A DNA stretch of 64,000 nt from an uncultured bacterium (GTDB lineage: Bacteria; Bacteroidota; Rhodothermia; Rhodothermales; UBA10348): NCBI GenBank assembly GCA_943788505.1, contig CALSQR010000002.1:62001-126000 (forward strand). Direction: 5' to 3'. Shown in pieces: positions 1 to 64,000 of the stretch. Position numbers and translations under genes: made by a program. The first letter of the stretch is position 1. Each line of letters starts with the position of its first letter. Under the pieces are notes generated by a model. It was not told the origin of the DNA, made no database searches, and worked only from the letters and a program-made list of their open reading frames with translations.

Positions 1-167
1 AATAGTACGTTTACAGACCATGTCAGGTCACCTCTGTTCGTTGGACAATGAGTGGACAAATAGTCTGAACAAAGGACGCATTCCCCCTGACAATCGCCGA
101 AAGGCTTTCCTTTGGCTTCGTGTGATCCGGCGACCAAGCAAGATGTCAGGTATTCCCTGAGAGGGAT

Positions 168-1136
168 CTACTCGTACGCTATCGCCATGAGCGGATCTCC
201 TGAATTCATTGCCAAAGATGTGACAAGAAACAGGATTTCACCGCTGACGGGTGATGTAGATGACTGCAGCTCTTCTCCAAAAATGTCGCAGATGTTGCCC
301 ATATCCTGCCCTTTTTCCACCATATCCCCAATCCCAACCGTAGGATAGAAAAGCCCGTCAACTTCTGCGCGAAGCCATCCCCATCCGCCGAGACGCTGCA
401 CTGTCTCTCCTGGATCGTTGATGGCCTCGTACATGTCGAATGCCGACATCACCCGACGCACTCCATCCTGCAATATGTCGACCTCGTGCTCGTGCCATAC
501 ACCTTGCCCTCCTGCTTCAGTAAGCAGCGCAGGAACGCCCGCTTGTGCCGCAGATGCCGTCGTCGTGCCTCCAATCGGACCAGCGCCTTCCTTGACGAGC
601 ATAGCTCTGATTCCGTAGGCCCGGGCCATTTTTTCAGCCGTCTCATTGGCTGCTTCATTGTCCGTTGTCGTGATAGCTACGAAAGGCACTAAGGCCTCGA
701 TCATGTCTCCTCCGTGCATGTCGATGTACATATCTCCAGCAGTGATCACGTTTTGAAACAACCAATCAGCCCATTGCTGCGTGAATGTCCCGTTCGGGTC
801 GCCGGGAAACTGCCGGTTGAGATTCAGACCATCTGGAGGCGTGATGTAGATGCTGCGAGCTTTGAATGCCACCGGGTTTGCGGATGGCACGATGATCATC
901 TGGCCCCTCAACTTGGTGGGATCGACGTCGCGCCCCAGTCTCGTAGCTGCCTCTACACACGGGTACTCCCCTCCGTGAATGCCAGCAGTGACCACTAGCT
1001 TCGGCCCCGGCATTGAACCATTGACCAAGTACACGGGCATCTTTACTTCGATACCTGTGATATCTCGTGTGATCCAACCGCGGGTTGTCGTGCCGGGTGC
1101 AGCTGAGAGTTCATTGAATTGGAGCATATCTGACAT
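168..1136 (-). CDS. Succinylglutamate desuccinylase/aspartoacylase-family (M14) zinc hydrolase
   Basis: This is a zinc-dependent deacylase or carboxypeptidase-like enzyme of the AstE/AspA branch of family M14. Zinc ligands are visible as GIHGGEYP (His and Glu near residues 54-57) and a second His in DMHGGD near residue 141. NLNRQFPG supplies the usual substrate-binding Arg, and a late Glu in LLTEAGG fits the catalytic acid. At about 320 residues it has the usual length and no signal peptide, so it is probably cytoplasmic. I chose the ATG at 1136; an in-frame TTG at 1142 overlaps the stop of the upstream symporter gene. The adjacent SSS symporter on the same strand suggests uptake followed by hydrolysis of an N-acyl amino acid or similar compound, but the substrate cannot be read from the sequence. 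Confidence 0.85.
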   Translation of the reverse strand: MSDMLQFNELSAAPGTTTRGWITRDITGIEVKMPVYLVNGSMPGPKLVVTAGIHGGEYPCVEAATRLGRDVDPTKLRGQMIIVPSANPVAFKARSIYITPPDGLNLNRQFPGDPNGTFTQQWADWLFQNVITAGDMYIDMHGGDMIEALVPFVAITTTDNEAANETAEKMARAYGIRAMLVKEGAGPIGGTTTASAAQAGVPALLTEAGGQGVWHEHEVDILQDGVRRVMSAFDMYEAINDPGETVQRLGGWGWLRAEVDGLFYPTVGIGDMVEKGQDMGNICDIFGEELQSSTSPVSGEILFLVTSLAMNSGDPLMAIAYE

Positions 1137-1138
1137 GA

Positions 1139-2638
1139 TCAATCGTCTGGATTTGAGGAATGTGCACTGGGAAGAAAAGGAGCAATCACAGCATCGTCTG
1201 ATCGAGGTGTTAGCAGACTGACCGTAATCAGCAGAAATAACGATACCATAACGCCCGGAATCACAACGTAATCACTACTGGCGAAATCGAAAACAGTATC
1301 ACCCATAACAAATGAAAGATCTAGCCCAAGATTACTGAGGATCACGAGCCCAAGTATGGTCCCTAGCCCTCCTGCAAGGCAAGCGGTTGCCCCTTGAGCA
1401 GTCACTCGCTTCCACATAAAGGCCGCCACCAAGACGGGAGTCAATGCAGCGCCAATCACGGAATACGCGTATAAAGCCATCGTCAAAACAGACTCAAACC
1501 TGGTGAGCAGCAAGACACCGATAATGGCTAGGCCGACCACAGCCATGCGCTGTACTCGCAGTTTGTCCTTGTCGCTTGCCTTTGGCCTGAGAAATCGCTC
1601 GTAGAGGTCGCGTGTGACATTCGAAGAGGCAACCAGCAACATCGTGCTGCCAGTTGAAAGGACAATTGCGACGGCAGCAGCGAGTAGTGCCGCGCCTAGC
1701 ACATCTGGCAGACTATGCCTTGCGAGATATAGGATTACCGTCTCAGAAGCTGCACGACCGACTACAGACGTCTCAGTAGCGAGCTGGGGGACGATTGAGC
1801 GTCCTGTTATGCCCAGTAGTGCGATACACGTTTCTATCACCATGATACCCGCGAGCATCCCAAATACACTTCTACGAGCTGCACGAGCGTTTTTTGCCGA
1901 GAAAAACTTCTGATACATCCCACTTTCGCCAAAAAGGAAAAGGAATGTGGGTAGCGCGACCCCAATTACCCAAAGGACATTGTGGCCACCGGATATGGTG
2001 AGCAGCTCTGGATCCAGCCCTTCGGCAATGGCTGAGGGCCCTCCGTTGCTGAATACCAATATTGGCAAAGCAATCAGAATAGAAAGAGTGATAATCACGC
2101 CGTTGATGACGTCGACCGAAACTATCGAAAACATGCCAGATACGGCTGTAAAGACGACAATAACTCCAGCCGTAATCAACATCCCCGTCGTTGGTGAGAT
2201 GACGCCATCGGTGACGATACTTAGTATCCACCCTCCACCTCTGAACTGATAGGCCGCGATGGCTGTATAGGCGATCAAGATGGCTACCGTTCCTAGAAAC
2301 CTAGAGGCAGGGTTATACCGCTTCTCGAGGATGTCAGGTACAGTGTATTGCGCCAAGGCTCGAACGCGGGAAGCCATCATGTAGACAGCTACTAGGCCGA
2401 CCCAAGCACCCACCGAAAACCACATGGCGGAGAGTCCACTACGAAAAGCCAATCCTGCTCCACCAAACAAGGTGCCTGATCCGACCCAGGTACAAATCAA
2501 CGTTCCGGCTAACATCCAAGCAGGCACAGATCGCCCAGCAACCATAAAGTCGGCATGCGTTTGGACACGTTTGGTGCGCCAGATCCCTATCCCGATCAAA
2601 ATCAGAGGATAGATCAGTACCGTAAGTGTTTGGATCAT
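1139..2638 (-). CDS. Sodium:solute symporter (SSS family)
   Basis: The 499-residue protein has about 13 hydrophobic segments and an N-terminal half typical of the SSS/PutP family: an opening membrane helix, then GRSVPAWMLAGTL and GSGTLFGGAG, which match the first discontinuous helix of the family. It should couple sodium entry to uptake of an organic solute. It lies directly upstream of the M14 hydrolase with almost no gap, so the two are probably co-transcribed and the hydrolase may act on the imported compound. The substrate is unknown; members transport proline, sugars, pantothenate or carboxylates. Confidence 0.9.
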   Translation of the reverse strand: MIQTLTVLIYPLILIGIGIWRTKRVQTHADFMVAGRSVPAWMLAGTLICTWVGSGTLFGGAGLAFRSGLSAMWFSVGAWVGLVAVYMMASRVRALAQYTVPDILEKRYNPASRFLGTVAILIAYTAIAAYQFRGGGWILSIVTDGVISPTTGMLITAGVIVVFTAVSGMFSIVSVDVINGVIITLSILIALPILVFSNGGPSAIAEGLDPELLTISGGHNVLWVIGVALPTFLFLFGESGMYQKFFSAKNARAARRSVFGMLAGIMVIETCIALLGITGRSIVPQLATETSVVGRAASETVILYLARHSLPDVLGAALLAAAVAIVLSTGSTMLLVASSNVTRDLYERFLRPKASDKDKLRVQRMAVVGLAIIGVLLLTRFESVLTMALYAYSVIGAALTPVLVAAFMWKRVTAQGATACLAGGLGTILGLVILSNLGLDLSFVMGDTVFDFASSDYVVIPGVMVSLFLLITVSLLTPRSDDAVIAPFLPSAHSSNPDD

Positions 2639-2721
2639 GGAAACAGTTAGATGGCTGAAATCAGAGACACTCTTGCTCTGCTAAGGTAGGAGAAATGCAC
2701 CATCTCCTCCGGCTTGGCTGG

Positions 2722-2758
2722 AAAAAAAGGGAGGGCCGCCAACAGGCGGCCCTCCCTT
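2722..2758 (-). terminator. Rho-independent terminator after the choice-of-anchor-B gene
   Basis: On the minus strand a 13-base GC-rich stem with a 4-base loop is followed directly by seven T residues (the A run at 2722-2728 on the plus strand). It sits about 45 bases downstream of the stop at 2801 and separates that gene from the symporter operon. Confidence 0.9.
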
Positions 2759-2800
2759 AAATGTGCCGAACTGCGTTCGGCACCAAACACGATAGGTCGA

Positions 2801-5173
2801 TTATAGACCTTGATCCTTCTTGCGGACCATGAACAGTCCGGCGCCCATGTCCGTGACTGCAATCACTCCGCTTTTGAAGTAAGGATAGTTGCTCCATGAG
2901 CCCCCTCCTCCCTGCGTTGTGACCAGAAAGCCGACTTCGGCGGGGTTGGCGCGGTCTGTGATGTCGATGATGCGTAGACCGGAGCCGTAGTTAGACTGGT
3001 ACATCAGATTGTCCCTGATGTACAGGTTGTGGTCCGTGGTCGTGGTCTCCTGGATGAATTCCGTGACGAGCACCGGCTCGTCCAGATCACGCACATCCCA
3101 GACCAGCGTTCGCGTTCCTTCAACAAGGCCCTGCGGCTCATCGCCCTCATCATTCATGTAGAAGAACTCATGGTCTTCCGACAGCCAGCCCTGATGGGCG
3201 TAGGCCACGTTCGGATACACAACCATGGAAATGGCCACCGGATCGTCCTTGTCGGTCACGTCGGCAATGGAAAGAGCCGTTTCATTCGATCCCATGCAAA
3301 TCTCTTTGCCGGCATGCTCCGTGTCAGGACCAGCATAGGTCACGCACTGGGCATCGTGCGAGTAGCCCGTACCACTACGACCCGTGGCCGGATCGGCAAA
3401 GCAGCCCACAAACTCAGGTTTCTTAGGATCCTTGTTCAGGTCCAGCATGTGCAGACCACCGCCGCACGTGATGCCACCCGAACTGCCACCCACGGAGTAG
3501 GCTATGCCTGTCTCTTCGTTGATGACGATGTTGTGCGCTGACGCGATGTCCGTGTAGAGGTAGTCCGGATCCATGACTGGCGGATTGCTGCCATCCATTT
3601 CACGCAAGCGCGTCAGATCGAAGACCTGCAGGCCATGCTGTCCAGAACCATCAGCAACGATGTAGGCGTGGTTATTGAACACCTTCATGTCGCGCCAAGC
3701 TGCCGCGCGAGCGCCTTCCGTCATGGGAAGCATACCGAGCAAAACGGGCATGGCCGGGTTGGTGACCTCGACAAAAGACGTACCGTCAGAGCGCCCAACG
3801 ATGGCATACTCCTTGTCTGTTTCCGGATCGGTCCATCCCCAGATGTCGTTGACCATCGTGCCGCGGTTGGCTCCGAGGTCCTTCATGTTCATGTAGGAAG
3901 TGATCTCGATATTGCCGCATTCGAATCCGGCAGCTTTTCCCTCTTCACATTCCACGGCCTCGCCGGAGAATGAAGGCAGACCCTTCATATCGTTGATGAT
4001 CATACCAGCTTCATTCCAGCCCTGCTCGCCCATTTCGAAAACGACGGCGGCACCTGCACGACCATCTTGACCTATAGCACCGATAACCGCAATGGATTCG
4101 GATCCCGCCAGCGTGGTACCGAACGACGCGCGTCCGGACGTGCTTTCAGCTCCGCTTTTCTGAACCATCGCAAAACCACCATCGCCATCATAAGCAAAGT
4201 AGTACGTCGTACCCGCTCCATTATCCGCTCCCGGAGCTCCGACGAAAACACCGCCGTCATCCATGGTCACGAACGAGCCGAACTGGGCACTCCGGGTAGC
4301 TTCGAATGGGGCCAACTTGGTGGTACCGGAATAGGCACCAGACTCGGCATCCCACTCATACAGAGATACTGTGCCGCTTCCACTATTATCGTAGGGAGCG
4401 CTCACGGCGGCTTTCATGCCATTAATTGTGATAGTAGCGCCGAAACCTGCACCTTCGGAAACACCTTGTGGGCCAATCTGCCCAGCAGTTGTCCATTCGC
4501 CATTGGCATTTTCATACAGGTAAACAGCTCCAACTTCGGTGAACTCCTGACCACGACGTCCAAAAGCACTCAAGCGGGCTGGGGCACCTACGTACAGGCG
4601 ATCTTCATGAGTGGCCAATGCAGCGCCGAAGTAGGCGTTAGCTGTACCAGCTTCTGACGTCAATTTGGCTTCCTGTGACCAACCAGTCCCATCAGCCCAA
4701 CGGTAAACATACACGGCGCCAGCCCCTTCGGACTGCTGTGTGGCCGAGACGGCTACGTAGCCATCGCCAACGGCGACTGTGCTACCAAAGCTATCGCCGT
4801 CTTCAACATCAGTGGCAGTCAAGATAGTACCTCTGTCCCAACTCCCGTCATCTTGGCGGGCATACACATAGGCTGCATTAGAGCGAGGAGCTCCAACGAC
4901 CATCAACCAACCATTGGAGGCAAGGGCGGCACCGAACCCATCACCAGTTTCTGCTCCTCCTGGAGCTACCATCTGGTAGGCTTCAGCCCATGTGCCGTCG
5001 GCGGCCTTGTTGAAAACGTAAATACTACCTGGAAACGAAGTGTTGCCAGTTTCGCCGACGAAAATGTCTTCGCCAGAAACCGCAACGGCTCCGCCGAATC
5101 CCTGAGCGAACAGGGTTGTCGTTTGAAATCCGATCACAACAATGGCAATCAGAAAGGGAATAATCCTTCTCAT
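2801..5173 (-). CDS. Exported choice-of-anchor-B family protein with FG-GAP-like repeats
   Basis: The 790-residue protein begins with a signal peptide (residues 1-24, ending LFAQ). Residues about 25-390 hold repeated units of the pattern FGxxLAxxxxxxxVGAP followed by VYVY, the signature of FG-GAP/integrin-alpha-like propeller blades. From about residue 410 onward comes the choice-of-anchor-B region with LVIVD-type repeats (GTSFVEVTNP, GLQVFDLTRL, GLRIIDITDR). It should be a secreted or surface beta-propeller protein; function unknown. Unlike many relatives it shows no T9SS or PEP-type anchor at the C terminus, ending shortly after GLFMVRKK. It is followed by a strong terminator. Confidence 0.85.
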   Translation of the reverse strand: MRRIIPFLIAIVVIGFQTTTLFAQGFGGAVAVSGEDIFVGETGNTSFPGSIYVFNKAADGTWAEAYQMVAPGGAETGDGFGAALASNGWLMVVGAPRSNAAYVYARQDDGSWDRGTILTATDVEDGDSFGSTVAVGDGYVAVSATQQSEGAGAVYVYRWADGTGWSQEAKLTSEAGTANAYFGAALATHEDRLYVGAPARLSAFGRRGQEFTEVGAVYLYENANGEWTTAGQIGPQGVSEGAGFGATITINGMKAAVSAPYDNSGSGTVSLYEWDAESGAYSGTTKLAPFEATRSAQFGSFVTMDDGGVFVGAPGADNGAGTTYYFAYDGDGGFAMVQKSGAESTSGRASFGTTLAGSESIAVIGAIGQDGRAGAAVVFEMGEQGWNEAGMIINDMKGLPSFSGEAVECEEGKAAGFECGNIEITSYMNMKDLGANRGTMVNDIWGWTDPETDKEYAIVGRSDGTSFVEVTNPAMPVLLGMLPMTEGARAAAWRDMKVFNNHAYIVADGSGQHGLQVFDLTRLREMDGSNPPVMDPDYLYTDIASAHNIVINEETGIAYSVGGSSGGITCGGGLHMLDLNKDPKKPEFVGCFADPATGRSGTGYSHDAQCVTYAGPDTEHAGKEICMGSNETALSIADVTDKDDPVAISMVVYPNVAYAHQGWLSEDHEFFYMNDEGDEPQGLVEGTRTLVWDVRDLDEPVLVTEFIQETTTTDHNLYIRDNLMYQSNYGSGLRIIDITDRANPAEVGFLVTTQGGGGSWSNYPYFKSGVIAVTDMGAGLFMVRKKDQGL

Positions 5174-5236
5174 AATGATGGGTTGAGTGAGATGTAAAGT
5201 GCAGGAAGGGAGCAGAAAGTAGTCAGAATGCCTCCA

Positions 5237-6529
5237 TTATGCGAGACTAAAGACGATATCGTGGGAAAAACGCCGAAATCTAATAGTGTACCAGAGGCCT
5301 AACAAGCTGAGTGTATCCCTGTCGTATTCGGACGAAATATATAGTCCCTCAGACCAATTTGACGCATCAAGTTGGATCGTCATTTCATCCCCAGGGGTTC
5401 CTGATCGGGAAGACGTCGTGATCATACGGCCCAACGCGTCATATACAACCACATCAACAGGTTCGTAGGCGCGCTCGGAGTTACCCGAGGTCCACCGAAC
5501 AGTAAATCGATCTCGAACTGGACTGGGATACACGTCTACTGAGAAACTAGGCAAAACAGATTCGCTCTCTGAGGAAACCGATTGTGTCACATCAATCGTC
5601 ACGATTGCCTCATTCGACTCTTGCCGTTGCCTGAATGAACCATTTGCCTGCATCGAGCCACTGATCTGCAATCCAACTTCATTCCCATCAAGATCAAAGG
5701 TCCATCCTGCGTCAATGGACATTAGCACAACTAACAGACCGGACGAATGAATCACCGACCCACCTAGGTCCAACTCCGTTTCCGTAGTCAGTTGCTGAGC
5801 ATCCGTCGGCACTTGCCCCGTCAACAAACCCGATCCTTCCAGTGTCGCGAGTACGTTAGCGCTTATGAGGTTTCCAGGCTGATTGAATGAACGAAGCAAA
5901 CCTGTTGCCTCCACCGTCGGGCCTATCGATGTAGAGAATAGCCGGATTGCCTCTGATTCTACATTAATCCGAAGTGTTCCAACCGTAATCGGAGTTCCAT
6001 AATCAAAGCGAAGCCCATGGTCGTTCTGATTTTGAATATCAATTCCAAGCAGATGCACCGAATCAACCGCAGCGGGATCCACTCCGATGTCGATGTCCAG
6101 CGTTCCGACAACAGGGATGTCCTCGGAATCATCATCCTCCCCTATTAGGGTCTTGACCGACGCATCAAACCGCAATACTGACAGACTCGGGTCAAATTCT
6201 AAGTGCTGCACCGGAAGGGTCTGCAACCGGTAGCTGAACGAATCGAAACCAATATATCCGGGATCTGCTTGGTACAGGTAGTTGCCGTCCCCGATCGGGG
6301 TCAATGTCCCATTTGTTGGCAACGTCATGATCACAACTTGAACGGAATCAGCTTCGGGCAGGGTATCATTGCCCAGCAAATAGGTAGCGCTATTGACTAC
6401 TTGTCCGCCATTGTGCAGAGCAATGACATCATCGGCTGCCACGAGCACTTGAGCCTGAGCAAAAGATGGTCTGCTCAGCATCCAAAGTAAGACCGTAAGG
6501 CAGATGTGCAATCGGTTCAAAGTGGGCAT
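5237..6529 (-). CDS. Secreted protein with cadherin/VCBS-like domain and frameshifted T9SS sorting domain
   Basis: A signal peptide (residues 1-26) is followed by a bacterial cadherin/VCBS-like module (LLGNDTLP, then NGTLTPIGDGNYLYQ and GFDSFSYRL) and a beta-rich region of unknown function. The C terminus begins a T9SS type A sorting domain (VDVYPSPVRDRF, VVVYDALGRM, LDASNWSEGLY) used for export through the type IX system. The domain is then disrupted: an ATATATA tract at 5337-5343 appears to hold two extra bases. Removing them restores GLYFVRIRQGYTQLVRPL, a standard type A ending, with a stop at 5280. As sequenced, an aberrant tail runs on to 5237. Either the protein has lost its sorting signal or the assembly is in error. 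Confidence 0.75.
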   Translation of the reverse strand: MPTLNRLHICLTVLLWMLSRPSFAQAQVLVAADDVIALHNGGQVVNSATYLLGNDTLPEADSVQVVIMTLPTNGTLTPIGDGNYLYQADPGYIGFDSFSYRLQTLPVQHLEFDPSLSVLRFDASVKTLIGEDDDSEDIPVVGTLDIDIGVDPAAVDSVHLLGIDIQNQNDHGLRFDYGTPITVGTLRINVESEAIRLFSTSIGPTVEATGLLRSFNQPGNLISANVLATLEGSGLLTGQVPTDAQQLTTETELDLGGSVIHSSGLLVVLMSIDAGWTFDLDGNEVGLQISGSMQANGSFRQRQESNEAIVTIDVTQSVSSESESVLPSFSVDVYPSPVRDRFTVRWTSGNSERAYEPVDVVVYDALGRMITTSSRSGTPGDEMTIQLDASNWSEGLYISSEYDRDTLSLLGLWYTIRFRRFSHDIVFSLA

Positions 6530-6565
6530 AGATAAATTGGGAAGGGTCTTGTTATCAAGCCGCGG

Positions 6566-7468
6566 TCAGTCCACGATTCGATACCCACTACGTTTCGTTT
6601 CCTCACGAAAAAGGTTGGTCAATTGCAGCGTTAAAGGACCCATGCTACCCTCCCCAATGATTCGACCGTCGAGCCTTGTGACGGCAGCTAACTCGCCCAT
6701 GGTCCCAGAGCAGAACATTTCATCTGCGCGGTAGGCATCCGTCGTGGAAACTCGGCCAACATGCGCCGGAATACCGTTTCGTTCGCACAGTTCCAGCACC
6801 GTTTCGCGAGTGATTCCTTCGGGGCAAGCATCAGCCGCCGACGTAAAGACGCACCCATCCTTAACAAGGAAAACGTGCGTGCCGTTTGCTTCAGCGATGT
6901 ATCCCTCCTTGTCCAATAATAACGCTGAATCAGCACCAGCAGCATTGGCTTCAATTTTAGCGAGAATCGACTGAAGCAGATTGTTGTGATGGATCTTTGG
7001 ATCAAGACAGTCCGGCGGGAATCGGCGAATAGAACTAGTCATAAACGTCAGTCCACCACGATCATAGACAGGCGCTTTCCATTCCGGCAATATGATTAGG
7101 GTCGAGCCAGACTGATTGAGCCTCGGATCCATGCCCGATGTGATCTTCACGCCTCGCGAAAGGGTGAGACGAACATGAACCCCATCGCGCATCCCATTGG
7201 CCTCCAACGTTTTGCGCAGTTCCGCAATCAAATGATCCATGGGCGGAATATCCACAAACGCCAGCGCTTTGGCTGAGCCCTCAAGCCTCTGAAGGTGTTC
7301 TGTCAGCTTGAAAATGCGCCCTTCGTATAACCGGAGTCCTTCCCAAACACCGTCACCGCCCTGAACCAGGCTATCAAAGGGACTGATGCCCGCTTTGTCT
7401 CGATGGACCAATTCGCCGTTGATGTTTACCAGCAGGTCCCGATTGCGCTCATCAAAGGTTTGCAGCAT
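6566..7468 (-). CDS. Class IV aminotransferase (branched-chain/D-amino-acid aminotransferase family)
   Basis: This is a PLP-dependent fold-type IV transaminase of 300 residues, the usual length. It shows SPFDSLVQGGDGVWEG at the N terminus, the probable PLP-binding Lys in DPKIHHNN, the conserved Glu of YIAEANGTHVF, and the phosphate-binding region around PEGITRETVLEL. It is probably a branched-chain amino acid transaminase-like enzyme (IlvE type), but D-alanine transaminase and aminodeoxychorismate lyase share the fold and cannot be excluded. Its start overlaps the end of the amino acid permease gene by 17 bases, so the two are likely translationally coupled and act on related substrates. Confidence 0.85.
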   Translation of the reverse strand: MLQTFDERNRDLLVNINGELVHRDKAGISPFDSLVQGGDGVWEGLRLYEGRIFKLTEHLQRLEGSAKALAFVDIPPMDHLIAELRKTLEANGMRDGVHVRLTLSRGVKITSGMDPRLNQSGSTLIILPEWKAPVYDRGGLTFMTSSIRRFPPDCLDPKIHHNNLLQSILAKIEANAAGADSALLLDKEGYIAEANGTHVFLVKDGCVFTSAADACPEGITRETVLELCERNGIPAHVGRVSTTDAYRADEMFCSGTMGELAAVTRLDGRIIGEGSMGPLTLQLTNLFREETKRSGYRIVD

Positions 7469-8813
7469 CTCGTCTACGTTTTTTAAACCAGAACCATGAA
7501 ACGGGGAGTCCAGTCAGGACAAACGCTAAATCCACTAAAGACTCGCGCCATTGGAAAAAGGCTCGGAAGAAGAGCAAGCTAAGGACACCTGCTAGGTAAA
7601 GTAGCGGGAGCCATGGGTAAAGAGGGACTTTGAATATGCCACCTTCAGCTCCGGAATTCTGTGCATCCTCACCCTCTCCTACTCCTTCTCGTCTGAATTT
7701 GAAAAGCGCCAGGGTCGTCATTGTATAGAAAATCAGGATGGCGAAAATCATCCCGGCAGCGATGTTTTCAAATGAGCCCCTAACTACTAACAAAACGCCT
7801 CCCCAAATGCAGTGTACGATGATGGCTCTGGTGGGCGTCCTAAAGCGGGGGTGAACAAAGTCGAGTGACTTGAAAAAGAGACCATCCTTCGCCATCGCAT
7901 AATACACTCTCGATGACGAAAGCATCGTGCCATTGATACTGGACACAGCTGAAATAATGGCGAGCAGAGCAATAACCGTTGCTCCCACTGGTCCCAGCAT
8001 CATGGCCGCGACGTCTGCAGCTGGAGTCGTGGTCATGCGAAGGGCTTCTATTCCCATCACATAGTGGTAGATCGTGATCATCGATACATAAACCACTACC
8101 ACAATACTTAGGCCCACCAACATACTACGCGGTATCACAGCCCTAGGATTTTTCATCTCGCCAGCGACATATCCCACTCGATCAAACCCCGTATGCGTGA
8201 AAACTATTAGCATGAGGGCAGGAATGAGATTCCGGAAGAATCCAACATCTTTCAAAGGAGCTGCTGAGCTACCCAACTGTCCGGGCGTGCCGCCGAGAAG
8301 AAAAAGAAACAACACTGCAAAAAGGACTAGGCCACCCACTTTCATAACGGTAGTCACGCGCTGAAACAGGGCAGACCACCGCACTCCTACATAGTTAAAC
8401 AGGCCTAAAAGCGCGATGATGGACAGAGCTACAGCCGTGTGGCTCATTCCTTCGAGTGGTACGAAGTAGCCGATATAATCTGTCGCGATGATCGCCAGAC
8501 CGGCAGCAGGACTCGTACGAATGATGAACAATTGCGCCCAGCCGAACATGAATCCGGCGAAAGGACCGAATGCTCTAGATATGTAACTGTACTCCCCTCC
8601 AGTCGATGGAATACGCGTCCCCAACTCAGCGTAGACCATACCGCCCATCAAAATGAAGGCCGATACGATGAGCCATGTCGTTAAGACATAGGAGTAGGAC
8701 GGGAAATATCCCGCGATTAAATACGGCGTCGAATAGATACCCGAGCCGATCGTAATACCGATCAGAAGGGCGATCCCGTCAAACGTCGTTAGCTCTTTGC
8801 GCAGCGTAATCAT
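7452..8813 (-). CDS. APC-superfamily amino acid permease
   Basis: A membrane protein of about 450 residues with about 12 hydrophobic segments. The first helix carries GITIGSGIYSTP, the amino acid-binding motif of the APC superfamily (LAT/AdiC-like). AELGTRIPSTGGEYSY and the GWAQLFIIRTSPAA segment are also typical. It probably exchanges or imports amino acids. The ATG at 8813 is preferred; an in-frame TTG lies three codons upstream. Coupling to the aminotransferase downstream suggests a role in amino acid uptake and catabolism, although the exact substrate is unknown. Confidence 0.88.
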   Translation of the reverse strand: MITLRKELTTFDGIALLIGITIGSGIYSTPYLIAGYFPSYSYVLTTWLIVSAFILMGGMVYAELGTRIPSTGGEYSYISRAFGPFAGFMFGWAQLFIIRTSPAAGLAIIATDYIGYFVPLEGMSHTAVALSIIALLGLFNYVGVRWSALFQRVTTVMKVGGLVLFAVLFLFLLGGTPGQLGSSAAPLKDVGFFRNLIPALMLIVFTHTGFDRVGYVAGEMKNPRAVIPRSMLVGLSIVVVVYVSMITIYHYVMGIEALRMTTTPAADVAAMMLGPVGATVIALLAIISAVSSINGTMLSSSRVYYAMAKDGLFFKSLDFVHPRFRTPTRAIIVHCIWGGVLLVVRGSFENIAAGMIFAILIFYTMTTLALFKFRREGVGEGEDAQNSGAEGGIFKVPLYPWLPLLYLAGVLSLLFFRAFFQWRESLVDLAFVLTGLPVSWFWFKKRRRDAANL

Positions 8814-8834
8814 GCTGCGCAAGATGCGAATTCG

Positions 8835-9611
8835 CTAATTCAGATCAAATTTTACCGGAATGGTCATATAAACAGAGACCGCGCGAGCTCTCTGCCTAGC
8901 CGGCTCGAACCTAAGCTTCATTACGCCTGCAACGGCCTCTTTATCAAGGATTTCGTGGGCGCTGCGTACGACTTGCGGGTTGGATGGGACGCCGTTGGAA
9001 TCAACAATTATTTGCACAACCACGGTGCCTTCAATGCCCGACTTACGAGCTATCGGAGGGTAAGATACGTGCTTGTAAAGCTCAGCAATTCCACCGATGA
9101 TCTCCGGCATTTTCTCAACTACAGCAAAGATTTCCTCTTCGTCTTCCACGACGTAAGGTTCAGCCGGCGGCGGCGGAAGATCAAGTACGGCCTCGTTCAA
9201 ATCGAGCGTCATGTCCAAATCCAGATCCATGTCGTCCAAGATCGTATCGTTGGGCACCTCAACTGGTACTGGAGGCCGCGGAGGTGGTGGTGGCTTCTCT
9301 ATCTGGGCCGTTTGAACAATCTCTTCCATCTGAACGACCTCCTGATCCGGCATCACGTAAGCAAGTGATTCACCACCTGTGAAGTTTACCCGGAACGCAC
9401 CGATGGTCAATGTCAGAGCAATCAATGCACCGATTTGACCCATAATCAAGTGCTCACGAGTACGTTCGACATAAGAATGTCCTCGCTCGCGAAATCGCTG
9501 AGCCAATTGTTCGGTGGGCAGGCCTTTAGCGGATGTTTCTTTTTTAGGGATGCGCCCGAAGGTCGACCCGTGGGCCGGAAGGAACTTGCCAATGAGGAAG
9601 AAGCGTGCCAT
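8835..9611 (-). CDS. tonB: Energy transducer TonB
   Basis: This is an inner-membrane-anchored protein that carries proton-motive energy to outer-membrane TonB-dependent receptors. An N-terminal cytoplasmic part of about 60 residues precedes one membrane helix (IGALIALTLTIGAF). A proline-rich stretch (KPPPPPRPPVPVEVP), an unusually acidic Asp/Leu-rich linker (DDMDLDLDMTLDLN) and a second short proline run follow. The C-terminal TonB domain contains YPPIARKSGIEGTVVVQ and ends in a VYMTIPVKF strand. I chose the ATG at 9611 because the longer reading to 9683 would run into the terminator behind thiD. No exbB or exbD lies beside it. Confidence 0.88.
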   Translation of the reverse strand: MARFFLIGKFLPAHGSTFGRIPKKETSAKGLPTEQLAQRFRERGHSYVERTREHLIMGQIGALIALTLTIGAFRVNFTGGESLAYVMPDQEVVQMEEIVQTAQIEKPPPPPRPPVPVEVPNDTILDDMDLDLDMTLDLNEAVLDLPPPPAEPYVVEDEEEIFAVVEKMPEIIGGIAELYKHVSYPPIARKSGIEGTVVVQIIVDSNGVPSNPQVVRSAHEILDKEAVAGVMKLRFEPARQRARAVSVYMTIPVKFDLN

Positions 9612-9654
9612 GAGACTTTGATGGTTACTGGTCTCCCCTTCTACGGATGATGCT

Positions 9655-9681
9655 GTAAAAAAGTTAGGGGGCATCAGCCCC
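9655..9681 (-). terminator. Terminator of the thiamin operon
   Basis: On the minus strand a GGGGC stem with loop TGAT and GCCCC is followed four bases later by six T residues. It lies between the thiD stop (9748) and the preferred tonB start (9611). An imperfect AAAAGGCT/AGCCTTTT inverted repeat just before it may add to termination. Confidence 0.65.
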
Positions 9682-9747
9682 ACCCAGAAAAGGCTCAGTC
9701 GACCATCCGATCAGCCTTTTTTGATATTGCCAATAATGTCATCACGG

Positions 9748-10548
9748 TTAGCTGCTTCGCAGAAACCAAAAATGATCGGTCGGGCCGTGCCCCTTTCCGA
9801 TAGCCAACCCATGTTTGATGGCCTGATGCACGTATGCGTTGGCATTTTGGACGGCCTCCGTCATCTCTTCTCCCAACGCGAGGCGGGCAGCAATGGTGGC
9901 GGCATACGTACATCCCGTACCGTGGGTATGTTTGGTATCCAGGCGTTCGGAGCGAAAAACAACAAAGTCCTTACCGTCGAAAAGGACATCAACCGCCTCT
10001 TCTTCTTCGTCAAGATGTCCGCCTTTGACGAGCACTACATCTGGTCCCATCGCATGTATTTCCCTGGCTGCCTCCCGTGCTTGTGCTTCAGATCTAATCT
10101 CTCGGCCAACTAAACGCGCAGCCTCATGAGCGTTTGGTGTACAGATCGATGCCAAAGGCAGTAAGTCGGATATAAGAGCATCAACCGCATCGTCCCGCAA
10201 CAAGGCATATCCACTCTTCGAAATCATGACTGGATCCACAACGAGGGATGCAAGACTGTACTCACGCACTTTTGAGGCCACCGTTCGGATGATTTCGGCG
10301 CTAGAAAGCATACCCGTTTTAGCCGCCACCACGGGAAAGTCCGTCAACACAGCGTCGAGCTGGGATGCGATCAACGACAGTGGTAACTCAAACGCGTCAG
10401 TTACAGCAACTGTGTTTTGTGCCGTAATCGCCGTGATAACAGAGGTTGCAAAGGTTCCGTTGGCCTGCATGGCCTTGATGTCGGCTTGTATTCCGGCTCC
10501 TCCTCCGGAGTCGCTACCGGCAATTGTCAGCGTAACGGGAATGGGCAT
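9748..10548 (-). CDS. thiD: Hydroxymethylpyrimidine/phosphomethylpyrimidine kinase ThiD
   Basis: The enzyme phosphorylates HMP and HMP-phosphate to HMP-pyrophosphate for thiamin assembly. The ribokinase-like fold is shown by [16 protein letters not shown] at the N terminus, AKTGML, the VVDPVM motif and the late [11 protein letters not shown] anion-hole region. At 266 residues it is normal for stand-alone ThiD, with no fused ThiE. It is the last gene of the thiO-thiS-thiG-tenI-thiD series, separated from tenI by 22 bases, and is followed by a terminator. Confidence 0.95.
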
Positions 10549-10570
10549 CGTGAAAAATGATTTTTAAGTG

Positions 10571-11194
10571 TCACAATTCGTGTAGCACATGGGCGAATCG
10601 ACCTACGGCCTCAAACAGGTTTGGTGCCGTCATTAGGGATGAAATGACAGCTACTCCGTGGGCTCCTACTTCCAAACAGGACTTGACACGATCCGCTGTG
10701 ATACCGCCAATTGCAATAACGGGCATTTTACCAGCTTCTAGGCATGCAGTTTTTAACTCATCCAGGCCTCGTGGTTCTTCACCAGGATGGGATCTCGTTG
10801 GAAATACGTGACCGAAAAAGACATAGTCCGCACCCTCTCGGGCTGCTTTTGCTACTTCGTGTACAGAATGAGTACTGCATCCAATCAGTGCATCAGGGCC
10901 AAGAATCCCTCTTGCTTTAGTCAATCCAGCATTTCGCATCGAGGCATGAAAAGGAAGATGAAGTCGATCAGCTACCTCGAGATGAGGGTTTATGGACACC
11001 TTTAGCCTAGGGCTTACATCCCTGAGTTTGGTCGAGAGAAGCTTTGCTGCCAATTCAAACTGATCCGGACGGGCGCCATGATCCCGCAGGTGTACCCATT
11101 TTACGCCATACCTAACCGCCTGCAGGGACCGCTGCCCCCACTCTGGCTGTGTAAAACCGTCAGCAATCAGCACCAACCGAGGTAAATTCGACAT
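10571..11194 (-). CDS. tenI: ThiE/TenI-family protein, probably TenI thiazole tautomerase
   Basis: A TIM-barrel protein of the ThiE/TenI family, 207 residues from the ATG at 11194, which follows the thiG stop by one base. Automated annotation would likely say thiamine-phosphate synthase, but the visible motifs favour TenI. It has YVFFGHVFPT, with the His that is catalytic in Bacillus TenI, where ThiE has a Gly-Pro. It has INPH where ThiE has the metal-binding INDR, and GCSTHS followed by the conserved IPVIAIGGIT-like strand. TenI aromatises the ThiG product to the carboxythiazole phosphate tautomer. Its place between thiG and thiD matches that role. True ThiE activity cannot be excluded. Confidence 0.75.
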   Translation of the reverse strand: MSNLPRLVLIADGFTQPEWGQRSLQAVRYGVKWVHLRDHGARPDQFELAAKLLSTKLRDVSPRLKVSINPHLEVADRLHLPFHASMRNAGLTKARGILGPDALIGCSTHSVHEVAKAAREGADYVFFGHVFPTRSHPGEEPRGLDELKTACLEAGKMPVIAIGGITADRVKSCLEVGAHGVAVISSLMTAPNLFEAVGRFAHVLHEL

Positions 11195-11195
11195 G

Positions 11196-12023
11196 TCAGG
11201 AATGACCAATACGACCACTCATGGGTGAAGAAGCCTGCGCATAAAATCGGCGCGGGATGCGGCCCGCAAGATGAGCAAGCCTTCCCCCTTCTACAGCGTG
11301 CTTCATAGCAGCGGCCATGCGGACCGGATGCTTCGCTTTTGAAACGGCGGTATTCAAAAGCACTCCGTCATATCCCAATTCCATTGCTAACGCGGCGTCG
11401 CTCGCCGTTCCAATACCGGCATCAACAAGAAGCGGCGTGTCGGGTAACAATTCTCGTATCAGCTGCAAGTTATACGGGTTTACGATCCCCATTCCACTTC
11501 CGATAGGAGATGCCAGCGGCATGACGGCCTCGCATCCGATATCAGCCAACTTGCGGCAGGTTATCGGATCGTCATTTGAGTAGACCATCACCTTGAAACC
11601 AGCCAATACGAGCTCAGAGGCTGCTTTGAGCAATTGTTCAACATCAGGCATTAGCGTCTCATCGTCTCCGATCACTTCCAGCTTGATCCAGTCCGTTTCT
11701 AGTGCCTCGCGAGCTAATTCAGCAACCAAAACGGCTTCCTTAGCTGTGTAGCACCCGGCTGTATTGGGCAGCAAGTTGACGGGTAAAGAGCGGATGGTCG
11801 AGAGGAATCCCTCCTCCTGCGTATCCCCAAGATTCATTCGGCGGATAGCGACGGTAATAAACTGCGAACCAGACGCCGCAATCGATTCCAACATCACCTG
11901 CAGGCTTGGGTATCCACTCGTACCCAGCAAAAGGCGGGATTTGAGCGTAAGGTCTCCGATGGAGAGAAAGTCGCCACAGGTCGATGTATGTTTCATATCG
12001 GTTGGATCTGACATGTCATTCAC
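11196..12023 (-). CDS. thiG: Thiazole synthase ThiG
   Basis: ThiG builds the thiazole phosphate of thiamin from deoxyxylulose 5-phosphate, dehydroglycine and sulfur carried on ThiS-thiocarboxylate. The sequence shows [12 protein letters not shown] near the N terminus, the Schiff-base Lys in [26 protein letters not shown] with the phosphate loop, and [15 protein letters not shown]. Length is 275 residues with a short Asp/Thr-rich extension. A GTG start overlaps the thiS stop by four bases, implying coupled translation with its sulfur carrier. Confidence 0.95.
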
Positions 12024-12238
12024 CCTCCTTGACGTGCAGTCACGATCTCGATTTCATCACCCGGCTTAATCGCTCGAGTCGCCCAGTCCGGTTTGCGCAC
12101 GATCGTCTCATTGATTGCGACAGCGATTCCTTTGGCTGAGGCCGTCTCGATGCCCTGTCCCTGAAGCAGCTTTTCCAACGAGACAGAAGCCGTCACGTTG
12201 GTTTGCTTTCCGTTAATTCGGATGGTCAGGTCGTTCAT
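12020..12238 (-). CDS. thiS: Sulfur carrier protein ThiS
   Basis: A 72-residue ubiquitin-like protein that ends in Gly-Gly (IVTARQGG), the residue pair that is adenylated and thiocarboxylated. It also keeps the internal [11 protein letters not shown] strand typical of ThiS. It overlaps thiO and thiG by four bases on each side. The activating enzyme ThiF is not in this window and must be elsewhere. Confidence 0.95.
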
Positions 12239-13362
12239 GCCGGGCTGTCGAATCTGAGGGGTGAGAAAAAGGTCATAACATCGTCTGTACTCCCGTCTAA
12301 CAACATCTGTTCAGATACAGTTGCGGTTACGGCAGATAATACGATCCCATGTCGGTAATGACCCGTGGCCATAAAGACTCGGGGATCTGCGGTGAACCCT
12401 ACCATGGGTTGGTGGTCCCTACTAGCGGGTCGGAATCCCACGTCAATCGATAGGATTTCCTGATCAAGAATACCTGGGACGACTTCCCAGGCGCCATCAA
12501 GAATACCGTGGATGGCGCCTACGGTAATGCTCCGATCAAATCCCATTTCTTCGCTTGTGGCTCCCACAATCAGCCGCCCATCTTTGCGCGGTACCAAATA
12601 TGCTTTGGGTCCCCGAATCACGTGGTTTAACGCAAATGGATCTACCATCTTAAGCTCAAGTATTTGCCCTTTTATCGGCCTTACAGGGGGGCGAATGGCT
12701 TCACTCAGCCCGGAAATTCCGGCGCTCCAGGCCCCTGCGGCAACTACGATGCGGTCAGCTTCATGGATGTCGCCAGCTGCTGTTTCAACCCGAATCTGTT
12801 TACTAGAGAAATCGAGATGCTCAACGGCAGTCTGCTCTCGAATGTCTCCACCATGAGCGTTGATTGCTGCAACTAGCGCTTGAAGAAGTTTTCGGTTATC
12901 GACCGAGTGATCCTCGGGTACGCTGACTGCAGCTACTACTCGAGGCGAGAGGAATGGCTCTTTTTCTAAGGCCTCAGCGCCAGAAAGCCAATCCACCGGG
13001 TAACCCTGATCTTTCTGAAATTGATACCCACGGCGTAACGCCTCGGTCGCATCCCGATCGTCGGCTACTATGAGCGTACCAAACGAGGAATAGTCAAGGG
13101 ACATACCGGATTCAGCCTCAAGCTCCGAGGCAAACGAAGGCCATCGTTTCAATGATGCGCGACATAAGGCATACAGTTCGGGCTCTTCAAAACCTACCTC
13201 AGCCGCTGCAGCCAGCATTCCCGCGGCAACACGAGAAGCCTCTTGGCCCGTCTGCCCCCGCTCCAACACAAGCACCTGCTCCCCGCGCCGACATAATCGC
13301 CATGCGATGGACAAGCCAATTACGCCTGCGCCGATAATGATGGTCTTTCGTTGCCCGTCCAC
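12235..13362 (-). CDS. thiO: Glycine oxidase ThiO
   Basis: An FAD-dependent DAO-family oxidase of 375 residues that makes the dehydroglycine (iminoacetate) used by ThiG. The Rossmann motif is GAGVIGLSIAWRL, and RVAAGMLAAAAEV is the glycine-oxidase-type segment after the first strand. The C-terminal part contains VGATSEEMGFD and TGHYRHGIVL, both usual in ThiO. Use of ThiO rather than radical-SAM ThiH indicates an oxygen-dependent thiazole pathway. It is the first gene of the operon; no TPP riboswitch motif is recognisable in the short region upstream. Confidence 0.92.
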   Translation of the reverse strand: MDGQRKTIIIGAGVIGLSIAWRLCRRGEQVLVLERGQTGQEASRVAAGMLAAAAEVGFEEPELYALCRASLKRWPSFASELEAESGMSLDYSSFGTLIVADDRDATEALRRGYQFQKDQGYPVDWLSGAEALEKEPFLSPRVVAAVSVPEDHSVDNRKLLQALVAAINAHGGDIREQTAVEHLDFSSKQIRVETAAGDIHEADRIVVAAGAWSAGISGLSEAIRPPVRPIKGQILELKMVDPFALNHVIRGPKAYLVPRKDGRLIVGATSEEMGFDRSITVGAIHGILDGAWEVVPGILDQEILSIDVGFRPASRDHQPMVGFTADPRVFMATGHYRHGIVLSAVTATVSEQMLLDGSTDDVMTFFSPLRFDSPA

Positions 13363-13476
13363 TAGCGATTGCCGAATCTGTTTATGCAGTCGAGTTGGTT
13401 TACCCTTTCAAGGAAGATAGTTTCCACCCAATCGTTCGACCTTCCTTTGCCCTCTAATTTCATAGCCTCTCCCCGC

Positions 13477-14586
13477 ATGGCTGATCAAAAACACGACGGC
13501 CCTCCTGCCACTACCGAAACAATTGCGTCCGACGACAGGCTTCGCGACGTCGTGATCGTAGGAGCCGGCCTTGCTGGGGCATCTGCTGCCTTCCACCTGA
13601 CGCAAGCCGGCGCTGACGTTTTGGTGCTGGAAAAAGATGAACCGTCCTCCGGGGCCTCCGGTATCGGATATGGGATGGTTAATCCGATGATGGCTAGAAA
13701 AGCTAGACCGGTTTGGGAGGTGCGCAATGCCCTGCACGTGCTTGACTTGATGGGCCCACCACTGCAAACTTCTAAAGGCCTCTGGCGGCCAGCTGGAAGT
13801 GTGGATCAAGCTACCTTATTTCAAAAGGCAGCCGAGGAGCATCCTGACGTAGGGCGATGGCACGGTCCTGAGACCACGGAGCGAGCACTTCCTTGGCTTC
13901 CGGCGCCATGGGGAGCACTGGAAGTGATCGAAGGAAGATCTTTGCACATACCCTCCGTTGTGACACATTGGACGCGGGGTATTGAACTACAATCGAATCG
14001 TGCTATTGCATCTTGGGATGAACATGATGGGATTGTAACTGCGCGATGCCAGAATGGACAACTGTTTCGGACCCGTAAGTTATTGCTATGCATGGGCACA
14101 GCACTGACGACTCATCCTGAAACGAGTGACTTGAACCTTCACGTGATCAAAGGACAGGTCGCCCGATTCAAGAAACCATCCGGCTTGCCAACAATACTTC
14201 CCCCCGTTTCAGGACACGGGTACCTCGTTGATGCCGGTGACGGCTCATGCTGGGTGGGTAGTACGTTCGAGCATACGTGGACCGAGGAAGGACCTACCGC
14301 TGCTGGCACGGAAGAATTGAGGTCGAAAGCCGCTAACCTAGCTTCAGGATTTGAGCAGGCCGAATTACTTGATATGAAAGTGGGCTTCCGGGTTACCGTC
14401 CCAGGAAGTCGCAAGCCAATGCTCGGACCTATCTCCAAAAAGGGCAATGTGTGGGTTTTTTCAGGTCTTGGGGCAAAGGGATTGCTGTTTTCCGCCTATC
14501 TCGGAAGTCAGATTCCCACCTTATTCAACAAACCGGAAGCGATTCCAGAAGCCTTCAGGGTTGTCCGCCGGTCTGCAAATCCATAA
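13477..14586 (+). CDS. FAD-dependent oxidoreductase (DAO family)
   Basis: A flavoprotein of about 370 residues with the dinucleotide-binding motif DVVIVGAGLAGASAAFHL, then LEKDEPSSGASGIGYGMVNPM, and a C-terminal FAD contact region (VFSGLGAKGLLF). It belongs to the same superfamily as ThiO, from which it diverges, and may oxidise an amino acid or amine. I prefer the ATG at 13477; the reading frame is open back to 13369, but that would leave almost no room for promoters between it and thiO. Its substrate is not evident. It may be a tailoring oxidase of the MnmC-like or glycine/sarcosine oxidase type. Confidence 0.8.
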   Translation: MADQKHDGPPATTETIASDDRLRDVVIVGAGLAGASAAFHLTQAGADVLVLEKDEPSSGASGIGYGMVNPMMARKARPVWEVRNALHVLDLMGPPLQTSKGLWRPAGSVDQATLFQKAAEEHPDVGRWHGPETTERALPWLPAPWGALEVIEGRSLHIPSVVTHWTRGIELQSNRAIASWDEHDGIVTARCQNGQLFRTRKLLLCMGTALTTHPETSDLNLHVIKGQVARFKKPSGLPTILPPVSGHGYLVDAGDGSCWVGSTFEHTWTEEGPTAAGTEELRSKAANLASGFEQAELLDMKVGFRVTVPGSRKPMLGPISKKGNVWVFSGLGAKGLLFSAYLGSQIPTLFNKPEAIPEAFRVVRRSANP

Positions 14587-14637
14587 AATGAGAACTCGGA
14601 CCGCAACGTACTCGAACAGCATACTCCATCGGATTCC

Positions 14638-15717
14638 ATGGCTGAAATGACGACGACCCAAATTGCAGACTTGCTTGGTGACGAAGCATCCTATCTGCTC
14701 GACCACTCCTGTTCAACGATCGATAAGAAAGACCTGCATTTGCCAGGTCCAGATTTCGTTGAACGCGTCTTTATGAACTCGGACCGCAATATCCCGACGC
14801 TCAACAGCATTCAGCGTTTGTTCGGAACGGGACGTCTCGCTAATACCGGGTACATTTCGATTCTGCCAGTTGACCAAGGAATTGAGCATGCTGGCGGCGC
14901 CTCCTTTGCCAAAAACCCGATCTACTTTGATCCGGAAAACATTGTCAAATTGGCCATTGAAGGAGGATGCAACGCGGTAGCCTCAACCTACGGCGCCCTT
15001 GGAAGCGTGGCTCGCAAGTATGCGCACCGCATTCCGTTCATCATGAAGTTCAACCATAACGAACTGCTGACCTATCCCAATACGTTCGACCAGATCCTCT
15101 TTGCTCGGATCGAGGAAGCATGGAATATGGGTTGTGTTGGAGTGGGTGCAACAATCTATTTCGGCTCAGAAGAATCGAATCGGCAGCTCGAAGAGGTGAC
15201 GGAAGCTTTTGCCATCGCGCACGAACTGGGTATGGCTACCATTCTGTGGTGCTACCTGCGTAACCCTGGTTTCAAGGTCGATGGTTTCAACCATGAGACC
15301 AGCGCAGACCTTTCTAGCCAGGCCAACCATATTGGCGCTACCATCGAAGCGGACATTCTCAAGCAGAAGCAGCCAGTAACGAACGGTGGCTACAAAGCGC
15401 TGAATACGGGTGATTCATCCTATGGCAAGCTCGACGAACGCATTTACACAGAGCTGTCTACCGACCACCCGATTGATCTCACTCGCTACCAGGTAGCTAA
15501 CGGGTATATGGGTCGGGCTGGCCTAATCAACTCAGGTGGCGCATCCGGATCAAATGATATGGCCCAGGCGCTCAAAACGGCGGTCATCAACAAACGTGCA
15601 GGCGGGATGGGCTTGATCTCAGGCCGAAAAGCCTTCCAGCGACCGATGAAAGAAGGCGTTGAGATTCTAAATTCTATTCAGGACGTCTTTTTGAATGAGG
15701 ACATCACGATCGCCTGA
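14638..15717 (+). CDS. fbaB: Class I fructose-bisphosphate aldolase (DhnA/FbaB type)
   Basis: A Schiff-base aldolase of the DhnA/FbaB family, 359 residues, cleaving fructose 1,6-bisphosphate in glycolysis or forming it in gluconeogenesis. It shows [13 protein letters not shown] near residue 78, [10 protein letters not shown] with the Lys, [10 protein letters not shown], and the late [12 protein letters not shown] phosphate-binding segment. No signal peptide is seen. It sits 51 bases after the oxidoreductase and has its own strong terminator. Relatives in some phyla are associated with microcompartments, and an orphan EutN gene lies 2.7 kb downstream, but no encapsulation peptide is evident here. 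Confidence 0.92.
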
Positions 15718-15760
15718 TCGTCAAAGGCATTGTGGAGCTCCACCGAGCAATTTGAACCAA

Positions 15761-15800
15761 TAGGGGCGGCCTGCGAAAGCAGGCCGCCCCTATTCTGTTG
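15761..15800 (+). terminator. Rho-independent terminator of the aldolase gene
   Basis: A perfect 14-base GC-rich stem with a GAAA tetraloop (TAGGGGCGGCCTGC paired with its complement, 15761-15792) is followed by a T-rich stretch. It lies about 45 bases after the aldolase stop. Confidence 0.88.
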
Positions 15801-15873
15801 TTGCCCCGCAACCGCTTGACCACTATCGACGTATCTTCGCGCTAGTGGATTTATTCATATCAACGGAAAGACG

Positions 15874-17808
15874 ATGGCCGACCAGAGCGCCGACCCAAAG
15901 AAGAAGAACGCAGAGGAAGTAGCAGCCCAGAAAAAGGATGCCTCCACCACGCCTGCACCTGAGGCCAAGGCGAAAGCCGATCAAGCGAAAGCCGATCAAG
16001 CGAAAAAGGCAGCTGATTCAAGCTCTGAATCGGTGAGCATCGACGTTCCGCCTCCGGCCGGCCCTTCCCTCTTGGCCAAGTACACGTCCCACTATCCGGA
16101 TTGGGCCAAAGAGTTTGCTCGTAAGTACTTCACAAAGACGATGACGCAGTTCATCCTCTATGGAAACGTCCGTGATCTAGTGCCGAGCGAAGATGCAGAG
16201 GGCAACAAGACCTGGGGGTCACTACACGACTTTTTGGTAGAAGAACTCTTCGCAGCTCGAGATATCGTTCTTTTCTATGATCGTTCAAGTGGCATTCATT
16301 TCTCGGACAAATCCTCCCAAAAGGACTTCAACCGTGCATTGTCCGGATATGACACCATTTTCGGAACGGATTACGCTCAGAGACTTCCCAAGGACCCTGT
16401 ACGCGTCTTGAGTGTGCTGCAGAATTATTTTCGACTACGTCTGGGCGAAGGCAAACGCATCTCCTGCATTATTGACTATGCAGAGACCGTTATCCCCATG
16501 GCAGAAGCATCCATGTATTCTGCTGAAGACAGGAATGCACTTGTTTTCCTTCAGAAATGGGCTCACGATCCGCTATTCCTTGGTAGTGACTTTACAGTAA
16601 CGCTCATCGCTCAGAACCTGAGTGAACTAAACCAGCAGATAGTCCAGAGTCCGTACACGGCAGAAATCCAGATCCCAATCCCAGACGAAACAGCCCGTAG
16701 AAACTATGCGGAGCATTATTTGGATGGATTAGAAGGTGACTGGGCACAACATTCTGAAGTCAGTGCTACCGCCCTCGCCTCTAATACGGCAGGGCTTGGC
16801 TTCATACAGCTGCGTTCCATTCTAGCTGATGTTCTGGAAAACCATACCCACCTTTCGTTCGACGCTCTCTCTGCGATGAAAAAGGAGTTCATCGAGGCGG
16901 AAGCGTTCGGCATGCTAGAATTCATGGAGACGGACTTGTCTCTAGACATGGTTGCAGGACACTCAGAGGCCAAATCGCATCTTCGTGCTGCCGCTAAGGC
17001 TCTTCGAGCCGGTCGACCAGACGTTATGCCTATGGGGTATCTCGTTTCAGGGCCCGTAGGGACGGGTAAAACTTTCTCGATCATGTGTTTTGCCGGCGAA
17101 ATCGGCGTACCGATGGTCAAGCTCAAGAACTTCCGCAGCCAGTGGCAAGGGCAGACCGAAGCCAATCTTGAAAAGATTCTAACCTTGTTGCAGGCGATGA
17201 CGCCTGTAGCCGTTATGATCGATGAAGCCGATGCCGCTCTCGGAAACAGAGATGCGTCGGGCGACTCAGGCGTATCCAAACGAGTCTTTGGACAAATCGC
17301 CCAATTCATGTCGAACTCGAAAAATCGAGGTAAGGTGATCTGGTTCCTTCTCACCGCCCGTCCGGATTATATGCCCGTTGACCTCAAGCGTCAGGGACGA
17401 GCTGAAGAACACATCGCCCTTTTCTATCCTTCAACGCGCGAAGAGCGAGAAGAACTACTTGAAGTGATGCTCAAGCGAACCGACGTAAGTATTGAGATGA
17501 AGGACGTCCCCGAGGCGCTACTCAACGGAGAGCGAACCTTCTCAGGCGCGGACATGGAAGCCTTGTTAACTCGCGCCAAGTTCAGGGCCGCAGCAGACGG
17601 CCGGACGAAAGGCAACGTTACGCAGCGCATCCTTCAGGAAGTTGTAGAGGACTTTATGCCTCCAACTTATCCTCTCGAAGTCGAGCTACAGACTCTTGTC
17701 GCGGTACTGGAGTGTACTTCCAAAGCGCTCCTACCAGAGAAATACCGCACCATGGATCGGGAGTCGATCTTTCGTCGGGTGGACGAATTGTCCCATCTCA
17801 TCAAATAA
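15874..17808 (+). CDS. Two-domain AAA-family ATPase
   Basis: The 644-residue protein starts with a Lys/Ala/Asp-rich, probably disordered tail (residues 1-60) containing tandem KADQA units. Residues about 65-330 form a degenerate P-loop-like domain without a Walker A (strands such as SCIIDYAETVIP and FTVTLIAQNLSEL), as in Ycf46-type proteins. Residues about 370-600 form an active AAA domain: Walker A GPVGTGKT, Walker B VAVMIDEADAA, sensor 1 in WFLLTARPD, and a helical lid (FSGADMEALLTRAKF). The role is unknown; it could remodel a protein complex. It is soluble and monocistronic-looking, with a TATCTTCG promoter-like element at 15832. Confidence 0.85.
   Translation: MADQSADPKKKNAEEVAAQKKDASTTPAPEAKAKADQAKADQAKKAADSSSESVSIDVPPPAGPSLLAKYTSHYPDWAKEFARKYFTKTMTQFILYGNVRDLVPSEDAEGNKTWGSLHDFLVEELFAARDIVLFYDRSSGIHFSDKSSQKDFNRALSGYDTIFGTDYAQRLPKDPVRVLSVLQNYFRLRLGEGKRISCIIDYAETVIPMAEASMYSAEDRNALVFLQKWAHDPLFLGSDFTVTLIAQNLSELNQQIVQSPYTAEIQIPIPDETARRNYAEHYLDGLEGDWAQHSEVSATALASNTAGLGFIQLRSILADVLENHTHLSFDALSAMKKEFIEAEAFGMLEFMETDLSLDMVAGHSEAKSHLRAAAKALRAGRPDVMPMGYLVSGPVGTGKTFSIMCFAGEIGVPMVKLKNFRSQWQGQTEANLEKILTLLQAMTPVAVMIDEADAALGNRDASGDSGVSKRVFGQIAQFMSNSKNRGKVIWFLLTARPDYMPVDLKRQGRAEEHIALFYPSTREEREELLEVMLKRTDVSIEMKDVPEALLNGERTFSGADMEALLTRAKFRAAADGRTKGNVTQRILQEVVEDFMPPTYPLEVELQTLVAVLECTSKALLPEKYRTMDRESIFRRVDELSHLIK
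15970..16005 (+). repeat. 15-bp in-frame tandem repeat in the AAA protein tail
   Basis: The unit GCGAAAGCCGATCAA occurs twice in a row (15970-15984 and 15985-15999) and begins a third time. It encodes AKADQ repeats in the low-complexity N terminus. Copy-number change would alter tail length without breaking the frame. Confidence 0.9.
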
Positions 17809-17828
17809 ACCATTTACCGAAGAGCGTT

Positions 17829-18053
17829 CTACTTCGCTGATCCTTTCTTTTTTGATGCTTTTGATGAGGATCCAGACTCGGCTTCCAAGAGCCGGTCATA
17901 CAGCTCCCAGCTGATCAGAACCGCGTACGGCTCGTTGTTTTTCTGAATCAGGATACCGCGCTCGATTTCCTTTGCGTATTCGACCAATTCGGACGTATTG
18001 GAGCGCAATTCCGTAATCGTGGCGATCGCATCAATGCCTTTTGTCAGAAACAT
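17829..18053 (-). CDS. Orphan Phd/YefM-like antitoxin-type protein
   Basis: A 74-residue protein with the layout of Phd/YefM antitoxins: an N-terminal strand-helix (ITELRSNTSELVEYAKE), then a strand pair (ILIQKNNEPYAVLISWELYDRLL), and a Lys/Ser-rich tail. Such proteins bind their own operator and neutralise a toxin. No toxin gene is adjacent: the AAA gene ends 20 bases away on the other strand and the upstream 340 bases have no coding frame. It may be an orphan regulator or pair with a distant toxin. Direct repeats just upstream of the start could be its operator. Confidence 0.7.
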   Translation of the reverse strand: MFLTKGIDAIATITELRSNTSELVEYAKEIERGILIQKNNEPYAVLISWELYDRLLEAESGSSSKASKKKGSAK

Positions 18054-18062
18054 GACAGTAAT

Positions 18063-18080
18063 ATATGGTCAAATATGATC
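18063..18080 (-). promoter_or_regulatory. Possible operator: two ATATGRTC direct repeats
   Basis: ATATGGTC (18063-18070) and ATATGATC (18073-18080) lie ten bases apart, one helical turn, immediately upstream of the Phd-like start. Phd-family proteins commonly autoregulate through repeated sites. This is inference from position and spacing only. Confidence 0.3.
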
Positions 18081-18393
18081 AGCTATTTTTATTCAAATAC
18101 GTCACGTATTTCACAAATCCAAGCAAGGATTGGCGTGCGACGGGAGCTAATGATAAAGAATGTGTGACTGAATTCTACAATGTATATGTATATAATTTAT
18201 CCACAATTGCTGGGGTCAGGTCGGTGTCGCCAAATAGTTGACGCCTGTGAGGGTCGTTTGGGTACACAAATTGGCAGGCATTTTTCCTTGCATGCCCAAC
18301 CTTTTCTGTACCACAGAATTCCCCCTTTTCTGTTCGAGAATCCTGCGTACTTTAGTGCCCCACACCCACACATTCCTTCACTCATCCACACTC
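18081..18393. other. Gene-free AT-rich region upstream of the EutN-like gene
   Basis: No coding frame with family resemblance is seen here. It contains an AT-rich stretch (about 18165-18210), an imperfect inverted repeat (GGCAGGCA with TGCATGCC, about 18270-18298), and TACTTTAG at about 18347, which may be a promoter element for the gene starting at 18394. Open frames running through it do not resemble proteins. Confidence 0.5.
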
Positions 18394-18672
18394 ATGTTTC
18401 TCTGCCGGGTGACGGGCACGATTGTGTCCTCCAGAAAAGACCCATCCTTTCGCGACGGCAAGTTGCTTGTAGTTCACCCTATCGATACGCTCGGCGATCT
18501 CGATGGTGAAATGGATATGCTTGCCATTGATCCGGGATATGGCGCGGGCATGGACGACGTCGTCATTGTGGCAAAAGAGGGCTCGGTTGTAAAGCAGCTG
18601 ATGAGGGCAGGCGAGGTCCCAGCCAATGTGATCATTCTGGGCGTAGTAGATGATTGGTCGGCCGAAGCCTGA
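18394..18672 (+). CDS. EutN/CcmL-family microcompartment vertex protein (orphan)
   Basis: A 92-residue protein from the ATG at 18394 that matches the BMC-P pentamer fold. It opens with FLCRVTGTIVSSRKDPSFRD, followed by GKLLVVHPID, the GYGAGMDDVVIVAKEG turn that is diagnostic of EutN/CcmL, and the last strand VIILGVVDDW. In classical systems these pentamers cap the vertices of carboxysomes and metabolosomes. No BMC-H or BMC-T shell gene, signature enzyme or encapsulation peptide is seen in this window, so it is an orphan here. The frame is open upstream to 18238, but that part does not resemble the family. It precedes the amidohydrolase genes by 67 bases and could share their transcript. Confidence 0.85.
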   Translation: MFLCRVTGTIVSSRKDPSFRDGKLLVVHPIDTLGDLDGEMDMLAIDPGYGAGMDDVVIVAKEGSVVKQLMRAGEVPANVIILGVVDDWSAEA

Positions 18673-18739
18673 GGCGTGCTTGTAAGGCTCGGGAGTGGAC
18701 GCTACTTTCTGCGTCCCGTTTCCCAAGCAAAATTCCATC

Positions 18740-20182
18740 ATGCCCAAACAACTATTTGCAGCTGGATGGAGACGATACGTTCTCCCTTTCCTGCTGTTGT
18801 CATTTCTCCCGACGTCTCTGGTCTTCGCCCAGAAAGATAGTCAGGACATTCCATCTGTGTCCGAAGCAACGGCCATTCGTGGGGCACGCATCGTGCAGGC
18901 TCCTGGACGCGTCATTGAATCCGGAACGATCGTGATCCGCAATGGCGTGATCGAATCAGTGGGCCGCCGCGTCGACATACCATATGATGCGCGCATTATT
19001 GATGGAGACAGCCTCACCGTTTATGCAGGGTTCATTGATGCCCTCACCAACGTAGGTGTTCCGGAATCAGATGACGACAACCCGACCGGCTCCGTACCGG
19101 ACCGAAGCAACCCGACGTTCGAACGCGCAGGCATCGCCCCGCAGAAAGATGTTCGGATGCACCTGGACGCGAGTGACAAGTCTGTAGCCAGCCATCGCCA
19201 AAGGGGTTTCACAGCTGCATTGGCCGCTCCAAGGGGCCGGATGCTTCCAGGACAGACATCGCTCGTCCTTTTGACCGGTGACAAGGCGTCCGACATGGTC
19301 CTACCTGGCACGAGGCCGGTCCTGTTTGAATTCGAGGGTGCGCAGGGCGTGTATCCGGGAACGCCGATGGGGATGATGGCTCAGTTTCGGCAATTGTACC
19401 GTGAAGCCGACCGCCGCATGGGCGTGCAGGCCATGTACGATGCAAACCCGAGTGGACTATCCCGCCCTCCGTATGATGAAGTGCACGCAGCTTTCTTCTC
19501 GGTCATCGAAGGCGATACACCGATCATCTCGTTCACGAGCGATGCTCTTGAACTACGTCGAGCTCTGTCCCTGTCGGATGAGTTGGGTTTCAATCTGATG
19601 GCTGCAGGCCTGAACCAGGGATTCGATGTGATGGATGAGCTGATGTCCAGAGGGATTCCAACCATCGTGACGCTGGACATTCCAGACCGTCCGGACTGGG
19701 CGGCCAAAGCCGATCAGGACTCACTCGACCAGGTGCTGGCTTCATACAATGATGATACCCGCACCGCTACGTTTCGTGATATAGAAGCGGAGAAGCGCAA
19801 CCTCGAAGCGAAGCAACTTGTGGCCCGCACGGAATTTCTGACGATGCCTGCACGATTTGCCGAAGCGGGAATTCCTTTTGCGTTCACCACGTATGGCCTG
19901 TCCGTTAACGTGATGCGTCGCAACATGATGGAGTACATCGCCAACGGTTTGTCTGAAGACGATGCGCTCTCTGCATTGACCGTTGATGCAGCAGCCATCC
20001 TCGGACTTTCCAACGTAATGGGCTCTCTCGATGCCGGCAAGATGGCCAACCTGGTCGTCACGGATGGCAACTACTTTGATAAAGACTCCAAGGTGACCAT
20101 AGTTTTCGTCGATGGAAATCAGCACCTCACTGGAGATTGCAGCGGAAGCGGCTGCTCTGACAAATTTTCCTGGGGCAACTGA
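18740..20182 (+). CDS. Exported amidohydrolase-fold protein, metal ligands missing
   Basis: A signal peptide (residues 1-30, ending LVFAQ) leads into an amidohydrolase-superfamily fold of about 480 residues: the N-terminal beta-sandwich (AIRGARIVQAPGRVIESGTIVI), AGFIDALTNVG where active members have an HxH pair, and the C-terminal LDAGKMANLVVTDGNYF signature. The HxH position reads DALTN, and the usual later His residues and catalytic Asp are not apparent, so catalysis looks lost. Two Cys near the C terminus (GDCSGSGC) could form a disulfide. It is the first of three tandem paralogues and is separated from the second by a single base. Confidence 0.85.
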   Translation: MPKQLFAAGWRRYVLPFLLLSFLPTSLVFAQKDSQDIPSVSEATAIRGARIVQAPGRVIESGTIVIRNGVIESVGRRVDIPYDARIIDGDSLTVYAGFIDALTNVGVPESDDDNPTGSVPDRSNPTFERAGIAPQKDVRMHLDASDKSVASHRQRGFTAALAAPRGRMLPGQTSLVLLTGDKASDMVLPGTRPVLFEFEGAQGVYPGTPMGMMAQFRQLYREADRRMGVQAMYDANPSGLSRPPYDEVHAAFFSVIEGDTPIISFTSDALELRRALSLSDELGFNLMAAGLNQGFDVMDELMSRGIPTIVTLDIPDRPDWAAKADQDSLDQVLASYNDDTRTATFRDIEAEKRNLEAKQLVARTEFLTMPARFAEAGIPFAFTTYGLSVNVMRRNMMEYIANGLSEDDALSALTVDAAAILGLSNVMGSLDAGKMANLVVTDGNYFDKDSKVTIVFVDGNQHLTGDCSGSGCSDKFSWGN

Positions 20183-20183
20183 C

Positions 20184-21596
20184 ATGAAACTAGTTCGACT
20201 AACTGGCCTCTTGATGGCCCTCCTTCTGGTGAACGCGACCAGTGCCATTGCACAGGATGTAGTTATCCGAAACGCCACGGTGCTCACCGTGACGGGCGGC
20301 ACACTGGAAAACACCGATGTCCTCATCACTGGCGGCATCATTTCTGAAATTGGAAAAGGACTTCGAACTCCTCGTGGAACAGAGGAAGTCGATGCAACAG
20401 GCAAATTCGTTATGCCGGGCATTATCGATGCTCACTCCCACATCGCCCTTTCGTCCGTAAATGAGGGCTCAAGCCCCGTAACGGCCGAAGTCTCGATGGA
20501 AGATGTTGTCAATCCATACCAAATCGGAATCTATCGCGCATCGGCCGGGGGCGTTACGACCTCTCACTTGATGCACGGTTCGGCCAACGTAATTGGCGGT
20601 CAAAATGAAACAGTCAAACATCGCTGGGGATCATCCGACCCTAACGACCTTCGCTTCGAAGGTGCGCCGCGCACGATCAAGTTTGCGCTCGGTGAAAACC
20701 CGACGCGGGTTCATGGCCGACGCGGTACAGGCGGAACAGGTGCTATCGTACCCGCTACTCGTATGGGTGTTGAGCAAGTGCTTCGCAACGCCTTCGAGCA
20801 CGGAAAGCGCTACATGGAAGCCTGGGATGCCTACGACGCAGAATTGGCTTCCAATCCGCGTGCTGTCCCCCCAGTCTGGAACGAGCGCATGGAAGTGATG
20901 GCTGATATCATCCGCGGCGAAGTATTGGTTCACTGCCACTCGTACCGCGCTGATGAAATCGTGATGCTGACTCGCGTGCTGAAGGACTATGGCGTGGACA
21001 AAATCACCTTTCAGCATGCCAACGAGGCGTTTAAAGTTGCGCCCGAACTTGCTGCCTACGGAGCCCACGCAAGTGTTTTCTCTGACTGGTGGTCCTATAA
21101 ATTCGAGGTCTACTACTCGACAGCCTACAACGCAGCCATTCTGATCCGCAACGGAGTTATCACGTCGATCAACTCAGACAGCGGCGAACTGAACCGTCAT
21201 TTATACCACGAGGCCGCCAAGACACAGCGTTACGGCAATCTGGAAGATGACGAGGCACTGGCAACGATCACGATCAACCCGGCCATCCAGTTGGGTATCC
21301 AGGACCGCGTAGGATCCATTGAAATCGGAAAGGACGGCGATATTGCCATCTTTGAAGGTCATCCACTGTCTGTCTATGCGGTCCCCGAAATGACCTTTGT
21401 AGACGGCGTCAAAGTCTTTGACAGAGCCGCAGACCCTGATGATGTGCGGCTTGAAGTAGACCCGGAAGGTGCTATTGGCCAGTATGAAGGCCAGATCACC
21501 AGCCGCGACCATTTCCACGACCAAAACGAAGTCATCGACTTCTTGGAAGCCTTTGGCGACCTGGAAGATGTGATTACTGAAACGACCCACAACTGA
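20184..21596 (+). CDS. Exported amidohydrolase, active-site residues present
   Basis: The middle gene of the trio, 470 residues from the ATG at 20184, with a signal peptide ending SAIAQ. It has the full metal-binding pattern: IDAHSHIALS for the HxH pair, later His residues in LVHCHSYRADE and ITFQHANEAF, and Asp in INSDSGELNRH. The C terminus has the usual IGKDGDIAIFEGHP. This indicates a functional periplasmic metallohydrolase, probably cutting a cyclic amide, dipeptide or similar bond. Its substrate is not known. One-base spacing to the gene before and 17 bases to the gene after indicate co-expression. Confidence 0.88.
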   Translation: MKLVRLTGLLMALLLVNATSAIAQDVVIRNATVLTVTGGTLENTDVLITGGIISEIGKGLRTPRGTEEVDATGKFVMPGIIDAHSHIALSSVNEGSSPVTAEVSMEDVVNPYQIGIYRASAGGVTTSHLMHGSANVIGGQNETVKHRWGSSDPNDLRFEGAPRTIKFALGENPTRVHGRRGTGGTGAIVPATRMGVEQVLRNAFEHGKRYMEAWDAYDAELASNPRAVPPVWNERMEVMADIIRGEVLVHCHSYRADEIVMLTRVLKDYGVDKITFQHANEAFKVAPELAAYGAHASVFSDWWSYKFEVYYSTAYNAAILIRNGVITSINSDSGELNRHLYHEAAKTQRYGNLEDDEALATITINPAIQLGIQDRVGSIEIGKDGDIAIFEGHPLSVYAVPEMTFVDGVKVFDRAADPDDVRLEVDPEGAIGQYEGQITSRDHFHDQNEVIDFLEAFGDLEDVITETTHN

Positions 21597-21613
21597 ATCC
21601 TGCGAATCACACC

Positions 21614-22951
21614 ATGACTCTATTATTGAACCTAGTTCTGGCAGTCCTGATGTTGCTCCCGCAGCAGCAGGATCAGAAGGCCCGCCAGGGCACGTACGCC
21701 ATCACAAATGCCCGTATTGAGACCGTTGCCAATGGCACGATCGAAAATGGCACCGTCGTCATCGAGGGTGACCGCATTATCGCCGTCGGCGCCAATGTGG
21801 CTATTCCTGCCGGCGCAGAGGTCATTGACGGCACCGGTCTTCAGCTCTATCCAGGCATGATTGACTCCGGTACCAATCTTGGGCTGAACGAAGTCGGCAG
21901 CGTGGATGAAACCAATGACACAAACGAGATCGGGGATATAACACCTCATATGTCTGCTCTCACAGCCGTAAATCCGAATTCGGTGGCCATTCCGGTTACC
22001 CGCGTGAGCGGGGTTACGACCGTGGTTTCGGAATCGGCAGGTGGCCTGCTCCCAGGTACGGCGGCGGTCATCAACCTGTATGGTTACACGGCTGAGCAGA
22101 TGACGGCTGGAAGTGAGATGCTGATCCTGAACTTCCCCCAGGAACCCTCAGGGGCAGCTCAAGGATGGGGACCTCAGCGCTCGGCACAGGAGCGGAAAAA
22201 GGGCTATGAGGATGCCATCGCCAAACTCGATGAAGTATTCGACCGGGCTGAACTGTATGATCGGATTATGACGGCATATGCGGCGAGCCCAGCCGGGAAA
22301 GCTGAGCCAGTCTACGCACCGGAAATGGATGCTATCCGTCCTGTTCTTTCGGGAGATAGGACACTGATGCTCAAAGTGAATGCCGAAGGCGATATCCTGA
22401 AAGCCATCGACTGGGTGAAAGAGCGCGAGCTGCCCAACGTTGTGTTTTCTGGAGTGTCTGAGGGATGGCGCGTGGCAGACAAGTTGGCTGAAGCAGGCAT
22501 CGCCTGTATGGTCGGCCCTGTCCTTGCTACGCCTACCCGCAGTTCTGATCGGTACGACAAGGCATATGCCAACGCAGGTCTGCTTTCTCAAGCCGGAGTG
22601 AAGGTTGCCATTCGATCTGGAGAAACAGAAAACGTCCGCAATCTCCCGTTCAATGCAGGATTTGCCGCCGCGTACGGAATGGGCCAGGAAGAAGCACTGA
22701 AGGCTGTCACCTTGAATGCAGCTGAAGTGCTTGGCATTTCGGATGATTACGGATCTATCGAAGTGGGCAAGAAAGCTAACATGTTCATTTCTACAGGCGA
22801 TCCGTTCGAACCCAGCACGCAGATCTTGGCACTATTCATAGACGGGTTTAACGTACCGATGGAGAGCCGTCACATTGACCTGTATCGGGAATTCCTGAAC
22901 CGGGACGAAGGGCGCCTTCAGCCAATGGAAGTGTTACCAGCTGACAACTAG
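21614..22951 (+). CDS. Exported amidohydrolase-fold protein, metal ligands missing
   Basis: The third paralogue, 445 residues, with a short hydrophobic N terminus (TLLLNLVLAVLMLL) that may be a signal peptide or anchor. The fold is visible in ITNARIETVANGTIENGTVVIEGDRI-type strands (read in parts), LYPGMIDSGTNLGL, and the closing IEVGKKANMFISTGDPF. As in the first gene, the HxH pair is absent (IDSGTN) and the usual later His and Asp are not found at their positions (GVSEGWR and SGETENVR). It is probably non-catalytic and may form a complex with the active middle member. A terminator follows at 22990. Confidence 0.85.
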   Translation: MTLLLNLVLAVLMLLPQQQDQKARQGTYAITNARIETVANGTIENGTVVIEGDRIIAVGANVAIPAGAEVIDGTGLQLYPGMIDSGTNLGLNEVGSVDETNDTNEIGDITPHMSALTAVNPNSVAIPVTRVSGVTTVVSESAGGLLPGTAAVINLYGYTAEQMTAGSEMLILNFPQEPSGAAQGWGPQRSAQERKKGYEDAIAKLDEVFDRAELYDRIMTAYAASPAGKAEPVYAPEMDAIRPVLSGDRTLMLKVNAEGDILKAIDWVKERELPNVVFSGVSEGWRVADKLAEAGIACMVGPVLATPTRSSDRYDKAYANAGLLSQAGVKVAIRSGETENVRNLPFNAGFAAAYGMGQEEALKAVTLNAAEVLGISDDYGSIEVGKKANMFISTGDPFEPSTQILALFIDGFNVPMESRHIDLYREFLNRDEGRLQPMEVLPADN

Positions 22952-22989
22952 ACGTTTGTTACCCTCGCGGCCTGAGAGCTGTGCCTTGA

Positions 22990-23023
22990 AGAGCAGGTCC
23001 GGAAACGGGCCTGCTCTTTTTGT
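22990..23023 (+). terminator. Terminator of the amidohydrolase operon
   Basis: An 11-base stem (AGAGCAGGTCC with GGGCCTGCTCT, one wobble pair) and a six-base loop are followed by TTTTGTTT. It lies 38 bases after the third amidohydrolase stop. Confidence 0.88.
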
Positions 23024-23057
23024 TTGGTTGAGTGCACCTGCCAAATGAGTGAGAAGA

Positions 23058-23891
23058 TCACTCTGAGCCGCTTTCCCCTGACTTCTCTGCCCTTGTGATG
23101 CGATCCCAGTGGGCGTCCATTTCTTCGAGGGTGGCATCCACCAAGTTGTTGCCTTCGGCTTCGAGACCACGCTCGACTCCCTGAAAACGGCGAATGAACT
23201 TGGCGTTGGTTCTTCCTAGTGCATTTTCAGGATTGAGGCCTGATTGGCGAGCGTGATTCACAATCGCAAATAATAGATCGCCCAGTTCTTCTTCCTGTTT
23301 CTCTGCTGGAGCGCAGCTATCGACCAATTCGCGGAATTCTCCCAGCTCTTCTTCCACTTTTTGCCACGCATCGGCCGGAGCCGGGAAATCGAACCCAACG
23401 CCCGCTGCTTTCTCCTGGATGCGGAAGGCGCGCAAAAGCGTTGGCAGATGACGTGGAACGCCCTCCATCGCCGACTTCTTTTCACCTTCCCGGATCTTGA
23501 TCGTCTCCCAGTTCGTGAGGACGTCATCCACGCTTCCTACTGTAACATCGCCAAAAACGTGCGGATGACGACGAACCAGTTTTTCCGTTTCTGAATCAAT
23601 CACATCCTGGAGCGTGAAGGCACCTGTTTCCGCGGCCATGACGCTGTGAAATACGACGTGCAACAGGATGTCTCCCAACTCCTTGCGTAGCTGCGTCCAG
23701 TCTTCGTCATCGATGGCCTCGACGGTCTCGTAGGCTTCCTCGATCAGGAGATGCTTGACAGATTCGTGGGTCTGCACTTTGTCCCAGGGACAATCGCGGC
23801 GCAGTTGCCTGACGATGGCAACGAAGTCAGCATAGGCTTCTAGGGAAGCGCCAGCTTCGGTAAACGTTTTGTCGTAGATCTTCTCACTCAT
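23058..23891 (-). CDS. mazG: Nucleoside triphosphate pyrophosphohydrolase MazG
   Basis: This enzyme hydrolyses (d)NTPs to monophosphates and pyrophosphate and helps cleanse the nucleotide pool. It has two MazG repeats: CPWDKVQTHESVKHLLIEEAYE with the metal-binding EExxE near residue 50, and a second in the C-terminal half (EEELGEFRELV and EEELGDLLFAIVNHAR). The 277-residue length from the ATG at 23891 fits E. coli-type MazG. The frame stays open upstream to 24002, but that stretch does not resemble the family. It is divergent from ssb. Confidence 0.92.
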   Translation of the reverse strand: MSEKIYDKTFTEAGASLEAYADFVAIVRQLRRDCPWDKVQTHESVKHLLIEEAYETVEAIDDEDWTQLRKELGDILLHVVFHSVMAAETGAFTLQDVIDSETEKLVRRHPHVFGDVTVGSVDDVLTNWETIKIREGEKKSAMEGVPRHLPTLLRAFRIQEKAAGVGFDFPAPADAWQKVEEELGEFRELVDSCAPAEKQEEELGDLLFAIVNHARQSGLNPENALGRTNAKFIRRFQGVERGLEAEGNNLVDATLEEMDAHWDRITRAEKSGESGSE

Positions 23892-24252
23892 GGGCTCTGG
23901 GACGCGCTGGAATGCTGAGGCAGGGTGGCGCGTGGGTTGAGGTTCGGGATGTGGAAAACTTTGGTCTCCAATCGGAGATCTTTCGTCGCCAAAGGCGTAC
24001 AAAAGCGCGACATGAAGTTACGAATGTCCTTTCCGTGACTCTATGAAATACGGAAGCTTTCCCGAAGGGGTCAGTTCCGGTTTCCGGGAGAGGAGGACAT
24101 TCATCCAACCCACTCCCAATTGCATCTCCTGGTGGTTTCGGAACGAGATGGAATGGATGCCAGAGAGCATCCTCCAGAAAGTCGGCTACGCCGATGGACA
24201 CGTATAGAATCGCCAGGGGCTCATGTAACAAGAATATTCAGGAGGTGTACAG
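23892..24252. other. Divergent intergenic region between mazG and ssb
   Basis: This holds no recognisable gene. It must carry the promoters of both mazG and ssb, but I could not single out a convincing pair. The only clear element is the strong Shine-Dalgarno sequence AGGAGGT at 24240-24246, unusual among the genes of this window, just before ssb. Confidence 0.5.
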
Positions 24253-24717
24253 ATGGCACGTGGAGTTAACAAGGTGATCCTGGTAGGAAACCTGGGCAAA
24301 GACCCGGAACTGCGCTATACAGGATCAGGAACAGCCGTTTGCAATTTCTCGCTCGCAACGAACGAGTCATACAAAGATTCAAACGGTGAAATGGTCGAAA
24401 AGACAGAATGGCACAACCTCGTTGTTTGGGCCCGTCTGGCGGAAATCTGCAACGAATATCTGAAAAAGGGCTCTCAAGCCTATTTCGAAGGATCGCTTCA
24501 GAGTCGCTCGTATGAAGACAAGGACGGTAACACTAAATACATTACTGAAATCAAAGTCCGCGAGATGATGATGCTTAGCGGCCGAGACGCTGGATCCGGA
24601 TCGGGCGAACGCTCCTTCCGTCCTGCAGCAAAAAGTGCCTCACCGGCTCCGGCTGCTGCAGACTCCGGCAAGTCGGATGATTATACCTTTCAGCCCGATG
24701 ATGATCTGCCCTTCTGA
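24253..24717 (+). CDS. ssb: Single-stranded DNA-binding protein
   Basis: Binds ssDNA during replication, repair and recombination. The N-terminal OB fold is clear ([20 protein letters not shown], then [12 protein letters not shown] and [13 protein letters not shown]). A flexible Gly/Ser/Ala-rich linker leads to the acidic tip DDDLPF, the docking site for partner proteins. It is 154 residues long. A near-perfect Shine-Dalgarno AGGAGGT lies seven bases before the ATG, implying high translation. Confidence 0.97.
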
Positions 24718-24748
24718 GGCTGAGTGATCGTTTGAACGTCGATATCAG

Positions 24749-24788
24749 TGCGGGGCGCTGCCTGTAGGCAGCGCCCCGCATCTGTTCT
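24749..24788 (+). terminator. Rho-independent terminator of ssb
   Basis: A 14-base GC-rich stem (TGCGGGGCGCTGCC with its exact complement, loop TGTA) is followed by a moderately T-rich TCTGTTCT. It lies about 30 bases after the ssb stop. Confidence 0.82.
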
Positions 24789-24956
24789 AACCTAGTAGGC
24801 GCGCCCGATTACCCTGCATTATGCTTGCTTTTCATCCTCATTTGCGGGTTATTGCATCCTTCGATTAGATAGCGGCGGCAGATAGATAATTCGCCCCTGC
24901 TTATATGTCTTCTCTTTCTCGTTTGAATTACCCTGAACCCAACGTAAAACCTTCCC

Positions 24957-26324
24957 ATGGCAACAGCAGGACGCGGTCAATGGAGTGGCAAAGCCGGATT
25001 TATTCTGGCTGCAGCCGGATCGGCAATTGGACTTGGCAACATCTGGCGTTTTCCCTACACGGCTGGCGAGAACGGAGGTGGCGCGTTTGTACTCGTCTAT
25101 CTGTTGTTTGTCTTGGTTATCGGCATACCCGTGGTTCTCTCTGAACTGTCCATAGGTCGTTTCACCAAGCTTAATCCGGTTGGTGCATTCAAGAAACTAG
25201 CCCCTGGTACAAATTGGAAGTGGTTGGGCGGACTTGGCGTTTTGACAGGTTTCGGAATCCTTGCTTTCTATTCAGTAATCGCTGGGTGGACCCTTTCCTA
25301 TCTATGGGGTGCTATCACAGGCCATATTGGGGGCGTTACCACTGCGGCCGAGAGTGAAGCCATTTTCACCACACTGATCTCTGGATCCTATATGCCCGTG
25401 ATCTTAACGGCCATATTCATGATCCTTACGGTGGTTGTGGTCAGAGGAGGCGTTTCGGAGGGTATCGAACGGGCTACAAAGATCTTGATGCCAACGTTGC
25501 TAGTCATGCTGGTCATCATGGCTATCCGATCAATCACTCTCCCAGGTGGAATGGAAGGTGTAGCTTATCTCTTTTCGCCCGACTTTTCGAAACTCTCCGT
25601 TGGTGTAGTCCTCGCTGCTCTGGGTCAGGCCATGTTCTCACTTTCGCTGGGAATGGGTGCAATGATCACCTATGGTTCCTATTTCCCTGACTCCGAAAAT
25701 CTTCCTCAGGCTGGGGTTATTGTGGCATTGTTCGATACCGGCATCGCGTTCCTGGCCGGTTTGATCATTTTCCCGGCCCTTTTCAGTGTTGGGGTCGATC
25801 CAAACGGAGGGCCTGGACTCGTATTCGTTGTGCTTCCGTCCATCTTCGCGCAGCTTCCTGCCGGCGGACTTTTTGCGATTGCCTTCTACTTTCTCCTCGC
25901 CATTGCTGCGCTGACATCGACCATATCGTTGTTGGAAGTAGTGGTCGCTTATTTCGTTGATGAGAAAGGTTGGGCCCGCCAGCGTGCGGCTATCACTATC
26001 GGAATCGCCTGTTTCCTCTTCGCGTTGCCTTCTGCGCTTTCTCAAGGCGCAGTTGGTTGGCTGACTGACTTCTTGGGCACGGGTATCACCTTCTTAGATC
26101 TCCAGAACATCATCTGGGGTAATTATTCCCTCTCCTTCGGTGCGCTCATGCTGTGCATCTTCGTTGGATGGAAGTGGGGTATCCCAGCCGCTCTTGTCTC
26201 CCTTGAGGCCAGCGGCCACAAGCTACCTGCTTCAGCTTTCTTTTCGGCCATGGTGCGCTTCGTTTGCCCCGTTGCCGTAGGTATAATCTTGATTTACATC
26301 ATGTGGACGCAACAGTACTTCTAG
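24957..26324 (+). CDS. Sodium-dependent transporter (NSS/LeuT family)
   Basis: A 455-residue membrane protein of the neurotransmitter:sodium symporter family. Helix 1 carries GSAIGLGNIWRFPY, which contains the substrate and sodium site, followed by NGGGAFVLVYLLF and ELSIGR. About 11-12 helices follow, as in LeuT/MhsT. It probably imports an amino acid with sodium. It stands alone behind the ssb terminator, with no neighbour that hints at the substrate. Confidence 0.92.
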   Translation: MATAGRGQWSGKAGFILAAAGSAIGLGNIWRFPYTAGENGGGAFVLVYLLFVLVIGIPVVLSELSIGRFTKLNPVGAFKKLAPGTNWKWLGGLGVLTGFGILAFYSVIAGWTLSYLWGAITGHIGGVTTAAESEAIFTTLISGSYMPVILTAIFMILTVVVVRGGVSEGIERATKILMPTLLVMLVIMAIRSITLPGGMEGVAYLFSPDFSKLSVGVVLAALGQAMFSLSLGMGAMITYGSYFPDSENLPQAGVIVALFDTGIAFLAGLIIFPALFSVGVDPNGGPGLVFVVLPSIFAQLPAGGLFAIAFYFLLAIAALTSTISLLEVVVAYFVDEKGWARQRAAITIGIACFLFALPSALSQGAVGWLTDFLGTGITFLDLQNIIWGNYSLSFGALMLCIFVGWKWGIPAALVSLEASGHKLPASAFFSAMVRFVCPVAVGIILIYIMWTQQYF

Positions 26325-26459
26325 TTTAGGAGTATTTTGCAGATCTAACGACACGTTCAACAAGCTGAGGATCAACCCTCTCCCGACTTGGAGCCTCCAT
26401 CTGCTGTCTCTGGCAGTCTTTTCTTCGCATTGCAAGAAGTCCACCTTAGCACAGGTGAC

Positions 26460-27731
26460 ATGATCACCGGTCTTGTGGTCTTGGTGATTCTGCTCGTCCT
26501 GTCTTCTCTGTTCTCAGGATCAGAGGTGGCCCTGTTCACATTAGACGCGGGCCAGAAGGAAGACCTAGCCAATGCTGACGATGCCGCATCTAAGCGCGTA
26601 ACCAGGTTGTTGCATCACCCGAGAACGGTGTTGGTCACGATCCTGATTATGAACACGATCGTGAACGTAGGTGCCGCTATTACGGCGGCCCTAATGACTC
26701 ACGAGGTAGCCACGGCAAACAACTGGCATCCAGTTGTAACCGTCGTTGTCGAGGTCATAGTGCTGACGTTTGTGATCTTGGTCGTTAGCGAGATCACTCC
26801 GAAGCTCATCGCTTCACGGCAACCAATTCAGTTTTCGAAGCGGATGAGTGGATTACTCAATCTGCTGCACCGATTTTTCCTCCCCGTTTCCTCGTTGCTG
26901 GCCAAGTCCATGGCAGCGTTTCACGGCCGCTTCGAGGGTCTTGGCGAGCGTATTTCGGCAGAAGACTTTAAGACCATTGCCGAGATCGGAGAGGCTAGCG
27001 GCACACTTGAAAGGGACGAGCGGGCGCTGATCCACTCCATTGTCGAGTTTGGTGAAACGAGCGTTCGCGAAATCATGATCAGCCGGCTAGACATTGTCGC
27101 CCTAAATGTCACAGCCACCGTGACAGAAGCAATTGACGTCATTCGGGACAGCGGCCATTCCCGTATGCCGCTATATGTTGAGCATCTAGACAACATTCTT
27201 GGCGTTGTTTATGCCAAGGATTTACTCCGTTTCAAGACAGAAAACCCAGAGAACGCCGAAATAGACTGGACCCGACTTGCCCGCCCTGCCATTTTCGTAC
27301 CGCTGGGGAAAATGTTAGACGATCTCCTTTCTGACTTTCAAGCAAAACGGACGCATATTGCCCTCGTTGTTGATGAGTATGGTGGTACGGCTGGATTAGT
27401 CACGCTCGAGGATGTCCTAGAGGAAATTGTTGGGGAAATTCGTGACGAGCACGATGAAGGCGAAGAAGAGCTAATCGAAAAAGTATCCTCCACCGAGTAT
27501 CTCGTAGACGCTAAGATTGATCTTGATGATTTCAACGAAGCTCTCGGCCTAGAAACCGACACGGAGCAGTTCGACTTTGAAACGCTCGGCGGGCTCATCT
27601 TCCATCTCGCGCGTGAGATTCCTGATCAGGGTGACACCTTCACCCACGAACACCTGCAGCTAGAGGTAGCCGAGGTGGACAACAATAGGATTGTCCAAGT
27701 ACGAGTTACCCTCAACGAATCGGATTCATAA
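26460..27731 (+). CDS. CNNM/CorC-type hemolysin-family transporter (DUF21-CBS-CorC)
   Basis: A 423-residue membrane protein from the ATG at 26460. The DUF21 domain (residues 1-190) has three to four helices with LSSLFSGSEVALFTLD and ASRQPIQ. Two CBS motifs follow (VREIMISRLDIVALN and the LGVVYAKDLL segment), and a C-terminal CorC_HlyC domain opens with VDEYGGTAGLVTLEDVLEEIVGEI. The family is linked to magnesium or cobalt efflux and is often misnamed hemolysin. An upstream TTG at 26388 is possible but less likely. Confidence 0.9.
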   Translation: MITGLVVLVILLVLSSLFSGSEVALFTLDAGQKEDLANADDAASKRVTRLLHHPRTVLVTILIMNTIVNVGAAITAALMTHEVATANNWHPVVTVVVEVIVLTFVILVVSEITPKLIASRQPIQFSKRMSGLLNLLHRFFLPVSSLLAKSMAAFHGRFEGLGERISAEDFKTIAEIGEASGTLERDERALIHSIVEFGETSVREIMISRLDIVALNVTATVTEAIDVIRDSGHSRMPLYVEHLDNILGVVYAKDLLRFKTENPENAEIDWTRLARPAIFVPLGKMLDDLLSDFQAKRTHIALVVDEYGGTAGLVTLEDVLEEIVGEIRDEHDEGEEELIEKVSSTEYLVDAKIDLDDFNEALGLETDTEQFDFETLGGLIFHLAREIPDQGDTFTHEHLQLEVAEVDNNRIVQVRVTLNESDS

Positions 27732-27903
27732 GACAGTAAAACGTAATCCCCTAGCGCCAGAATCAACCAGTCATTATGGACCTGCATTCTGGTCGTTTCC
27801 GTTTGCTATCTTTTGCTTCCTCCTCACACGGAATCTCCACGAAACACAGGTCGGGAGAGCGGCATTCAAGTCTCTTTCCCAACTGTCGGAACCCCGTCAC
27901 CCC

Positions 27904-29409
27904 ATGCGCCAGATACGTGAGTATTGCGGTATTTTTGGCATTTACAATGCCCAGGACGCTGCCCACAAGATTTACATGGGGCTGCATGCCCTACAGCACC
28001 GGGGACAGGAATCTGCCGGTATTGTTACATCGGTGTACGATGAGGTGAAGGGCAAAAAAATAATGCCCGTCCACAAGGGACCCGGCCTAGTTTTGGACGT
28101 CTTTAAAGACCACTCAATTTTCGAGGACAAGCTGCTCGGTTCATCGGGGATTGGTCACAACCGCTACTCCACATCGGGTGCGGCAGACAATGCCGCCAAT
28201 ATCCAGCCCTTCTTAGTTCATTACCGAGATGGTAATCTGGCGCTGGCGCATAACGGTAATATCTCCAACGCAAGGGAAATCCGACGCAGCTTTATCGAAC
28301 GAGGCACCCTGTTCCAGAGCACAGCAGATTCAGAACTGATCCTGCACCTGATTGCGCAAAGCACACGCCGCAAACAGATCGATAAAATCATTGATGCGGT
28401 TTCCCAGTTGGAAGGGGCATTTTCACTGGCCATTCTTACTGATGATGCGCTTATTGCGTTGAGGGATCCAAACGGATTCAAACCGTTGGCCCTTGGCCGT
28501 ATCCCTTCCGCGTCGGGCGACCCGAAAGAAGACAGTTGGTGCATAGGCAGTGAAACATGTGCTTTCGATCTCGTTGGCGCAGAGTATATGCGTGATGTGC
28601 AGCCAGGAGAATTGGTTGTCATCAATCAGAAGGGTATTGAAAGAGGGACGTTCTCATCCTATCAGCTCGCCCAAAACAATGGCGTAAGCCAGTGTGTATT
28701 CGAATATATCTACTTCTCCAGGCCTGACTCGAAAATCTTCGGAGAAATGGTCGATAAGGTTCGTCGCAAGTTGGGCAAGCAATTAGCTCATGACGCACCC
28801 GTTCCTGAAGTAGCTGATGGTGAAGCAAGACCAATTGTCATCAGCGTACCTGACTCTTCTAATACCGCTACCCTCGGGTACGTGTCAGAGTGTAAGAAAA
28901 TCGGGCTGAGAGCCAAATATGAGATCGGCTTGATCCGAAATCATTATGTAGGACGGACCTTTATTGCTCCCGGACAAGAAAGTCGTGAACAGCGAGTACG
29001 AAGCAAATTCAATACCGTTGAAGGCGTTATTAAGGGCCGAGTCGTCGTCATGTTGGATGATTCAATCGTTCGCGGTACTACCGCCAAGCAGCTTATCAAA
29101 ATGGTTCGTGACGCTGGAGCCAAAGAAGTTCATTTCCGTGTGGCTTCCCCACCCGTCGTTAGTCCATGTTTCTATGGCATGGACTTCCCGAGCTACGAAG
29201 AGTTGTTCGCTAACCAGCACCTAGGAGACATTGACGCCATGGCAAAATGGCTGGGGGTCGATTCACTCGGATATCTAAGCGTTCAGGGAATGAAGGATGC
29301 GGTTCACGCAGCAAACCCAAGTGGCCAAGGATATTGCGATGCCTGTTTCTCCAAGGAGTATCCCGTTCCTGTCGACATGACGGTCTCCAAGGATGAAAAT
29401 GAGTGGTAA
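27904..29409 (+). CDS. purF: Amidophosphoribosyltransferase PurF
   Basis: This catalyses the first committed step of purine synthesis, moving glutamine amide nitrogen to PRPP. The N-terminal Ntn glutaminase domain begins MRQIREYCGIFGIY, so the catalytic Cys would be exposed by removal of seven residues. HNRYSTSG and ALAHNGNISN follow. The PRTase domain has the PRPP loop VVMLDDSIVRGTT. A late Cys-containing segment (GYCDACFS) is usual. Length 501. The frame is open upstream to 27691, overlapping the previous gene, but that part is not family-like. The stop lies inside a terminator hairpin. Confidence 0.95.
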   Translation: MRQIREYCGIFGIYNAQDAAHKIYMGLHALQHRGQESAGIVTSVYDEVKGKKIMPVHKGPGLVLDVFKDHSIFEDKLLGSSGIGHNRYSTSGAADNAANIQPFLVHYRDGNLALAHNGNISNAREIRRSFIERGTLFQSTADSELILHLIAQSTRRKQIDKIIDAVSQLEGAFSLAILTDDALIALRDPNGFKPLALGRIPSASGDPKEDSWCIGSETCAFDLVGAEYMRDVQPGELVVINQKGIERGTFSSYQLAQNNGVSQCVFEYIYFSRPDSKIFGEMVDKVRRKLGKQLAHDAPVPEVADGEARPIVISVPDSSNTATLGYVSECKKIGLRAKYEIGLIRNHYVGRTFIAPGQESREQRVRSKFNTVEGVIKGRVVVMLDDSIVRGTTAKQLIKMVRDAGAKEVHFRVASPPVVSPCFYGMDFPSYEELFANQHLGDIDAMAKWLGVDSLGYLSVQGMKDAVHAANPSGQGYCDACFSKEYPVPVDMTVSKDENEW

Positions 29410-29424
29410 AACCACTCGTTTTTT
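29401..29424 (+). terminator. Terminator overlapping the purF stop codon
   Basis: GAGTGGT (29401-29407) pairs with ACCACTC (29411-29417) around AAA, followed by GTTTTTT. The last two sense codons form the left arm and the TAA stop (29407-29409) runs from the arm into the loop. Confidence 0.75.
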
Positions 29425-29582
29425 ATGGCCGAATAGAACTCCTCTCTTGCTTCAACGAGCCACATCGCTGTGTATTTGTGCAGTTTTTTAGGCTAGCTCC
29501 TACTGCATTTTGCCCTTTTCTGGGCTTCAAAGGTGGTTTTTATGCATTAGTGCCACTACTCTGTAACAAATTTGCCTACAAG

Positions 29583-29613
29583 TTGTGGCGATATATATGT
29601 GTGTGTATATTGG
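29583..29613 (+). promoter_or_regulatory. Promoter-like site before the ORF-free region
   Basis: TTG at 29583-29585 is followed after 20 bases by TATATTGG (29606-29613), close to the Bacteroidota primary-sigma pattern TTG-N19/20-TAnnTTTG. It lies downstream of the purF terminator and just before a 7-base-stem hairpin at 29624. Confidence 0.4.
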
Positions 29614-29619
29614 CGTTAG

Positions 29620-29920
29620 TTCGCTGGGCCGTTGCACATGGCCCAGTTGGACCGCAGAATCGGGGGAATGCTCACCTCCACCTCTGTTCCATACCGAACC
29701 TACACAGCCACATACCCATGCGAAATCCGGTCGATCGGGCTATAAAAGCCATGACGTACGGAGTCGGAGTGGTTGGACTACTGATTTTCACAGTGTTCCA
29801 GCTCCTCTGAGTCCCGGTCCTACTGATCCGACGAAAAGACTTCCATTTCCCCTCGTGATTCCATTCACGGGCGGATTCGGCACCGAATCTGCACAGTCAT
29901 TTTATGACTGTGCATTTTTT
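29620..29920 (+). ncRNA. Candidate structured non-coding RNA of about 300 nt
   Basis: The region lies between the purF terminator and a second strong terminator, has its own promoter-like site, and shows no protein-like frame. Visible structure: CTGGGCC paired with GGCCCAG (29624-29646); an interrupted hairpin GGAG..GGA..ACTG with CAGT..TCC..CTCC (29766-29805); CGTGA/TCACG (29854-29869); GATTCGG/CCGAATC (29874-29889); then the terminator. I do not recognise it as tmRNA, SRP RNA or RNase P RNA from their conserved cores. 6S RNA cannot be excluded by eye. It could instead be an untranslated segment of a longer transcript. Confidence 0.4.
29890..29920 (+). terminator. Rho-independent terminator with no coding gene before it
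   Basis: A perfect 10-base stem TGCACAGTCA/TGACTGTGCA with a 5-base loop is followed by TTTTTT. The nearest upstream protein gene, purF, already has its own terminator 480 bases earlier, so this one most likely ends an independent RNA. Confidence 0.85.
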
Positions 29921-29997
29921 GTATCCACTGTAAATTGAACCGTATCCTGACGGACATCGTACACGTAAAAACCGCCTAAATCAGCTAGTATTAGAAC

Positions 29998-31251
29998 GTG
30001 TTGCCAAAGCGCCCTCGGATACTTGTCGTCGTCAACGTATTTCGCCCCGATCTGGGTGGAGGCGTCCTCTTTGCTGATCTTTGTGACGGTCTTGCGGCCA
30101 GTGGGTTTGATGTAACAGTACGATGCGCCTACCCCTACTACCCACAGTGGAGAGATATTTCTGGGCAAAATGGACTCACTATTCGGACAGAAAAACATGG
30201 TGAGTTGACAGTTGAGCGATTCGGCCTGTATATCCCTTCTAATCCGAACAGCTTTCTCCAGCGCCTAATCTACGAGGCGTCCTTTTATTTGAGTTTGTCC
30301 AGACGCCCTATTAGAAAGGGACAGTTTGATGCAGCCCTCGTTTTTTGTCCCCTCGTTGGATCAGTTGCATGGGCTACAGCGGCCGCTCGACGAGCAGGTA
30401 TCCCCCTTTGGCTCAACGTACAAGATTTTTCTGCCCAAGCAGCGGCGGCGGGCGGATTTGCATCAACTACTGGCTGGCTTGAACGAATCCAAAATCATTT
30501 CTTCCGAAAAGCCCCTTTCTGGAGCTCGATATCGGAGGATATGGTCTCTGTTCTCAAGTCCATTCCAGATAGCCCCGACGAAATCCACCTGATCCCTAAC
30601 TGGCTGCATACATCCCTTGGCACACTGATTGATCAGTCTGTCGCACAGAGACCCAACAGGCCGCATCAACCCGTCCGGCTTCTCTATTCAGGAAACATCG
30701 GAGGGAAGCAGAATCTGCTGGCTTTCTGTCAGAAACTCGCGCAACTTGAGACACCCTTTCACTTTCGGATCCATGGAGAAGGTGGCCGCGCGGATGAGGT
30801 TCGAACGTGGATTGCGCAAAGTAGAGACGAACGATTCGAAATGCGGGATCTGACTGACGAATCCGGTTTGGTCGATGCTCTGACGTCGTCCGACCTATAT
30901 GTAATCACCGAACGACCGGGCTCTGGCAGCTCCTTCGTACCTTCCAAACTCATCCCTGGCATGACCTCCAGAACGCCCATTCTGGCAATCTGCGACCCGG
31001 ATGGGCCGTTGGGTCGCGAAGTCACGGACTACGGTATTGGCACGAGGCTTGACTGGAATGACCTCGAACGTCTCAATGGCATTTTTGCGTCCATTGCCCA
31101 GGACCCCCAGATATGGAGGTCGTGGAGCGAGAATGCACGGCGTCGCAGCAACTTCTATTCTCGGGAAAGAGGAATTGCCCGGTGCGTTCAGGCCCTAGAG
31201 CGGATCCTGTCATTGAATCAGGTCGATCCTGACACCTTAACAAAGGAATGA
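29998..31251 (+). CDS. Glycosyltransferase family 4 protein, WcaI-like
   Basis: A GT-B glycosyltransferase of about 417 residues. The N-terminal nucleotide-fold half has RILVVVNVFRPDLGGGVLFADL and CAYPYYPQW, as in WcaI-type enzymes of colanic acid and exopolysaccharide pathways. The C-terminal half has LLYSGNIGGKQNLL and a terminal region with ERPGSGSSFVPSKL, the usual nucleotide-sugar binding zone. The start is GTG (29998) or the adjacent TTG. It is not within a polysaccharide cluster; its downstream neighbour is a GroES-like gene only seven bases away. Donor and acceptor are unknown. Confidence 0.82.
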   Translation: MLPKRPRILVVVNVFRPDLGGGVLFADLCDGLAASGFDVTVRCAYPYYPQWRDISGQNGLTIRTEKHGELTVERFGLYIPSNPNSFLQRLIYEASFYLSLSRRPIRKGQFDAALVFCPLVGSVAWATAAARRAGIPLWLNVQDFSAQAAAAGGFASTTGWLERIQNHFFRKAPFWSSISEDMVSVLKSIPDSPDEIHLIPNWLHTSLGTLIDQSVAQRPNRPHQPVRLLYSGNIGGKQNLLAFCQKLAQLETPFHFRIHGEGGRADEVRTWIAQSRDERFEMRDLTDESGLVDALTSSDLYVITERPGSGSSFVPSKLIPGMTSRTPILAICDPDGPLGREVTDYGIGTRLDWNDLERLNGIFASIAQDPQIWRSWSENARRRSNFYSRERGIARCVQALERILSLNQVDPDTLTKE

Positions 31252-31258
31252 GAATATC

Positions 31259-31660
31259 ATGGGCGATTTGATCATGGTAGGCGATCGGGTGCTGATCGCA
31301 CCTGATGAAGGAGAACGAAAAACGGATTCCGGCCTGGTGCTTCCTGCGTCAGTGGCAGAAAAGGAGCGCGTACGTGGCGGCCGGGTTGTGAGTATTGGCC
31401 CGGGATACGTCACGCCAAACCCGGAGTTTAGTGAGGGAGAACCCTGGTCTCAAAATCGGGAAGCCGTGCGATATCTTCCGCTCCAAGCACGCCCCGGGGA
31501 CTACGCTTTTTTCCTTCGGAAAGAATCTATCGAAATTCAGTTTGAAGGCAGCGCCTTTCTCATTGTACCTCATAGCGCCATCTTAGCCCTGCATCGGCAC
31601 GACGCCGATCACATTCTAGACAACTTGGGCTCACTTGACGATCTAGAGAACGAAGAATAA
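31259..31660 (+). CDS. GroES-like co-chaperonin family protein (divergent)
   Basis: A 133-residue Cpn10-fold protein. It has VGDRVLIAPDEG, then a mobile-loop equivalent KTDSGLVLPAS that retains the hydrophobic GLVL tripeptide used to dock on GroEL, and VVSIGPGYVTP. An insertion of about 25 residues separates that strand from PGDYAFFLRKESIEIQFEG, where the classical protein has a Tyr-Gly-Gly segment. A polar, acidic tail (LDDLENEE) is added. Standard GroES is about 95 residues and paired with groEL; no groEL is here. It may be a specialised paralogue. It is coupled to the glycosyltransferase upstream. Confidence 0.75.
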   Translation: MGDLIMVGDRVLIAPDEGERKTDSGLVLPASVAEKERVRGGRVVSIGPGYVTPNPEFSEGEPWSQNREAVRYLPLQARPGDYAFFLRKESIEIQFEGSAFLIVPHSAILALHRHDADHILDNLGSLDDLENEE

Positions 31661-31681
31661 TTGGGGCTGTACGCTAAAACG

Positions 31682-32833
31682 TCAGTCAACAATATCGATT
31701 TCTACTCGCCTGCCTGGATCACCCCTCATCGCCCCTTGTAACACTCGGGACAAGTTGACAAGAGAGAGCCTGGCATTCACGTTCCTCTCGACCAAAAACA
31801 TGGTTTGTTCGGTCGCTTCAATCATCGACTGAAGACGTGCATTAGGAAGATTGTTAGCGAAGCGAGTCAGGGTATCGATCTGATCCACGTTGACAATCAG
31901 ATCGCTTGAGCCTGAGGTTTGCAATAGGAGTAAGTCCCGTAGGATGCCCAGCAGAATCATGAGTCTGAACCTGAGGCCCTCTCTTCCAGAACGAGACAAC
32001 GTATCGACGGCAGCCACGACGGTATCTCCTTTTCCCTGGTAGCTCTTGCGCAAGAAGCCCATGACCTCTTCTCTCGTTCCGAGCAGATCCTCATTGGATG
32101 CAAGAGAGATTGCCTTACGAAGGGACCCCCCAGCCATGCGAGACAACGTTTGTGCGGCTTGGTCTGGTATACCTCGATCCTGAAGCGCTAGGGCGATGTC
32201 TTCCCGATCTAGCGCATCAAAACGAATTTTTTGACACCTCGAAAGAATCGTCGTCAGTAAATGATCGACCCGATTCGTGATCAAGATGAACACGGTCTGC
32301 TGCCCAGGCTCTTCCAGCAGCTTGAGGAATGCATTCGCTGCTTCCTCCCTCATCCAGTCAGCGTCCAGAAGAATGGCTACCCGGTATCGGCCTTCGACAC
32401 GATGGTAGCTCATTGGCTTGCGCAGCCAATCGTACATGTTCGCCTTTGAATAGATAACCTGGCCCGATCGGCCTGACGTTCCGTCTAGACTTGGCAGGGT
32501 CTGAAAATCCACCGTCTGGTAGGGATCCTCAACAAACATGGCTATGCGCGCCGCCCGTTCGTTGTCATCCGTCTCCTTAGGGACAGGCATAAGGATGTGC
32601 ACATCCGGATGGAGGCCTCTTCTGACCTTGTGGCAGCTACCACATACACCGCACGCGTCACCATCCACCGGCTGCTCACATTGTAATGCATCGACCATGG
32701 CAAGCGCAGCGGCTGCCTTACCCACACCCTCCGGGCCATGGAAAAGAAAAGCATGAGCTACCCTCTTCGACTGCAGCGTGCGCCGCAGAACATCTACTAC
32801 TCTTGGTTGTCCGATGATTTGCTGAAGTGACAT
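31682..32833 (-). CDS. holB: DNA polymerase III subunit delta-prime
   Basis: This is a clamp-loader subunit of the DNA polymerase III holoenzyme. It begins SLQQIIGQPRVVDVL and has the Walker A-like HGPEGVGKAAAALAM, a four-Cys zinc module (CEQP, CGVCGSCHKV), and the SRC-like motif in LSRCQKIRF. The 383-residue length from the ATG at 32833 is usual. The frame continues upstream to 32899, but that part is not conserved. It converges with the GroES-like gene, with 21 bases between stops. Confidence 0.9.
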   Translation of the reverse strand: MSLQQIIGQPRVVDVLRRTLQSKRVAHAFLFHGPEGVGKAAAALAMVDALQCEQPVDGDACGVCGSCHKVRRGLHPDVHILMPVPKETDDNERAARIAMFVEDPYQTVDFQTLPSLDGTSGRSGQVIYSKANMYDWLRKPMSYHRVEGRYRVAILLDADWMREEAANAFLKLLEEPGQQTVFILITNRVDHLLTTILSRCQKIRFDALDREDIALALQDRGIPDQAAQTLSRMAGGSLRKAISLASNEDLLGTREEVMGFLRKSYQGKGDTVVAAVDTLSRSGREGLRFRLMILLGILRDLLLLQTSGSSDLIVNVDQIDTLTRFANNLPNARLQSMIEATEQTMFLVERNVNARLSLVNLSRVLQGAMRGDPGRRVEIDIVD

Positions 32834-33252
32834 GCGAATGAGACTCTGTGCGCCGAAGAGGGATCCCATCACTAGAAAGATGACAGACTCAATAGACAAC
32901 GTAGTCGCGCAGCATTCGGGCGCAGGCCCCTCGTCTCCTTATCCTGGCTATTTCCTGCCCCTATTGGAGATCTGCTGCACTGTTAATCTACTGCCAGCGA
33001 GCGTCAAGCTGCAGTTACCCACCCATCGTGCGCGCCATAAAATCTCGCATTTATCATCGCTTCGTTCAAAAATACGGGATTTAGGGAACGACAAAGCCGT
33101 TCTCACAGGGTAACGAAAGAATACGTAGCATTCTTCAGTACCTTTCGCACACTCTTCGGGCTCAGATTGACCTTTCAACCTCCCGCTTGTTTCTTTTCAG
33201 GTATACGTTCCATTCGTTTTTCGATTCAAAACACACCGGCAGAACGCCCTGA
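32834..33252. other. Divergent intergenic region between holB and the WD40-like gene
   Basis: About 420 bases without a supportable gene. Small open frames here have no family resemblance. I see no clear terminator or tRNA. An imperfect inverted repeat (GAAT, seven bases, ATTC) lies at about 33118-33134. Promoters for both flanking genes must lie here but no confident match was found. Confidence 0.45.
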
Positions 33253-33852
33253 ATGCGCTCCACCAAGGACATAACCAGTAAGCTGCCTACTATTTTCGTT
33301 GGGATCATGCTCGTTTTTGTTCTAGCACTGTCCTGGATGGTCGAATGGTCGCCCGATGGAAAATACATAGCTGGATTTGCCTTCACGGACACTGACGAGT
33401 ATAACGTCATTTTTGCCGTAAATCGAACGAACGGAAACCTCCTCAGAGTCACTCCCCCGCAAGAGGATCAGTACAAAGAAATATTAGCGTGGCACCCAGA
33501 TGGAGATCAAATTAGCTATATGTACTACGGCAGTGATTTCCAGAATGATGGTACCAGGATTGTACCATTGACGGGAGGAAGTCCGGCGCATCTGGTCAAT
33601 ATGCCTGATCCCATGTGGGACTATATTGGGACATGGGGACCTGATGGAAAATATTACTTTGTGAGTTCTCCCAGAGGGGCGGGCAACTGGGCTTTGTATT
33701 CATTCGACGAATCTACGGGTGACTATGAAAAAGTAAGAGGGGCAGATGATCGATCGATTGGCATGCCATCTTGGAGTGGGGATGGAAGCACAATGACTTG
33801 GCACGAAACCCAATCCACACGTCAGATTTGGCTGCTTACTGATTACGAATAG
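33253..33852 (+). CDS. Short WD40-like/TolB-like propeller protein with N-terminal membrane segment
   Basis: The 199-residue protein has one hydrophobic segment (LPTIFVGIMLVFVLALSWM) followed at once by PD40-type blades: EWSPDGKYIAGFAF, AWHPDGDQISYMYY, TWGPDGKYYFVSS and SWSGDGSTMTWHE. Four blades are visible where complete propellers of this type usually have six or more. It may be a shortened descendant of a larger TolB-like protein, or assemble as an oligomer. It ends naturally (QIWLLTDYE), has its own strong terminator and is followed by tRNA-Met. Function unknown. Confidence 0.7.
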   Translation: MRSTKDITSKLPTIFVGIMLVFVLALSWMVEWSPDGKYIAGFAFTDTDEYNVIFAVNRTNGNLLRVTPPQEDQYKEILAWHPDGDQISYMYYGSDFQNDGTRIVPLTGGSPAHLVNMPDPMWDYIGTWGPDGKYYFVSSPRGAGNWALYSFDESTGDYEKVRGADDRSIGMPSWSGDGSTMTWHETQSTRQIWLLTDYE

Positions 33853-33909
33853 ATGGACATGATGGGCTTCTATCTCTGTGAAACCTATCTCGACACCTGT
33901 TAGCCAGGG

Positions 33910-33945
33910 GCGAATGGTACATGTTGTACCATTCGCTTCTTTTTT
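33910..33945 (+). terminator. Terminator after the WD40-like gene
   Basis: GCGAATGGTAC (33910-33920) and GTACCATTCGC (33926-33936) form a perfect 11-base stem with a 5-base loop, followed by TTCTTTTTT. Confidence 0.92.
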
Positions 33946-34001
33946 GGTGACCTGCTCTCATGAAGAAAAGACTGAAGATGAACCCTGCGACTACAAACGC
34001 A

Positions 34002-34032
34002 TTGCAGTGGGCTCTTAAGTGCTGTATCTTCG
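34002..34032 (+). promoter_or_regulatory. Promoter of the tRNA gene (Bacteroidota type)
   Basis: TTG (34002-34004), 20 bases, then TATCTTCG (34025-34032) fits TTG-N19/20-TAnnTTTG and lies about 30 bases before the mature tRNA 5' end. Confidence 0.5.
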
Positions 34033-34061
34033 CTCCGTCCTTTAAAAAGGACATGGCTCAA

Positions 34062-34135
34062 GGCGAGGTAGCTCAGCTGGTTAGAGCGTCGGATTCATAA
34101 CCCGGAGGTCGAGAGTTCAAGTCTCTCTCTCGCCA
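34062..34135 (+). tRNA. tRNA-Met (anticodon CAU)
   Basis: A full cloverleaf is visible. Acceptor stem GGCGAGG/TCTCGCC (one G-T pair), D stem GCTC/GAGC, anticodon loop TTCATAA with CAT at 34096-34098, and T stem GAGAG/CTCTC with loop TTCAAGT. The anticodon stem has an A-C mismatch next to the loop and a T-G pair at its outer end. CCA is not encoded (the gene ends ACAT). A GG start pairing with CC argues for elongator Met; the lysidine-modified Ile tRNA also has a CAU anticodon and cannot be excluded by eye. Confidence 0.93.
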
Positions 34136-34142
34136 CATTTTA

Positions 34143-34176
34143 AGCTCTCTGATTGCAAAATCAGGGGGCTTTTTTG
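34143..34176 (+). terminator. Terminator of the tRNA gene
   Basis: An 11-base stem (AGCTCTCTGAT with ATCAGGGGGCT, including wobble pairs) is followed by TTTTTTG. It begins eight bases after the tRNA. Confidence 0.85.
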
Positions 34177-34280
34177 TTATGTGGCACCCGAGGATGCAGT
34201 CGACTCACCACAGTTTTCTGTACAGTTGCACGATCCCCTTCAGACATGACAATGCTCACCTCGGACAACATGTCACATGA

Positions 34281-36506
34281 TCATTCTCCGGGGTGGTATG
34301 TGCGCTCCGTCACAGGCGCTAAATCCTCTGGATAGAAGTAGACTTCCCTGAGGTCCCCGGACGCGTAACGCTCGGCTTGGTCGTTGAAATGAGGATTGGT
34401 AGGATCTCCGCTCTGTCCACCAGCCGTAATGGCAATCGCGCGAAGCCGTTCGCCAAACTCTACGATGGCAACAAACGAGTTACCGCGTGTGCCGTAAACC
34501 TTCCTCGTTCCATTGTACGTGCGCTGCCCATAAGCAGCCAGTGAGCCCCATGTAGCCGAAGTAAATCCGACAGGGATACTGGGCTGGCTATCGTCAAAGG
34601 GCTGCACGATATCGCCAGTCAGGCGCTGAAAGCGATTGATCTCTCCCCAAGGTGTATTCCAGACCCCAAAGTCCTCTTCAAGCTTCTGACGGGCGTCATC
34701 AACAGCCTCAAGCCACACTTCCGGCATCCGAACCTGCTCGACGAACTCGTCATACGAAATACCCAGGTCACTGGCTGCCGATCTGGCTTGTCCGTTGAAA
34801 GCTGTGGCCCAGAAGATGGCCACCGAGGTCGGTACCGAATCTACCCCGAATCGATAGTCCCAGTCGCGGAGCACTTCAATCTGTTCGGACACAGCACTTT
34901 TGAGCAGATCGTCATCCGGCATCTGGTCGTAGGCGGAAAGCAGTCCCGGAATCAGACTTTCGAAAGCCGTCAAATACGAATCGTACGCCGCATCGCGCAG
35001 AGTTTCGACCGTAAAGTCAGTAACGCCATCCAAGACGCGAAGCGCATGCAGCCCACGAGCATTCTCCGTGTTTTGGGACATGTAACCTGGAAAGTCGGAC
35101 TTCTTTGGGCTATTCGCCCCGGTCGCGGAAAATGGCCAGTTGTTCGTGTTCTGAATCCATCCGTTTGAGGGGTCTTTGATGAGGATCGATTCTTCAATGC
35201 TGTGGACACCATTCCAATCCGTTTGCGAAGTACTACCATCAATTAAGCCACTGTAATCGAAGTCTGGATTGCGCAGCGGAATAAAGTTGGAGTGGAAATA
35301 GGCAATGGTACCATCAGCGTCTGCGTAGACGGTGTTGTTTGACGAGTTGGTATGGAATTCCATCGACTCATGGAATTGCTCATAATTCATAGCCTTTGTC
35401 CTCAGATAGGACTGCTGGAGCGCCTTCAATGGCTCTTCCATGATTCGAAATGCAACCCACTTTCCATCTACTGATCCAATGATGGGCCCATGGTGGCTGC
35501 GGTAGATCGTGAAATCTTTCGACTTCATCTGAGCGCCGTCCTTGTACGAGATGGTGACGGTCTTGGAAGAGAGTGGCTTTTCTTGACCATCATGCATGTA
35601 ATACAAACCGTCCTCTTTCTCGATGACCGTAACCAGATACTCATCGATGTTGTCGGCGCGGCTTGATGTGTGCATCCAGCCCACGCGCTCGTTGAAGCCT
35701 TGATAGATGAAAAACTGTCCCCACGTAACGGCGCCATACGCATTTAGCCCTTCATCACTCTGCATGTGAACTTCCGCGCGGAAATAGAACGAAGTGTGCG
35801 GGTTTATAAGCAGTAGGGCATCTCCATTCACCGTGTTTGGTGGGGCAATAGCGAAGCCATTCGAGCCGGTGGGCTCGAGAATAGGATCATCCTCTTCCAC
35901 TAGACGAGCTAGCGAAACCGGATCACCCGCACCATTCATACTTAGGGTTTCTAGTGGTGCATTCCCGTAAAACTCCTCCATGTCGCTGATACGCACCCGT
36001 TCGATGTCCCCACCAATGCTTCCTTCGCTAAAGGCTAGCGACATCCAAGGCTCAAAACGCATCAGCACCCGAGGCTGCACATCTGGATGAGAGTGCAAGT
36101 AGAAGTTTAACCCATCGGCCCATGCAATCATCAAATCTTTCAGCCAGTCAGGACTTTCGTCAAACATCGCCTTCAATTCATTCTCATCGATGAAAAGGCG
36201 CATCCTCAAGTCACGGTACACTTCGGCCTCTCCTTCTGCTTCGGCCAAACGGCCAAGAGCATTCAGAAAGTTGACTTCGATCCGATTGAAGTCATCTTCA
36301 GCCTGGGAATAGATCATGCCGAATACGGCGTCGGCGTCTGTATTCCCCTTAATATGAGGTATACCCCAGTCGTCCCGAGTTATAGTGACATTCGCAGCTC
36401 GAGCTTCCCACGCCGTTACTTCTTCTGCAGAGAACGTAGGCGACTGATCGGAGCATCCTGCCAGAATGAATCCGACAAAGACCATCAACAAAAATGTATA
36501 CTTCAT
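34281..36506 (-). CDS. Penicillin acylase-family lipoprotein (Ntn hydrolase)
   Basis: A 741-residue protein beginning with a lipoprotein signal (FVGFILAGC). The alpha-subunit region has VTITRDDWGIPHIKG. The autocatalytic cleavage point is GSNGFAIAP near residue 220, where the Ser would become the N-terminal nucleophile of the beta subunit. NPHTSFYFRAEVHM and GFNERVGWMHT are family features. It would hydrolyse amide-linked acyl groups in the periplasm or at the surface; known relatives act on beta-lactams, acyl-homoserine lactones or acyl amino acids. The substrate is not determinable here. It has no operon partner. Confidence 0.9.
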   Translation of the reverse strand: MKYTFLLMVFVGFILAGCSDQSPTFSAEEVTAWEARAANVTITRDDWGIPHIKGNTDADAVFGMIYSQAEDDFNRIEVNFLNALGRLAEAEGEAEVYRDLRMRLFIDENELKAMFDESPDWLKDLMIAWADGLNFYLHSHPDVQPRVLMRFEPWMSLAFSEGSIGGDIERVRISDMEEFYGNAPLETLSMNGAGDPVSLARLVEEDDPILEPTGSNGFAIAPPNTVNGDALLLINPHTSFYFRAEVHMQSDEGLNAYGAVTWGQFFIYQGFNERVGWMHTSSRADNIDEYLVTVIEKEDGLYYMHDGQEKPLSSKTVTISYKDGAQMKSKDFTIYRSHHGPIIGSVDGKWVAFRIMEEPLKALQQSYLRTKAMNYEQFHESMEFHTNSSNNTVYADADGTIAYFHSNFIPLRNPDFDYSGLIDGSTSQTDWNGVHSIEESILIKDPSNGWIQNTNNWPFSATGANSPKKSDFPGYMSQNTENARGLHALRVLDGVTDFTVETLRDAAYDSYLTAFESLIPGLLSAYDQMPDDDLLKSAVSEQIEVLRDWDYRFGVDSVPTSVAIFWATAFNGQARSAASDLGISYDEFVEQVRMPEVWLEAVDDARQKLEEDFGVWNTPWGEINRFQRLTGDIVQPFDDSQPSIPVGFTSATWGSLAAYGQRTYNGTRKVYGTRGNSFVAIVEFGERLRAIAITAGGQSGDPTNPHFNDQAERYASGDLREVYFYPEDLAPVTERTYHPGE

Positions 36507-36686
36507 AACAATAGATAGATGAGGTGGGCGTCAAGAGCTGGTTTGCTTCCAACGTCGCGGAGCGAGCTAGAATATACAGTCCATCACCGGTGGAATCGTA
36601 CACCCCCCGGATAAGAAGATCACGGCGAGTGAGCCCCGAATCTCAGTCTGATTTCGGGAGTTACCTCGTTCTACACGTAAACGATG

Positions 36687-36694
36687 TATTTTGC
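36687..36694 (+). promoter_or_regulatory. Possible promoter -7 element of the SGNH/TPR gene
   Basis: TATTTTGC fits TAnnTTTG-type elements and lies about 60 bases before the start at 36755. No clear TTG at the expected distance is present, so support is weak. Confidence 0.25.
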
Positions 36695-36754
36695 TAGCTG
36701 CCAGACGAAAACACCGCACCGTTAGCATTAATAAAGTCCTTTTCTAGCTGCACT

Positions 36755-38788
36755 GTGCGTCCCTCTCACCCCAGAACGACATCCGCTCGGAAAATCACCC
36801 AGAACAACCCGGAGGGTGAACCAGCCGAGCTATCGACAGGCCGCAAACGGGCTTTTACCTTTGTTGCGATTGCTCTGCCTTTCATGCTCCTGTTTTTGCT
36901 CGAAGGTAGTCTTCGATTAGCAGGTTATGGTGGAATCCCTCCCCTATTTCACCCAATGGAAGGTTATCAGGGATTTATTCAGCCAGATGAAAATGCGGGA
37001 GCACGGTTTTTCCCCAGTATTGCTACCCCACCAAACATTCCGTTCGATTCCTTTCGCGAGCCTCCTGTCGATGAGTCTATCCGGATCATCATGCAAGGCG
37101 GATCAACCGGTGCTGGATGGCCTTATTACTTTGGCGCAAACATAGCTGATCTGGTAGAAGCCTATCTGCAGCAGTCGTTTCCAGGCAGGACTGTGGAAGT
37201 GATGAACACCTCAATGGCCGCTGTGAACAGCTACACGCTGTTGGACCTGTCAGAGGAGATCATCGACCTTGAGCCTGATGCAGTCCTTATTTATGCCGGG
37301 CACAACGAGTACTATGGGGCCCTCGGGGTTGGGTCCTCGCAAGGAATCGGATCTAATCCAGCTTTCGTCAACCTGTACTTGAAACTTAGACGGCTACGAA
37401 CCACCCAGTTAGTCCAGGACATGACAGCAACGGTAGCAGGATGGCTCGTTTCCTCTCCCGCACAGGAGCAGAGCGGGACGCTGATGCAAAACATGGTTCG
37501 CGAGCAACGTATCCCGCTAGGGTCAGACCTTTACGAAAAGGGCATTGAGCAATTCAGGTTCAATATGTCCCTACTGCTGTCCAACTATGAAAAGGCTGGC
37601 ATTCCCGTATATATCGGGACCTTAGCCTCAAATATTCGTGATCAAGCCCCGTTCATCTCAGGGACAGGTTCTACCGATGAGTCTGACAATCAGGTAGCAG
37701 CGCAAGACGTCGTGGCGGCCTTGCGTGCATTGGCTGAGGCAGACTCACTTAGAGCTCAGACTATGTTGGACCGAGTCATCGAAGACTATCCGTCATTTGC
37801 TGTGGCGTACTACCATCGCGGTCTGCTAAATGAACAGATTGGCGATACAGTGCAAGCACGATCAGATTTGGAAACCGCGAGAGAACAAGACGAATTACGA
37901 TTCAGGGCCCCCTCAACCATTAACACTATCATCAGGGAGCTAGCATCGGATCATAGCGCAACAATCGTTGAATCAGAAGCCGCAATGGCCGGCGCAGCTT
38001 CCAATGGACTGATAGGCCGTGAACTGATGCTTGAGCACCTTCACCCTACCGTTGAAGGGTATAGAATTCTCGGGACATCGTTTTTCCTTTCTTTGGCTGA
38101 GAATGGATTTCGTTCCGAGGATGGTCTGAACTGGTCGGATGTAGACGTCCGTGGCGTAGCAAACACCCGTCCTGTTATCACAGACCTAGATTCCCTCGTT
38201 GGTGCGTACCGCGTGCAGCAACTCACGGGTTCCTGGCCATTTCAGGCCCTTGGAAGCCGGTTTATGGGTGTTGACACCCTGATGGCAGGCACTTTTGTGG
38301 GTGATGTTGCTCTTCGGACCTTTCAGAATGACATGCAACGAGTCGAGGCCCTCGACGCATTGCGCATCAATGCTACTCGGCAAAATGAGCTCGACCAGGC
38401 CGCTGAGTACCTAGGCGCCTTGACACAGCGCTATCCCATGGTGCCCGGCCCCTTCTTAGCATTGGCAAAAATCCAGGTTACTCAAAACCAATTGATGGAT
38501 GCAGAGACCACCATCAGAGCCGAGTTAACCCTTCAGGAATCCGGCGAAGCACAAGAGATCCTAGGAACGGTATTGCTCAGTACTGGGCGGGTTGAAGAGT
38601 CGATTACTCACTTAGAAAGGGCAATAAAGTTGAATGCAGACGACCTCCGTGCTCGGTATAACCTTGCCGGAGCTTTTGCTTTGAAGGGGCAATATGACAA
38701 GGCAAGGTTCCACGCCCAAGAAGTTATTCGTCGTAACCCAGGGTCAGAAGATGCCAGAAGGCTCCTTGCTTCGCTGCCTTCCTCCTGA
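36755..38788 (+). CDS. Membrane-anchored SGNH hydrolase-like protein with C-terminal TPRs
   Basis: The 677-residue protein has a basic N-terminal tail, one membrane helix (FTFVAIALPFMLLFLLEG), and an SGNH-type domain: Ser in MQGGSTGAGWPYYF, Asn in YAGHNEYYGALG, and the final His in LEHLHPTVEGYRI. The acid three residues before that His is Glu rather than the usual Asp. A TPR-like helix pair interrupts the domain near residues 325-375, and three or more TPRs follow from about residue 540 (ETTIRAELTLQ, LERAIKLNADDLRARYNLAG). It may be an esterase or acyl-group transferase on an envelope glycan. The start is GTG. Function unknown. Confidence 0.78.
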   Translation: MRPSHPRTTSARKITQNNPEGEPAELSTGRKRAFTFVAIALPFMLLFLLEGSLRLAGYGGIPPLFHPMEGYQGFIQPDENAGARFFPSIATPPNIPFDSFREPPVDESIRIIMQGGSTGAGWPYYFGANIADLVEAYLQQSFPGRTVEVMNTSMAAVNSYTLLDLSEEIIDLEPDAVLIYAGHNEYYGALGVGSSQGIGSNPAFVNLYLKLRRLRTTQLVQDMTATVAGWLVSSPAQEQSGTLMQNMVREQRIPLGSDLYEKGIEQFRFNMSLLLSNYEKAGIPVYIGTLASNIRDQAPFISGTGSTDESDNQVAAQDVVAALRALAEADSLRAQTMLDRVIEDYPSFAVAYYHRGLLNEQIGDTVQARSDLETAREQDELRFRAPSTINTIIRELASDHSATIVESEAAMAGAASNGLIGRELMLEHLHPTVEGYRILGTSFFLSLAENGFRSEDGLNWSDVDVRGVANTRPVITDLDSLVGAYRVQQLTGSWPFQALGSRFMGVDTLMAGTFVGDVALRTFQNDMQRVEALDALRINATRQNELDQAAEYLGALTQRYPMVPGPFLALAKIQVTQNQLMDAETTIRAELTLQESGEAQEILGTVLLSTGRVEESITHLERAIKLNADDLRARYNLAGAFALKGQYDKARFHAQEVIRRNPGSEDARRLLASLPSS

Positions 38789-38865
38789 CCTAGTATCTGA
38801 CTACAGGGTATCCAGGTTGTCGGATAACACCTCTTGCCTACATATCCGTGCTCTTATCAGTCTGG

Positions 38866-38906
38866 TGCAAAAGAATGTGGCCGGTGAGCTTCGCTCACCG
38901 GCCACA
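38866..38906 (-). terminator. Terminator hairpin between convergent genes
   Basis: TGTGGCCGGTGAG (38876-38888) and CTCACCGGCCACA (38894-38906) form a perfect 13-base stem. On the minus strand TTCTTTTGC follows, so it most likely ends the EF-G-2 transcript. On the plus strand no T run follows, but the hairpin may still serve both genes. Confidence 0.65.
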
Positions 38907-38956
38907 TAGAACGTCAGCACCTAGCACTGCACCGTCCTCATCTTGGACAACTATAC

Positions 38957-41077
38957 TCAGGCTTCGTCTTCGGTCGACGACTCCTTGATCACATCATCCT
39001 GTACATGACGAGGCATGGCTTCATACCGAGTGAATCTCGATCGATGCAAGCCTCGACCTTGGGTCATAGACCTCAATGAGGTCGAGTAGCGATAGAGTTC
39101 AGCTTCAGGTACCTGCGCCAGGATCTTCTGAAACACTCCTTCGACTTCCATTCCCTGGATACGGGCCCGTCGAGTGTTCATGTCGCCCATGACCTCACCC
39201 GTATATGAATCGGGCACCAACACTTCGACATCGTAGATCGGCTCCAATAGAACCGGTGTTGCCTGTCGAAATGCGTCCTGGAAGCAAGTTCGAGCAGCGG
39301 ACTTGAAGGCTGCTTCATTCGAGTCCACGGCATGCATCGACCCATCGTGAATGATGATTCGAACATCTCCTACTGGATATCCAGCAATGGGACCATGAGC
39401 ACAGGCTTCAAATACACCTTTCTGGATCGCTCCAAAGAATCGACGCATGTCAATAACACCACCAACGATGGCGTCGATGAAATGAATCTTAGACCCCCAA
39501 GAGGTCTCTTCCAGGTGCTCTCCTCTCACCTTAATATCAGCCTCGGGTTTATAGTCTCCCTCGAGAGGCTCGACAATCATGCTAATATCGGCATACTGCC
39601 CTGCACCACCGGTCTGTTTCTTGTGGCGATACTTCGAGCGAGCCCGTGACTTCACGGTTTCCCGATAGGCTACCTTCGGCCGAGAATAATCGATTTCGAC
39701 CCCAAATCGGTTCTTGAGCCTGAATTTGGCAATCTCTAGCTGCATCTCGCCCTGTGCACCGAGAACCAACTGGCTCAGGTGCTGATCATGCGTGATTCGA
39801 AGAGATGGATCTTCCTCATGCAGCTGGTGCAAACCCTGTGCTAGCTTGTCTTCTTCGCCTTCCTTCGACGCAACGACAGCCGTCGAATAACGCGGCTCAG
39901 GAAAATCAATCTCCATCATCACGACGCTACTACCTTTTAGGTGGAGCGTATTGTTTGTGTGGGTGTTTTTCAGCTTCACGAGGGCGCCCAAGTCACCAGC
40001 ATACATGCGGTCAACTGGATCACGATCGTGGCCATTGATGGCATAGAGCTGGCCAAGACGTTCGGATGCGCTTGTTTGGGCATTGATCAAATCCATCCCA
40101 GCCGCGAGCGACCCGGAATGAATACGGAAAAAAGAATAGTCCCCAACGTGGGCTTCAGCCATAGTATGATAAATGAACGCTACAGGCTCACCGCTTGAAT
40201 CAGGCTTGATCGATCCGCCATCTGCCGTTTCGGCCTCAGGCATCTGATTCGGCGTTGGACAAACGTTGCCGACAAACTCCATCAACCGAGAAACCCCGAT
40301 GTTAGCTGTCGCGCTGGTCAGAAAGATGGGGAAGAGTTCATGCCGAATCATAGCTGCACGAAGCCCAGCACGCGATTCGTCTTCGGTTAGATTGCCTTTT
40401 TCGAAATAGAGCTCCATGAGCCTCTCATCATTCTCAGCAATGTTTTCAACCAATTCATTGTGCAACTGGTTGGCCTCTTCAAGGAATGCATCATCGATGT
40501 CGCTTTGCGTCATCTTGCCATTTTCGTCGAAGGTAATCTGCTTCATCAACAAAACGTCAATAATAGCCCGACTCCCTCCGCCAACCGGTAATTGCACCAC
40601 CGTAGCTCCGCGTCCGAAACGGTCTTTAATCTGCTCAACGAGATCTCGAAAATCGGTATTCGGCTTGTCCAGTTGGTTAATCACGAACATGGACGGAGTA
40701 GACTCCTTCACGGCAGCGCGCCAAGCGAGCTCTGTTCCGACCTGAACGCCTTCTGAGGCATTGATCACGAACAGAGCTGAATCGACAACATGAAGGGAGG
40801 AAGCAACCTCACCAACAAAGTCCGGATATCCGGGTGTATCGATTACATTAATTTTGTTGCCGCCGTATTCAACGTGCAAAAGCGAGGCGAAGACTGACAT
40901 TTGTCGCTCCTTCTCGCTTGGGTGATAATCACTGGTCGTTGTTCCTTCTTCAATGGAACCCATTCGCTGGATCGCTCCTGTGTCCAGGAGCATGGCCTCA
41001 GCCAGCATGGTCTTGCCACTCCCCTGGTGTCCCACCAGTGCAATATTGCGGATATGATCGGCATCGTAAACTTTCAT
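38957..41077 (-). CDS. EF-G-2-type translation factor GTPase
   Basis: A 706-residue EF-G paralogue. The G domain begins ALVGHQGSGKTMLAEAML, differing from the AHIDAGKT loop of canonical FusA. SIEEGTTTSDYHP, the switch II motif DTPGYPDFVGEV and the base-recognition motif NQLDK (canonical NKMD) follow. Domains II-V are complete, with the EF-G domain IV region near HFIDAIVGG. These features match the EF-G-2/FusA2 group seen in Thermus and many Bacteroidota, whose exact role is unclear. It is not in a str operon, which supports a paralogue rather than the main elongation factor. Confidence 0.85.
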   Translation of the reverse strand: MKVYDADHIRNIALVGHQGSGKTMLAEAMLLDTGAIQRMGSIEEGTTTSDYHPSEKERQMSVFASLLHVEYGGNKINVIDTPGYPDFVGEVASSLHVVDSALFVINASEGVQVGTELAWRAAVKESTPSMFVINQLDKPNTDFRDLVEQIKDRFGRGATVVQLPVGGGSRAIIDVLLMKQITFDENGKMTQSDIDDAFLEEANQLHNELVENIAENDERLMELYFEKGNLTEDESRAGLRAAMIRHELFPIFLTSATANIGVSRLMEFVGNVCPTPNQMPEAETADGGSIKPDSSGEPVAFIYHTMAEAHVGDYSFFRIHSGSLAAGMDLINAQTSASERLGQLYAINGHDRDPVDRMYAGDLGALVKLKNTHTNNTLHLKGSSVVMMEIDFPEPRYSTAVVASKEGEEDKLAQGLHQLHEEDPSLRITHDQHLSQLVLGAQGEMQLEIAKFRLKNRFGVEIDYSRPKVAYRETVKSRARSKYRHKKQTGGAGQYADISMIVEPLEGDYKPEADIKVRGEHLEETSWGSKIHFIDAIVGGVIDMRRFFGAIQKGVFEACAHGPIAGYPVGDVRIIIHDGSMHAVDSNEAAFKSAARTCFQDAFRQATPVLLEPIYDVEVLVPDSYTGEVMGDMNTRRARIQGMEVEGVFQKILAQVPEAELYRYSTSLRSMTQGRGLHRSRFTRYEAMPRHVQDDVIKESSTEDEA

Positions 41078-41129
41078 CGTGTGCCCCTATAAGATGATTC
41101 GGTTCTGAAATCGTAGAAAATTTGGATTG

Positions 41130-41159
41130 ATAAGATACTCTGATGGTCCGCATTGTCAA
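41130..41159 (-). promoter_or_regulatory. Promoter of the EF-G-2 gene (Bacteroidota type)
   Basis: On the minus strand TTG (41159-41157), 19 bases, then TATCTTAT (41137-41130) fits TTG-N19-TAnnTTTG. It lies about 55 bases before the start at 41077. Confidence 0.45.
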
Positions 41160-41364
41160 TACGATCTAGCACGTTCAGGATTGCCCCTACACGCACACTC
41201 AGGTAAAGGTTTGACCACATTATCTCCGTTGGATTGCAGCAGACACTTCGATCAAGACAAGGACACATGTAAATTCAGCCCCCACAGCCCCCACAGACAC
41301 AGGAACAACGCCAGCCTGGGGTCATTGGCGATTCACCACCGCATCCTGGGACATCCCAATACCC

Positions 41365-42048
41365 ATGACCTTCCTTTCGATAGAAACAACGGCTGATGGC
41401 TGCAGCATCTCATGGATTGAGCAGGAAACGGTGCATTCCTTGGTCGCGGATGAACCTCGAAGCCATGCACGTAGGCTGGCACCTCTGATTCGTGAACTGT
41501 TGGACGCCGTTGGCTCGGTACCGGATGCCATTGCCCTTTCAGCAGGACCGGGTTCTTACACAGGGCTCAGAATCGGTGCATCAACAGCAAAAGGGCTGTG
41601 CTGGTCACTGGACCTACCACTGTATGCCATTTCCACATTCGATACGCTTGTATCCCACTACTCGGACCAAGCTGATGTGATGAATCAGAACGATATTAAG
41701 GTTTTACTTCCGGCACGTAAGGGAGAAGTCTTTTCGGCTGGTTTCGATATAAAAGACGGCCGCATTGCACGGACAGAGGAAGCAATAGGCATAAAGCTTA
41801 ATGAAATCATCCTCGATGAATCCACGCATTACCTGGTTCCAACCGAATCACTACGCGATGCTTTGCCCCAGGAAGGAAACCCTACGCTGTCTGTCGTACC
41901 CCTCCATTCTGAAAACCTGGTCAGTCTTCTGAGGAATCAGAGCGAAGAGTACCGAGTAGAAGACGTATCTTCCTTCGAACCCCATTATTTGAGGGAGTTT
42001 GTCGCAAAAAGGCCGGCGAAGAGTATCTTCGAGAGACTTCCGTTCTGA
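41365..42048 (+). CDS. tsaB: tRNA threonylcarbamoyladenosine biosynthesis protein TsaB
   Basis: A 227-residue ASKHA-fold protein that partners TsaD and TsaE in forming t6A37 of ANN-decoding tRNAs. It has FLSIETTADGCSIS, SHARRLAPLIRELL, and the diagnostic AIALSAGPGSYTGLRIG. AKGLCWSLDLPLYAIST follows. TsaC/Sua5, the other t6A enzyme visible, is encoded at 52.1 kb; tsaD and tsaE are not in the window. Confidence 0.95.
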   Translation: MTFLSIETTADGCSISWIEQETVHSLVADEPRSHARRLAPLIRELLDAVGSVPDAIALSAGPGSYTGLRIGASTAKGLCWSLDLPLYAISTFDTLVSHYSDQADVMNQNDIKVLLPARKGEVFSAGFDIKDGRIARTEEAIGIKLNEIILDESTHYLVPTESLRDALPQEGNPTLSVVPLHSENLVSLLRNQSEEYRVEDVSSFEPHYLREFVAKRPAKSIFERLPF

Positions 42049-42097
42049 ACGGACGTTTCGCCTCACCCGCCCCCATCCACAATTCGATTTCTTCTGC

Positions 42098-42985
42098 ATG
42101 TCCTGGTTCAAGCGCAAATCTGCCGGTATCAAGACCTCAAGCAGTGGACGTAATGACGTCCCGGACGGTCAATGGATCAAGTGTGGCGGATGTAGTGACA
42201 CAGTAAATCGCCGCGAGATTGAAAAGCAGAATCTTGTCTGCCCCAAATGCGACTATCACTTTAAGATGTCAAGCATGGGGTATTTCGATCTTCTTTACGA
42301 TGGCGACTACGAAGTCCATGATGACAATCTGATCTCAGTTGATCCCCTGGGGTTCAAGGACCGAAAGGCTTACGCGGACCGGATCGTGGCCACCCGCGAA
42401 AAAACCGGATTAAATGATGCTGCAAAGGCCGCTGTCGGCAAGATCGGTGGTCATTCTCTCTCCATTGCAGCCATGGACTTTTCGTTCATCGGCGGATCGA
42501 TGGGCTCTGTTGTTGGAGAAGTCGTAACGCGAGCCATTCGCCGGGGCTATGAGCAAAAGATGCCGGTCCTCGTGATCGCGCAGTCAGGTGGCGCTCGAAT
42601 GATGGAGGGTGCCCTTAGCCTGATGCAAATGGCAAAAACCAGTGCCCATCTGACGCGCCTTTCCGAAGCTGGACTTCCTTTCATCGTTTTGCTTACCAAT
42701 CCGACGACAGGTGGTGTAACTGCCTCCTTTGCGATGCTAGGAGACTTTCATATTGCTGAACCAGGCGCCCTCATTGGATTTGCCGGACCACGAGTAATCC
42801 GGGAGACGATGGGCCAGGATCTCCCAAAAGGGTTCCAGACATCCGAATTCCTTCTTGAAAAAGGGTTTGTAGATCTGATTATCGATCGACGAGAACTGCG
42901 ACAGGAGCTGATTCACTTGCTAGATCTCATTATGGAGGAGAAGGTCAACGTTCGCAAGAAGAAGAAAACGCCTGCAGCTAAATAG
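42098..42985 (+). CDS. accD: Acetyl-CoA carboxylase carboxyltransferase subunit beta
   Basis: This subunit of the carboxyltransferase half of acetyl-CoA carboxylase works with AccA to make malonyl-CoA for fatty acid synthesis. The N-terminal zinc ribbon is clear (WIKCGGC and LVCPKCDYHFK). The crotonase-like fold shows GGSMGSVVGEV, IAQSGGARMMEG and NPTTGGVTASFAMLGD. The 295-residue length from the ATG at 42098 is standard. It follows tsaB by about 50 bases and may share its promoter. Confidence 0.96.
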   Translation: MSWFKRKSAGIKTSSSGRNDVPDGQWIKCGGCSDTVNRREIEKQNLVCPKCDYHFKMSSMGYFDLLYDGDYEVHDDNLISVDPLGFKDRKAYADRIVATREKTGLNDAAKAAVGKIGGHSLSIAAMDFSFIGGSMGSVVGEVVTRAIRRGYEQKMPVLVIAQSGGARMMEGALSLMQMAKTSAHLTRLSEAGLPFIVLLTNPTTGGVTASFAMLGDFHIAEPGALIGFAGPRVIRETMGQDLPKGFQTSEFLLEKGFVDLIIDRRELRQELIHLLDLIMEEKVNVRKKKKTPAAK

Positions 42986-43342
42986 AAAGACCGACCACAA
43001 AGGGCCGTCCGTCCTTGGAACCTTTTCTTTTGCAGCTACGTCAAATTAAGGCCTATTCAGAGAGGCGATGAGTAGCTAACCCTCTCCAATAATACTTGAC
43101 GTCCTAAACTGGGTCAGTTGACAATGGCTGAACGGTTAAAAGGTGAGCGCGAATCGCACACGAACGGGTCGGATCGGGGAAATAGGCTATCCAAAGCCCC
43201 AGGCCATTCACATGGCCTCTTTATTTGGTCTAGAAACGGGCCTCGTCAAGCTAGAACTACCTTCTGGTCGGTCCCCTCGATCGGCAAGACCTACGGGCAC
43301 TTAAGGGGGGTCTTACGATGGTCGATAACGGGTTCAGACATC
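42986..43342. other. Leader region between accD and the SpoIID-domain gene
   Basis: The frame of the downstream gene is open through most of this stretch (from 43118), but the predicted residues have low-complexity, non-family character and the signal peptide begins only at 43343. The region holds a terminator-like hairpin at 43201 and likely the promoter of the next gene. Confidence 0.5.
43201..43226 (+). terminator. Terminator-like hairpin after accD
   Basis: AGGCCAT and ATGGCCT form a 7-base stem with loop TCAC (43201-43218), followed by CTTTATTT. It may end the accD transcript or attenuate read-through into the SpoIID-domain gene. Confidence 0.5.
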
Positions 43343-44731
43343 ATGAAACGGTTCATACCTACATATCGCTTGTTTGCGACCTTGTTACTCCTGCTTCTTG
43401 CAGTGCCTTCGGTAGCTAACGCCTCCTCTAGCCCAATTGCAGACGAGGTGCAAGTTACGATCATGAATGACCTGAATCTGCGCTCAATAGAGGTAACACC
43501 GCTAAATGGTGATGTCCGGATTACTGTCGGGAAAACTGAAATCTCGGTGCGGTCCGGTGAACCCATCTACTTAACCAGAAGTGGATCTGAGATTGAACTT
43601 GAAGTCGATGGGACAACCTTTTGGGGAGCCACCATCCAGATCAACAGCCCAGTTGGTGGTTCATTTAAGCTATATGTGCCCTCGTCAAGCCAAATGCGCT
43701 CTTACAGTGGTTCGTTAGACATTCAGGTTCAAGGCAATAATGGTGAGTTGCGTGTTATCAACCGGATTCCACTGGAAGACTATGTCGCTTCTGTTGTTAG
43801 TTCTGAGTACGGATTGAAGGACATTGAGGGGGCGAGGGCCATGGCCGTTGTTGCCCGCACTTATGCACTGCATGCGTTGCAAAATGGCCGAACCTTGTTG
43901 GATTCAGAGCGCTCGCAGGTGTACAAAGGGCTCTCTAGGCTTTCTGAAGCCTCTCGTCAGGCTGCAATGAGCACTCGTGGTCAAGTTTTGACGTACAAAG
44001 GCGAGCTTATCGACGCCGTGTATTCGTCCTCCAATGGTGGCCGTACTGCGTCCAACGAAACGATCTGGGGGTCTTCTCCATTACCGTATTTCTCGTCTCG
44101 AAAGGACCCTTGGGATGCCAAGACGTCTCCTCATGCGAAATGGGAATGGAAAGCGTCAGAAGGAGATGTCCACAAAGCACTTTCCAGTCGATTTGGTCTG
44201 GACGTTCGTGAAGTGGACATACTTAGCAAGGCTGCTGATGGCCGTGTGGAAGAGGTTCGCCTTAAAAGTCGTCGTGACTCAAAAGAGATCTCCGGAACGG
44301 TTTTCGGGGCAGCAATGGCTGCGTCCTTTGGAGGAACCACGCTCAGAAGTACCTACTTCGATATGAGTAAACGTGGTGGGTCCTACACATTTGAAGGACG
44401 TGGATACGGACACGGAGTCGGTCTAAGTCAATGGGGTGCCCATGGCATGGCCTTGGACGGTCGTTCGTATGGCGAGATACTCGACTTTTATTATGATGGC
44501 GCTCGCTTGGAGCAAATGCCGTCATCCGGCGAAGCGTTGGCTGAGCTTGAACCCACCCTCCCTTCCCTTGGCGCACCGTATCAGGATGATTCCGCTACTG
44601 ACGCGTTCAGCATGTCAATCAGTGATCGTTCCTCAGAGGACACACGATCAACACCTCTAGAGAAGGAACGGGACACGAACGCAGCTGACGAGAAGCCCGC
44701 ACGCAAGAAAACGCGCCGGTCAGGCTGGTAA
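43343..44731 (+). CDS. Exported SpoIID/LytB-domain protein
   Basis: A 462-residue protein from the ATG at 43343, where a clear signal peptide begins (FATLLLLLLAVPSVANA). The SpoIID/LytB domain has RIPLEDYVASVVSSEYG, RAMAVVARTYALHAL, DAVYSSSNGGRT and the closing GRGYGHGVGLSQWGAHGMAL. SpoIID-type proteins cut or process peptidoglycan glycan strands lacking stem peptides, and non-sporulating bacteria have relatives of unclear role. The last 80 residues are polar and end in a basic KKTRRSGW tail. It is convergent with the AmpG-like gene, hinting at a shared cell-wall theme. Confidence 0.88.
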   Translation: MKRFIPTYRLFATLLLLLLAVPSVANASSSPIADEVQVTIMNDLNLRSIEVTPLNGDVRITVGKTEISVRSGEPIYLTRSGSEIELEVDGTTFWGATIQINSPVGGSFKLYVPSSSQMRSYSGSLDIQVQGNNGELRVINRIPLEDYVASVVSSEYGLKDIEGARAMAVVARTYALHALQNGRTLLDSERSQVYKGLSRLSEASRQAAMSTRGQVLTYKGELIDAVYSSSNGGRTASNETIWGSSPLPYFSSRKDPWDAKTSPHAKWEWKASEGDVHKALSSRFGLDVREVDILSKAADGRVEEVRLKSRRDSKEISGTVFGAAMAASFGGTTLRSTYFDMSKRGGSYTFEGRGYGHGVGLSQWGAHGMALDGRSYGEILDFYYDGARLEQMPSSGEALAELEPTLPSLGAPYQDDSATDAFSMSISDRSSEDTRSTPLEKERDTNAADEKPARKKTRRSGW

Positions 44732-44757
44732 AAAATCAGGATTCGCTAGAGAGCGGA

Positions 44758-46059
44758 TCAGTCTTTCGCTTTCCCAAACTCAGGGTCGATGTCTACCAAC
44801 CACGCGACGACGAAACCTGGGATGGTAGCCAGCATGATCCAGGCAAAAAAGTTCTGATAGCCCAGCATCTCCTGGATCCATCCACTGATCATGCCGGGAA
44901 GCATCATCCCAAGAGCCATGAAGCCAGTCAAAAGAGCAAAATGAGCTGTTTTGTGCTTCCCTTCTGCCGCATAAATCATATAGAGCATGAACGCGGTGAG
45001 GCCAAACCCATAACCAAACTGCTCGACAGCCACTGATAGATGCACGATGAGAGTGCTCGATGGCTGAATGATCGATAGAAAAAGATAAACCGCGTTGGGT
45101 AGGTTGATCGCGGCGACCATCCACCACAACCAGTATTTGAGACCATTCCGAGAGGCTACGAAACCTCCCAGCAGGCCACCTAGCACAAGGGCGATGATGC
45201 CGACCGTTCCATAGACAAATCCAACCTGTCTCGTCGTTAGCCCTAGGCCTCCTACCTCAATATTATCCAGCAGAAACGGGGAAGCCATCTTGACCAACTG
45301 TGCCTCGGCAAAGCGATAAAACAGGACGAACAGGATGGTTATCCAAATGCCCTTCTTCGCAAAGAAGGCGCGGAAGGTCTCAATAAAGCCGGAAACCACC
45401 CCGGACGCTGTATCCGACAAGGCTGGCTGATCTGTATCAGGACGAGGAAGCACGAACCAGTGCCAAACCATAAACATCAGATACATGGCAGCCACAGCGC
45501 CCATCGTTAAGGCCCACGCCAAGGGCAGATCATCCAACGAGACTTCCAGCTGACCAGCTAAAATGACCAGGAGTCCTTGTCCCGTAATCATGGCCAAACG
45601 GTAAAAGGTGCCCCGGATGCCTACAAACCAAGCCTGGTTCGAATCATCGATGGCCAGCATATAAAATCCATCGGCTGCAATATCATGCGTCGCGCTTGAG
45701 AACGCCATCAACCAGAAAAACACCAGCGACCACCGAAAAAAGCCAGGCCCAGGCAACGTCAAAGCGACCCCTGCCATGGCTGCTCCAATAACCAATTGCA
45801 TTCCGATAATCCAGAACCGCTTGGTGCGAATGATATCAACCAAGGGGCTCCATATCGGCTTTATGACCCACGGTAAATACAGCCAGCTCGTATACAGCGC
45901 TATATCTGCATTCGAAATTCCCAGCTTTTTGTACATGATCACACTCATGGACATCACAAGTACATACGGTATTCCTTCAGCAAAATAGAGGCTTGGAATC
46001 CACTTCCATGATGAATTGCGCTCGGCCCGCGTTGCGTCAATTTCTTTCAAATCAGCCAC
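44758..46059 (-). CDS. MFS transporter, AmpG-like
   Basis: A 433-residue, 12-helix transporter with SLYFAEGIPYVLVMSMSVIMY, LYLPWVIKPIWSPLVD and the helix-4 region ATHDIAADGFYM, which match the AmpG/PAT branch of the MFS. AmpG imports anhydromuropeptides or GlcNAc-containing sugars. Here it is the last gene of an overlapping set with an amidase-domain lipoprotein and a GHL10 lipoprotein, consistent with uptake of the sugar or muropeptide products they release. A GTG start lies just after the amidase stop. Confidence 0.85.
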   Translation of the reverse strand: MADLKEIDATRAERNSSWKWIPSLYFAEGIPYVLVMSMSVIMYKKLGISNADIALYTSWLYLPWVIKPIWSPLVDIIRTKRFWIIGMQLVIGAAMAGVALTLPGPGFFRWSLVFFWLMAFSSATHDIAADGFYMLAIDDSNQAWFVGIRGTFYRLAMITGQGLLVILAGQLEVSLDDLPLAWALTMGAVAAMYLMFMVWHWFVLPRPDTDQPALSDTASGVVSGFIETFRAFFAKKGIWITILFVLFYRFAEAQLVKMASPFLLDNIEVGGLGLTTRQVGFVYGTVGIIALVLGGLLGGFVASRNGLKYWLWWMVAAINLPNAVYLFLSIIQPSSTLIVHLSVAVEQFGYGFGLTAFMLYMIYAAEGKHKTAHFALLTGFMALGMMLPGMISGWIQEMLGYQNFFAWIMLATIPGFVVAWLVDIDPEFGKAKD

Positions 46060-46060
46060 C

Positions 46061-49000
46061 TCAAGGTTGATTTAGATAGTCCAGAATCGCACCCATCAGG
46101 AGCGCCCTTATGCTATCACTACTAACAGTTTCGAATGGGAAGCCCATCACAACCGATCTTCCAGGAACGCCAACGGCAGCACTCATGTTATTGTCAGAGT
46201 ACCGGATGAGTGACTCACCGGATGATACGGGGTCCATTGCATCCGGATGTTCGACCCGGTAAATGAGAGGTGAAAGACCTGTATTGAAGGAAAAAGAAGG
46301 TTCTTCTGGTACAAAAGCGGACAGAACGTGAACGTCGCCTCGCTGAGCTGCCCGGTCGGTACGCCACTGCATGCCAAGCACATCCGCAGCGAAAGATCGT
46401 CCTGTATTATCCGCTTGGGGGCCTGCAAGATCTGTCGCAACATGTGCTCCGGTTATCAGAAGGTCACCGCCGGCGGTGCTAAACGCGCGCAGAAGCACCT
46501 GAAGAGGCGTAGGGATAGCCTCGAACTGGTCTAAACGACCAGGCCCTTCTGTTCTTTTTTCTTCGCCCAGAATGAGATCAATCATATCGGCTTCGATCGA
46601 TCCGCGCTCCAACAGAGCCTCATCACTCATGGTCGAGAATCGGACGCCCGTGGCCAAAAGGGCTTCTCCATGCGAAATGGGATAGTCAAACGTATTGCCA
46701 GCCTGCACATGCGTCTCCCAAGTAGACCAACTAGCCCCATGACCTGGAGAATCATCATCCAACCAGGGCGAATCTGAATTGAAATCGTACTGCTCACCTA
46801 TAAAGGAGAGGTCGTATCGGTCTGGTACGCCCTCATCCACAAAGCCGGCAAATCCTCTGAAAGCACCGTAGTTAACAGATCCGGGGGCTGAAACACGATC
46901 AAAACCAGCTACAATCAATGCATCTATATCCCGGCCTGTCCCCGAGGGCCGGCCTGCCGCAACTGTTTCGGAGGGGAAGCTCTCTCCTCCACTATTCACT
47001 GCGCTGACCCGAAATGCATGAACTGCGCCCGCTGGCGCCTTCTCACTAACAAATCGATTGGTCGAAACGAACTGTCCGCTGTCATATCCCCCGTCCGGAG
47101 TCCGGGTGTAAACCACATAGCCTTGTGGTGTTGCTGACTCTTCAAGCGGGTCTTCTACAGACGCCCACGTTAGCACGATGTCTTCTCCATCCCACTGTGC
47201 AGCGAGATGATCAGGCGCTAGCGGCTGTATTACAGGATCGAAACCATTCTGATCAGCCAAGAAATGAACCATGCTCTTGTATACCGACCGAGCCACATCG
47301 AAGCGGAATCTCGGGTCTAAAGCAAAGCGCATATCGGCAAAATTCTGATGCGAAAGCAGCTCGAGAAGTACACCCGGCACGTTGGGCCGGACTGCTTCAC
47401 TATAATCTCGATCCCAAATTGCACGTCGCGTCCAGGTCGAATCATACTTGGCACGAATGTCTGATACGATGGTTGTCTGCATCAGATCGCCAAGATCCCG
47501 ACTGGCAAATCGAGAAAATCCGGAAGGAAACTCCCTTTCCCCTTCCGTTCCGGTTGAACTATAGATCATCAATGTGCCGATGGTCTCTTCCGTGCCCGTG
47601 ACACCGGCGTCCGTGTGGAATGCCAATGAGAGGTCAATCGGGACGCCAAGACCTTTTTCAGAACGATTCTTATTCGGTCCGAGAGGTGCCCCCCTGAGGT
47701 AGTTCACCCATTCTGCTCGGCTGCGATAATCATCGATATAGTCGTTGCTCGATTCAGTCACGTTGTAGACCATAGCAGCCGGCAACCCTGCGTACTGCAT
47801 CCAGTAGCGCGCACCCTCAGTGAATCGGGGGCGTCCGGAGACCTGACCGTTGCGCTCAACGCTGCCCATCCCTCCTCCAAACCGGACGGCATCGGCCGAA
47901 ACCACCTTGCCTATATCCCAACTTTCATTGGTGAGCTCTACTTGAGCCTTCGCTGGATCAACCCCGGCATTGAATCTCCACGTTCCTACATACACCCAGG
48001 TCTGGGCCATCATTCCTTGATCAACTGATATGGAAGACGAACCGCCCGCATGGTGAACCGTGTATCGTGCATCGGAGGTAGCATTCTCCTCTTGCCCCCA
48101 GGATACGTACACAGCGTACTCGCCATCCTCTGGAATAAGTGGTGTCCAAGAAATGGAGGCCGAAGCTATAGAGTCTGTTCTTGAGATCCGGTAGGTACCC
48201 TGCCTAAAGGGATTTTCATCCCTCAGCACATTTAAGGGGGCAAAGCCGGCTTGAGCCCCTTCTTTCCACGCATAGGAAAGTTCGCCAATCTCAAGATATC
48301 TGCTCCCGTCCATGGGTGGCACATCGCCGTCAATTACCACCTCCTGCTTCTGAACGTCTCTCTCCCTTGGCATGTGAACGTAGGCCCCCGCGTTTTCAAG
48401 CATCGGTGCCAAATAGGGAACGATGAACGACATAGGAAGGAGATCTTCGACCGTCTGGAAAAGACGAGCGCGCTGCCATTCCCATCGGTCCAGCCTCTCC
48501 TCGTAATACCATCCATGACTGGGCCAAACGGCAATGTGCCGTCCCGATAACAAGGCGTCTGCTTTCCAGGGTTGGTCCAGTGAGGTCGTCAATGGTCTTC
48601 CTTGCGTTGCACTGGGCCACCGCTTTGCAGGATTGCCTCCTTCCTGCGCGAAAGCGTTGGGTACAAGCACGGAGATAGGCATGTCTAATGCACGAAGGGC
48701 GACCTGCCAATCAGATAGTCCCCCACCCGTTGCTCGATACACAATGCCTTGAATTGCAGGCTCGTCCCCAGGCCTAAAGGCTCGCTGTGCCATTGCAGCG
48801 TTGAATTCCACTGACACACGGCGCGCACCTCGATCAATAAGAACAGTATCCACTGCTGTCCCCGGATCGAATGCGATATCACAGCCATCGTCCAGGCATA
48901 TGGAAATGGCATTGTCCATTGCGGACATGACCCAATCAGCCACCTGCTTATCTGTCATCGAATCGATATTGCGGCTTCTAGTGAGGGAGCCCGAAGATGC

Positions 49001-49105
49001 ACAACCAGCTAGAAATACGATGCTGAAACATGCCAAGGCACATCGTTTTATGCCACCCGATAAAATGGCTTTCATGTTGCGAGACAATATTTTGCTGGTT
49101 TTCAT
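46061..49105 (-). CDS. Large lipoprotein with amidase_3-like, golvesin-like and FnIII domains
   Basis: A 1014-residue lipoprotein (lipobox FLAGC near residue 35). Amidase_3-like segments are split: GRHIAVWPSHGWYY near residue 185, then LSLAFHTDAGVTG and PGVLLELLSHQNF around residues 500-600. Between them a golvesin/xanthan-lyase-type domain is seen (SWTPLIPEDGEYAVYVSWG, TWVYVGTWRF). An FnIII unit follows (LTWASVEDPLEES, FRVSAVNSGGES), then a large C-terminal region of unknown type. Relatives in Bacteroidota are named xanthan lyase or amidase. It probably cuts peptidoglycan or a related polymer at the outer membrane. It overlaps the GHL10 gene by ATGA. Confidence 0.78.
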   Translation of the reverse strand: MKTSKILSRNMKAILSGGIKRCALACFSIVFLAGCASSGSLTRSRNIDSMTDKQVADWVMSAMDNAISICLDDGCDIAFDPGTAVDTVLIDRGARRVSVEFNAAMAQRAFRPGDEPAIQGIVYRATGGGLSDWQVALRALDMPISVLVPNAFAQEGGNPAKRWPSATQGRPLTTSLDQPWKADALLSGRHIAVWPSHGWYYEERLDRWEWQRARLFQTVEDLLPMSFIVPYLAPMLENAGAYVHMPRERDVQKQEVVIDGDVPPMDGSRYLEIGELSYAWKEGAQAGFAPLNVLRDENPFRQGTYRISRTDSIASASISWTPLIPEDGEYAVYVSWGQEENATSDARYTVHHAGGSSSISVDQGMMAQTWVYVGTWRFNAGVDPAKAQVELTNESWDIGKVVSADAVRFGGGMGSVERNGQVSGRPRFTEGARYWMQYAGLPAAMVYNVTESSNDYIDDYRSRAEWVNYLRGAPLGPNKNRSEKGLGVPIDLSLAFHTDAGVTGTEETIGTLMIYSSTGTEGEREFPSGFSRFASRDLGDLMQTTIVSDIRAKYDSTWTRRAIWDRDYSEAVRPNVPGVLLELLSHQNFADMRFALDPRFRFDVARSVYKSMVHFLADQNGFDPVIQPLAPDHLAAQWDGEDIVLTWASVEDPLEESATPQGYVVYTRTPDGGYDSGQFVSTNRFVSEKAPAGAVHAFRVSAVNSGGESFPSETVAAGRPSGTGRDIDALIVAGFDRVSAPGSVNYGAFRGFAGFVDEGVPDRYDLSFIGEQYDFNSDSPWLDDDSPGHGASWSTWETHVQAGNTFDYPISHGEALLATGVRFSTMSDEALLERGSIEADMIDLILGEEKRTEGPGRLDQFEAIPTPLQVLLRAFSTAGGDLLITGAHVATDLAGPQADNTGRSFAADVLGMQWRTDRAAQRGDVHVLSAFVPEEPSFSFNTGLSPLIYRVEHPDAMDPVSSGESLIRYSDNNMSAAVGVPGRSVVMGFPFETVSSDSIRALLMGAILDYLNQP

Positions 49106-50691
49106 GGAAGCAATACGAAAGAAGGTTCACTTTCTAGTCCAAGACGATTGACGGCTCGAAGTACGATGGCATCCGCTTGTCCAATCCAAGCAGCCGGCAA
49201 AAGCCGTTGTGTTCCGGGCAACACCTCCGACTGCCAGACCCCATCCATAAAACGGTGCACCTCCCAAACTCGAACCTCCACGTCATCCCCCGGACGAAGT
49301 CGTACCTGGGGTCTGCCCGCCAACGAATCCAATGTTATGGTTGGAGCGGAAGGTGCTCTGCTGCCGAGCCACGTCGTACGCGGGGTGAGAGCTGGCTTTT
49401 CATAGACATCAGTAACGAGCGTATCCCCAACTACAGGATCACCCAGACGGAGTGATCTCCAGGAGAAAAGGACATTCCCACTTGCGCCCGTAGTGGTTCG
49501 GGTTCGGCGAATCTGGTCAACTACTTCCCCAACCTGCCATGCGTTGCTGCCAGACGGATCCACGCGATAAACACCCATGCCAGGCCACATATGCCTGTTT
49601 GTCCGGTTTTCTCCTACCCACCAGTCTAACAGGGGACCAAACGGCTGACCTTTGCTCTCTAGCGGCCAATAAAGCTGGGGCGTCCAATAGTCCACCCATC
49701 CTTGCTCCAACCATTTTTTCGCATCAGCAAACAGACCTTCATACGCGTCAAAACCTGTCACTCCTTCGGGATGGCCCGGTCGCCATATACCGAATGGGGA
49801 AATGCCGAATAGCACCCATGGCTTGCGCTCTTTTATCCCCGAATATACCCGTTCGATAAAGTGATCCACGTTACTCCGGCGCCAGTCCTCTAGAGCGAGT
49901 GGTCCGTCATAGGCAGCCCACGAGAGGCTATCTGGAAAATCTACCTTATTGCCCTGTTCATCATTTACACCATATGGGTAGAAATAGTCATCCATATGAA
50001 TGCCATCCACATCGTAGCGATCGACAATATCCATGATCACTGCAAACGAGTGTTCTTCAGTGATGGACGCACCGGGGTCCATCCATCGCTGCGCGCCATA
50101 TCGATGTACGGCATCAGGGTATTGGTTGGATACGTGACGTTGAGACAGTGTGTCCGGTGCGGTCGGATGCCAGGCTCTGTATGGATTTACCCACGCGTGC
50201 AGCTCAATGCCACGACGATGGGCTTCGTCAATAGTAAATGCTAGGGGATCCCACACTGGATCGGGTGCGAGTCCATTATTCCCTGTCAGGTAATACGACC
50301 AAGGTTCAAGATCAGAAATGAACATCGCATCAGCCGTGGGACGTACCTGAAATACGATTGCATTTAGCTTTATAGCTTTTGCCCGATCGAGAATCTCGAG
50401 CATCTCAGCTTGTTGCTGAAATACAGGTAATCCCGGCTCGGACGGCCAGTCAATATTATCAACCGTTGCCACCCAAGCAGCACGAAATTCCCTTTCGATT
50501 CGAGGTAAAGTTTCAGTCAGTTCTGCTATTCGCACCTCGGCGGGTCGCGTATCAACTGATCGGCCATTACTACTCGATTCGGATATGGGCTCTCCACCCC
50601 ACCCACCTGTCGCATTCAGCCCTGATGAACAGGCTGATAGGGACAATAGAACACAACCCGCCATTAACAACCAGATCCTTGATACCATCAT
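49102..50691 (-). CDS. Family 10-like glycosyl hydrolase lipoprotein (GHL10/DUF187)
   Basis: A 529-residue lipoprotein from the ATG at 50691, whose start overlaps the GNAT stop. The signal ends LLSLSACSS. The GHL10 TIM barrel is visible as EFRAAWVATVDNIDWPS, AIVFQVRPTADAMF, GIELHAWVNPYRAW, VDGIHMDDYFYPYG and FGISPFGIWRPG. A C-terminal beta-rich domain is present. Members are predicted glycosidases; a few act on peptidoglycan or other glycans. The neighbouring amidase and AmpG-like genes favour a cell-wall or GlcNAc-containing substrate. Confidence 0.88.
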   Translation of the reverse strand: MMVSRIWLLMAGCVLLSLSACSSGLNATGGWGGEPISESSSNGRSVDTRPAEVRIAELTETLPRIEREFRAAWVATVDNIDWPSEPGLPVFQQQAEMLEILDRAKAIKLNAIVFQVRPTADAMFISDLEPWSYYLTGNNGLAPDPVWDPLAFTIDEAHRRGIELHAWVNPYRAWHPTAPDTLSQRHVSNQYPDAVHRYGAQRWMDPGASITEEHSFAVIMDIVDRYDVDGIHMDDYFYPYGVNDEQGNKVDFPDSLSWAAYDGPLALEDWRRSNVDHFIERVYSGIKERKPWVLFGISPFGIWRPGHPEGVTGFDAYEGLFADAKKWLEQGWVDYWTPQLYWPLESKGQPFGPLLDWWVGENRTNRHMWPGMGVYRVDPSGSNAWQVGEVVDQIRRTRTTTGASGNVLFSWRSLRLGDPVVGDTLVTDVYEKPALTPRTTWLGSRAPSAPTITLDSLAGRPQVRLRPGDDVEVRVWEVHRFMDGVWQSEVLPGTQRLLPAAWIGQADAIVLRAVNRLGLESEPSFVLLP

Positions 50692-51179
50692 CGCACTGTG
50701 TAGCTGTAATGGTGGAATTCTGTATCTAATTCCCAACCAAGGTCATGGTAGAGAGACTTAGCTGATTCGTTATCTACTGCTGTTGCCAATTCCAACCCAG
50801 CTGCACCCGTCTTTGCTGCAAACTCCTGAGCGCGACGCATGAGCGCATGCCCGACACCGCGTTTCCGCATACCTGGTGCTACGTATAGATCATTCAATAG
50901 CCAAATGGGCTGCATGCGCACGGAAGAGAAAAGCGGATAGAGTTGCGTAAATCCAAGCGGGATCCCGCCATCGTCCTCGGCTAGGAAAATGACGGAGTCC
51001 TGATTCTCAAGACGATCCGCCACAAATTGACGAGCTCCTTCGAGATCGGTGTCTTTCTTATAGAACACTCGGTAGCCATCAAACAATCCGGCGACGGCTT
51101 CCAAGTCATCTTGTCCAGCCTGTCGGACAAGGACAGCATCTGATCCGAGATCTTCCGCAATGGTGGTAGTATCTGACAT
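50688..51179 (-). CDS. GNAT-family N-acetyltransferase
   Basis: A 163-residue acetyltransferase with the acetyl-CoA motif region LNDLYVAPGMRKRGVGHALMRRA (seen in parts) and the C-terminal AVDNESAKSLYHDLGWE. It transfers acetyl from acetyl-CoA to an amine; the substrate could be a small molecule or a protein. It is the first gene of the operon that continues into GHL10, amidase and AmpG-like genes, with a four-base overlap. A role in modifying an imported sugar or peptide is plausible but unproven. Confidence 0.88.
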   Translation of the reverse strand: MSDTTTIAEDLGSDAVLVRQAGQDDLEAVAGLFDGYRVFYKKDTDLEGARQFVADRLENQDSVIFLAEDDGGIPLGFTQLYPLFSSVRMQPIWLLNDLYVAPGMRKRGVGHALMRRAQEFAAKTGAAGLELATAVDNESAKSLYHDLGWELDTEFHHYSYTVR

Positions 51180-51261
51180 GTATCAATGGGCTCCTTACTG
51201 GCGCCTTTCATCTGGGCGGCATTTATAGCTAGTTTGGCCTTTAAAGATACACGATGCATTC

Positions 51262-52095
51262 ATGTTTTACGGACTGCTTGCCAACAAAACGGGGCGGGAT
51301 TCACGACTCGCAAAATATAGGGTAGTAGCGGCGGCGCTGATTATTATCAGCGCCGCCGCTGCGGATGCCATGGGCCAGTCTGGCAACGATCCACTACGAT
51401 TTTTGGCCTGGGTTCGAGATGACGTGCGAGCCGTTCCCGGAGCCCTCTTTCAGGCGCCTCCGAATAGCGCCGGACTCTTTGCCATCGCCTGGGGTGGTGT
51501 TGCACTGAGGGATGACGAGTGGGCTGAGTCGTGGCAACGCTGGCACCGACGAGAGCTGTGGCGCCTAGTAGAGGAATTGGGCGATGCCAATGCTGCGCGA
51601 CCTGCTGCCCTAATCATCTTTGTGGGGAGTCTACTTCAGGAGGATGCTAGGTATCAGGATGCGGCCTTTACCAGTATTGAGGCGCTTGTTCTTGCCAACG
51701 TTGCCACTAATGCGCTGAAGCTGATAGCCGGACGCGCTCGTCCCTGGCAAGCCGATGACTCTCATCGCTGGAAACCGTTTTCTGGCAAAACATCATTCCC
51801 CAGTGGGCATGCAACCACGGCATTCGCACTAATAACGCCCTGGCTGGTGTATGTGCCGCATCCGGTTACATGGTCCATAGCTGGAATAGCAACGGCTACG
51901 TCGATCTCTCGCATCACCCTCAGATATCATTGGCCTAGCGACGTAGTTGCAGGTGCTGCCATCGGTAGCACAGTTGGAGTGTGGTTGGCTCGGCGGCACA
52001 AACGAGATACAAGCACGCAATTCGCGGAAGAAAAGAGGGTTAGACTATCGACGATCGTAGCACCTAGCACGCTCGGTCTACGCGTTCGGTTTTGA
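51262..52095 (+). CDS. PAP2-family phosphatase, probably exported
   Basis: A 277-residue phosphatase of the PAP2/haloperoxidase superfamily. The three motifs are present: KLIAGRARP, FPSGHATT and RITLRYHWPSDVVAG. The N terminus has a signal-like hydrophobic stretch (VVAAALIIISAAAADAMG). It likely removes phosphate from a lipid phosphate such as phosphatidic acid or undecaprenyl pyrophosphate. The hydrophobic stretch is encoded by a perfect 14-base-arm inverted repeat. Confidence 0.88.
   Translation: MFYGLLANKTGRDSRLAKYRVVAAALIIISAAAADAMGQSGNDPLRFLAWVRDDVRAVPGALFQAPPNSAGLFAIAWGGVALRDDEWAESWQRWHRRELWRLVEELGDANAARPAALIIFVGSLLQEDARYQDAAFTSIEALVLANVATNALKLIAGRARPWQADDSHRWKPFSGKTSFPSGHATTAFALITPWLVYVPHPVTWSIAGIATATSISRITLRYHWPSDVVAGAAIGSTVGVWLARRHKRDTSTQFAEEKRVRLSTIVAPSTLGLRVRF
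51327..51360. repeat. Perfect inverted repeat inside the PAP2 signal region
   Basis: AGCGGCGGCGCTGA (51327-51340), spacer TTATTA, then TCAGCGCCGCCGCT (51347-51360). The whole 34-base unit is fully symmetric, so either strand would form a very stable hairpin. It lies 66-99 bases into the gene. Confidence 0.95.
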
Positions 52096-52127
52096 AGTGA
52101 TGACCTTGCGGTCTCGATAGTGAAGCG

Positions 52128-53078
52128 TCACTCGGGCGAAGCAGCTCGCTGCAATCGATCCATGAGAGCACGCCCCATGCCCTCCAATCCAACTCGTTGG
52201 CACTCGATCCGGTTTATTCCCGCTTTTTCGCAGGTTCGAAAAAAATGAAACAGGTCCCGAGCATAGGTTGACACGTCGCCTGGCACCCGGATTGGTCCGT
52301 CATACAATCCTTTTTCCGGACTCTCCAAACCGATATAGGCATATCCGCTTCTACCCTCCGTTTTTGAGGGTGATGATACAACTACTACATCAGCTTCAGG
52401 CCGATAGTGCCGATGGCGAGTACCCGGACTGCGATGGCTAACGACATCAGCTGCGTCTGACATCCGCGTCCCAGGATGCACCATTTTCAGGTCCTCCAAC
52501 GAAATACTTCCGGGGCGCAAAATGATAGGTTCTTTTCCCGTGCAGTCCACTACCGTTGACTCCAACCCTACCCGTGATGCATCTCCCCGCAAAATGACGT
52601 CCACTCGGCCATCTAGATCGTCCATTACGGCTTCCCACGTCGTGGGGCTTGGCCTCCCAGAGCGGTTTGCTGAGGGGGCGGCCACGGGCTCACCGCAAGC
52701 ACGTAGGAAGGCGTTTGCCACGTCATGATCGGGCATTCGAATCCCAACGGTACCTAAGGAGGCCGTGACAACAGAGGGCAGGGTTGGTGCAGCTGGCACA
52801 ACCAGCGTCAAGGGTCCGGGGAAAAATGCATCTATCAGCACCCTGGCCGCCTCCGGAATCACTTCACACACTTCGGCGATCTGATTTCTATGAGCTATAT
52901 GTACGATCAACGGATTGTCTTGCGGTCTATTCTTGGCCTGGAATATCCGTGAAACAGCGTTTGGTTGAAATGCCGAGGCTCCCAACCCGAAAACGGTCTC
53001 TGTGGGAAATGCCACGAGGCCACCCTCCTTTAAGGTCGCTGCGGCTAGCTCCACATCCTGTGTGACAATCGTATTCAT
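52128..53078 (-). CDS. L-threonylcarbamoyladenylate synthase (Sua5/TsaC)
   Basis: This enzyme makes threonylcarbamoyl-AMP from threonine, bicarbonate and ATP, the first step of t6A tRNA modification. The YrdC domain shows FPTETVFGLGASAF, KNRPQDNPLIVHI and PSANRSGRPSPTTW. At 316 residues it carries the extra C-terminal Sua5 domain (RHRHYRPEADVVVV, GYAYIGLESPEK), so it is the Sua5 rather than the short TsaC type. tsaB is in the same window at 41.4 kb. Confidence 0.94.
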   Translation of the reverse strand: MNTIVTQDVELAAATLKEGGLVAFPTETVFGLGASAFQPNAVSRIFQAKNRPQDNPLIVHIAHRNQIAEVCEVIPEAARVLIDAFFPGPLTLVVPAAPTLPSVVTASLGTVGIRMPDHDVANAFLRACGEPVAAPSANRSGRPSPTTWEAVMDDLDGRVDVILRGDASRVGLESTVVDCTGKEPIILRPGSISLEDLKMVHPGTRMSDAADVVSHRSPGTRHRHYRPEADVVVVSSPSKTEGRSGYAYIGLESPEKGLYDGPIRVPGDVSTYARDLFHFFRTCEKAGINRIECQRVGLEGMGRALMDRLQRAASPE

Positions 53079-53099
53079 GGGCCTACAGTATTCATGGGC

Positions 53100-54515
53100 T
53101 TACTGCCAGGATGCCAATGTGTCGGAGAGCGATTGCCTTGACGCCCCCAATCGAACAGCTTCATCAAGAGTGGTCAGAAAATGTGCGCCCCACCCTGGAT
53201 AGTCTGACTCATCCCATAACGTGTTGTGCCACAACCCAGTAAAGACGCCGCCAAAGGAAGCGCAGGTCTGCATTAACTGTAGTGTCTCTTTCTCGGCTTG
53301 TGCTCTATCCAGATGCTGACGATTGAATAATGCAGACTCCATCATAACAAGCGGCATCTCCCAGACGCGCGTCTCCTTCATCGAAACAGGATCGAAAAGA
53401 GGAAATGGAAGGCAGGTCCCAAACCGGAACCCTGTACACTCGGCAAAACCAATCGTCGAGTCTACATCGAAGCCAGCCGACTCTAATAAATGAATCGAAG
53501 CGGGATGATCATGCCTCAAATAGTGAGCTCGATACGTAGAAACGGAATGCTGGCTCGCCGACCTGAGACGATCACGCTCAGATAGTAGTCGCTCAGGATG
53601 GGCAAAAGAATGATAAGAAGGATGGAGTCCTATTTCGTGGCCCTTATCCAGTTGCCGAAGAATAGCTTGCTGAACGGCCCCATCCATTAGGTGATAGGAT
53701 ACATCCCGCTGTCCATAGGCTGCAGCCTTATAAAAGAACGTACCGCGCGCTTCGCGTTTTTCAAGTTCATCCATAATGCGCACAAGCGCATCTCGAAATG
53801 GATCTCCGGATTCAATCAGCGAAAGGGACGTCCGAAACACTCGACCTAGGCGATCCTTGACGGATTCCTTCTGCTGATTAAGAATCGCTCGATCGAGAAG
53901 CTCGCGCTTATAGATCCCGGGCCTCCACTTTCGGATATAATCAATATCATGGGTCGCGCAAAAAGCCCAGGATGCCTGTCCGAACTCTTTCCGCTCCATC
54001 CGGACTTCTTTTTTGCGTAGCAGGTCGGCTAGAATATGTCGCGTCCAGTCAACTACGGGCATCAGCCTGACATCCAGATTATGCTGCACGGAAGATGCCC
54101 AGGGAAAACGCCCATGTTCGTCGCGGGCTCGAATGACTGTTTCTTGCCATCCGCTAAGGAAATAAAAGACGGTTGCAACTGGATCAAAGGTGACGTCCCC
54201 AGAGGCCTCGAACATCACCGGTACCCGAGTCTGCCCGATACGTACAAATCGTGACGATGGAAACGGAGCAACACGGGCGTCAAAGAAGTCAATAGTAGAT
54301 TCTGATTGTATGATCCTGAGCGTTGCATCAGGATGGGCGTCTGGATCCGAACCGTAGTAAATGCTGGGTACAGAATGCCCTTTGGTTGTGTCTATAGACT
54401 CAGACTCGAGCATCACCGGCTCTACTCTAAATGGCAGCAAAGCCATTCTCAATCCATACCATGCCGCGGCACGAAAGGAAGAATGAGTGTCGATAATACA
54501 GTCGATTCGCTGCAT
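53100..54515 (-). CDS. Polysaccharide deacetylase-family protein with N-terminal extension
   Basis: A 471-residue protein. An N-terminal DUF7033-like region (residues 1-190) precedes a divergent NodB-type domain: the first motif THDIDY near residue 193 and the metal-binding HEIGLHPSYHS near residue 300. YRAHYLRHDHP and GFDVDSTIGFAE follow, then VWEMPLVMMES. It may deacetylate an envelope or capsule sugar. It has no signal peptide. The gene lies 21 bases downstream of the Sua5 stop-start region on the same strand, upstream in transcription of sua5. Confidence 0.8.
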   Translation of the reverse strand: MQRIDCIIDTHSSFRAAAWYGLRMALLPFRVEPVMLESESIDTTKGHSVPSIYYGSDPDAHPDATLRIIQSESTIDFFDARVAPFPSSRFVRIGQTRVPVMFEASGDVTFDPVATVFYFLSGWQETVIRARDEHGRFPWASSVQHNLDVRLMPVVDWTRHILADLLRKKEVRMERKEFGQASWAFCATHDIDYIRKWRPGIYKRELLDRAILNQQKESVKDRLGRVFRTSLSLIESGDPFRDALVRIMDELEKREARGTFFYKAAAYGQRDVSYHLMDGAVQQAILRQLDKGHEIGLHPSYHSFAHPERLLSERDRLRSASQHSVSTYRAHYLRHDHPASIHLLESAGFDVDSTIGFAECTGFRFGTCLPFPLFDPVSMKETRVWEMPLVMMESALFNRQHLDRAQAEKETLQLMQTCASFGGVFTGLWHNTLWDESDYPGWGAHFLTTLDEAVRLGASRQSLSDTLASWQ

Positions 54516-54621
54516 GCCGTAGATAGAGGGGCGTCCGGATGGTTCCGAGGATAGGTCTCGGATTCGTCGGTATGAAAGATTAGCGGTATGTTTAGGCAGC
54601 GGGACCGAGTCCTGCTACATG

Positions 54622-54643
54622 AAAGTATACCCCAAAGTATACC
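54622..54643. repeat. Tandem AAAGTATACC direct repeats in a divergent promoter region
   Basis: AAAGTATACC occurs at 54622-54631 and 54634-54643, a 12-base period. Each copy contains the GTATAC palindrome. The 277-base region separates the deacetylase and HD-domain genes, so the repeats may be a regulator site. Confidence 0.5.
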
Positions 54644-54792
54644 TCTACCAACCCCTATCCCCCATCTCCCGTTTCATCTGGATAACAAATCCTGCGAAAA
54701 GGCGTCCGGGCCACAAGGGACATTGAAAACATGGGAAACACGGGAGGCGTTTAGGACGCGATGAATCACTTACTAGTATTTAGTCGAAAACT

Positions 54793-56070
54793 GTGACTGG
54801 TCGATTCAAGATATTTTCGGACCCTGTACATGGGTTCATCTCCGTACCCAGAGGTCTTGTGCTGGATCTGGTCGGTACGCCTGAACTGCAGCGACTACGC
54901 CGTATTCGGCAATTAGGCATCGGCCATATGGTATTCCCCGGCGCCGAACATTCCCGTTTTGGACATGCGCTTGGAGCGATGGCCCTGATGCACAGTGTAC
55001 TGACCTCGTTGGGCGAAAAAGGAACACGCATTTCTACCGAAGAGCATGAAGCGGCGCTTGCCGTTGCACTCCTTCACGATGTAGGACATGGCCCGTACTC
55101 TCACACGCTTGAACACGAACTCCTAACGGATTTTCAGCATGAGATGATGAGCCGTGCTTTGATCGAGCGCCTCAATCATCGCTTCGAGGGAAGACTCGAC
55201 ATGGCCCTCGCAATGTTCGATGATACCTATCCTCGTCACTGGTTTCACCAGCTGATTTCAAGTCAGCTAGACATGGATCGATTGGATTACCTCAGGCGAG
55301 ACTCCTACTACACGGGCGTTGCGGAGGGAGCAATTGGGGTAGGTCGCATCATTAAAACGCTGAGGGTTCATCCCGATGACGGCACCTCTGCAGATCGAAT
55401 TGTGGTCGAAGCTAAAGGCACGTACGCCATTGAAAACTACCTGATCGCTCGGCGACTCATGTACTGGCAGGTCTATTTGCACAAGACCGTGTTGGCTGGC
55501 GACCACATGCTCCGGTCAGTGATTCGCCGAGTTCGGGTCCATTTAGAGCAGGGATCTAGACATTTGGTCGAACCGGCAAGTATTCCATTCCTGTATCTCC
55601 TAGGCAGCGGTTTTACTGGCGGTGACGTACATCGAGAAGATGTTCAGGATGCCTATGCCTCCCTTGATGATACCGACATCCTGTTTAGTTTGAAGTGCTG
55701 GATGAATAGTGCGGACCCTATTCTAGCGGACCTCTCTCGGCGTCTGCTCGAAAGGGACTTCTTCCGAGTGGACTTCAATGTGGATTCAGAAAAGCTGGAA
55801 CCGGAAAAGCTGCGTGAGGCCGTGTGTCACATGCTGCTGGCGAAGGAGCTGAGCAGCCCCGAATCAATCGACCACGACCAGTCTTATTACCTGCTTCGAT
55901 CTCAATCAGCACATGAGGCCTACGACACGCGTGAAGATGTCATTGCCGTCCTCAATAGAGCAGGCTCGATTGACGAACTATCAGTGACTGAAGATGTGAT
56001 GGTTATCGAGCCCTTGGCTGAACGTCAAATACGTTCCTACGTTTGCTATCCGAAAGAAGCACTCACTTGA
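54793..56070 (+). CDS. HD-domain phosphohydrolase
   Basis: A 425-residue dGTPase-like HD protein. It begins FKIFSDPVHGFISVPR, with metal ligands in EHSRFGHALG, LLHDVGHGPYSH and the final Asp in QLDMDRLDYLRRDSYYTG. The helical C-terminal half is typical of the YdhJ-type family. It probably hydrolyses nucleotides or nucleotide-like phosphates; the substrate is unknown. The start is GTG. Confidence 0.88.
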   Translation: MTGRFKIFSDPVHGFISVPRGLVLDLVGTPELQRLRRIRQLGIGHMVFPGAEHSRFGHALGAMALMHSVLTSLGEKGTRISTEEHEAALAVALLHDVGHGPYSHTLEHELLTDFQHEMMSRALIERLNHRFEGRLDMALAMFDDTYPRHWFHQLISSQLDMDRLDYLRRDSYYTGVAEGAIGVGRIIKTLRVHPDDGTSADRIVVEAKGTYAIENYLIARRLMYWQVYLHKTVLAGDHMLRSVIRRVRVHLEQGSRHLVEPASIPFLYLLGSGFTGGDVHREDVQDAYASLDDTDILFSLKCWMNSADPILADLSRRLLERDFFRVDFNVDSEKLEPEKLREAVCHMLLAKELSSPESIDHDQSYYLLRSQSAHEAYDTREDVIAVLNRAGSIDELSVTEDVMVIEPLAERQIRSYVCYPKEALT

Positions 56071-56144
56071 TCCGATCTTCAGCGTCACGATAGGCAGCAG
56101 ACTCTGTGTTAGGCTCAGAGGCAATACCAGACTACGTGCCAGCT

Positions 56145-57233
56145 TCAATGGCCTGGCCAACGGAATCCTAACTCATACGAGACGACCTCTGGTAACAGCG
56201 GTAATTCCGAACGAGGGATGAAGAATGTCGACATGTTGACGAGGTCTGCAAAGACCCTGTTGTGCTCTGCCGAACGCCTGAGATACTCGTGCCCTGAGGA
56301 TCCACCCGTCCCGATCTTAGTGCCAATCATACGGGAAACCATCAATGCATGGCGATAACGCCACGTCGTAAAGCCCTCGTCGATGTCCACCAGAGACTGA
56401 AGTAAACGGAAGGGTAAATGCAGAATAGGTTCATCCCGATAGAGGTTGATGAGCAAGGCGGCCTTAAGTGCCTCATGAGACAAGCGGCGTTCGCCACTGG
56501 TGATCAACTTTCCGTAAGCGCCAGCATCAAAAAGAGCCGCAAAATGCACCTCTGTTTTCTCCAGGTTTTTCAGCTGACTGGCCTTCTCAGCATCATTTAA
56601 TGTCGGGTTGTCCTGAATCAAGCTTCGGTCGGAGGCTAGCATTCGACCAACAGCCTCATGATAAGCCTGCCAAAAATCATACGTACCGAACCGAATAAAC
56701 GGTGTGCGTGCCAACCATGTCTCGACCAGCGCAAACATGGTAGAACCCGTTTCGGCTGCGGTAACTTTTTTTGCGTCCGGCGAGTTGAGGCGAGAGGTAT
56801 ATGGCGCCTGAGTAAATGCATGCCGGTCTCCTGGCCGCATTCCCAAGCGATTTTCGATCAAGCGCCACTGTGCACTTTGGAATCCAGATGCCGGGACCAA
56901 TGCGTCACGGAAATCAAGGAAATCTAGCGGCGTCATGGTCTCCATGACATCAATCTGTTGCAGCAAGACTCTTTGAATGGAGACAATGCGTTCGAGATGG
57001 GCAACTGCCGCGCCTAGGGCTTTTTCTTCAACGGATGTCCTATCCAGGATCCGGATGGCGCCATCAATCTCCCAAAGTATCTGCTTGAACCACAGTTCAT
57101 AGGCCTGATGCACAATGATGAACAGCATCTCATCGTGGGCCGGTTTGCCTTCTTTGCCGGACTCTAGATCCTGCGCACTCAGAAGGCGGCCAAGCTGTAG
57201 GTAATCTCCGTAATAGAGCGCGTCTTTCGACAT
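56145..57233 (-). CDS. kynA: Tryptophan 2,3-dioxygenase
   Basis: A heme enzyme that opens the tryptophan indole ring to N-formylkynurenine, the first step of kynurenine breakdown. It opens YGDYLQLGRLLSAQ and has the substrate region PAHDEMLFIIVHQAYELWFKQ (seen in parts), DFRDALVPASGFQSAQ, and the heme ligand His in WRYRHALMVSRMIG followed by GTGGSSGHEYL. The 362-residue length is usual. It starts three bases after the hpt stop, so the two are probably co-transcribed. No other kynurenine gene is in the window. Confidence 0.95.
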   Translation of the reverse strand: MSKDALYYGDYLQLGRLLSAQDLESGKEGKPAHDEMLFIIVHQAYELWFKQILWEIDGAIRILDRTSVEEKALGAAVAHLERIVSIQRVLLQQIDVMETMTPLDFLDFRDALVPASGFQSAQWRLIENRLGMRPGDRHAFTQAPYTSRLNSPDAKKVTAAETGSTMFALVETWLARTPFIRFGTYDFWQAYHEAVGRMLASDRSLIQDNPTLNDAEKASQLKNLEKTEVHFAALFDAGAYGKLITSGERRLSHEALKAALLINLYRDEPILHLPFRLLQSLVDIDEGFTTWRYRHALMVSRMIGTKIGTGGSSGHEYLRRSAEHNRVFADLVNMSTFFIPRSELPLLPEVVSYELGFRWPGH

Positions 57234-57236
57234 GTT

Positions 57237-57866
57237 TTAACCTTTACGTGAAGATCCATGCTCAGGTGCGGAGCCGGGACCGTGCTGTTCTTCAAGGATA
57301 TAGATGTCGGCAAGATTTCTGCCTACCTGACCATAATCGAGGCCGTACCCAACCACAAAGAGATTACGGATTCTAAATCCAACGAAATCCAATTGTACAT
57401 CTACTCGGGTCGCTTCGTATTTGTGCAACAATGTACAGGTCTTTAAGGAAGCAGGTTCTTCGAGGGCAAGTTTTTCCAGGAGGAATTGCATCGACAAACC
57501 CGTATCGACGATATCCTCGACTACGATGACGTGTCTTCCCTTGAGATCTGCGTCGACTGTTTTCAATTCACGGACTTCGCCAGATGAAATCTTGGCTTCA
57601 CCGTAGGAGGACAGCTTAAGGAAATCCACCTCACAATCGATCTTCATCGCTCGCATTAGATCTGCCAGAAAGATGAATGCGCCGTTCAATACCCCGATCA
57701 ATATGGGTTTCTGATCACCATATTCAGCGGCCATTTCCTCTCCTAATTCCCGAATACGGGACTGCAACGACGCTGCTGTGAGGTATTTACGAAAGCGCTC
57801 CCCTCGGATGATTACGGTTTGTTCATCGTGCACCAAGAAGGTGGCTTCTGTAGATCGTCCGGACAT
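57237..57866 (-). CDS. hpt: Hypoxanthine phosphoribosyltransferase
   Basis: Salvages hypoxanthine and guanine to IMP and GMP using PRPP. The 209-residue protein has ILIGVLNGAFIF, the PRPP loop VIVVEDIVDTGLSM and VVGYGLDYGQVGRNL. An N-terminal extension of about 25 residues and a basic tail are additional. It lies 166 bases downstream of tilS; the neighbouring hpt-tilS arrangement is common in bacteria. Confidence 0.94.
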   Translation of the reverse strand: MSGRSTEATFLVHDEQTVIIRGERFRKYLTAASLQSRIRELGEEMAAEYGDQKPILIGVLNGAFIFLADLMRAMKIDCEVDFLKLSSYGEAKISSGEVRELKTVDADLKGRHVIVVEDIVDTGLSMQFLLEKLALEEPASLKTCTLLHKYEATRVDVQLDFVGFRIRNLFVVGYGLDYGQVGRNLADIYILEEQHGPGSAPEHGSSRKG

Positions 57867-58032
57867 AGGTTGCGTTTCGAGCTATAAAATGCATGGAATC
57901 GATAAAAAACGACCTCTTGAGGGGCCTGAAACTGAGCCGCCGATCGCTAAGGTCAAAATAGGGCTTTTTCTACGGGATAATGCACCATAAGGCCAACACC
58001 TTCGATCATCCAAAGATATCTCGACGCACCCG

Positions 58033-59490
58033 TCAGTTTCGAGGTGTCCACGTCAACTGGACTACAAAGCGGGTATGGTCCTGAACTCGGAATTGCTCGT
58101 CTAGGCGATGACCAACGACCCAGGCAATAGTGTTGTCCTTCTCCAGAACCGGAACGTGTTTACGCTCATGAGAAGGCACGCGGCGGTCCGTCAGAAATCT
58201 CTTCACCTTCCTCGACCCCATTGAGCCAAGAGGGATAAACCGATCTCCAGACCTCCACGGTCTTAACCGAAAAGTGGCCGACAAATCATCTATTGCTAGA
58301 TGGGCAATGTTGGATGATTCAGTAACAATATGCTCAGGTTTGGCTACTATACAATAATGAAGGGTGCCCATTACGCACTCCACCGTGTCCTCCTTCGAAA
58401 AATCCAGGTCCACAGGATCTTGGACATGCGCCGATTCGTCGTCTTCCGTATGCGCAGGTAGCTTAGACGTTGTGGACGCAACAAGGGACGTCTTCGTCTG
58501 CCTCGAGACACCATTCGCTGGCACACCTCTAATAGTCAGTTCAGCCCGCTCTTTCCAGACCTCCCATTGACCAAGGTCCAGCTTCTTACCGGTTTGGGCG
58601 TCTATCAAACGATTCAACGCCTGCGCGATGCCTTTACGCCTCGGGACCTCAGGAGCATGACTCGAAATCCATTCCAAAAGAATCCATCGCCGGATTATGG
58701 GCGACAGTTTCTTGAGATCCACGATCAACAAGGAGGTAGCGTTCTCCACGGCAGATCGAATCAGAGCGCGAATATGGGATAGGTTGGTCGAGAGCTCGGT
58801 AGCGGATGCTACAAACTCATCTAGGTCGGCAGGGGCCATCTGCGCGAGTTCGGCTCGGACGGCATTTCTTGCGTATCGAAGATCTCGATTTGACACATCT
58901 TCGACCCACTTCAGGTTTCGTGCGTCGGCGCATATGGCAAGGTCTTTTCTGCTAACTCGAAGCAACGGACGATAGAGATACACGCCGCTGCCACGCATTA
59001 ATTCGCGAACCTCATTCATTGCCGAAAGACCCGCGTACCCAGTGCCCCGCAACAGGTTAAGAATCATTGTTTCGAGTTGGTCATCAGCATGATGACCAAC
59101 ATAGACGTCATCTATTCCCGTTTCAGAAGCAATTCGATGAAACACATTATATCGAAATGTCCTAGCCCAATCCTGGACGCCAACCTCGGGCACAGATGAG
59201 ACCGCTGGCTTCTCTACATAGATCCTTATTCCTCGATCATCGCACCATTGTCGAACAAACGCCTCGTCTTCATTGGATTCCGGGCGAAGTCCATAGTTGA
59301 CGTGAATTGCCTCGACATTTGCCCCTGACTCCGAGAGAAGATCTGCTAGCAATATGGAATCCATTCCCCCACTTAGTCCAACCAGAACAGGTTTGCTGCT
59401 CGGCTCGAAGTCAGGCAACAAACTCACCATCTGACGAAGCAGCTCCATCCCTGACGAAGATGGCGTCTGTGATTTCGTGTTGGGGATCAC
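58033..59490 (-). CDS. tilS: tRNA(Ile)-lysidine synthase TilS
   Basis: This enzyme converts C34 of the CAU-anticodon isoleucine tRNA to lysidine, changing its decoding. The PP-loop motif is VGLSGGMDSILLADLL, followed by VYVGHHADDQLETMILNLLRGTG (seen in parts). The C-terminal TilS domain contains FRLRPWRSGDRFIPLG and KRFLTDRRVPSHERK. Length 485. A GTG start overlaps the mutL stop by four bases, implying coupled translation. Confidence 0.94.
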   Translation of the reverse strand: MIPNTKSQTPSSSGMELLRQMVSLLPDFEPSSKPVLVGLSGGMDSILLADLLSESGANVEAIHVNYGLRPESNEDEAFVRQWCDDRGIRIYVEKPAVSSVPEVGVQDWARTFRYNVFHRIASETGIDDVYVGHHADDQLETMILNLLRGTGYAGLSAMNEVRELMRGSGVYLYRPLLRVSRKDLAICADARNLKWVEDVSNRDLRYARNAVRAELAQMAPADLDEFVASATELSTNLSHIRALIRSAVENATSLLIVDLKKLSPIIRRWILLEWISSHAPEVPRRKGIAQALNRLIDAQTGKKLDLGQWEVWKERAELTIRGVPANGVSRQTKTSLVASTTSKLPAHTEDDESAHVQDPVDLDFSKEDTVECVMGTLHYCIVAKPEHIVTESSNIAHLAIDDLSATFRLRPWRSGDRFIPLGSMGSRKVKRFLTDRRVPSHERKHVPVLEKDNTIAWVVGHRLDEQFRVQDHTRFVVQLTWTPRN

Positions 59491-61457
59491 TTGCGTTCGA
59501 ACCGCTCCCGCAGCTCATTTCCGGACAATCGAATCATGGTTGGCCGACCTTCTGGGCTGACGTAAGGCATTTCGCACTGAAATAACTGGTCAATCAAAGC
59601 ACGCATTTCGCGAGGCGACAATTTTATGCCTGCGCGCACCGCCCCTCGACGAGCCACGCTACGCGCAAGATTCTCCCGACCTGACAGCTTTTCAACCTTT
59701 TCGAACATGCGATATTGATCCACGATCTCGTCTAGTACACTCTGCTCGTCGCCCGTTGTTATATCCGCTGGCACGCCACGAACAATGACGCTGTTGCCTC
59801 CAAAAGGCTCAATATCAAACCCAAGCCGAGCTAGATCGGGCATTAGGTCCTGAAGCAGTGAATACTCGGAGGCTGAAAACTCGATAGTCCTTGGAAAGAG
59901 AAGCTGTTGGGATAAACCGAAACCATCCTTTAAGCAGGCTTCTGCTTGCTCAAAAAGGATGCGTTCATGGGCCATCTGCTGGTCAATAATAACCAGTCCG
60001 CTCAAAATTTGGGTCAATATATACGTGTCGTGCAACTGCCAGAGCAGTCCTTCTTCCCCAAGGCCACCTTTTCTATCAAGGTCTCCACTACCAAGTGATC
60101 CTGCCGGGACCGCGGTAGCCTGCTGATCAACGCCTTCGTACAGCGTACGACTAGCTTCTCCTAGGTTTGCACTGAGCCCACTAAATGAGGAAGCTGCCAA
60201 TCCTCCCTTGGAAGGACGCTCTCCCCACGGAAGCGTCTCAGGCCCCGTACGAGAGCGCTCTGGTGCTGGACTTGACCTTCTCGGCCCATTAGCAGCGGTA
60301 TCCTCTGATCCTGAAAAAGCGCTCAGATCGAGACTTAAACCACCAAGCGGACGGGAGGTTGAGAAATCAGGTGTGTTTAGACTCGTTCCCAGCGCACGAC
60401 CCACTACCGCCCTCACCATACCATACACACCTCGTTCATCATCGAATTTGACCTCTGACTTTGTGGGATGCACGTTGACATCTACATGACGCGGGTCGAT
60501 ATCGAGGAAGAGGGCAAAGAAAGGGAAAGACCCTTCTGGCAACAGATATTCATAGGCCGCATGAACGGCATGTTCAATATAGCGGTGCTTGACCCAGCGA
60601 CCGTTCACAAAGAGAAACTGGAGTCCCCTAGTACGCCGAGCCGCATCTGGAATACCAAGAATGCCACGAACCCGGAGGTAACTCGTTGACTCTTCGACTC
60701 GAATGAAAGCGGACGAATTACCAACTGGAAGGAGTACCTCGGCCCTAGCCGCCATATTTTCGAGATCATCACCTCGCCGTTCTGCAGGTAGCGAAAGCAG
60801 CTCATTACCGTCAGAATCAAGCTGAAATGCTACGCCCGGGTTGGAAAGAGCAAGAACCTGAACCGCATCCAGAATATGCTTTAATTCCGTCTGAGGGCGT
60901 TTCAGGAAGTTTCTGCGGGCTGGGACATTGAAATACAAGTTTCGCACTGAAACCATGGTCCCCTTCATTGGTGGCGATGGTTCAGACCCCTTTTCTTCGC
61001 CACCCTCATACTTCAAGCGAATCGCAGGAGCTACTTCACTTCGACCGGTTTTGAGTTCAAAGTGGGACACGGAGGCAATGGAGGCCAGCGCCTCTCCTCT
61101 AAATCCAAGGGTAGCAATGGTTTCCAGGTCTTCAACGCAGGAGATTTTGCTGGTCGCGTGTCTCTTTACGGCTCTGGCTGCATTCTCGGCAGACATGCCA
61201 CTTCCGTTGTCCGTGATCTGAATCAACGTACTTCCCGCATCCTGAAGCACGATTGAAATATCATCTGCTCCAGCATCAATCGCGTTTTCAATCAACTCCT
61301 TGACGGCCGAAGCAGGTCTCTGCACTACCTCCCCTGCCGCAATCTTATTTGCGAGGGAAAGTGGCATCACCGCAATAGTGCATTCCTCTTCCTGCGCTAC
61401 GATGTCACCATCGATCGCTACATCTGTTTGCTCGCCTGTGTCAACATCCTCTCTCAC
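59487..61457 (-). CDS. mutL: DNA mismatch repair protein MutL (endonuclease motifs altered)
   Basis: The N-terminal GHKL ATPase is clear: LANKIAAGEVVQRPAS, ELIENAIDAGADD, DNGSGM and GFRGEAL, then NVHPTKSEVKFDDE. A Ser/Pro-rich linker joins a C-terminal dimerisation domain. That domain should hold the metal motif DQHAx2Ex4E, but here reads DQQMAHERILFE; the ACR motif reads ARR, and the usual CPHGRP reads VSPEGRP. The nicking activity therefore looks lost. The start is uncertain: GTG at 61457 follows the small upstream gene, ATG at 61514 would overlap it by 50 bases, and ATG at 61367 would cut into the conserved N terminus. Confidence 0.92.
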   Translation of the reverse strand: MREDVDTGEQTDVAIDGDIVAQEEECTIAVMPLSLANKIAAGEVVQRPASAVKELIENAIDAGADDISIVLQDAGSTLIQITDNGSGMSAENAARAVKRHATSKISCVEDLETIATLGFRGEALASIASVSHFELKTGRSEVAPAIRLKYEGGEEKGSEPSPPMKGTMVSVRNLYFNVPARRNFLKRPQTELKHILDAVQVLALSNPGVAFQLDSDGNELLSLPAERRGDDLENMAARAEVLLPVGNSSAFIRVEESTSYLRVRGILGIPDAARRTRGLQFLFVNGRWVKHRYIEHAVHAAYEYLLPEGSFPFFALFLDIDPRHVDVNVHPTKSEVKFDDERGVYGMVRAVVGRALGTSLNTPDFSTSRPLGGLSLDLSAFSGSEDTAANGPRRSSPAPERSRTGPETLPWGERPSKGGLAASSFSGLSANLGEASRTLYEGVDQQATAVPAGSLGSGDLDRKGGLGEEGLLWQLHDTYILTQILSGLVIIDQQMAHERILFEQAEACLKDGFGLSQQLLFPRTIEFSASEYSLLQDLMPDLARLGFDIEPFGGNSVIVRGVPADITTGDEQSVLDEIVDQYRMFEKVEKLSGRENLARSVARRGAVRAGIKLSPREMRALIDQLFQCEMPYVSPEGRPTMIRLSGNELRERFERK

Positions 61458-61464
61458 AGTCAAA

Positions 61465-61674
61465 TCAACCCAATTTCTGGTAAACGTAAATGGCCATTGC
61501 GCACAACAGAACAAAATAGATAAGACCTACAGGACTTCGACGACGCTTATTTGGCGCCGTAAATCGCATCCGCTGCTTCAGCTTCTCTTCTTTCTTGGGG
61601 TTATAGTAGCGGGGCTCGTAATCAAATTTCTTGTTACGCACCTTCTTGCCCTGAATAAAAAGACCCATGGGCAT
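61465..61674 (-). CDS. Small membrane protein of unknown function
   Basis: A 69-residue, very basic protein with aromatic and charged residues at the N terminus (NKKFDYEPRYYNPKKEEKL) and one C-terminal membrane helix (VGLIYFVLLCAMAIYVYQ). It looks like a tail-anchored small protein. It lies just upstream of mutL with the same orientation, and its stop is eight bases before the preferred mutL GTG. I believe similar proteins occur in related Bacteroidota, but I do not know a function. Confidence 0.7.
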   Translation of the reverse strand: MPMGLFIQGKKVRNKKFDYEPRYYNPKKEEKLKQRMRFTAPNKRRRSPVGLIYFVLLCAMAIYVYQKLG

Positions 61675-61746
61675 CCCTTAAGATCGTTACACTATTCTTG
61701 AAACGCGTTGTATACAGGCTCCCTGCGCCTAGCGTTCCTCCACGAG

Positions 61747-62568
61747 TTATCCACCAATCAGTGGTGAAAACCAGGATAAGTAGATCCAGTACGCTGGAGC
61801 GGAAAAAATCAGCGAATCGAATCGATCTAGAATTCCTCCATGCCCAGGGAGAAGAGAAGCGGAATCCTTGACACCGGCACTGCGCTTGAAAGAGCTTTCA
61901 AGGAGGTCACCATACTGCCCCCAAAACCCTCCTATTAAGGCCAGGATCGCTACATCCATCCACCCCATCGCAGATATCCAAAATAGTTTGAACAGCGTTG
62001 CTGTGAGGATAGCCATTGCCAGCCCCCCAATAGTGCCCTCCCATGTCTTGTTAGGGGAGGTTTCCGGAGCGAATTTGTGCTTGCCAATCGTCTTACCCGT
62101 GTAATACGCGCCGGAATCGGTAGCCCAGATCAAAACGAAGAGCAAGAGGATCAAGAGGAAGGATTCGTTCTCAGGAAGCATCTCGGAAGCCGTCCATCGA
62201 ATGTCGATTAGAAAGCTTACAAAAAGCACTGGATAAATCACTGAGGCTACTGCTCCGGTAAATCGTCCAACTGCGTCTTCGACTTTTCCTCGAAGGGTTC
62301 CTATTGCAAGCAGCAACAGGGCTCCGACAAGAAACGGCGGCCACGTATCAATCAGAAATCGACTCATCACGGCGCCGCCTGCCAGAAGTGGTAGCAGAGT
62401 CTCTACGTTAGGTCCAGTCTTACGGATTAGCCGCAGCATTTCCCACTGACCTGCGAGGGCAACAATCGTAATGAATCCAAAAAAGAGCCAATTGCCTTGC
62501 CATAAGGCAATGAGCACGAGTGGAATGCCAACAACCGCCGTAAGAATGCGAGAAACTCCTTGTGTCAT
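61747..62568 (-). CDS. cdsA: Phosphatidate cytidylyltransferase CdsA
   Basis: Forms CDP-diacylglycerol, precursor of phospholipids. The 273-residue membrane protein has about eight helices, IWATDSGAYYTGKTIGK, PETSPNKTWEG, and the CdsA signature in SSFKRSAGVKDSASLLPGHGG (read in parts) ending in GGILDRFDS. It overlaps the DUF2007 gene by four bases. Confidence 0.95.
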   Translation of the reverse strand: MTQGVSRILTAVVGIPLVLIALWQGNWLFFGFITIVALAGQWEMLRLIRKTGPNVETLLPLLAGGAVMSRFLIDTWPPFLVGALLLLAIGTLRGKVEDAVGRFTGAVASVIYPVLFVSFLIDIRWTASEMLPENESFLLILLLFVLIWATDSGAYYTGKTIGKHKFAPETSPNKTWEGTIGGLAMAILTATLFKLFWISAMGWMDVAILALIGGFWGQYGDLLESSFKRSAGVKDSASLLPGHGGILDRFDSLIFSAPAYWIYLSWFSPLIGG

Positions 62569-62921
62569 TTGACCTCTCCCGTTCCATTGTCTGCGTTTGC
62601 CTCTGCTCGCTCATCCTGATCCCTGACTACTTCTTTCGATGGGTTTTCGGGGTCCGCTGCGAGCGCGATTCTGTCCAGTTCCTCACCAGAAGGGACCTCT
62701 GCTGAAAGAAGAGAGATTGCTTCCTCTTGTCTTGCTTCAGGCACCATCACGTGAATTCGGGACATTGATCCTTGAGTAAGACTGAAAGACCGGTCCTTTT
62801 TCCGCATGATGACGGCTTCAATTCCAGAATCATCCAGTCGATCTCGAACCAAGTCAGCCTCGTAGTCAATACCTGATTGGAATACTTCTACCCATCCGTC
62901 TATGTGCTTAGGTTCGTTCAT
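62565..62921 (-). CDS. DUF2007-domain protein
   Basis: A 118-residue soluble protein. Residues about 8-75 match the DUF2007 pattern: WVEVFQSGIDYEADLVRDRL, GIEAVIMRKKD, and IHVMVPEARQEEAISLL. The family is named putative signal-transducing but its role is unknown. An acidic, polar C-terminal tail follows. It overlaps both neighbours by four bases, between a CPBP protease and CdsA. Confidence 0.85.
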   Translation of the reverse strand: MNEPKHIDGWVEVFQSGIDYEADLVRDRLDDSGIEAVIMRKKDRSFSLTQGSMSRIHVMVPEARQEEAISLLSAEVPSGEELDRIALAADPENPSKEVVRDQDERAEANADNGTGEVK

Positions 62922-63868
62922 GCTGAATCTTGGGCTTGGGAATCTGCTGTCGTTGCCTCATCAGGCCACGTTCGAACAGCGATTCGGTGGATGAGCGTGA
63001 CCATCGCGGCTAAAACGAGCGCGGATAGCGCGGTAATTAGGATGGGAAACTCGAATGACTCTACGTCGATGTTGCTTCCTTCTTTCGATGCCATCTTTCC
63101 GAGAACTGCAGCAAACGTGTTGTTCAGAAGATGCACAATGATGGCAGGCCAGAGGCTACGAGTGCGCCACGTTAACCAGGCCATGAATATGCCAAGCAAG
63201 GAAAGAGGAATTGCTTGGGTCAGGCGAAGATGATAGAAACCGAAGATGATGCCTGAAAATAGTATGCCCCCCCAAGCACCAAGCCGGCGCTCTGCCTGAC
63301 GCTGTACAAATCCTCTAAATAGGATTTCTTCGCAAATGGCTGGTGTGAGGGCCAACATAGAAATGGTAAACAAAAGACTGAAGTCCTGCATGAGCACTTG
63401 CTCTATCAAAACCATCTGCCCTTCTTCCATGTCCCTGATCCACTGTGGCCACGGAAGCCCATCAAAGAGAGTAGCCGTCCATTGCACAAGAGGAATAAGC
63501 GCTAGGAGACCAATAACGGCCAGAACGACCATGCCTACTGGTACGCGGCGCAATCGAAGGAAAGAACGCACCGTCGAAGAGTGTAGGCGAGCAAACCAAA
63601 GTCCTGGCAATAGCAGACCAAATATCTGGCCTATTGTATTAGACCAGATGACGATATCGGCATGCTCCGTTAGAAAATCCGATAGACCCGTTTGAGTCAT
63701 CAAATCTGCGAGCGCAACGCCACTCATAATCGTAAATCCGACGAGAACTACAGCGCTGATCCCTTGAAACAGCAAAAACGCTGCCATCAGGCCGAGAACA
63801 GCCGATAACAGCGGAGATAATCCGGCGCGTTCAAGGCGGCCGTCTTTAAGGAAAGTTGCTTCAGACAC
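62918..63868 (-). CDS. CPBP-family intramembrane metalloprotease
   Basis: A 316-residue membrane protein with about eight helices and the CPBP/Abi motifs: CEEILFRGFVQ (EExxxR), FGFYHLRL (FxxxH) and VHLLNNTF (HxxxN). These form the predicted active site of an intramembrane protease of the CAAX-prenyl protease type. It begins the CPBP-DUF2007-cdsA operon, with a GTG start at 63868. The target is unknown. Confidence 0.88.
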   Translation of the reverse strand: MSEATFLKDGRLERAGLSPLLSAVLGLMAAFLLFQGISAVVLVGFTIMSGVALADLMTQTGLSDFLTEHADIVIWSNTIGQIFGLLLPGLWFARLHSSTVRSFLRLRRVPVGMVVLAVIGLLALIPLVQWTATLFDGLPWPQWIRDMEEGQMVLIEQVLMQDFSLLFTISMLALTPAICEEILFRGFVQRQAERRLGAWGGILFSGIIFGFYHLRLTQAIPLSLLGIFMAWLTWRTRSLWPAIIVHLLNNTFAAVLGKMASKEGSNIDVESFEFPILITALSALVLAAMVTLIHRIAVRTWPDEATTADSQAQDSA

Positions 63869-64000
63869 GATGTTTTGAGGTCGATTCCTGGTAGAGAACG
63901 TCCCCCTACGTGAAAGTAGATACCACCATCAGCTAGCATACTGCGTATGCCCGAAGTAGTCAAAACGGCACCTATACACTCCTAGACGTTCCAAATGGAA

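Follow-up and report, generated by a model that had tools for sequence, protein, structure and literature searches.

Layout of the locus downstream of purF

The locus lies in the window, by which we mean the whole 64,000-nucleotide stretch of DNA that was analysed, and it occupies the intergenic stretch between purF and a glycosyltransferase-like gene. The features, all on the plus strand, are as follows.

27904-29409, plus strand: purF, the upstream neighbour (name taken from the earlier note on this DNA; relatives found by tblastn)
29401-29424, plus strand: hairpin (29401-29417) and T-run at the purF stop codon, between purF and the unit described here, read directly
29577-29613, plus strand: promoter region TACAAGTTG, with a -33-like TTG (29583-29585), the spacer TATATATGTGT (29592-29602) and the -7-like TATATTGG (29606-29613), read directly and aligned across 13 syntenic relatives
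29613-29717, plus strand: structured 5' leader, from pair counts on alignment A3, single folds and conserved leader sequence
29619-29652, plus strand: leader hairpin H1, with a core of 29624-29632 and 29638-29646
29654-29687, plus strand: leader hairpin H2, with TGCTC (29669-29673) in the apical loop
29688-29700, plus strand: TCCATACCGAACC, the beginning of the 3' part of the leader, which continues as an A/C-rich stretch up to the start codon
29718-29810, plus strand: coding sequence of a predicted 30-residue single-pass membrane protein, MRNPVDRAIKAMTYGVGVVGLLIFTVFQLL, with stop codon TGA, from codon pattern, profile searches and hydropathy
29811-29889, plus strand: 3' untranslated region, poorly conserved, with a GGATTCGGCACCGAATC hairpin directly before the terminator
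29890-29920, plus strand: intrinsic terminator, consisting of the inverted repeat TGCACAGTCATTTTATGACTGTGCA (stem 29890-29914) followed by TTTTTT
29998-31251, plus strand: glycosyltransferase-like gene with a GTG start, the downstream neighbour, named by eye
31259-31660, plus strand: groES-like gene, the next conserved neighbour, named by eye

An earlier note, made from the sequence of the window, had placed a discrete RNA of about 300 nt here, and most of the signals that it described were found. The promoter-like site, TTG followed after 20 nucleotides by TATATTGG, was confirmed by direct reading and its motif is conserved in syntenic relatives; the CTGGGCC (29624-29630) and GGCCCAG (29640-29646) arms of the first hairpin are present, and the strong terminator at 29890-29920 recurs in relatives, its GCAC...GTGC hairpin and T-run aligning in 13 syntenic loci. 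The further terminator assigned to the end of purF fared less well: hairpin and T-run can be read at 29401-29424, but the terminator scan lists the site on the minus strand only. Other hairpin and T-run sequences were seen by eye 3' of purF in many syntenic relatives. A discrete unit of about 300 nt, rather than a tail of purF, is supported by both sequence and conservation and would agree with the original proposal.

The promoter consensus of Bacteroidota comprises TTTG at -33 and TAnnTTTG at -7, and the window presents the same arrangement of TTG, N20 and a -7 element, except that the latter reads TATATTGG and not TAnnTTTG. A scan for sigma-70-type promoters did not list this site and returned one promoter-like site on the minus strand, at 29927-29899. 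Terminator-like sites between 27500 and 32000 numbered six, against a shuffle mean of 4.4 (sd 2.4). Since the promoter motif and the terminator at 29890 recur at matching places in syntenic relatives, it is on conservation that the case beyond chance rests.

At Rfam gathering scores the 64-kb window yielded a single match, to a tRNA-Met (CAT) at 34062-34136. None fell within the region, and tmRNA, SRP RNA, RNase P RNA and 6S RNA were consequently rejected as identities, in line with the note's exclusion of the first three. RNase P RNA is encoded elsewhere in the same genome, and 6S RNA (RF00013) was searched for there without a match at E <= 0.001. With permissive settings, Rfam matches in the region stayed well short of their cut-offs. 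The one with the lowest E-value (0.011), to ylbH on the minus strand, scored 23.4 bits where 50 are required and was treated as chance.

A conserved 30-codon reading frame

When the intergenic stretch was aligned for the window and 13 relatives, most of it proved unconserved, with four conserved blocks corresponding to the promoter, parts of the leader, a stretch of 93 bases and the terminator. The 93-base block is the open reading frame 29718-29810 on the plus strand, with the product MRNPVDRAIKAMTYGVGVVGLLIFTVFQLL. The earlier note had seen no protein-like frame in the region; this one is strongly conserved as protein. Thirty codons are below the length usually reported by gene finders. In all 14 genomes the frame is exactly 30 codons long and free of indels, and its stop codon varies between TGA, TAA and TAG. 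Variable columns number 12, 6 and 29 of 31 at the first, second and third codon positions, respectively, with 383, 239 and 1532 pairwise differences, and synonymous codon differences (1281) far outnumber replacements (428). If variation ignored the frame, at least 29 variable third positions out of 31 would be expected with a hypergeometric P of about 1e-9, a value that treats columns as independent and ignores relatedness. Purifying selection on the sequence of the small protein was thus found.

Two longer frames were dismissed, one (29403-29810) ending with the 30-codon frame, for which the reading frame 5' of the ATG is not kept, and the other (29585-29938) in a different frame. The open length 5' of the ATG ranges from 10 to 103 codons in 11 genomes, and the distance from the exact TATATATGTGT to the ATG from 107 to 126 nt in 10 genomes, with differences that are not all divisible by three.

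The gene occupies a largely fixed position within the family. A tblastn search of 18 loci found purF adjoining the match in 13, with the glycosyltransferase-like gene also present in 12 of these; the other purF-bearing locus (L008) ends before that gene, and the remaining five loci, which are weak DNA matches, have neither. Among family carriers, purF lies upstream on the same strand in 24 out of 24 and the glycosyltransferase-like gene downstream in 23, the exception (L069) stopping at a contig edge. Outside the family, 40 match regions were fetched, some of them clipped by contig ends and some representing second copies; purF occurs upstream within the stretch in 15 and a groES-like gene downstream in 21, one or both being present in 30. 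L115 and L036 show the order purF, small frame, groES-like gene, with no glycosyltransferase-like match in between. The neighbours vary outside the family and name no partner. In L094, L103, L111 and L127 the small gene is immediately preceded by a gamma-glutamyltransferase-like gene, identified by eye, that is encoded on the opposite strand.

Searching 60 related genomes at the DNA level placed the region in the genus and in parts of the family, many further matches being weak and at chance level. Protein profiles reached further. Of the 27 family genomes, 24 matched a profile of 14 sequences at E below 1e-17, and no match was obtained in G009 (70% complete) or G014 (99% complete); a 25th match in the family, in G018 (E 0.013), spans 12 residues within a 432-residue frame and was taken as chance. 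With a 19-row profile, 73 of 114 genomes of the order matched at E <= 0.01, and 19 of 296 genomes of the phylum at E <= 0.001, all 19 within the order. A 40-row profile matched 68 of the 114 order genomes at E <= 0.001 and the same 68 among 244 genomes of the class; the counts suggest that the 114 are part of the 244, in which case the other 130 class genomes gave no match. In all of these profile searches, sequences used as rows match by construction. The 46 order genomes without a match at E <= 0.001 include G014 and 16 listed genomes of f15, and the gene is not universal in the order Rhodothermales. Weak matches to the 19-row profile in G046, G056, G067, G068 and G086 were gone in the later 40-row search. 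L110, L111 and L113 (f12, beginning MNRLIP..., and f9) are possible distant relatives, weak with profile A2 and unmatched with A6. A DNA search of PLSDB plasmids with the region gave no match.

Most matching genomes (61 of 68) carry a single match. Two matches each were found in six order genomes outside the family (G036, G047, G038, G048, G057 and G097), and the family genome G023 has two on one contig. In the latter (G023:C91; L074 and L083) the locus of purF, small gene and glycosyltransferase-like gene occurs twice on opposite strands, reflecting either duplication or an assembly artefact. The second copies in two f11 genomes (L095 and L116) have a common neighbourhood; further second copies occur in f13 genomes (L098, L100 and L106), where L098 and L106 have a common neighbourhood, and the second copy in L098 is directly preceded, as seen by eye, by a frame whose final part is a cold-shock-like protein. 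The neighbours of second copies, examined as clues, indicated no evident partner.

Across 40 sequences M1, I9, G17 and V19 are invariant, and near-invariant positions include Asp at position 6 (39 of 40) and Phe at position 27 (37 of 40); at position 20, 33 sequences have Gly and the other 7 Ser. The best 18-residue Kyte-Doolittle mean is 1.93 for the window protein (residues 13-30) and at least 1.87 in all 40 rows, so that by hydropathy each contains a single hydrophobic helix long enough to span a membrane. The first ten residues carry one to three Lys or Arg, and a charged residue occurs beyond position 12 in only three of the 40 rows. The predicted shape is that of a charged N-terminus followed by one membrane helix.

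Neither Pfam nor NCBIfam contained a model matching the window protein at E <= 10, no relative was found among PDB sequences, and the 40 members or their profile gave only scattered matches to these three collections, at E 0.016 or worse. Membership of the CydX, KdpF or cytochrome oxidase small subunit families was not found, a lone member matching COX6C at E 0.16. As judged from these comparisons, the small protein is a new family, matching no described family searched, and very small membrane proteins are a known kind, one that is easily overlooked in annotation. No description of it was found in the excerpts available from a licence-limited collection of literature on small proteins of Rhodothermales, Rhodothermus and Salinibacter ruber. 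An unassigned helix of the Rhodothermus marinus alternative complex III was considered as an identity and set aside; excerpts of PMC5928083 mention one unassigned density, which is periplasmic, and report no density for ActG, a subunit predicted to have one helix.

The promoter spacer and the structured leader

In 15 family genomes, representing four genera, the small protein gene carries the spacer TATATATGTGT in almost invariant form. Allowing one mismatch, the pattern TATATATGTGTNNNTATATT occurs in 16 of the 27 family genomes, once per genome; 15 of these sites, 13 of them exact, are at the small protein gene. Reversed as a control, the pattern occurs once in all 27 genomes combined. The 16th genome, G018 (74% complete), has a one-mismatch site at G018:C148:7418-7437, and the gene was not found there. 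At up to one mismatch the motif was not found in g3, g8, g10 and G012, all gene carriers, and it is thus unneeded for having the gene. The conserved spacer at 29592-29602 suggests a bound regulator, for which it would constitute a putative operator.

The leader (29613-29717) can form the two hairpins H1 and H2. Base pairs were counted on alignment A3, comprising eight genomes (seven of the genus and G010). Double-sided changes occur in 15 of 19 leader pairs, and 75.7% of the cells form a standard pair, about 24% failing to do so. The covariation score of 0.556 compares with a shuffled mean of 0.282, no shuffle out of 500 scoring as high, and with 0.271 for the best slid version, a control in which the structure is favoured through having been derived from the same alignment. 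A conserved leader structure with compensatory changes, one feature of cis-regulatory leaders, was therefore found. GCTC in the H2 loop and TCCATACCGAACC 3' of H2 are identical in all eight genomes.

The outermost pairing varies with the approach. In the lowest-energy fold of the window leader, GTTCG (29619-29623) pairs with CGAAC (29695-29699), unlike the outer H1 pairs that were counted, and in single folds of the window, G002, G005 and G010 this GTTCG/CGAAC helix encloses both hairpins in place of those pairs. Single leader folds gave z of -2 or lower in 7 of 16 cases, with L072 and L073 no better than shuffles. A leader covariance model run over 42 loci scored strongly on the eight training sequences, at E 0.002-0.009 on three g6 leaders and at E 0.2-0.5 on three g3 leaders. 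Inspection by eye showed a hairpin at the H2 position also in single folds of six g6 leaders, a short H1 in g6, and a differing leader in g3 and g10. The leader resembles the structured 5' leaders and cis-regulatory RNAs of Rfam in having covarying hairpins between promoter and start codon, but it matches none of those families at gathering score. For the 3' untranslated region (29811-29889), folding showed no clear advantage over shuffles (z -0.78).

Interpretation of the locus and its product

The region is very probably a protein-coding gene that has a promoter, a leader and a terminator to itself. Its RNA is best read as a short mRNA with a structured 5' leader, since the compensatory structure sits upstream of the reading frame. 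The earlier note's alternative, a non-coding structured RNA gene of about 300 nt in which the frame would be accidental, could draw on the covarying leader hairpins, on the lack of an Rfam match at gathering scores and on folding energy, none of 100 dinucleotide shuffles folding as well as the segment 29613-29925 (z -6.2). However, the reverse strand also beats its shuffles, less strongly (z -3.6), and folding energy alone therefore says little. The compensatory changes that the note proposed to look for exist, but they were shown in the leader upstream of the frame, and the proposed Rfam check, negative for known families, leaves an RNA gene still failing on the coding frame. The most conserved block is in-frame and indel-free in 14 genomes, with a common end point, varied stop codons and change that is mainly at third positions and biased towards synonymous differences, and conservation of the protein reaches other families of the order, whereas the leader model extends only within the family, and weakly. 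With the codon statistics already weighing against it, a non-coding RNA gene is extremely improbable.

Other explanations retain the frame and differ over its role. A leader peptide encoded by the 30 codons, with the terminator acting as an attenuator of the downstream glycosyltransferase-like gene, would fit a short frame followed by an intrinsic terminator 5' of a gene on the same strand; this reading is nevertheless very unlikely, given that the protein sequence is itself conserved, that it has no run of one regulatory amino acid, and that the frame stays when the gene 3' of it differs (glycosyltransferase-like within the family, groES-like in L115 and others). A hydrophobic toxin of a type I toxin-antitoxin system, with the leader controlling translation, is as a role hardly probable: TisB is likewise a hydrophobic peptide of about 30 residues with a single helix and a structured leader, but type I toxins are mobile and poorly conserved, and the window protein is deeply conserved, syntenic at a fixed locus, under strong purifying selection and mostly single-copy.

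A further alternative concerns the leader of the same gene. This leader might be a genuine regulatory element acting in cis, either riboswitch-like or bound by a regulator protein, and would respond to a signal by switching the translation of the membrane protein. The covariation of H1 and H2, the identity of GCTC and TCCATACCGAACC in all eight genomes and a promoter spacer motif with a single copy per genome, located at the small gene in 15 of the 16 genomes having it, speak for such an element. We regard it as unlikely, though worth serious consideration, as a small-molecule pocket would be expected to have more conserved unpaired residues, H1 is short or the leader different in some relatives, and the structure could serve stability and open initiation alone.

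For the protein-coding gene, the following scheme may be envisaged. Transcription would start just past the promoter at 29583-29613, at about 29613-29620, and would end at the terminator, at about 29920, yielding a monocistronic transcript that spans a two-hairpin leader of about 105 nt, the 30-codon frame and a short 3' untranslated region. Translation would start at 29718 without a Shine-Dalgarno sequence, the leader hairpins possibly keeping an A/C-rich ribosome landing site open, an idea that draws on the report that Bacteroidetes lack Shine-Dalgarno sequences (PMC6847099). Its transfer is an assumption, NCBI placing Rhodothermales in the phylum Rhodothermota, neighbouring Bacteroidetes. 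The product would have a short N-terminus, usually with two or three Lys or Arg and with Asp6, followed by a hydrophobic helix carrying Gly17 and Gly or Ser at position 20. By the positive-inside rule of membrane protein orientation, it would be inserted as a single helix with its N-terminus inside.

In size, in its one hydrophobic helix and in its short charged N-terminus, the protein resembles CydX, KdpF, AcrZ and MgtS, single-pass accessory proteins of about 29-50 residues; it differs from them in forming its own monocistronic unit, away from any recognised partner complex, and in matching no family model. By analogy with CydX, KdpF and AcrZ, it may pack against a larger membrane protein as a small subunit with an accessory or assembly function, a role that we hold somewhat short of an even chance. 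More speculative, and rather doubtful, is the extended proposal that a core membrane machine has, throughout the lineage, this 30-residue protein as a subunit or regulator, the dose of the protein being set by a promoter with a bound spacer together with a new signal-sensing leader RNA.

Here a conserved microprotein had been taken for a non-coding RNA. With its promoter, leader, reading frame and terminator defined, the locus also offers a test case for translation that lacks an evident Shine-Dalgarno sequence. It encodes a microprotein kept across many families of an order, mostly near the same neighbours, and if this protein is a subunit, then a component of some membrane complex of these bacteria would have been overlooked.
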